A DNA stretch of 26,033 bases from a virus: positions 1 through 26,033 of IMG/VR virus record IMGVR_UViG_3300038463_000081, one strand, 5' to 3'. The translations under genes were made by a program, and so were the position numbers. Below, one piece after another: positions 1-26,033 of the stretch. The notes beneath the pieces were generated by a model, which worked only from the letters and a program-made list of their open reading frames with translations, was not told the DNA's origin and searched no databases. How positions within the stretch are numbered: the first letter of the stretch is position 1; each line of letters starts with the position of its first letter.

Positions 1-175
1 TTTATCAAGGTAGTACAAACTAATATTGATAAGATTAGTAAACAAAAGCAGAGTTTTATCAAGGTAGTACAAACTAATATTGATAAGATTAGTAAACAAA
101 AGCAGAGTTTTATCAAGGTAGTACAAACTAATATTGATAAGATTAGTAAACAAAAGCAGAAGTTTATCAAGGTAG
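1..175 (+). repeat. 54-bp in-frame tandem repeat, three copies plus a partial
   Basis: Units start at 1, 55 and 109 (each opens TTTATCAAGGTAGTACAAAC). The first two are identical; the third differs at two bases near its end; a fourth stops after 13 bases at 175. Fifty-four bases equal 18 codons, so copy-number change keeps the frame. The array probably runs past the left edge. There are no unique spacers, so it is not CRISPR. Confidence 0.95.
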
Positions 176-2820
176 GCCAATCTTACAGCACCAACCAACA
201 AAATCCAATTAATACTCTTGCTTATGTTACTAATTACTTCGGTAATTCTGTCTCTGTTATTAATACCCGTTTAAATACAGTAGTTTCAGTAATTAGTGGA
301 AGCAATTATGGATTTAATGGTCCTAACGGAGTAACTCTTACTCCTTCAGGGAATTTGTTATATGTTACGAATCATTTAGCTAATTCAATCTCTGTTATTA
401 ATACTCCTTCGAACACTTTAAATACGATCATTAGTGGAACTAGTTTTGGATTTAATGGATTTGGCAATACTAGTTCCTTTTCTAAAGTTATGGCTATTAA
501 TCCTGCTGGAACTTTAGGATATGTCAGTAATGATGGTAATAGTACTATTTCTGTAATTAATATTCCTGCGAATACTTTGAACACAATTATTAGTGGTAAT
601 GGTCTATTTTTTAATAATTCAGTAGCAATTAATCCTGCGGGAACATTACTGTATGGAGTTAACTTTAGTGTACCATCCATCTCTGTATTCAATATACCAG
701 CAAATACAGCTAATACAATAATTAGTGGTAGTAGTTATGGATTCGTTGAACTATCTGTTGTTAGTTTTGATCCAGCGGGAAATTTTCTTTATGTTGTAGA
801 CGCATTTAATTCTAATGTAGTAGCTATTAATCTTCCGAGTAATACGTTCAGTTCAAATATTACTGTAGGAAATAGTCCACAGAATATGGTAATTAATTCA
901 ACTGGGTCTTTAGGGTATGTAGTTAACTATGGGACTGGCTCTGCTAGTACTAATACTATTTCAGTTTTAAACATTCCAGCAAATACTATCAATACTACTA
1001 TTTCACAGGTTACCGGTTCATTTCATCGTCCTATGAATATTGCTATAAATTCTGACGGTACAGATATTTATGCTCCTAATGAATCTACAAGTACTCTATC
1101 GATAATTAACGTTCCTGCAAATACTCTTAATACAGCACTATCAGATACTAGTTTTCTTTTTAATAGTCTAGGCAATATTGATATTACTACTACTGGAAAC
1201 TTTATCCCCTTTGTATCCAAGGGTACAAAAGGAGTACAAACTAATATTACACGTTTTCCCACTACTTATATGATCCGTATAGCTAGTGTTGTTTGGGTTA
1301 ATACTGTTCGTTTAGTGAAGCAGAAGAACTGGGTTCCTAAAGTTGTACAAATACAAACAATCAAAGTATCCAAACTTGTCTCAAAAATAGTTAAACCTGT
1401 GCGAATTAATACAATTCGATTGGGTAAGACTATAACCAAAAATGTACGAGCAGTGTTTGTAGAAAAAGCCGGTGAAATTGGCAGAATATTCTACCGAATG
1501 ATATCTGCAGCAATGGTCTACATTGCTAATACTGGTTCGGGTAACATACAACGAATTATTGTAATGGTGCAGGTTAATGCTGCTAGAATTAACAAGCAAA
1601 AGAATGCAATACTACGAACTGTACAAGTACGAACTGCTCGAATTAGCAAACTGAAGATTACTTCAATCAAGTTGTTACAAACCAATATTGCTCGAATTAA
1701 TAAGATAAAGACTTCTACCTTTAGAGTTGTTAAAATTCAGTCAGTCAAATTAGTCAAGTCAGCTAATAAGAATATCCATACTGTCCAAGTACAAGCACTC
1801 AAATTACGGAAATCTATTACTAAGAATGTTCATACTGTCTGGGTTAATACTGTTCGAAATAGCAAGACTGTAACCAAATTTAAGAAACTCGTTCAAATAA
1901 ATATTGCTAGAATTAATAAACAAAAGAACTGGATTGCTAGATCGGTATTCGTACAAAGCATTAAACAATCTAAGACAAAAAATGCTATTGTTCGTGGAGT
2001 AAAGATTTCTTCTGCATTTGCTAGAAAATCAGTTGCCAAATCTGTTAAATCAGTATATGTACAAAAATCGGGAGAACTCGGTCGAATTTTCTACCGAATT
2101 ATTGCTACTACCTTTATTCAGAGTACTAAACTTTCTAAATCATTAGTTAAAAGCATTAAAAGCAACTTAATTAGAAGTACCCGACTCAGTAAGACTAAAT
2201 CTACTAATATTACAACTACTGAAGTTCAAAATGCTCGAATTAATAAGCAAAAACGATGGAATGCCAAGGTAGATCGAGTACAAAGTGTTAAATTCACCAA
2301 GACTAAATCTGCAATTCTCAAAGTTGTAGAAATTTTTGCTAATAGACTTTCAAAGCAAAAGAATACTACTATAAAATCCACTGCTGTTTCTTCAATGAGA
2401 TTGAAGAAAAAAGCATCTAAGAGCACCCAAGCTGCACAGATTGTTTCGGCTACTGTTACTAGGGCAACCAACAGAGATAGAAGAATTACCTCAGGTCTCA
2501 CTTACACAATTGCATCAAGTAGATCAGTTACTAGATATCGTCAGTTTAAAGCCGTTATGGTTAATGCTTTGAGAACCAACAAAGGTATTAAAAAAGATAT
2601 TACAGTTTCTAGTACGAATATCTCATCTATTCTCAGAGCGAGTGTTCCTTGGAAATTCCTAATACAGTTTGTCACAAAGATTGTATCTTCCAAGAGTCAA
2701 ACTATTGAAAAACCAGGTCATGCTAGACCTGATCCTGATTTCTGGGACCCAAACATGATTGATTCATCTACCCCAGGAGTGGATGGTCTAGTTTACGGTA
2801 ACCCTGACGACGATAGATAA
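1..2820 (+). CDS. Partial propeller/repeat surface protein (5' end outside window)
   Basis: The frame is open from base 1, so the true start lies to the left; a TTG at 355 is only an internal codon. Visible layout of 939 residues: residues 1-58 are tandem 18-residue repeats; residues about 73-414 hold seven successive units built on a (L/A)YVTN...(S/V)INxPxNT pattern, each ending in a PAG(T/N)-like turn, matching YVTN-family beta-propeller repeats; residues about 430-828 hold about 22 further 18-residue units rich in Lys and Arg; the last 110 residues break the pattern and end in an acidic tail. Seven units would close one propeller. I infer a virion-surface adhesin or long fibre from the repeats and the neighbouring peptidase and fibre genes. 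YVTN propellers are known from surface proteins. The 18-residue repeat matches no family I can name. No membrane segment is visible. Confidence 0.8.
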   Translation, partial: FIKVVQTNIDKISKQKQSFIKVVQTNIDKISKQKQSFIKVVQTNIDKISKQKQKFIKVGQSYSTNQQNPINTLAYVTNYFGNSVSVINTRLNTVVSVISGSNYGFNGPNGVTLTPSGNLLYVTNHLANSISVINTPSNTLNTIISGTSFGFNGFGNTSSFSKVMAINPAGTLGYVSNDGNSTISVINIPANTLNTIISGNGLFFNNSVAINPAGTLLYGVNFSVPSISVFNIPANTANTIISGSSYGFVELSVVSFDPAGNFLYVVDAFNSNVVAINLPSNTFSSNITVGNSPQNMVINSTGSLGYVVNYGTGSASTNTISVLNIPANTINTTISQVTGSFHRPMNIAINSDGTDIYAPNESTSTLSIINVPANTLNTALSDTSFLFNSLGNIDITTTGNFIPFVSKGTKGVQTNITRFPTTYMIRIASVVWVNTVRLVKQKNWVPKVVQIQTIKVSKLVSKIVKPVRINTIRLGKTITKNVRAVFVEKAGEIGRIFYRMISAAMVYIANTGSGNIQRIIVMVQVNAARINKQKNAILRTVQVRTARISKLKITSIKLLQTNIARINKIKTSTFRVVKIQSVKLVKSANKNIHTVQVQALKLRKSITKNVHTVWVNTVRNSKTVTKFKKLVQINIARINKQKNWIARSVFVQSIKQSKTKNAIVRGVKISSAFARKSVAKSVKSVYVQKSGELGRIFYRIIATTFIQSTKLSKSLVKSIKSNLIRSTRLSKTKSTNITTTEVQNARINKQKRWNAKVDRVQSVKFTKTKSAILKVVEIFANRLSKQKNTTIKSTAVSSMRLKKKASKSTQAAQIVSATVTRATNRDRRITSGLTYTIASSRSVTRYRQFKAVMVNALRTNKGIKKDITVSSTNISSILRASVPWKFLIQFVTKIVSSKSQTIEKPGHARPDPDFWDPNMIDSSTPGVDGLVYGNPDDDR
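1288..2484 (+). repeat. Degenerate 18-residue protein repeat array (about 22 units)
   Basis: Reading from 1288, units recur every 54 bases at 1342, 1396, 1450, then from 1564 to 2050 without a break in register, and again from 2107 to 2431. A typical unit is MVQVNAARINKQKNAILR: hydrophobic-x-hydrophobic-Gln/Asn, then Arg/Lys near position 8, Lys near 11, and Lys/Arg at 18. Two irregular places (a 20-residue unit at 1504 and one extra codon at 2104) each follow a unit ending in GRIFYR. Alternating hydrophobic positions suggest beta structure, but the fold is not known to me. Confidence 0.8.
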
Positions 2821-2884
2821 CAATTTTATCGAGTCGGGAACTCACACTAGAGAACGTAAAGAGGATAAAAAAAAGGCAAAAAAA

Positions 2885-3496
2885 ATGACTTGGTACTCAA
2901 TCTATAATCGAGAAAATGCAGGAGTAGAAGCCCTTAAGCATGGTGAAACTCAAGATGGTGTTCCTTATGTATGGGGTGGAGAGACTTCAGGTGTAGGTTT
3001 TGACTGCTCAGGTCTTACTCAATGGGCTTATACTTCTGTAGGCTTATCTATTCCTCGTACAACTCAAGAACAATTTAAAGTATGCCAACTAGATCGTGGT
3101 ACTCCACTTCTCCCTGGAGACCTTCTTTTCATTGCAGGAGCCGATGGAACTGATACTGAACCAGGCCATGTAATGATATATCACTCTCCTGGATTAGTAT
3201 TACAGGCCCCATTTACTGGTGAAGATGTCAATGTCGGTCCTTATGATACTGAAGTATATTCATTTTCTACTCGACCAGGTGATCTTTACGGAGCAACAAT
3301 CCAAGGTCCAACGAGTAAAGACTTAAAAGATAATAAACTTGAACGACTAGCTAGCCCTGCAGCTGAAACTCTTGCTCTTAAAAATGGTTGGCAAGTTCGA
3401 GGGTGGAATGGAAAAAACTTCCCTATTCTTCCTTTACAGGGTATTCCTGCAGGAGTTTGCAAATATACTTCAGTTGACTTTCGCAAAAAGAAGTAG
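2885..3496 (+). CDS. NlpC/P60-family cell-wall peptidase
   Basis: A 203-residue protein. Residues about 14-130 form an NlpC/P60 papain-like fold: VPYVWGG at the N-terminal edge, the nucleophile Cys41 in FDCSGLTQWAY, the PGDLLF turn, His95 in PGHVMIY, and Gln107 exactly 12 residues later at the usual third catalytic position. The family cleaves peptide stems of peptidoglycan, typically gamma-D-Glu to diamino acid bonds. The last 70 residues are a basic extension ending in RKKK that I do not recognise. It starts 64 bases after the propeller gene behind a purine-rich leader and ends 9 bases before the fibre gene. It could be a virion-bound tail lysin or a lysis endolysin. The lack of a holin nearby and the tail context favour the former. 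Confidence 0.88.
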   Translation: MTWYSIYNRENAGVEALKHGETQDGVPYVWGGETSGVGFDCSGLTQWAYTSVGLSIPRTTQEQFKVCQLDRGTPLLPGDLLFIAGADGTDTEPGHVMIYHSPGLVLQAPFTGEDVNVGPYDTEVYSFSTRPGDLYGATIQGPTSKDLKDNKLERLASPAAETLALKNGWQVRGWNGKNFPILPLQGIPAGVCKYTSVDFRKKK

Positions 3497-3505
3497 AAGA
3501 AATAA

Positions 3506-4594
3506 ATGGTTAATAGGTTACGTGCAGATTTTCTAACTGGTATCTGTAGTATTACAGCAGGTAATCCTGCTACTTTAACTACTACAACGGGAATTAATAT
3601 CAGTATTGGAAGTAATCAATATCTTCCAATTGTTCTAAATCCTGCACCTTTCGATGGAATTATAACTAATTCAGAAATTGTTTATACTACGGGAGCATAT
3701 TCCCCAGGAACCACTAACTTTACTGTAAATAGAGCACAAGAAGGCACAACCAGTCTCGGATCTCAAACAAATATTCCTTGGATATCAGGGCCAACAGTTC
3801 AAGACTTCGGCATTCTTAATGGAATGATTAACGGGGATTTTCCTATACCTACGGCAAGTGGGCAAGTTTTAGGAGCTACTGCTAGTGGTATTGGAACAGT
3901 TGTTTGGATTCCTCCTTATGGAGTTACTGTTTCTGGATCACAAGTATATGGATATTTGTCTCATGCTACAATTAGTGGTAGTCAAGTAGTTGGTTTTTCG
4001 ACTCTCGTTAGTGGTTATAATGTATATGGTAACCTCAGTAATGCTACAATCAGTGGAAGTGATATAGTTGGCCCTATAGCTTTAGTTAATGGATCTACTG
4101 CTACTACCCAATCAGCATTAAATGATAGTACCGATGTTTCTACGACTGCCTATACTGATGCTGCTGTATTAGTTGAAACAAATAGAGCAGTAACTGAAGA
4201 AATAACACTTTCAAATGCTATTAATAGTTATGCCAATACAACATTAACTTTTACTAATAAAAGAATTACTAAAAGAGTCTATGGTCCAACTAGTGATGTA
4301 ACGAGCGCTATACTTACAGACAATTACGATGTATTTTATTTTACTAATGTAGGAGGAACAGGACTTATCGAATGTTGGACTGCATCTCCTAATGAAGGAG
4401 ATGAAATTGACATGTCCTTTACTACATCGGGTGGAACTCATAGTATTTCTTTTAGTAGCGCTGGTGGGGGAAGTCCAGGATTTGAATCCTCGGGCACGGT
4501 CGTACTTCCAACGACAATAAGCACTACACGATTAGATCTACATTTTATATTTAATTCAGCTACTAGTAACTTCCGTCTTGTCTACAAAGCATAA
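3506..4594 (+). CDS. Tail-fibre-like structural protein
   Basis: A 362-residue Ser/Thr/Gly-rich protein. Residues about 70-100 carry TVNRAQEGTT followed by a WISGPT turn, a pattern common near the N-terminus of phage fibre and collar proteins. Residues about 145-200 contain two related stretches with ATISGSQVVG and ATISGSDIVG, a short beta repeat. Residues about 208-245 hold a TTAYTDAAVLVETNRAV helix of the kind seen in fibre stalks. The last 115 residues look like a beta-sandwich tip (DNYDVFYFTN, then a Gly/Ser-rich run). This supports a trimeric fibre or tip but gives no receptor. Its place before the neck genes, far from the baseplate genes, is unusual. There is no strong ribosome-binding site, only AGAAGA before the ATG. 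Confidence 0.65.
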   Translation: MVNRLRADFLTGICSITAGNPATLTTTTGINISIGSNQYLPIVLNPAPFDGIITNSEIVYTTGAYSPGTTNFTVNRAQEGTTSLGSQTNIPWISGPTVQDFGILNGMINGDFPIPTASGQVLGATASGIGTVVWIPPYGVTVSGSQVYGYLSHATISGSQVVGFSTLVSGYNVYGNLSNATISGSDIVGPIALVNGSTATTQSALNDSTDVSTTAYTDAAVLVETNRAVTEEITLSNAINSYANTTLTFTNKRITKRVYGPTSDVTSAILTDNYDVFYFTNVGGTGLIECWTASPNEGDEIDMSFTTSGGTHSISFSSAGGGSPGFESSGTVVLPTTISTTRLDLHFIFNSATSNFRLVYKA

Positions 4595-4600
4595 GGAAAA

Positions 4601-5476
4601 ATGGCTCGATTAAGACCAGTTCCGCTCTATGCAGACCAATATCCTATTGGTGTAGCTATTTTTAATAATGGTGTATTAACTGACCCCGATAGTGAACAAG
4701 TATACTTAGAAGTTATTCAGCAAGAAAGTAATACAGTTATTATTCCTAGTGGAACTATGGCAACCAGACAGGGTGTTGGTCTTTACAATTATCTATTAGG
4801 AAATAATGAAACAACTGTTCCTGGAGTTAACCAAGTAACTTGGACATGGACAGCTTCTGGTATGCCTATAACCTTTATTGACTATTACTATCAAGCTGAT
4901 ACTCCAATGTACTACTACAGTTCATTAACTGAAAATCAGAGAAATATAGTAGTTAGTATAGGTCACAGAATAGATAGATCATTTGATAGTTCATATGGTG
5001 GACCATATCTACAGGACCTTCCACAAGCAGGTATGAACATTTATGAAGATATTGCCATGGTCTGGACTAATGAAACAATGGACTATGTTAACTATGAATT
5101 TCAACCAATTTTTAATCCTGCATGGGGTGTTGGAGTAAACGCTATTGCTCAGATCCCTCAACAGTATGCAGGAATGGTTAATTCACAGGTTTATGCTCAC
5201 TTCTTAAAGCACATTGCTCGAAACTACATTGAACAACCAATGCCAGAAAATATGACAGCAGTTTGGAATAATCGTAGAGATTATTATGAGCGTTGGTGGC
5301 GTTTATATGAATTTGATAAAGAAATAGCTGACAAGCAGTTACGTCAGGTTAAGCGTTGGTATTTGATTGGTTCCAAGAGAGCTATGTTGGTGGCTGGGGG
5401 GCTAATTCCAAGGACATTTATTAATCCAGCAAACGGTGGAGCTCACTATGGAACAGCCAATATAGGTGGGTGGTAG
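4601..5476 (+). CDS. Probable neck/head-tail connector structural protein
   Basis: A 291-residue protein starting at ATG 6 bases after the fibre stop, with AAGGA overlapping that stop. Residues about 1-95 look like an immunoglobulin-type beta domain (GVAIFNNGVLTDPDSE, then GVGLYNYLL and VTWTWTASG). The rest is aromatic and mostly helical, with KHIARNYIEQPMPEN and a helix rich in Trp, Arg and Tyr (NNRRDYYERWWRLYEFDKE). The order fibre, this gene, CxxC protein, gp10-like protein, terminator-like protein, sheath suggests a neck or connector component. I do not recognise a named family. A homing endonuclease gene follows directly after its TAG stop, so its C-terminus (NIGGW) is probably intact. 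Confidence 0.5.
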   Translation: MARLRPVPLYADQYPIGVAIFNNGVLTDPDSEQVYLEVIQQESNTVIIPSGTMATRQGVGLYNYLLGNNETTVPGVNQVTWTWTASGMPITFIDYYYQADTPMYYYSSLTENQRNIVVSIGHRIDRSFDSSYGGPYLQDLPQAGMNIYEDIAMVWTNETMDYVNYEFQPIFNPAWGVGVNAIAQIPQQYAGMVNSQVYAHFLKHIARNYIEQPMPENMTAVWNNRRDYYERWWRLYEFDKEIADKQLRQVKRWYLIGSKRAMLVAGGLIPRTFINPANGGAHYGTANIGGW

Positions 5477-5481
5477 AAAAT

Positions 5482-6372
5482 ATGGAAAAAGGAGTTTACA
5501 AACACACTTTAGAAACTAAAGAGAAATTATCAAAGTTAGCTAAGGGGAGGGTTAGTCCCCGCAAGGGTGTTCATCTCTCAGACGAGACAAAAGAGAAACT
5601 TCGTCAAGCTAATCTTGGTAAAGTTGGTTTAGTTGGTTCTAAAAATCCAATGTATGGTAAATCAATGTCCGAAGAATCTAAAGAAAAGGCTAGAAAAACT
5701 AATGCTTCTAAAGTACGCAATTTTACGTGCACTAGATGTAATGAAATTAAAACTTGTAATAATTCTGGAAGACTCCGAAAAACTTGTGATACTTGTTTGA
5801 ATAAACTTAATCCTTGCATATGTGGCTGCGGTGAATTCGTAAGAGCAGCACACAATAATTCTCAACTTATTTCTGGTCATAATACTACTTTAATACCATC
5901 TGAAGAAATGAAGCGTCGTGGCCAAAAATCTATAGATTCACGAAGAAAAAATGGAACTTTATCTCCTTCGCCTGAAACTAGAAAAAAAATCTCAAAATCT
6001 GTTATTAAAGCTCATAAAGATGGCAAATTAAAAAATTCTCATGGCATTAGGCATTCTAAAGGTGAGCTTTCGCTAAAACCATATCTTGAATCATTAGGAT
6101 ATATTCATGAGGGAGACAAAAGTTTACGTATTTCTAATGGTTTCAGAACTAGATACCCTGATTACTACAATCCAGAAACCAAACAGATAGTTGAATATTT
6201 TGGTACCTATTGGCATCGTGATCGAAAATTGCCCAAAGGTAAAAAACACGCAACTGAGCAAGAAGTAATTAATTGGTACTATAAACAGGGTTGGGAATGT
6301 ACTGTGGCCTGGGAAGATCAAACTCCTGAAATTATTGAACATCTTCAAGAAATCTCTGCCGGTAAACTCTAG
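5482..6372 (+). CDS. Homing endonuclease with NUMOD3 repeats and Vsr-like nuclease domain
   Basis: A 296-residue protein from ATG 5482; an in-frame GTG at 5470 would add four residues and overlap the previous gene. Residues about 5-75 contain NUMOD3-type DNA-binding repeats (ETKEKLSK, SDETKEKLRQANLGK, KNPMYGKSMSEESKEKAR). Residues about 78-125 hold Cys pairs (CTRC, CDTC, CICGCG) likely to bind zinc. A second basic helix-rich stretch follows. The C-terminus (about 190-285) resembles the Vsr/PD-(D/E)xK fold used by EDxHD homing nucleases: Glu195 in a KGELSLKPYLESLGY helix, Asp227 in RYPDYYNP, Glu238 in IVEYFG and His245 in YWHRDRK. It sits between two structural genes and keeps both intact. I infer a free-standing mobile gene that cuts alleles lacking it. 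Confidence 0.85.
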   Translation: MEKGVYKHTLETKEKLSKLAKGRVSPRKGVHLSDETKEKLRQANLGKVGLVGSKNPMYGKSMSEESKEKARKTNASKVRNFTCTRCNEIKTCNNSGRLRKTCDTCLNKLNPCICGCGEFVRAAHNNSQLISGHNTTLIPSEEMKRRGQKSIDSRRKNGTLSPSPETRKKISKSVIKAHKDGKLKNSHGIRHSKGELSLKPYLESLGYIHEGDKSLRISNGFRTRYPDYYNPETKQIVEYFGTYWHRDRKLPKGKKHATEQEVINWYYKQGWECTVAWEDQTPEIIEHLQEISAGKL

Positions 6373-6707
6373 TGTCAAGATTTGCTGCATCAGAACCTTT
6401 AAAAGATCCATCACTTAATAAAGTCGACGATAAGACAACGGATAAGCCATTGAAGCTTTTTAGTATGTATCGTCGTGGTGACATTTCAGAAGATCATGAT
6501 GAAAATCAAAGAACAGATCCTGATAAACCACAATTTGATGGTGTAATATTTAGAAGTGGTAAGTGTGTAATATCGTGGAATACAGAAGCAAAATCAGTAG
6601 CTGTCTTTGACAGTTTTGAAGAATTAATGAAAATTCACGGACATAATAAACCTGGAATTGACGATAGATATCAATCTGAGATAAAATATTACGATATATC
6701 AGAATAA
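6372..6707 (+). CDS. Small conserved-context protein of unknown function
   Basis: A 111-residue acidic protein. Its GTG start overlaps the TAG stop of the homing endonuclease by one base. The N-terminal 45 residues are polar and probably disordered (SEPLKDPSLNKVDDKTTDK, then SEDHDENQRTDPDK). Residues about 55-90 could form a small beta-beta-alpha fold (GVIFRSGKCVISWNTEAKSV, then a DSFEELMKIHG helix). I recognise no family. It lies inside the neck gene cluster, so a minor structural or assembly role is possible but not shown. Confidence 0.6.
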   Translation: MSRFAASEPLKDPSLNKVDDKTTDKPLKLFSMYRRGDISEDHDENQRTDPDKPQFDGVIFRSGKCVISWNTEAKSVAVFDSFEELMKIHGHNKPGIDDRYQSEIKYYDISE

Positions 6708-6712
6708 ATTAG

Positions 6713-7462
6713 ATGCCTAACAATCCTGTCTTTTATCCCCCCTATATAGCTGGTAAACCCTCCTATCAACCTGTCACATCACTTACTACACTATCTGGAC
6801 AAATTGAATCTAATATTTATGTCCAAAAGTACAGAGAACAAAACAGTGAAATCGATCTACAGAGATTTCATGATGAGACACTACAAAATTTTGGAGAACA
6901 GTGTTTACTAAGATTGCTATGGCGTGCTGAAGACTTTACTGCAAATCTAGTTGGTCGTTGTATAGTTTGTCAGGATAGTGAAAGTCCCACTAATCCAGAT
7001 GTTAGTGTTCAACAAAGAGTAGCGAGATCCTATGGACAGTCAGGCAATACCTATTGTCCTAACTGCTATGGGACTTCATTCAATGGTGGTTTCCAGAATG
7101 TCGTATACCAATTATTTATGCTAGCAGCAGATACTCCAGATAAACGTAATAATCAAATAGTTGGTCAATTTTGGAATCAAAACCCAAGAGTTCAATTTAG
7201 CTGGTACCCACAAATACGACAAGGTGATCTGGTGGCTAGGGTTGAATCGTGGAGTGAAGACACCCCTACTCTGACTTCTCAGATATTCATTGTATCTAAT
7301 GTAGAACCTGTTACTGTTCGTACAGGTCCAGGACCATCTGCTGAGTATCCTTATAGAACCGGTTCTAATCCATTTCAGAATACTACTAAAATAGTTGCTC
7401 AAATTTGTACTTTAGAGAACTTACAGCCAGGACATCCATACTTCTCAGTGCCACTCTCCTAA
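6713..7462 (+). CDS. Neck-region protein with zinc-ribbon-like Cys pairs
   Basis: A 249-residue protein starting 5 bases after the previous stop. Cys83 and Cys86 (RCIVCQD) and Cys115 and Cys118 (YCPNCYGTSFNGG) give a CxxC-x28-CxxC arrangement expected of a structural zinc ribbon. A helix before it (RFHDETLQNFGEQCLLRLLW) and a beta-rich second half (QFSWYPQIRQGDLVARVE, then SQIFIVSNVEPVTVRTG) complete the chain. The second half suggests a head-closure or adaptor barrel; with the gp10-like gene next door a neck role is likely. The family name is not certain. Confidence 0.55.
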   Translation: MPNNPVFYPPYIAGKPSYQPVTSLTTLSGQIESNIYVQKYREQNSEIDLQRFHDETLQNFGEQCLLRLLWRAEDFTANLVGRCIVCQDSESPTNPDVSVQQRVARSYGQSGNTYCPNCYGTSFNGGFQNVVYQLFMLAADTPDKRNNQIVGQFWNQNPRVQFSWYPQIRQGDLVARVESWSEDTPTLTSQIFIVSNVEPVTVRTGPGPSAEYPYRTGSNPFQNTTKIVAQICTLENLQPGHPYFSVPLS

Positions 7463-7481
7463 CTTCGAAGGAGTAGATGAT

Positions 7482-7997
7482 ATGATTCAACCAATGCCTG
7501 ATTACGTTACCAGCAAGATTGCTGCAAGAGCCGTTGCTTTAGCAGCTTATCGAGCTCCTAAAAAGAGTGGTAAAGGTGCATTAAGTTTTCGGCCAGTAAG
7601 TTCAAATGGTCAAATAGGAATTTCAGTGCCACCTGAATATGGATATATGATGGCTCTCGATAGAGGTTATGATCCATATGTAATGTATGGGCTAACTGGA
7701 AAAACTATTCCGATTAGAGATGCCAGTGGTCGTATTAACTTTAGAACAGCTTATGGTGCTAGTGCTCCTGGTAAACGGAAAATTATTAGCAGAAATGCTC
7801 AAGGTCACATAACTGAAACAAAAATAATGTGGAAAAATCCTGGTATGCAAGGTATGCACTTTATTGAAGATGCTCTGAAACAAGCAGCTATGGAATGGAA
7901 AAATGCTGCTGGTCCAGAGGAAATATTAACTATGATTGAATCTACAGGTGCTGCTGGAGCAGCATTTGTTGAAACACTTAATCAGATGCGCTTTTAG
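7482..7997 (+). CDS. HK97-gp10-like neck/tail-completion protein
   Basis: A 171-residue protein with a strong GAAGGAG ribosome-binding site 8 bases before its ATG. The N-terminal helix (SKIAARAVALAAYRAPKKSG) followed by FRPVSSNGQIGISVPPEYGY, GKTIPIRD and a WKNPGMQGMHFIEDALKQA helix follows the pattern of HK97 gp10-like proteins, which sit at the head-tail joint or help complete the tail. The length is usual for the family. Its neighbours, a CxxC adaptor upstream and a terminator-like protein then sheath downstream, agree with this role. The assignment rests on pattern and gene order, not a full alignment. Confidence 0.65.
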   Translation: MIQPMPDYVTSKIAARAVALAAYRAPKKSGKGALSFRPVSSNGQIGISVPPEYGYMMALDRGYDPYVMYGLTGKTIPIRDASGRINFRTAYGASAPGKRKIISRNAQGHITETKIMWKNPGMQGMHFIEDALKQAAMEWKNAAGPEEILTMIESTGAAGAAFVETLNQMRF

Positions 7998-8025
7998 GTA
8001 GGTAACTAAAATTTATCGAACTGCC

Positions 8026-8664
8026 GTGAAAACGTGTCTCATTGATGCTCTAACAGAGTATATTAATGTAATGAATCCTGGTTCAGCATTTCCTCAAGGG
8101 AATATACCTAGTAACACCACTAATGAATTAACTCCAACTAAGTTCAATATAGAATATCCATTGGTAGAGGCATCTTGGCCCAGTATATATGTACATTTTA
8201 CTCCTATAACTACTCAATGGACTGGTTTAGATCCAGACTTCTTTTATGTAGTTAGTGGCACAGAAATAGTTTGTGACCGACAAATATATTTTGAAGGCTA
8301 CATAGATTTTCAAATTCTAGCCATGGCTTCAGAGGAAAGAGATAAATTAGCTGACAGTATTGAAAATCTCATACTGTTTGATGTACAGTCACCTGGCAGT
8401 ACAGCTTTTTATAATACTATCTATGCAGACCCAATAGTTGGCATGACTATTCTTGGTTCTAAAACAAGACCTATTGGTGATACCATTGTTGCTGGAACTC
8501 CTTTTTCTGCAGAATTACTTTCATATGAAGCGACTATTAGAGCTCAAGTTGTAGGTCAGGCTTATGAACCAAAATATGACTATAATCCACCAATTTTAGA
8601 AAGCATTGTAGTCAGTGGTATAACAACATACAACACAAATCCATTTGTTTTCACTGTTCCCTAA
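8026..8664 (+). CDS. Probable tail terminator/tail-completion protein
   Basis: About 212 residues from GTG 8026. The region DRQIYFEGYIDFQILAM followed by an ASEERDKLADSIENLILFD helix is typical of tail-terminator proteins, where a beta sheet and helix form the hexameric ring capping the tail tube. Immediate placement before the sheath gene supports this. The start is doubtful. GTG 8026 has no ribosome-binding site, whereas AGG at 8000-8002 lies 8 bases before an in-frame ATT at 8011 that would add YRTAV and extend the first helix. The C-terminal 50 residues (YDYNPPILESIVVSG onward) look like an appended strand-rich tail. Confidence 0.6.
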   Translation: MKTCLIDALTEYINVMNPGSAFPQGNIPSNTTNELTPTKFNIEYPLVEASWPSIYVHFTPITTQWTGLDPDFFYVVSGTEIVCDRQIYFEGYIDFQILAMASEERDKLADSIENLILFDVQSPGSTAFYNTIYADPIVGMTILGSKTRPIGDTIVAGTPFSAELLSYEATIRAQVVGQAYEPKYDYNPPILESIVVSGITTYNTNPFVFTVP

Positions 8665-8755
8665 AGAATCTACATTGTTTTCTTCTTTTAATTAGTAAAC
8701 ATTAATAACAATCGCACTAGAAACTGAGAAGGTGTAAGTCCTTTCAGGAGATTTT
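8665..8755 (+). promoter_or_regulatory. Sheath gene leader with small hairpin and strong ribosome-binding site
   Basis: A 91-base gap with no reading frame of its own. AGGAG at 8746-8750 lies 5 bases before the sheath ATG. Just upstream, 8725-8732 (TGAGAAGG) can pair with 8740-8746 (CCTTTCA) with one bulged G and a 7-base loop, leaving the ribosome-binding site next to the stem and free. TTGTTT at 8675 resembles a -35 element but no good -10 sits at the right distance, so I do not call a promoter. Confidence 0.4.
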
Positions 8756-10207
8756 ATGAGCCCAATTCCAGGATACCAAAATCCGAATGTTTACGTAGAG
8801 CAGGCACCCTCACCTATCATAACGAATGCCGTTCTTAGTGCATCACCAAATATTCTATTTTTGGCCTTTTCACCCAATTTACCGACTAGTAATCAAAACG
8901 ATACCTTCCAATTTACTTCATCTTCTGGTATCCAGACCTTTACTCTAAGTCAGAGTGGAACAGTTTCTAACTTTGTGCTAACCAATAGTCTAACTGGAGC
9001 TCCACTAACTAGTGGAACTAACTACAGTGGGCCAACTACTACGAGTGGAATAACTACGTTTACCACAATTAGCGGTAGTTCTTTTGTACAGAATAGTACT
9101 TACTTGCAGGCTTCCTACACCTTCACTACTGTCGCTCCAGGTTCAGTGTACACATTTACGGATTACAATAGTGCAGCCAATACTTTTGGTCAGCCATTCG
9201 TTTACAGTGGGTCTACACCAACTATTAACTCACCAGCTTCTTTGGCTGCTTTCCTTGCATTCCAGAATGGTGCTCCTCAGGTAACTCTAATGAATATTGT
9301 TTCCCAGAGTGGAACAGCAGCTGACTTCCTAACGGCTATTCAATCTTTTACTGGTACAGATTACTTTGACCTGATCGTTCCACTTGTATTCGATACTGCT
9401 TATGATGCTTCATCTACTGGACCTCTATTCAAGGGATTATCACAATTCTTAACTGCTCAGGCCAATAATGGAATATTCCAAAGGTCATTTATTGGATTAG
9501 ACAGTTCAGCTGCTGGCTCATCATTGCCAATAACTGTACCAATCAGTATTGCTAACGACATGTTTAATCAGAGAGTTAGTGTTTGTAACCTACCGACTAT
9601 TAACTATAATCCTGGATTTAATAGTTCAACTGGTACGACTACTGGAGTAGTTAGTCTTAATGGTTACTATGTAGCAGCTGCTTTAGCTGGTTTGTGGGCT
9701 TCACAAGCTCCTCAGACACCATTGACTCATCAAACATTACTTGGGTTCTCAAGTCTTTCTAACCAGTTGACTTCCTCACAGGAAACAACTCTACAGTCTT
9801 ATGGAGTGTTGGTAGTTGCTCAAAAGCGTAATGGAACTATTTACGTTCGTCATGGTCTTACTACTAATACTAGTAACTGGCTAACTCAGGAAATTTCAAT
9901 TAATGCAGTTGGTGACTATGTTGGCAAGAACTTTAAGGAAAACTTTACTAATAGTAATCTAATTGGTCAGGCTCTAACTCCATCAGTTATGTCTGCAATT
10001 GGTAACTTAACAACCGGCGTTCTGAGTGATCTTAAGACCACTGGTGTCATTCAAGGTTATACAGGTATCAACATTGTTCAAGACCCTAATAACCCAACTA
10101 GAGTTTTGGTGTCATTCCTGTACTCACCCACTATTCCATTGAATTACATCAATATCACTATTGCGATTAACACTGCCAGTGGCGCATTCACGGTAACAGC
10201 GGCTTAA
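8756..10207 (+). CDS. Contractile tail sheath protein
   Basis: A 483-residue protein. The N-terminus (PGYQNPNVYVEQAPSPI) matches the extended first strand of sheath subunits, used to link neighbours. A variable Ser/Thr-rich outer domain follows (about 30-170). The conserved core runs to the C-terminus: KRNGTIYVRHGLTT near residue 360, EISINAVGDYVGKNFKENF, a QALTPSVMSAIGNLTTGVL helix, TTGVIQGYTGINIVQDP and a final VLVSFLYSPTIPLNYINI strand. Sheath subunits assemble around the tube in an extended state and contract on infection, so this gene fixes the phage as a myovirus. It is about the usual family size. Tube and sheath genes are 11 bases apart, as normal. Confidence 0.93.
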   Translation: MSPIPGYQNPNVYVEQAPSPIITNAVLSASPNILFLAFSPNLPTSNQNDTFQFTSSSGIQTFTLSQSGTVSNFVLTNSLTGAPLTSGTNYSGPTTTSGITTFTTISGSSFVQNSTYLQASYTFTTVAPGSVYTFTDYNSAANTFGQPFVYSGSTPTINSPASLAAFLAFQNGAPQVTLMNIVSQSGTAADFLTAIQSFTGTDYFDLIVPLVFDTAYDASSTGPLFKGLSQFLTAQANNGIFQRSFIGLDSSAAGSSLPITVPISIANDMFNQRVSVCNLPTINYNPGFNSSTGTTTGVVSLNGYYVAAALAGLWASQAPQTPLTHQTLLGFSSLSNQLTSSQETTLQSYGVLVVAQKRNGTIYVRHGLTTNTSNWLTQEISINAVGDYVGKNFKENFTNSNLIGQALTPSVMSAIGNLTTGVLSDLKTTGVIQGYTGINIVQDPNNPTRVLVSFLYSPTIPLNYINITIAINTASGAFTVTAA

Positions 10208-10218
10208 GGATTAAATAA

Positions 10219-10860
10219 ATGACTACTACCAACATTCGCGTAGGTGGAGCTTATACTCGTTTAACCTGGAACCCAGGTGGGTCATCGACCTCATCAGTTA
10301 ATTTGGCCTGGGTTGATGTTATTCAGGAATCAGCTCCTCAACCAGTTGCTCAGGCTCAACCAATTCAACCAGTTGATAGCGAATACCCAATAGAAATTGC
10401 CTTCCCTGGTGCTCTAGAGGCTGGTTCACTTACAGTAACTATTCGTGAACAGTGGAATACTGAAGTATGGAATGCTTTTTATTCAACCTATAATGATATT
10501 CCTGCTAACTTTGCTACTAACTCAGATGGAAATAACAAAGTAATTTCTGACTTGCTAGGTGTCTTTAAAGCACAACTAGCTACTGGTAAAGTCGGTCTAT
10601 CTAAGATTATTCTTGATCCTACTACTCGTGTTCCAATACGTCGCATTGATTACATTAATCCAACAATTGTAAATGTTGCAATTGATGAGACTGTTAACAT
10701 TGGAACGATGACTTTCCCTAAGTCAGTACAGTTTATGTACACACAGCGTATTGAAAACTACGCATTCGCTCCTCCTGGTGCTCCTGCTGCATTGACTACT
10801 CTTAATGACCCAGGTTCGCTAATTCCTCCAACAGCTAACCAACCAGGTTCTGTTCTCTAA
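10219..10860 (+). CDS. Tail tube protein
   Basis: A 213-residue protein directly after the sheath, with AAGGA overlapping the sheath stop as ribosome-binding site. A beta-rich core (YPIEIAFPGALEAGSLTVTI, then REQWNTEVWNAFY) with VPIRRIDYINPTIVNVAIDE and a YTQRIENYAFAPPG end is consistent with the tube barrel whose subunits stack as hexameric rings inside the sheath. Identification relies strongly on position: sheath, then tube, then chaperones and tape measure is the standard order. The last 30 residues are Pro/Ala-rich and probably flexible. Confidence 0.8.
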   Translation: MTTTNIRVGGAYTRLTWNPGGSSTSSVNLAWVDVIQESAPQPVAQAQPIQPVDSEYPIEIAFPGALEAGSLTVTIREQWNTEVWNAFYSTYNDIPANFATNSDGNNKVISDLLGVFKAQLATGKVGLSKIILDPTTRVPIRRIDYINPTIVNVAIDETVNIGTMTFPKSVQFMYTQRIENYAFAPPGAPAALTTLNDPGSLIPPTANQPGSVL

Positions 10861-10910
10861 AGATCTATCAACCAGTTACCTACCAAAGGTACTAAAAAAG
10901 GAAATATAAA

Positions 10911-11825
10911 ATGCCATCAAGATACATTCAAGTTTCACTCCAGCCAGGAGTTGGTCAGGCCATTTTACCTGATCATCGTAAACTTCTACCCGGACAGACT
11001 CTTACTATTGACTATGATACGTTCAAAAAGATCACATTACAGGCTCGTCAAAACTTACTATCATTCACCCCAGTCAGTGACTCTGTAACAACTGCTAGCG
11101 GATTTGTCCCTGCACAGACAGGAACTGGAGTCAACGCTCAGCTAAACATCCAGTCTGCTCTATACACTGTTAGCGCAACTCCAATTAACTACAATGCTGC
11201 AGGATTCTCAGCTCAGGGTTTCACTGATCCTCTTACTAATACTGGTGTTGGTATCAACCAGTCTAACTTTGGTTATGCTACTAATAATGACTTCACTGGC
11301 CCTGCTGGAGAACGCTATACCTATGTCTTTAATGCTGGTGTAAATATTTCAGGTACTCAGGTACTAGTCTGGTCTGACAAGAAAAACCGATTTGTTACCA
11401 ATCAGCGTCCCTCTTATCAGGTAGCCAGGGATGGTCTAGGAACTCAGTACCCCGTTACATTTACTGACAGTACTACTAACCCTACTACAGTTGGTACAGA
11501 ACAAGGTCAGTTTGCTGGTGTTGCTTTGGTTAACATTCCTAGTGGATACTTTGGTTTTATTCAAATTGAGGGATTCTGCCCAGCTGTTACAGTTAGTGGT
11601 GCAGTAACCAATGGTGCAACTCTAGCTGTCGGTGGTATCGGTGTAGCTGTATATCAGCCTTCTGCTCTTACTACCACTACTACCAATGGTATTGTATCTG
11701 GATCGGCTCTTTCTAACAACGTATTTGGCACGGCTCTAGTTAGTGGAACTAACTCTACAGTTGCTGCTGATATTCGTAGTACTAAGTCTAAGCCGATTTA
11801 TCAGCGTTTTCTTAACAAGAACTAA
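10911..11825 (+). CDS. Ser/Thr/Gly-rich structural protein, possibly decoration-like
   Basis: A 304-residue protein with a good AAAAAAGGAAA ribosome-binding site. The N-terminal 60 residues (VSLQPGVGQAILPDHRKLLPG) look like a short phage head/tail accessory domain often seen before adhesive domains. The C-terminal 130 residues (GQFAGVALVNIPSGYFGFIQ, EGFCPAVTVSGAVTNGATLA, GSALSNNVFGTALVSGTNST) resemble the short barrel found in DUF2190-type decoration proteins, with the alternation of gain-of-glycine turns. No motif points to an enzyme. Its place between tube and chaperones suggests a protein bound to the tail or head in many copies. I am unsure which. Confidence 0.5.
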   Translation: MPSRYIQVSLQPGVGQAILPDHRKLLPGQTLTIDYDTFKKITLQARQNLLSFTPVSDSVTTASGFVPAQTGTGVNAQLNIQSALYTVSATPINYNAAGFSAQGFTDPLTNTGVGINQSNFGYATNNDFTGPAGERYTYVFNAGVNISGTQVLVWSDKKNRFVTNQRPSYQVARDGLGTQYPVTFTDSTTNPTTVGTEQGQFAGVALVNIPSGYFGFIQIEGFCPAVTVSGAVTNGATLAVGGIGVAVYQPSALTTTTTNGIVSGSALSNNVFGTALVSGTNSTVAADIRSTKSKPIYQRFLNKN

Positions 11826-11856
11826 TTAACTTTTAATCAATTAGTCTCTAATTCAT

Positions 11857-11885
11857 TCGACAATTTAACCAATTTGTGATATAAT
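11857..11885 (+). promoter_or_regulatory. Sigma70-type promoter candidate with extended -10
   Basis: In the 97-base gap before the chaperone gene, TCGACA (11857-11862) and TATAAT (11880-11885) are 17 bases apart, and TG at 11877-11878 gives an extended -10. Transcription would start near 11892, leaving about 30 bases with AAAGGA at 11911-11916 before the TTG start at 11923. TATAAATA at 11891-11898 equals the T4 late promoter core, a second possible element. Confidence 0.6.
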
Positions 11886-11922
11886 TTTAGTATAAATATA
11901 ATTATAATACAAAGGAATAACA

Positions 11923-12387
11923 TTGTCTGATCTGACTTTTGATGATAGGTGGAAGCAAGACTTTGAGGGTTTACTTTTTTTAGGTAAACTCGAAAAGGAA
12001 GTTACTTCTATACCATCACATAAATTTTTAGTTCGTACTTTAACGGTTAACGAACAACTAGAGGTTCTTCTCATAACTCAGCCATATGCTGATGGTATTG
12101 GCTATGCCAGAGCATATAAAGCAGCCGTAGTAGCTGCTGGACTTGTTAGCATTGATGGCAAAGAATTAATCCCAACGGATAAAAAAACTGCTGTTCTGCG
12201 ACAAAAATGGGACTATGTTACCAATGGATGGTATGAACCAGTAATTGATGTTCTTTACGAAGAAATTGACCAATTACACGCTCGTATGATTGAAGTATGC
12301 CAAGAAGTTGGTGTACTCCCCAAAGATGATGAAGATTTAGCACAAATCTTCGTAGAGAACGGTGGTAGTGAAGACCCAAAAGAATAG
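11923..12387 (+). CDS. Tail assembly chaperone (gpG-like, frameshift upstream part)
   Basis: A 154-residue protein starting at TTG, with AAAGGA 6 bases upstream. Its place just before the tape measure, its small size, the mixed helical content (TLTVNEQLEVLLITQP, ARAYKAAVVAAGLVSIDGKE, VIDVLYEEIDQLHARMIEV) and the frameshift signal at its end match lambda gpG-type chaperones, which bind the tape measure and recruit tube subunits and are not in the mature virion. The last sense codons, CCA AAA GAA before TAG, lie on the slippery heptamer. Part of translation is expected to shift by -1 after Lys153 and continue into the next frame, giving a fusion of 288 residues. Confidence 0.8.
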   Translation: MSDLTFDDRWKQDFEGLLFLGKLEKEVTSIPSHKFLVRTLTVNEQLEVLLITQPYADGIGYARAYKAAVVAAGLVSIDGKELIPTDKKTAVLRQKWDYVTNGWYEPVIDVLYEEIDQLHARMIEVCQEVGVLPKDDEDLAQIFVENGGSEDPKE

Positions 12388-12442
12388 AAGTAGACCCTTA
12401 CGTTATGTACCACGTTAAAGTGGCTCGTGAAAGGGGTCTACT
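12375..12442 (+). promoter_or_regulatory. Programmed -1 ribosomal frameshift signal
   Basis: CCCAAAA at 12375-12381 fits X XXY YYZ in the upstream frame (C CCA AAA). After 7 spacer bases, AGTAGACCC (12389-12397) pairs perfectly with GGGTCTACT (12434-12442); TT and AA extend it past a bulged G. Within the loop CCAC (12410-12413) pairs with GTGG (12420-12423). A -1 shift enters the frame that is open from 12372 to 12788. Confidence 0.85.
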
Positions 12443-12788
12443 AAATGATAAAAATGGGAACTTACTCCACGAAAGATTATTGATGCAAGAACTCTTCAAT
12501 GATAAGGTAAAGGAAGCTAATTCTATTGATGAAGAATTAGAGTCACAACTCTTTCTCCACCGTCCTGATATTTGGGAAGGTATTCAAAAAGAACGAGAAG
12601 AAGCTAATGCTATGGGTCTCGATAAAATTGTTTATCATCCTGCACCAGAAACAATGGAAGAATACCTTGAACTTGAAAAGATGTTCGATCAATTTGAAGA
12701 TATCCAATTTGTTCCCGTTGATTCTGAACAACTACCAGAAGCTACATTCTTTAATGGCGTACCAATCGAAGAACTCGGTGACAATTAA
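12405..12788 (+). CDS. Tail assembly chaperone, frameshift downstream part (gpT-like)
   Basis: The frame is open from 12372; the first ATG is at 12405 but no ribosome-binding site precedes it, so the main product is probably the -1 fusion with the upstream chaperone, joining at 12381 (135 residues added, beginning RIEVDPYVMYHVKVARERGL). The segment is acidic and helical (LLMQELFNDKVKEANSIDEE, PETMEEYLELEKMFDQFEDI). In lambda-like systems the T extension binds tube subunits while the shared G part coats the tape measure. The tape measure ATG follows 2 bases after the stop, so translation is probably coupled. A free product from ATG 12405 cannot be excluded. Confidence 0.75.
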   Translation: MYHVKVARERGLLNDKNGNLLHERLLMQELFNDKVKEANSIDEELESQLFLHRPDIWEGIQKEREEANAMGLDKIVYHPAPETMEEYLELEKMFDQFEDIQFVPVDSEQLPEATFFNGVPIEELGDN

Positions 12789-12790
12789 AA

Positions 12791-15391
12791 ATGACTGACA
12801 ACATTACTGGTTTCGGTAGTGGTGCAGACGAGATCAGTCTTGGGTTAAACCTTAATTCTAATGTTGGTAGTGTCAAAAATGATTTTGGTGCTGTTGATCA
12901 AATATTGCAACAAATGGTCAAAGATCAAGAAACCTTTAATGGCCTTCAAAATGACTCTTTTGATAAGATAAAAGCAACTGCTCAAGAAATTAGAAATTCT
13001 GCTGAACAAGCTCAACAGTTGGTCAGTATTTTTAGAACTCTACGTGGGGAACAAGAGGGGACTGTTCAAAGTGCCAAGCAATTGGTGACAATTTATCAAC
13101 AAATGAACAACGAGCTTCAGAAGGCCCAACAGAACCAAGCTAGGCTAGGAATCACCTCTCCAGGAGCCTCTGTACCGGGCTCTATACCCCCTACAGGCGG
13201 TCCTGGACCGATTCCGGGGGTACCTGCCACCCAGACTGGTTCTGGGGGTTCTGGGGGCATTAAACCCCCTAATACAAGTGGTGGTGCTGGGTATGCTGAC
13301 GAACCTGATGACTTCTTTGGCAGAGAAGAGATTAAATCAGGCGGTCGGCGTTCTTCTGGTCGTAGACCTTCTGATATAGATATAGGAGGAGCGGACCCCT
13401 CAGAATATGACGACATAGACCTGACTCCAAGTGGTGTAGTCGGTGGTGGTGGAGGAGGGATGGCACGCAGAGCAACTGCAAGTGGTGAACATTACAAGCA
13501 AATTTCTGACATGTCTTTGGCTCTGTTTCCACAGCAAGGATATTATCGAAACCTTCGTAGGGCTAGGTGGCTAACTCGTAATGAGGGCAGTACCATTAAT
13601 AAATTTACTAGTTCTAAAGCTGGCCAAAGAATGGGGATGGCCCTCAATAGACTTGGTGGTGGCCAAAAGTTAAGAACTAACGAAGGCTACCAATTATTCC
13701 CATTTTCTCAAGATGAAAATGGAAACTACGTTGACGATAGTAGTAGTACAGTTTATGGTCTAAAAAATTCCGAGGGACAATTTTTATCTCAAGGTGGTCC
13801 TGGTGTGGAACGACCAAAATGGGCATGGAGCGGTGAAGGAGAAATGCCTCCAATGCCTGGTCCAGAATCAACTCCTCAACCATTTGATCCTTGGCAACGT
13901 CCAAACTTGAATTCCACTGGTGAGGGTGCAGCAAAAATTGCTGGATCGATGTATGCAGCAAGGATGATTAAAGCTAAGGGTGGAGATCTTTTTAGAGAAG
14001 GACAACTCTATACTGGTATTACTGGTGGAACTGGTATTCGTGGTGCATTGGGTTATGACGTTGGTGCTCAGGCAACTAGTTGGTTTGGACTTAATCCCTT
14101 AGAGTCATATGGACAAGCTAAGCAGATCACCATGCAAAATCTTTCATTAGGTTATCGTGGTAATTTACTAAATCAGGCTAACTCATTTGGTAACCAGGCT
14201 CTGCAAAAGTATGGAGTAGACCCTCAAACATCTATGCAGATGTTTGGACAGATGGTTATGCAAGCCGGTGCGTCATTAAATGAACTCAATGCATCTCTAG
14301 ACACATTAGCACACACTGCGAGTACAACCGACACCAGTTTTTCACAATTACAACAAAGTGTAATACAGTACTCGCAACTTGGTGCTAGTTTTGGTTTAAC
14401 TGGTGGACAGAATGCAGCATTTGCTACAGCTGCAGCCCAATATGCTGCTGGACAACCTGGTTTAGCAGCAACTGGTGCCAACCCTGCAGATATTCTAGAC
14501 AGTATGATCGGTCAAGCATTAGTTGCCCAACAGATGGGAACAAGTTTTCTTGGATTACCTGGTGCTTCTCAAAGTCAAGGAGCCATGGGTGTATTAAGCG
14601 GTGAAATAAAAGCAAATCAATCTTTAATTAGTAGAATTGGAATTACCAAAGATAATTATCAAAATAGTCAAGTTTTGGAAAATTCATTTCAAAAGTTTAA
14701 ATTATTGATGTCATCTCTGGGATTAAAGAAGCAAGCAGACATGTCGTATAGTACTTATGTTAAATATATACACGATTTGTATGATGGTAAACAAAAACGA
14801 GAACTCAACAAAACCTTAACATCTACCTTTGCTAGTGATATAGGTCAAAAACCAGGAGAAAGTGTAAAACAAGCTATTGCTGGTGCTGTCGCTGCTACTG
14901 ATTGGTTGGATATAGATGGTAAAAAACTCACAATTTCTGCAATTTCTACTGAAATGCAGAATCTTGAAACTAAGAATAAGTGGAAAAATATCGGTGTTGA
15001 TGTTAACGGAAAATTCATGAGTTTAAGTGATATAGAGCAATTACCTACTGGACGCCGTGAAGCTTTAGAAGCAAGGATTGCTACAGGCGATCAACCTCTT
15101 TCTCATATAAATCAGCATGGTAAAAAAATTAAAGGTACTTACGCTAGTGGTACTCTACTTGATCTTCAACATGAATCGGCAGAACAGTTTAATAAATTTG
15201 GTAGAACACCTAATAGGGCAGCAATGCAAAAAGCTGAGAGAGGTGCTATGCAGATTGAACTTGGCCCGAAGGCTCAAAAACTATTTATGCTATTAGAAGA
15301 CCCTAGTAATCTTAACCGGGATCTTAATAAATGGGCGAAAAAGCACGGATTATCTACCACTGAATGGGGCAACCAGAGAACTGGTAACTAA
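12791..15391 (+). CDS. Tape measure protein
   Basis: An 866-residue protein, the longest in the tube module and directly after the chaperones, as tape measures always are. Residues about 30-125 form a coiled coil rich in Gln and Glu (AVDQILQQMVKDQETFNGLQ onward). Residues about 118-225 are a Gly/Pro/Ser linker with acidic patches (ADEPDDFFGREE). A long Ala/Gln-rich helical central part follows (NSFGNQALQKYGVDPQTSMQ, FATAAAQYAAGQPGLAATGA). I see no hydrophobic transmembrane run and no peptidase motif. Using the usual 1.5 angstrom per residue, the tail would be about 130 nm, an inference only. It has no strong ribosome-binding site, so it probably depends on coupling to the chaperone frame. Confidence 0.85.
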   Translation: MTDNITGFGSGADEISLGLNLNSNVGSVKNDFGAVDQILQQMVKDQETFNGLQNDSFDKIKATAQEIRNSAEQAQQLVSIFRTLRGEQEGTVQSAKQLVTIYQQMNNELQKAQQNQARLGITSPGASVPGSIPPTGGPGPIPGVPATQTGSGGSGGIKPPNTSGGAGYADEPDDFFGREEIKSGGRRSSGRRPSDIDIGGADPSEYDDIDLTPSGVVGGGGGGMARRATASGEHYKQISDMSLALFPQQGYYRNLRRARWLTRNEGSTINKFTSSKAGQRMGMALNRLGGGQKLRTNEGYQLFPFSQDENGNYVDDSSSTVYGLKNSEGQFLSQGGPGVERPKWAWSGEGEMPPMPGPESTPQPFDPWQRPNLNSTGEGAAKIAGSMYAARMIKAKGGDLFREGQLYTGITGGTGIRGALGYDVGAQATSWFGLNPLESYGQAKQITMQNLSLGYRGNLLNQANSFGNQALQKYGVDPQTSMQMFGQMVMQAGASLNELNASLDTLAHTASTTDTSFSQLQQSVIQYSQLGASFGLTGGQNAAFATAAAQYAAGQPGLAATGANPADILDSMIGQALVAQQMGTSFLGLPGASQSQGAMGVLSGEIKANQSLISRIGITKDNYQNSQVLENSFQKFKLLMSSLGLKKQADMSYSTYVKYIHDLYDGKQKRELNKTLTSTFASDIGQKPGESVKQAIAGAVAATDWLDIDGKKLTISAISTEMQNLETKNKWKNIGVDVNGKFMSLSDIEQLPTGRREALEARIATGDQPLSHINQHGKKIKGTYASGTLLDLQHESAEQFNKFGRTPNRAAMQKAERGAMQIELGPKAQKLFMLLEDPSNLNRDLNKWAKKHGLSTTEWGNQRTGN

Positions 15392-16074
15392 TGACTACCA
15401 CTGGTTCAATCAACAAAAACTATCGGCATAAAACTGCGTATTTGGCTAATAATCAAAAAACAATACTTTTAACTTTGCCATTTTCTCCTAATTCACTTGA
15501 ATGGAGTTATACCTTAAATAAAGTGAGTTATGACACTTATGGGGGTCGTGTAACCCAACTTATCTCAGTAAAGATTGATCAAATGTCATTGCAGGCAGAT
15601 GCTGGTAGTAGACAAAATCTAATGAATATATATACGATTATTAAACAATTGCAGGAAGACCAAATTGTTAATCGACTACCTCTCGTTTTAACAGTTCCTG
15701 CTGATAGTACTGTAAAGCCAAGTACTCCTATTACTCTCTCTTTATGGTACAGTGACATGCAAATCGGATTTGATCCAACAACTGTTACTTACCCTTATAT
15801 AATAAATTTTAACGTAGCCGATGAAAGTTATCCTAATACTTCTTATAGTAGTTTGAGTAAGATTATAACTAATGCTGAAATAAAAGGTTTGTTCGCTAAG
15901 TCTCCTGGTAATAATGAAATTGACTTTGGTACTACTTCTTCTTTAACGTATGCAGGTCTACAAAATCTAACTAGTGCTCAGGCTGCTGCTAAGAAGACAG
16001 CCACCAAAGGGCTAACCTTCCCTAAAGAAGGCCAAATAATCCCCGATCTTGGTTCAGGAAGTGTGGTACAATAA
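15391..16074 (+). CDS. Baseplate/tube-initiator-like protein
   Basis: A 227-residue protein whose ATG overlaps the tape measure stop (TAATG). The core pattern LPFSPNSLEWSYTLNKVSYD, then YGGRVTQLISVKIDQMSLQA, a DAGSRQNLMNIYTIIKQLQ helix and ITLSLWYSDMQIGFDP looks like tail-tube-fold proteins that cap the tube at the baseplate end. Position between tape measure and hub supports this. The last 50 residues are Ala/Lys/Gly-rich and probably flexible. I cannot name the family; a distal-tail or gp53/gp54-like role is equally possible. Confidence 0.55.
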   Translation: MTTTGSINKNYRHKTAYLANNQKTILLTLPFSPNSLEWSYTLNKVSYDTYGGRVTQLISVKIDQMSLQADAGSRQNLMNIYTIIKQLQEDQIVNRLPLVLTVPADSTVKPSTPITLSLWYSDMQIGFDPTTVTYPYIINFNVADESYPNTSYSSLSKIITNAEIKGLFAKSPGNNEIDFGTTSSLTYAGLQNLTSAQAAAKKTATKGLTFPKEGQIIPDLGSGSVVQ

Positions 16075-16238
16075 TGGCTGTTAGCCCTAATGCATCATGT
16101 CCAGTTAGTGGACCAATTTATCAAGAAGATTTAGAAATAGCTAATTTAGGGTCTTTTTCATGGTCAAATTACAATGGTATTGTACATACCTCAACTACTT
16201 TAGACATTGAAGATGCTAATGAATGGATACCAGAGTAA
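16074..16238 (+). CDS. 54-residue protein of unknown function
   Basis: A short frame missed by length filters. Its ATG overlaps the preceding TAA by one base and its own TAA overlaps the next ATG by one base, so it fills the gap between two baseplate genes exactly. AGGA lies about 12 bases upstream. The product begins MAVSPNASCPVSG and is acidic with aromatic residues (SFSWSNYNGIVHTSTTLDIE, ending EWIPE). No family is recognised. The perfect fit between neighbours and the coupling favour a real gene. It may be a small baseplate or tail peptide. Confidence 0.65.
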   Translation: MAVSPNASCPVSGPIYQEDLEIANLGSFSWSNYNGIVHTSTTLDIEDANEWIPE

Positions 16239-17011
16239 TGGCTATCTTTAGTGGGAATGGTGTAGGTACAGGTACTCTCAGGAGTAACCCTATCAAGGGT
16301 ATTTTCAAACCTACAGCTAATGCTCATTTGGCATTAACTGATCGAAATGGTAATTCACTGTTAGACACCGATATAGATATATTATCTTTTAGTACTGCTT
16401 CCTATACTCAGTATGACCAAGATCAGGTACAGCGTGGTTTAGCGTGGATGCCAATTCGTCGTTCAGAAATGTTCATAGATTTCAGTATTATTTGGCCATT
16501 TATGAGTAAACAACGACCAGATGCATTTGAAGAAATGCAGTCTTTTCAAAATGCTATTAGAGTGCATCAACAAGAATCTGTTCTTACTAGAGGTTCTCCT
16601 TACCCGGCAGTTCTGCATTACTACAACAATAGTAATAACCAGTCCCCAACGATTACTAATAATCTTCCGCATCTTGGAAATAGTGCAAATTTAGTAACCG
16701 ATGTAAAGAATTTAACGAATAATACAAATGCTAACCAATTGCAACCTTTGGTATATCAAGGATGGATTGATACCTCAAACAAAATATACCAGCGTTTTAA
16801 ATCATATTTTGTGACATATTATCATATGAATATACTCAATAGTACAGATGATATTAGCTATGCCAGTACTCTATCTGCATTAGGTCTGGGTGCTACTGCG
16901 TCCATAACACCTCCTGCTATTAGCAGCTCATCATTTAATCCAACAGCTATTAATTCAAACTATACAGTCGGTCCTGTAGATATTAATCAAATAACGGGAA
17001 TCATTAATTAA
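16238..17011 (+). CDS. Baseplate-region structural protein of unknown family
   Basis: A 257-residue protein. ATG 16238 is preferred over an in-frame ATG at 16223 because it overlaps the upstream stop as TAATG, as at its neighbours. The N-terminal third (GVGTGTLRSNPIKGIFKPTA, then DTDIDILSFSTASYTQYDQD) is beta-rich; RGLAWMPIRRSEMFIDFSII followed by a MSKQRPDAFEEMQSFQNAIR helix forms the middle; QPLVYQGWIDTSNKIYQRFK is a strand pair. The C-terminal 60 residues are Ser/Thr/Asn-rich. This is consistent with a tube-fold or spacer subunit between tube and hub, but no family is certain. The hub gene follows 2 bases after the stop. Confidence 0.5.
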   Translation: MAIFSGNGVGTGTLRSNPIKGIFKPTANAHLALTDRNGNSLLDTDIDILSFSTASYTQYDQDQVQRGLAWMPIRRSEMFIDFSIIWPFMSKQRPDAFEEMQSFQNAIRVHQQESVLTRGSPYPAVLHYYNNSNNQSPTITNNLPHLGNSANLVTDVKNLTNNTNANQLQPLVYQGWIDTSNKIYQRFKSYFVTYYHMNILNSTDDISYASTLSALGLGATASITPPAISSSSFNPTAINSNYTVGPVDINQITGIIN

Positions 17012-17013
17012 CC

Positions 17014-19782
17014 ATGGCTCTCGGTCAGAACGAACAGTTTTTCTATTCCCCAGACGTTAGAATATTCATTAATAGTCTAACACAGGGTGGTATTATAGAA
17101 GTAAGCGATGACTTTATGTCCCTTACTATAGAGCGTAATATCAATGCAGTTAGTACCGCTAGTATATATTTAGCTAACAATGGTTTTAAATACACTCCAG
17201 CATCAAAGAATTTTACAGCAGCTAAGGTGCAGTCACCAGTAATTAATACAATGGATGAAATAATAATTTTTCTCAAAAAAGAAAGTTATTATCAGTACTT
17301 TACTGGATTCGTGATATATGCACCAATAGTTACTTTGATCCCTGAGCCAATCGTAATTAATTGTAGTTGTACGCTATATAAAGCTCAAAATAGCTATTGG
17401 GATGCTGGGGCAATTGAGTATGAAGGTATCATTCCTGGAATTTTACAGAATGCACAAATATTCGGTGGTAGCGTACAAAATAATGATGGTGGAGTAGCAA
17501 CTGGAATAATTAATCTGCTAACGAAAGTAGCTAATTGGACTGCAAAAGATATTCATATTGGTGGTATTCCATCCCAATGGGTTAGTTTTGCTACTGATAT
17601 CTATAAGCAAACTCAGATTACATTAAAAGATGAGAATGCTACAAGTTTCAAAGATATTATAAATTATCTAGAAGTAACCGGTGGTGTTTCTAAGTCGGTG
17701 TCCTTGGCAACTACAAAAGGTAAAACTGGTATTGGTAATGGTACCGTTGCCTCTCTTGGGGTTAAGGGTGCTCCAGAAGGTACTGCTATTTTAGGAATTA
17801 CTAGCGGTGAAACTATAACTGCCACATTTGATACCATATCTGATTTGTCTAATAACTCTGGTGCTGATGATATTGTAAAAAATCCTAGTGGCATATCGTA
17901 TTGGGTAGCTGCACCGTTTACTTACTGGGCTAGTAATGTTGGAGATCCAACATCTGCTAAACAATGGCTACAAGGAGCCGCAAACCCTGATATATACCCT
18001 ACTGCAGCACAAATTGGTAGAATACTTCTAATAAGTAATACTGTAACCCACAAACACGTTCAAGTCCATGTTGTGTACGCAACACAACAAAAACTTCTTA
18101 ATGGTGCTGACATCATTTTATCGGAAGCTGCTTTTACCTATCTAGGTGGAGATCTTTCTCCTGGTGCTCCTAAGACAATAGATAATATCTCTGTTGATGC
18201 TTGGGTAAATGCCACTGATGAAACATTAAAAGGTGGACCAGTTGTTCAAACTGTAGCACCTACAAAGTCAGAACAACCAACACCAGATGGTACTTATCCA
18301 CAGTGGGAATACAATTTACTTAATCCTACATTGATAAATAGTAGTTTATCATCATCAGCACAGTTACCATCAACTACTAGTACCAAAAAGGGTACTAAAG
18401 GACAAGAAGCAGCTGCTTGGGCTGCAACACAGATTGGTGGTACCTACGTTTGGGGTGGAGGACATGATACAACTGGTGCATCACATGGAAAACCCGGAGA
18501 TACACAAGATCCAGATTATGCAACTCAACTTGGTTTCGACTGTTCTGGACTCGTAGGTTGGGCTTGGAGTAAAGCCGGTGTTGATGGACTACTTGGAGAT
18601 ACTGGTGAACAACTTAATTCAAATGTAGGACAGAGAATAGCAGGTTATGGTACTATTGATCCAAGTCTTCTAGAGCCTGGTGACCTAATCTTTTATGGTG
18701 GAACTGAAGTTCTCCCAGAACATGTTGTAATGTATTACAAGGATGGTTATGTTGTCGATGCAGAAGATAGTCAAGATGGTATAGTAAAACAACAGTTCTA
18801 TAATAGTTCCCAATCATTTCCTATACAGGGAGTTAGAAGACCTTCACCCAGTAAACAAATTGTTAATTACTCAATTAATATAGGTGGTGGAGGTACCGCT
18901 AGCACTGCAACACCAGCAGGTCTAAGTAAGGCTGGTGGCAATTTTAACTATAACACTACTCAAGGGGTAGTTGGCTTTGATGTTAATTCAACAGTCCTAG
19001 CTGGTAGTCCACGAGCATTTGTAACTGATGTCCCAGTTCTTTCAACCATTGGTACTTTATCTACTATGGGTTTAAGAGAATTCCAGAGTGGACCAGATGG
19101 TAGCTTTTTGGCTTGGTATCCTGATTATTTTGGACTATATGGAACTGCTCCAGTACTCAGTATTTATGATATTGAAATAATTGACTTCAGTATTTATCAT
19201 GATGACACCCAGTTATATACACATATTGGTGTTAGTGGTGACCCAACTGAAGTTGGTGATGTTTCTTTGGTTGACTGGCTGATGACTAATGGGATTATAA
19301 CAATTGAGAATAATGCTGTTTTAGGATTATTATTTGGTACCGATCCTGCAACCATGCTTACCTCTATGAATAGCTTGTCATCACAAGGAATTAATATTAA
19401 TACATTTGCCAAGGAATTCCTAAAGAGATATGGTATGAGACCATATGTTGATTCTGAACCAATGATCCGTTCAGAACTGATGGAATTCATGTATGCCTTA
19501 CAGGAATTCTTATACTTGTGGTCACAGCAATACGCTACCAACGTTACATTCACTTTTATGCCTGAACTGTATCCTGGAATGATAGCTAACATCGTTGAGC
19601 ATGGACTCCAAGTCTATGTCCAATCAGTAAGTCAAAGTTGCTCACGAGATGGAGGGTTTACAACTAGTGCAGTAGTAACATGTCCAACTAGAATTATTGG
19701 TAAAAAGAAAGTTAATGGAAAACTTGTAAACAATGTAGTTCCACTTGACTTTGGATATCCTATTCAATTACAAAATGGTTAA
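17014..19782 (+). CDS. Baseplate hub protein with nested NlpC/P60 peptidase domain
   Basis: A 922-residue protein. Residues about 1-330 resemble the first half of phage hub proteins (gp27/gpD type): SPDVRIFINSLTQGGIIEVS, SLTIERNINAVSTASIYL, QYFTGFVIYAPI. Residues about 460-610 form an NlpC/P60 domain: GTYVWGGGHD, nucleophile Cys510 in FDCSGLVGWAWSKAG, LEPGDLIFYGG, and His570 in PEHVVMYYKDG. Twelve residues later, where His, Asn or Gln is usual, stands Asp582 (GYVVDAED). Hub-like sequence then resumes (APVLSIYDIEIIDFSIYHDD, TFAKEFLKRYGMRPYVDSE, TFMPELYPGMIANIVEHGLQ). I infer a hub carrying a wall-cutting domain exposed at the tail tip during penetration. It is much longer than plain hubs (350-450 residues). 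Confidence 0.8.
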   Translation: MALGQNEQFFYSPDVRIFINSLTQGGIIEVSDDFMSLTIERNINAVSTASIYLANNGFKYTPASKNFTAAKVQSPVINTMDEIIIFLKKESYYQYFTGFVIYAPIVTLIPEPIVINCSCTLYKAQNSYWDAGAIEYEGIIPGILQNAQIFGGSVQNNDGGVATGIINLLTKVANWTAKDIHIGGIPSQWVSFATDIYKQTQITLKDENATSFKDIINYLEVTGGVSKSVSLATTKGKTGIGNGTVASLGVKGAPEGTAILGITSGETITATFDTISDLSNNSGADDIVKNPSGISYWVAAPFTYWASNVGDPTSAKQWLQGAANPDIYPTAAQIGRILLISNTVTHKHVQVHVVYATQQKLLNGADIILSEAAFTYLGGDLSPGAPKTIDNISVDAWVNATDETLKGGPVVQTVAPTKSEQPTPDGTYPQWEYNLLNPTLINSSLSSSAQLPSTTSTKKGTKGQEAAAWAATQIGGTYVWGGGHDTTGASHGKPGDTQDPDYATQLGFDCSGLVGWAWSKAGVDGLLGDTGEQLNSNVGQRIAGYGTIDPSLLEPGDLIFYGGTEVLPEHVVMYYKDGYVVDAEDSQDGIVKQQFYNSSQSFPIQGVRRPSPSKQIVNYSINIGGGGTASTATPAGLSKAGGNFNYNTTQGVVGFDVNSTVLAGSPRAFVTDVPVLSTIGTLSTMGLREFQSGPDGSFLAWYPDYFGLYGTAPVLSIYDIEIIDFSIYHDDTQLYTHIGVSGDPTEVGDVSLVDWLMTNGIITIENNAVLGLLFGTDPATMLTSMNSLSSQGININTFAKEFLKRYGMRPYVDSEPMIRSELMEFMYALQEFLYLWSQQYATNVTFTFMPELYPGMIANIVEHGLQVYVQSVSQSCSRDGGFTTSAVVTCPTRIIGKKKVNGKLVNNVVPLDFGYPIQLQNG

Positions 19783-19783
19783 T

Positions 19784-19812
19784 TTGATTAATGTAATGAA
19801 ATATGGTATAAT
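19784..19812 (+). promoter_or_regulatory. Sigma70-type promoter candidate, near-leaderless
   Basis: TTGATT (19784-19789) and TATAAT (19807-19812) are 17 bases apart, with TG at 19804-19805 making an extended -10. Transcription would begin near 19819, only 2-3 bases before the ATG at 19822, and no ribosome-binding site is visible in this gap. Either the next gene is read from a leaderless transcript, or the promoter serves genes further on, or the match arises from AT-rich sequence. Confidence 0.5.
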
Positions 19813-19821
19813 TGATAAATA

Positions 19822-20475
19822 ATGGTTTTAAGTCAAACCTCCCCTCTTGGCAAATTAGCTGGTGTAACTCGTAGAGTAACATTAATACATGAACCCACCT
19901 ACTCTACTTCAACAGGTAGTTGGTTAGTTAATGGATTAGATGCTGATAAACAACAGTGGCAGATCGATCTAACAGTTCTTCCTCCTGGCATTACAAAAGA
20001 TATGATTAAGGCTGGCCAACAATGGTTCATAGAACGCTCGACTACCTATAATCGTTTATTTAAATATGTTGGAGAATTCGTTGTAGAAAATCAACTCAGA
20101 ATGAGTACTACACTGCCTCTAAGTTCATGGAAATTTCCTTTAAATACATGGAATAATATAACTTATAATACATATTTGGTAACTCAATCTGGATCAGCTG
20201 GTATTACTATTTATAGTGGTGGTACTTTTTATGTGCCATTCCCTGGATTATACTCCGTAACTTCATATTTAACGAACTCTGCTGGAACTATTCTTAATCG
20301 CGTATATTCTTCTGCATTAGATAGTAATTATCCCACTTCTAATTATACCAATACTGAGATTCTCTGCCTAACGAGTGGCAATTTAAGTTTTATAATACAG
20401 GGTAATCCTACCGCCAGTGGTCAAATTACTGGTTATGCCTCAATTACCTATGCTGGACCGATTATATCCAACTGA
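19822..20475 (+). CDS. Baseplate-region protein with jelly-roll-like C-terminus
   Basis: A 217-residue protein, the only one in the window ending in TGA. Residues 1-95 hold KLAGVTRRVTLIHEPT, SWLVNGLDADKQQWQIDLTV and GITKDMIKAGQQWFIERSTT, a compact mixed fold I do not recognise. Residues about 105-217 look like a C1q/TNF-type jelly roll: NTWNNITYNTYLVTQSG, GGTFYVPFPGLYSVTSYL, SGNLSFIIQGNPTASGQ and GYASITYAGP, the last strand being typical. Such domains are common at receptor-binding tips and may trimerise. It lies between hub and gp25, the place of spike or hub-associated proteins (gpV position in P2-like order), so a spike-associated role is an inference only. Confidence 0.5.
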   Translation: MVLSQTSPLGKLAGVTRRVTLIHEPTYSTSTGSWLVNGLDADKQQWQIDLTVLPPGITKDMIKAGQQWFIERSTTYNRLFKYVGEFVVENQLRMSTTLPLSSWKFPLNTWNNITYNTYLVTQSGSAGITIYSGGTFYVPFPGLYSVTSYLTNSAGTILNRVYSSALDSNYPTSNYTNTEILCLTSGNLSFIIQGNPTASGQITGYASITYAGPIISN

Positions 20476-20502
20476 AACTTGAATTAGGTACTGAGAGATA
20501 AG

Positions 20503-20961
20503 ATGAAGACATTAACTGTGCAGAATGGGGATCTGCAACTCGATAGTTCAGGTAGATTAACCTTTCAGACGGGTTCCAATAAGTTAGTCCAAGACCTAAC
20601 TTTATGGCTAGAGGAACCAATCGGTACTGGTTTTACTACGCCTAACTTTGGTAGTATTCTCCCCAATCTAATTGGACAGGTTTTTACTCCTTATTTATCT
20701 GCTCAAATACAAGCTGAAACTTTAAGGATATTTACTCTCTATCAACAGAATCAAATTTCTGCTCTTAAGAATGCCCAAAATTTGTCACAATTAGGTAATT
20801 GGAATAAATCTGAAATTATTAACTCAGTCGATAATATAAGTGTATACCCGGATTCTAACCTACCAACAATGATAGATGTAACTGTAGATATTACTACATT
20901 GTCCAATACCAGTTTGACCATCAATCTATTTGTCACTTCTAATGGTATACAGGTAAGCTAA
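20503..20961 (+). CDS. gp25/GPW-type baseplate wedge protein
   Basis: A 152-residue protein. The N-terminus NGDLQLDSSGRLTFQTGSNK followed by LVQDLTLWLEEPIGTG and a FGSILPNLIGQVF segment is the hallmark of the gp25/GPW family: Asp-leu-x-leu-Asp start, the Gln-Asp-Leu helix, then the (Y/F)GS-x-L turn. In T4 gp25 contacts the first sheath ring and starts sheath assembly. The C-terminal part (ISVYPDSNLPTMIDVTVDIT) is the usual sheet. It directly precedes the J-like wedge gene (2 bases), the conserved W-J order. Confidence 0.85.
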   Translation: MKTLTVQNGDLQLDSSGRLTFQTGSNKLVQDLTLWLEEPIGTGFTTPNFGSILPNLIGQVFTPYLSAQIQAETLRIFTLYQQNQISALKNAQNLSQLGNWNKSEIINSVDNISVYPDSNLPTMIDVTVDITTLSNTSLTINLFVTSNGIQVS

Positions 20962-20963
20962 AA

Positions 20964-23540
20964 ATGGCACAGGCAGTTACTATTCTCCAGAGGCTTCTTA
21001 CAAGCCTCACTGCACAGGATCCTACCTGGGATGTTTCGGTTGGATCGCCTGTATATAAAATCTTTGAATCATTCGCCAATGAGTTGGCTACAGCAATTAA
21101 TACAAATACTCTTACTTCATATAGTTTTGACGTAAATAGTAAATCTGGAATTGCTCTGGATTCCTTCGTTAATATATTTGGAATTAATCGTAGACTTGGT
21201 ACTAGAGCAGTAGGTTCGGTATCATTCAGTATTAGCTCACCAGCTGCTCAGATTCTTACAATTCCTATTGGTACTCAGATCTTTGTGCCTGGATCTCAGT
21301 CATTAACTGGAAATAACATCTTCTTTGCCACAGTAGCTACTGCATTTATCGGAATTGGTCAAACTGAAGTTCAAGTTCCAATCCAAGCTGTTTTACCAGG
21401 TAGCTTTAGCAATGTTCAATCACAAACTATTACTTCTGTAACAACTGCCATACTAGGGAGTCCATCGGTTACAAATTTCAGCCCCACTCAAGGTGGTGCA
21501 GATACTGAAACTGATGTACAGTTGCAGACCAGATTTATACAAACTGCTTTTGCTAACATTTCTGGAATCGTCAACAAATATGTACAAATGGCTCTACAAG
21601 ACCCTAATATTACACAGGTCAATGTCGTTGGTGCTCAACAAACTTATACCGAACAGGATCAGGTTTGGACAACAATAATTGGTAATAGCACTTTCATTCC
21701 AGCATTAAATTTCCAAGCACAATTAATGGCAGTTAGTGGATCAAATAATGCAGTTCTAACTAATGGTAGTTTCCCGTCTAATGTATTTGGTGCGACCCAA
21801 ATAACTCCATCGCCAATTGGATGGTCTGGAACAATTGTTAACAATGGTTCTAATTATGTGTTAAGCACTACTGTTTCTGGTAATACAGTGTTTAGTGTAG
21901 ACTATTTGTTTCTTAATCCTCCAACATTTAATGGATCGAGCAACGTATCTGCTGTTGCTGCCTGGGCAATTGATAGTCTAGCTACGTTAGGTGTTTCAAC
22001 TACAGCTACTTACTCTGGAACTACCATTTCTGGTGGTGGTTACATCACCTTTAATCAGCCAACAGGTTTTAATCTAATTGTTTTTAGTGGTGCTGTTAGT
22101 GGATGGAACTCTATAACCTCTCAGATACCTGACTCAAAATATACGTATCCAGAAGGTGGGGAAAGTATAGGTCAGAATTTAGGCTCTATAAGTCAAATTC
22201 TACTAACTAATGGACAAGATTATAACTATCCTGCTTCTAGTGGAGTTCCTTTAATTGTCACTCTAAAACCGAATGTTTTAAATGCTCCTCTAACATATAC
22301 TGGAGAACTTCTCCAGATGCAATCCGAGTATATACCTATTTCATCAAGAATAGTTAATCCTACAATTAATTCAAACTTTGTTGAAGTATTCATTAATGGC
22401 AATAATGCAACATCCACTACTTCACAAGTATTAGTTAGTCCAAATGTAGTCTTTACTAGCGGTATAACTAATGGATTATATAATGCAAATAACTTTAGTT
22501 ATGCTAATGGACTTAATTGTATATCTGGTTCTACGAATAGTATTGGAGATTACTATATTGGATTTGCTAATAAACCAGCAATTAACTGGCCAGCTCAATT
22601 AATTTCTGGGAACCAACCTTCTTTTATAAGTTTTGTTAGCATTTCTGGGTTCGCTGGAGTGACTAATATACCAATTTGTACAGAATTTGTTAACCTAGAT
22701 CCTCCAAATATAACAGGTATCTCGGGTGCAGTTGGAACAAATATGCTTACAACTAATTCCAATATTTCTGCGTTATACCTTGGTTTAGTGATATCTGGAA
22801 CGGGTATAGCAACTACTACTACTTTAAGTGGAATCCCATTCAATACCTACATAACTAGTCTTGTACCTGGTCTTCCAAACACTATCTATTTGTCAGATTT
22901 ATTAACATCCAACGTTACTTCTTGTACTGGTACTTTTGTAACAGCTGCATATCCAGTTTATGATGTTACTAACAATGCAGGCTCCGTATTAGATATGACC
23001 GGAATTGCAGTTGTTAGTCATGAACAAGTTGGATATGAATCACAGAGTTATTTCCCGTGGTCTATCAGTGGTATTAACACTGCTGTTGGAACGATTTTGT
23101 ATAATTACAATTATGATGTTTCTCAAGTAAATGATATAATTCAGCAATCTAGAGTTGTTGGGACTAATGTTTTAGTTCGACAAGCTCAGTATTTGAATCT
23201 TATTATTAATCTTTCGGTCATATATGTACAAAATGCCAATGTACCTGTTGTGAATTCTGCTATACAAAATGCTTTAGTACAGTTCTTACAGTCAGTTTCT
23301 TATGATCAAGTCATTAGCTTTTCTAGTTTAGCATCAGTGGTTTACGGAGTTGGTGGTGTGGCTTCTGCTAGAGTTTCTACAATATCAGATAATCTCAATC
23401 AATATGGTATTATAAGTGTTCCATTGGATGGAGATTTAACTAATGCTGTACAATACACATCAGATATTTTATTGGCTAATAACCAATTGGCTCAATTATT
23501 TAGTGTGAATATAACTACTTTTGGCCTCAACAATTTCTAA
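20964..23540 (+). CDS. Baseplate J-like wedge protein, oversized
   Basis: An 858-residue protein. Residues 1-225 show the baseplate-J start: a helix bundle (ESFANELATAINTNTLTSYS, GIALDSFVNIFGINRR), the strand AQILTIPIGTQIFVPGSQS, FFATVATAF, then VQVPIQAVLPGSFSNVQSQT and GGADTETDVQLQTRFIQTAF. Residues about 720-858 give the usual end: VLVRQAQYLNLIINLSVIYV, a VVNSAIQNALVQFLQSVSYD helix and VVYGVGGVASARVSTISDN. Between them lies an insert of about 490 Ser/Thr/Asn/Gly-rich beta residues that I do not recognise. P2 J has about 300 and T4 gp6 about 660 residues, so this one is long. It forms the wedge ring around the hub. Confidence 0.82.
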   Translation: MAQAVTILQRLLTSLTAQDPTWDVSVGSPVYKIFESFANELATAINTNTLTSYSFDVNSKSGIALDSFVNIFGINRRLGTRAVGSVSFSISSPAAQILTIPIGTQIFVPGSQSLTGNNIFFATVATAFIGIGQTEVQVPIQAVLPGSFSNVQSQTITSVTTAILGSPSVTNFSPTQGGADTETDVQLQTRFIQTAFANISGIVNKYVQMALQDPNITQVNVVGAQQTYTEQDQVWTTIIGNSTFIPALNFQAQLMAVSGSNNAVLTNGSFPSNVFGATQITPSPIGWSGTIVNNGSNYVLSTTVSGNTVFSVDYLFLNPPTFNGSSNVSAVAAWAIDSLATLGVSTTATYSGTTISGGGYITFNQPTGFNLIVFSGAVSGWNSITSQIPDSKYTYPEGGESIGQNLGSISQILLTNGQDYNYPASSGVPLIVTLKPNVLNAPLTYTGELLQMQSEYIPISSRIVNPTINSNFVEVFINGNNATSTTSQVLVSPNVVFTSGITNGLYNANNFSYANGLNCISGSTNSIGDYYIGFANKPAINWPAQLISGNQPSFISFVSISGFAGVTNIPICTEFVNLDPPNITGISGAVGTNMLTTNSNISALYLGLVISGTGIATTTTLSGIPFNTYITSLVPGLPNTIYLSDLLTSNVTSCTGTFVTAAYPVYDVTNNAGSVLDMTGIAVVSHEQVGYESQSYFPWSISGINTAVGTILYNYNYDVSQVNDIIQQSRVVGTNVLVRQAQYLNLIINLSVIYVQNANVPVVNSAIQNALVQFLQSVSYDQVISFSSLASVVYGVGGVASARVSTISDNLNQYGIISVPLDGDLTNAVQYTSDILLANNQLAQLFSVNITTFGLNNF

Positions 23541-23557
23541 ATAAAAATTAAATAACT

Positions 23558-24553
23558 ATGTCAGTCGTCTATCCTCTAACTCTCCCCCAAACATTACCGT
23601 GGAAGGTTCGAAACTTTCCTGATGACGTATACAATTTTAATCCAACTGATAATTTAACTCAATTAATGAGCATCGCTCTAGGTGCAGCAGGAACTGGGCA
23701 ACTAGATCTAATCTACACAGCAGCCCGAATTAATCAAGAGAACCTAGAGTTCTCTGACCTAGACAATATTTTGGGACTTCTTTTAAACACTCGAAGATTA
23801 GTAACAGAGATGTATAATACTGTTAATAATCCATTCACTGACCAGCTAAGTATTGACAATTGGGAAGATGTCATATCAAAAGATTCAGCCTATAGAGAAA
23901 GATTAAATGGCGTTGGCAGTTCCTATCTACAAGGGGCTACTCCAACAGGTTTAAGAAATATTGCCAATTCTACAAACTCCCTTGAAAATAAGATCATCGA
24001 AGTTTGGAATGTAACTACTTCTGGTTTAACAGTTTCTGGTACTAACTACAACACCAGAGGCTTTGGCGTTAACGAAACTCTTATTGTCCCGTTAGTACCT
24101 GATGATCTAACATTTGATAATGACCTAAAACGAGATACACTACAGAGTCTTTACAACTTAAAACCTGTTGGTAATATAGTTACAATTACCAGTGGTGTAA
24201 ATCCATATAATGACTTAGATTACATAGTAACATCGGGGAATTCTGAATTTTTCTATCTAGATCGTCAAGTACTTGCTAATGGGGTTAACACACCATCTTC
24301 TGTCTTTAATGCAGGCAATACTGCTGTAAGTAGCAGATATTTTTTGAAAAATAATGTAAACGTCGAAGTACCACAATTTGCTCATATAGTGACGGAAGAA
24401 TCAATAACTGATGTAACTCTAAACATTTCAACCGTTGCTGTTATTCCTTTAAGTTCATTGTCAAGTACTGGAGAACTACCAGGGTATAGCACTACATTAC
24501 CTATTGGTAATCCCAGTTTTTCTATAACAGCTACGGTATATGGCAACGCGTAG
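23558..24553 (+). CDS. Baseplate protein in the gpI position
   Basis: A 331-residue protein following the J-like gene, where P2-like phages carry gpI. Residues about 20-140 are helical (FNPTDNLTQLMSIALGAAG, QENLEFSDLDNILGLLLNTR, NWEDVISKDSAYRERLNG), consistent with a wedge linker between J and fibres. GSSYLQGATPTGLRNIANS then leads into a beta-rich half (VTTSGLTVSGTNYNTRGFG and onward). No ribosome-binding site precedes the ATG, which lies 17 bases after the J stop. The stop TAG is followed one base later by the ATG of a homing endonuclease. The family is not certain. Confidence 0.5.
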   Translation: MSVVYPLTLPQTLPWKVRNFPDDVYNFNPTDNLTQLMSIALGAAGTGQLDLIYTAARINQENLEFSDLDNILGLLLNTRRLVTEMYNTVNNPFTDQLSIDNWEDVISKDSAYRERLNGVGSSYLQGATPTGLRNIANSTNSLENKIIEVWNVTTSGLTVSGTNYNTRGFGVNETLIVPLVPDDLTFDNDLKRDTLQSLYNLKPVGNIVTITSGVNPYNDLDYIVTSGNSEFFYLDRQVLANGVNTPSSVFNAGNTAVSSRYFLKNNVNVEVPQFAHIVTEESITDVTLNISTVAVIPLSSLSSTGELPGYSTTLPIGNPSFSITATVYGNA

Positions 24554-24554
24554 C

Positions 24555-25142
24555 ATGAGATACGGCTCTAGAGTACCTAAAATCTATGGTCTATATGATC
24601 CTAGAAAGCCTGATGACATTAAATATGTTGGTGTTACAATACAAAATTTAACTGATCGGCTAAGTAACCATAGACGTAATATTTGGGAAACAAAAAACCC
24701 TACTAATAAAGAAAAATGGATTGATAGATTAAAAAGAGAAGGTGTGCAACCGGAAATTAAACTTCTCGAAGAGTGTGAAACAGTTGAGTTAATGTACGAG
24801 CAAGAAATTGTATGGATTCAAAATCTTCGTAAACAAGGTTATAAACTTGCTAATACGAGTAAGGGAGGAAGAGGGGGTTTTTCCTACCCTAAGAGTGATA
24901 AATGGAAACAGTTTATTAAAGAAGATAATATTAGACGTAATTTAGATCCAGAGTACCATAAAAAATTATCACAAGCACAGGTAGAATCTTATAAAAATAA
25001 TCCAGAGCAAAAAGAGAAACAAAGTAGTTCTCAAAAACTCCTGTGGCAAGATCCAGAATGGAGGAGTAAAACGATTGCAACGATGAAGAAAAACCGTTCG
25101 ATCAACCCCACTCTTCATCGTAATAAAAACGGAAACCAATAG
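24555..25142 (+). CDS. GIY-YIG-type homing endonuclease
   Basis: A 195-residue protein from ATG 24555, one base after the upstream stop; an in-frame ATG at 24540 would overlap the upstream gene by 14 bases. The N-terminal nuclease domain shows IYGLYDP (residues 10-16) and KYVGVT (23-28) in place of GIY and YIG, Arg35 and His39 in DRLSNHRR, a probable metal ligand Glu84 in EQEIVWIQNL, and the YKLANTSKGGRGG turn. The basic C-terminal half has NUMOD3-like repeats (DPEYHKKLSQAQVESYKNN, DPEWRSKTIATMKKNRS) for DNA binding. It sits between two intact structural genes. I infer a free-standing mobile endonuclease that spreads by cutting phages lacking it. Confidence 0.87.
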   Translation: MRYGSRVPKIYGLYDPRKPDDIKYVGVTIQNLTDRLSNHRRNIWETKNPTNKEKWIDRLKREGVQPEIKLLEECETVELMYEQEIVWIQNLRKQGYKLANTSKGGRGGFSYPKSDKWKQFIKEDNIRRNLDPEYHKKLSQAQVESYKNNPEQKEKQSSSQKLLWQDPEWRSKTIATMKKNRSINPTLHRNKNGNQ

Positions 25143-26033
25143 TGGCAATTACCCCTCCCCAACTCAACCCGCTTTTAACCTTTCCTGACAATTCACAGTT
25201 ACCGGAAATGTCCGTAGATGGTATCATAATTGATCGTGTATATGGAGCAACTGGTGTATTAGACACTATCCAGAGTAAAACAACATCACAGTATCAGGAC
25301 CCAAATAGCAATCAGATTAATCCACCTGCTCAAATTTCATTACCTAATCAGGGCAACTCTACAGTTTGGTACAGTTCTTTAGTTGACGATGTTTATAATA
25401 CTGGGTTTGCATTAGCCTTTCAATTTAGTAGAACTACGTATATAAATTATGTAACTTTTGATTTACTGAATGTGCCTTGTTCTTGGACACTATTACAAGT
25501 TAGTGGTACTTATAGTCCAATAATTGGCGGGAATGTGTTAGCTCAAGGTATAGTAAATGGAACTAATAGTCAAGGCTGGATAAATTTTGAAGAGACATTA
25601 CCAGAAACTTGCTATTTCGATAGCAGTATTAATTTGGTATTAGTTATAACTAAGTTACCTACTGGTACTCAATATAATTTCGGTGTGCAAAATTTCTTAA
25701 CTAAATTAGTAGTTCAGGAAATCTCTGATATCGAAATGAATATTGGTTCTTTTGCTTATGACCAATATATTAGCTCTCTAGCCCCTTCTGCATGGTGGAA
25801 ATTGTCTGATGCAGTTGAAAACTCTCCAACTGCTATTGACTCATCGGGTAATGGGTATATAGGCACCGTCATGAGTGGCGTAACATTCGGTAAGACTGGA
25901 CCCACTGGTACAGGTGCTGACACAGCGGCGTTATTCAACGGCATTTCGGGTCACATCTCTACATCATTCCAACCTTCAGGCACTGCATTTAGTCTGACGG
26001 TCGCTCTTAACATGAAAAAACCAAGTGGTTCAG
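25142..26033 (+). CDS. Partial LamG-domain tail/baseplate protein (3' end outside window)
   Basis: A GTG start overlaps the TAG stop of the homing endonuclease by one base, and the frame stays open to the last base (297 residues visible). Residues 1-80 are a polar N-terminal part with DGIIIDRVYGATGVLDTIQS; residues about 80-195 form a beta domain (TYINYVTFDLLNVPCSWTLL, YFDSSINLVLVITKLPTG). From about residue 205 a LamG/concanavalin-type domain begins: SAWWKLSDAVENS, AIDSSGNGYIGTV, then ADTAALFNGISGHISTSF, the classic start. LamG domains bind sugars or proteins and occur in phage receptor-binding proteins. Its position after the baseplate genes fits a fibre or fibre-attachment protein. Length and end are unknown. 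Confidence 0.75.
   Translation, partial: MAITPPQLNPLLTFPDNSQLPEMSVDGIIIDRVYGATGVLDTIQSKTTSQYQDPNSNQINPPAQISLPNQGNSTVWYSSLVDDVYNTGFALAFQFSRTTYINYVTFDLLNVPCSWTLLQVSGTYSPIIGGNVLAQGIVNGTNSQGWINFEETLPETCYFDSSINLVLVITKLPTGTQYNFGVQNFLTKLVVQEISDIEMNIGSFAYDQYISSLAPSAWWKLSDAVENSPTAIDSSGNGYIGTVMSGVTFGKTGPTGTGADTAALFNGISGHISTSFQPSGTAFSLTVALNMKKPSGS

Follow-up and report, generated by a model that had tools for sequence, protein, structure and literature searches.

The first gene of the window, the whole 26,033-nucleotide stretch of viral DNA analysed here, probably encodes a virion fibre or adhesin in which a basic shaft presents a propeller head, and the repeat array of the shaft is plausibly a Lys-rich member of a wider 18-residue repeat. 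The open reading frame lies on the forward strand (1-2820, 939 residues), is open from base 1 and ends in a stop codon at 2818-2820; its 5' end is absent, the record beginning inside the frame. The features of the gene are listed in Table 1.

Table 1. Features along the propeller-array gene and the gene following it
Feature	Positions	Strand	Basis
Three full N-terminal units (residues 3, 21, 39), near-exact 54-base DNA repeats; record edge inside	1..168	+	
Partial unit ahead of propeller; first 12 bases match first unit 10/12	169..189	+	
YVTN-type propeller, seven units and closing half-unit at residue 392	190..1221	+	
Partial unit directly behind propeller, 21/30 bases as in first unit	1228..1284	+	
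Three basic 18-residue units, residues 429-482	1285..1446	+	profile
Irregular stretch, +2 slip, residues 483-520, holds EKAGEIGRIFYR	1447..1560	+	
Nine basic 18-residue units, residues 521-682	1561..2046	+	profile
Irregular stretch, +1 slip, residues 683-701, holds QKSGELGRIFYR, resembling residues 487-498	2047..2103	+	
Six basic 18-residue units, residues 702-809	2104..2427	+	profile
Lone last unit, residues 850-867	2548..2601	+	profile
C-terminal tail, residues 868-939, and stop	2602..2820	+	
Following gene, 203 aa, with NlpC/P60 domain	2885..3496	+	Pfam PF00877, 72.6 bits

Twenty-two 18-residue units are recognisable, three ahead of the propeller (starting at residues 3, 21 and 39) and 19 behind it (429, 447 and 465; nine from 521 to 665; six from 702 to 792; and 850), with phase slips of +2 residues between 465 and 521, +1 between 665 and 702 and +4 between 792 and 850. 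The lag-18 BLOSUM autocorrelation gives z values of 13.0 for residues 1-60 and 12.1 for residues 415-830 against 500 shuffles, and the units score 17.5-37 with a profile trained on the same protein, as compared to a 95% maximum of 9.9 over 300 shuffles. Lys occupies position 11 in all 22 units, Val, Ile and Thr make up about one third of the array residues, and the net charge is +11 over residues 1-60, −4 over 61-415 and +93 over 416-880. The initial annotation described a regular 54-base step held for more than a kilobase, with repeats behind the propeller at residues of about 430-828. Near-exact copies at this step are confined to the start (positions 1-180, 97% identity at lag 54; TRF array 1-175); over 1241-2600 the identity falls to 40%, though lag 54 is still the top of the lags tried there (next unrelated lags, 34%); the array behind the propeller is present, but runs from about residue 410 to 809, with the phase slips and the isolated unit at 850.

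The repeat had also been said to belong to no named family, and this stood up, as no entry in Pfam, PHROGs, NCBIfam or the PDB named the array; a PDB search with the array profile returned no match up to E = 10. A tblastn search of 50,697 phage records likewise gave no match for the whole protein, the array, the propeller or two of the relatives described below, a search in which the low-complexity filter may mask repeats. A collagen-like or adenovirus-type shaft was dropped, the Pfam match being absent.

Pattern scans of viral contigs revealed 18-residue arrays in six other contigs (L021, L107/G011, L111, L113, L117 and L195). Three productive scans gave 3, 20 and 25 overlapping stretches, among which these six contigs hold genuine arrays; L194 and L202 carry collagen-like repeats instead, and the remaining stretches failed the filter. 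A window-like pattern gave 77 stretches, and a lag-18 filter on open reading frames of at least 110 residues kept five loci, all dropped by eye: L085 is Gln-rich and helix-like with its own near-18 period, and L075, L064, L041 and L079 are acidic, Ser-rich or Gln-rich low-complexity stretches. Two scans of genome contigs gave 0 and 73 stretches, and the only one to pass the filter (L138) is an Asp/Thr/Ser-rich low-complexity stretch. In five of the six contigs the fetched stretch has portal, terminase, protease or major head genes; in the sixth, G011, a LamG domain stands before the array (69.8 bits, cut-off 27.6), a holin adjoins it and a tail gene lies 7 kb upstream. No propeller was found in the five array contigs scanned with Pfam.

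The six arrays share with that of the window the 18-residue step with occasional +1/+2 slips, Lys at the unit start, Gln, Ala, Leu/Ile and Lys/Arg at matching positions, and few or absent Asp and Glu; they differ in being Ala/Thr-rich, whereas the window array is Lys-rich. When the unit profiles were compared, rotation 15, noted beforehand, was the best of 18 against all six contigs (correlation 0.373; p = 0.0014 over all rotations and 5e-5 at that rotation), a result that may be inflated by the use of patterns fixing some of the positions later compared. On the other side, hhalign between the unit profiles was not significant (score 6.5 with one aligned column, reached by 34 of 200 permuted controls), and 10 of 1000 column permutations reached the profile sum, which was counted against kinship. 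A six-contig HMM scored the main window array at −8.2 bits, below the propeller control at −1.4 and left-out contigs at 78-316, although the array's score was reached by none of 200 shuffles and 4 of 200 period-keeping permutations. Because the propeller control outscores the array in this test, confidence in the kinship, in the preferred reading and in the more tentative shaft-module proposal given below was lowered; kinship of the window array with the six others is nevertheless plausible and somewhat favoured by the unit pattern, short of proven common descent.

Eighteen residues correspond to five turns of an α-helix. It is possible, though we consider it rather doubtful, that the protein is an adhesin whose array is unrelated to the others and forms a straight helical stem, its units stacked as an oligomeric coiled coil. 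AlphaFold2 draws the array as one 160-residue helix in its best model (pLDDT 83.6), but the five models disagree, down to 30.1, with a pTM of 0.36. The failure of hhalign and the HMM to link the array to the others agrees with such a stem, while the rotation test connects them. The hydrophobicity power of the window array peaks at period 2.57 (2.64, as compared to 1.38 at period 3.6), its mean Chou-Fasman propensity is higher for strand (1.11) than for helix (1.02), and its share of Val, Ile and Thr also speaks against a helix. In five of the six relatives period 3.6 carries more power than period 2.57, L111 alone showing the reverse; however, the propeller, a β fold, also has more power at 3.6, so the measure discriminates poorly, for and against the stem alike. 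Among 112 units of five relatives, Gly occurs at position 7 in 28 and at position 17 in 30, and Pro at position 10 in 15, a placement not favoured by a continuous helix. Phage phi11 has a coiled-coil stem ahead of its propellers (PMC4901313), which is in line with the helical alternative. If true, a straight helical bundle with an 18-residue period would be an unusual coiled-coil geometry.

The head of the proposed fibre is a known fold, as judged from profile matches. Seven YVTN-type units start at residues 64, 110, 163, 207, 253, 295 and 346, and TIGR02276 (YVTN beta-propeller repeat) scores 43.8 bits on the whole protein and 51.6 on the propeller, past the curated cut-off of 27.85. Pfam Lactonase PF10282 scores 26.5 and 38.8 bits, respectively (gathering score 21.7), a match at fold level that does not imply enzyme function, and PDB entry 1l0q matches the propeller with E = 1.5e-22; a single-sequence structure prediction reached a pLDDT of only 30.5. 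The opening half of the first unit is weak, at 9.9, where the six others reach 32-40. A half-unit at residue 392 scores 7.1, above the 95% null (3.9) and below the 99.9% null (10.9). This half-unit may supply what the first unit lacks, an arrangement expected if a seven-blade ring closes by its own ends.

Behind the propeller, a broken unit at 1228-1257 is identical to the first unit in 21 of 30 bases, with an exact run of 16 bases placed at 1233-1248, as compared to a background best of 20 over 23,000 positions. Remnants of the same DNA unit thus flank the propeller on both sides, and the seven-unit propeller bordered by one repeat type, as originally proposed, is borne out. This phage is also represented by two further records, which start at window positions 1259 and 1744; protein-query scans of viral contigs returned nothing beyond these two. 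The array is identical in two records from 1259 and in three past 1744, which speaks against the whole being an artefact; bases 1-1258 are not covered by this check, being carried by one record only, and the link of propeller to array comes from a single assembly. An assembler may therefore have joined a propeller and N-terminal units from another strain or place to the array via the shared repeat, as the 16-base match at the junction would allow. We regard this as unlikely, as the frame is open right through the junction, and the junction lies inside a unit with only 28 of 54 bases alike, too diverged for a long exact overlap.

The gene sits among virion structural genes of a contractile-tailed phage, a setting that agrees with the phage-adhesin reading of the initial annotation. 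The NlpC/P60 gene is followed by phrog_2791 and then by sheath, tape measure, hub and baseplate genes, the sheath matching mostly phages of Mycobacterium, Gordonia and Rhodococcus. In the related Gordonia phage Pupper, the 'minor tail proteins' gp97-99 come first between the major head protein gp96 and gp108, a phrog_2791-type homologue, and share with the window gene the position between head and connector genes; they differ in combining collagen-like with other domains (gp98 is collagen-like by eye), and no 18-residue array was seen in them by eye.

The array could instead bind nucleic acid, for example packaged DNA, in a protein internal to the head. The charge of +93 over 465 residues and the head genes near five of the six relatives are compatible with this, but the near-zero charge of the propeller and the LamG domain of a relative suggest surface binding, and no DNA-binding family was matched in searches including Pfam, PHROGs and NCBIfam; we find this improbable, and DNA binding by the repeat, suggested earlier, gained no positive evidence. 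Least probable of all is a secreted or host-takeover protein with the propeller as an active lactonase-type enzyme, for despite the Lactonase score the equivalog models are far under their cut-offs (hydrazine synthase beta 47-54 of 560, YncE 23 of 400) and the gene is situated among tail genes.

The claim of a new kind of adhesin is not supported in that form, as similar layouts with 18-residue arrays occur in the six other contigs, and propellers are known on phage receptor-binding proteins or baseplates, as described for phi11 Gp45, phiKZ gp131C, PRD1 P2 and the K1F and phi92 endosialidases (PMC4901313). In Gp45 of phi11, a host-recognition protein, the propeller likewise follows an N-terminal stem and precedes a C-terminal part, but as described there Gp45 has a five-bladed propeller, a coiled-coil stem and tower domains, without an 18-residue basic array; gp131C of the contractile-tailed phiKZ has a seven-bladed propeller at the baseplate periphery, and the portion consulted describes no repeat array (PMC4901313). 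The eBAP3 fibres of eCIS also carry propeller and Pfam lactonase domains on repeat shafts, but these are collagen-like or other shafts of bacterial injection systems (PMC12923769). The 1l0q match spans several YVTN propeller units; 1l0q is a cellular surface layer (S-layer) protein, and no basic array falls within the match.

For the fibre or adhesin favoured here, we infer rod shape, binding and virion location as follows. The basic repeats would form an extended shaft, and the propeller inserted between them would act as the head, presumably binding a glycan or protein on the cell surface. Attachment on head, neck or baseplate would be by way of the C-terminal array and the last ~70 residues, although the opposite polarity is also conceivable. 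Plausibly, the array would be a Lys-rich, diverged form of an 18-residue repeat, so far without a name, which phages pair with differing heads such as the LamG domain of G011 or the present propeller. A more tentative proposal, and one we would not bet on, is that the array marks the Lys-rich extreme of a phage shaft module not described before: an acid-poor 18-residue repeat with recurring 20-residue steps and a three-unit super-period of 56 residues, which in environmental phages acts as an interchangeable stalk for varied heads and whose strong positive charge itself grips polyanionic cell surfaces.

If the preferred reading is right, the parts list of phage fibres gains an unnamed shaft repeat with a readable unit pattern, and with it a route to adhesin genes of environmental phages left unlabelled by the libraries searched. 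A Lys-rich, acid-poor array beside a propeller head would further make electrostatic host capture testable.

The reading frame at 1-2820 (939 aa, open at its 5' end) carries a seven-unit YVTN propeller nested in 18-residue repeats, as the initial annotation had claimed; this is confirmed by the unit count, by partial units on both sides of the propeller and by autocorrelation at lag 18 (z = 13.0 for residues 1-60 and 12.1 for residues 415-830). The YVTN units start at residues 64, 110, 163, 207, 253, 295 and 346. The first has a weak first half, which may be supplied by a half-unit at residue 392 (score 7.1; 95% null 3.9, 99.9% null 10.9). TIGR02276 matches the whole protein at 43.8 bits and the propeller at 51.6 bits (cut-off 27.85), PF10282 matches the propeller at 38.8 (cut-off 21.7) and PDB 1l0q, annotated as 'surface layer protein', gives E = 1.5e-22. 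On this protein, the equivalog models for propeller enzymes score far under their cut-offs. The single-sequence AlphaFold2 model of residues 39-482 was unusable (pLDDT 30.5), and closure of the ring is therefore deduced from homology and the unit count. The partial unit 3' of the propeller (nt 1228-1257) shares 21 of 30 bases with the first repeat unit, including an exact run of 16; background positions, 23,000 in all, give at most 20 and 8.5 on average. When the comparison is extended to the whole 54-base unit, 28 bases are identical. On the 5' side (from nt 169), the first 12 bases match the first unit at 10 positions. With partial units on both sides, the propeller thus interrupts the array.

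The window is 26,033 bases long and covers one complete IMG/VR virus record, past whose start the frame extends. As the edge of the record cuts into near-exact repeats of 54 bases (lag-54 identity 97% over window 1-180; TRF array at 1-175, 98% matches), the start of the gene and the number of N-terminal units are missing from it. The same phage is represented by two further records, G001 and G002; the window differs from them at 2 of 24,775 and 0 of 24,290 shared bases, respectively, and they differ from each other at 5 of 15,447 bases (last piece compared). They start at window 1259 and 1744, both within the gene; the array end is therefore backed by three records, and the propeller and N-terminal units by one. 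A terminase-like frame of G001 (32605-35376) displays, by eye only, an intein-like insert, CLVPETPVLLEDLTW....

The profile places 22 repeat units in the frame (consensus KVVQVNSARISKQKNKII), with Lys at position 11 in all 22, Arg or Lys at position 8 in 21, and phase slips of +2, +1 and +4 residues. Net charge is +93 over residues 416-880, and the array stretches counted (471 residues) hold 103 K+R and 9 D+E. A near-identical motif was seen by eye in the irregular stretches, EKAGEIGRIFYR at residues 487-498 (~1459-1494) and QKSGELGRIFYR at residues 687-698 (~2059-2094), the 200-residue spacing of the pair hinting at a larger duplication.

The window repeat resembles an 18-residue phage repeat of the pattern K-x-L-x-x-T-Q-x-x-x-A-x-L-x-R/K; the alignment of the two dates from when locus L021 was the only member identified. 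Scanning viral contigs with patterns returned 3, 20 and 25 stretches, and filtering left genuine arrays on six contigs (L021, L107, L111, L113, L117 and L195; 120 units, consensus KALAATQATTATLTRAVG). In L021, L111 and L107, the 18-residue steps are interrupted by steps of 20, giving a frequent 56-residue super-period, and L195 also uses 19-residue steps; slips in the window are of the same sizes as in the other arrays (56 between 465 and 521; 37 between 665 and 702). D+E counts are 0 in L021, L111 and L107, 4 in L113, 14 in L195 and 25 in L117. A Gln-rich stretch that repeats at nearly 18 residues, towards the end of an 828-aa frame (L085:122-2605), is a different repeat type. The profile of A4, an alignment of the six arrays and window rows, matches the six array records by construction (positive control); it matched 0 of 7 bacterial genomes, and 0 of 194, 0 of 296 and 0 of 299 genomes of three phyla, a sample without a known positive.

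With composition removed, the window unit profile fits each of the six singly best at rotation 15, the rotation implied beforehand. The pooled correlation there is 0.373 (null 95% 0.30), with p = 0.0014 over any rotation and 5e-5 at rotation 15; the six arrays correlate with one another at 0.37-0.72. Other tests speak against kinship. An HMM from the six contigs only gave the main window array -8.2 bits, less than the propeller control (-1.4); the N-terminal units scored 15.0 and left-out members 78-316. None of 200 shuffles came up to the main array's score, but 4 of 200 permutations that keep the period did. The profile-sum test was borderline (window score reached by 0 of 1000 shuffles and 10 of 1000 column permutations), and hhalign between the window and six-array unit profiles aligned a single column, not significantly, with 34 of 200 permuted controls reaching its score. 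Because the scan patterns fixed several positions compared afterwards, selection could account for some of the agreement. On balance, the unit sequences lean moderately towards common descent of the window array with the six others.

Since 18 residues make five helical turns, the array could possibly form a straight helical bundle, and in five of the six relatives hydrophobicity power is higher at period 3.6 than at 2.57, although this is so in the propeller too. AlphaFold2 on A4 (20 rows) predicted a single uninterrupted helix (pTM 0.36), with a mean pLDDT of 83.6 in the best of five models and of 76.3, 71.8, 46.7 and 30.1 in the others. However, power in the window array peaks at period 2.57, its strand propensity exceeds its helix propensity (1.11 vs 1.02), roughly one array residue in three is V, I or T, and Gly and Pro recur at fixed positions in the relatives' units.

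The neighbourhoods of the window gene and of the six arrays are listed in the table. Among 18 array neighbours scanned, 8 matched a head gene, 2 a tail gene, 1 a family of unknown function and 7 nothing. Phage records that match the window sheath number 215; Mycobacterium phages account for 196, with 25-30% identity among the 20 matches listed, and one record is of an acidobacterium genus, Tunturiibacter. In Gordonia phage Pupper, major head gp96 is followed by gp97-99 ('minor tail protein'), gp98 being collagen-like by eye, and gp108 is a phrog_2791-type homologue. The LamG gene completed in G001 also has an F5/8 type C match below cut-off (25.0 of 28.2), and the phage therefore likely has a second adhesin.

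Features around the window gene and around the other 18-residue arrays (contigs G010-G015)
Feature	Location	Match or context
NlpC/P60 gene	2885, downstream of 1-2820	Separate gene; 72.6 bits
362-aa protein	After NlpC/P60 gene	Weak match to fibre-like gene of L113, E 0.004 (two-sequence comparison)
phrog_2791 protein	Downstream of 362-aa protein	
Sheath, chaperone, tape measure, hub, baseplate, wedge genes	Further downstream of 1-2820	
Homing-endonuclease-like genes	5470-6372 and 24540-25142	NUMOD3 54.6 bits, GIY-YIG 28.3 bits; among structural genes
Hub-like protein, 922 aa	17014-19782	Second NlpC/P60 domain, residues 476-598, 46.3 bits
Gene cut by window end, complete in G001	25142-end; L013:3869-6034	LamG 48.4 bits
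G015	Terminase 3 kb upstream of array, portal 0.6 kb downstream	
G014	Portal 4 kb upstream of array	
G010	Portal and major head downstream of array	
G012	Protease and major head downstream of array	
G013	Major-head-like gene upstream of array, tail-fibre gene downstream	
G011	LamG before array, holin adjoining, tail gene 7 kb upstream	LamG 69.8 bits; holin 24.1 bits, weak

Propellers are described, in the excerpted text of PMC4901313, in the phi11 receptor-binding protein (coiled-coil stem, propeller platform and tower), in phiKZ gp131C (seven-bladed, at the baseplate periphery), and in PRD1 P2 and endosialidases. Excerpts of PMC12923769 report that some eCIS fibres pair propeller lectins with collagen-like shafts and that eCIS fibres also carry lactonase domains, and a tentaclin-like protein with an extra propeller appears in those of PMC10743442; the excerpted content of PMC10792529 is unrelated to the window protein. 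In titles and abstract openings on YVTN with phage and on 18-residue repeats with tail fibres, a scope covering little of the subscription literature, this kind of protein is undescribed, the eCIS paper being the exception for propeller-bearing fibres. Most probably, the frame at 1-2820 encodes an adhesin or fibre of the phage whose repeat shaft has no name and whose head has a known fold; the array is what is new in it.
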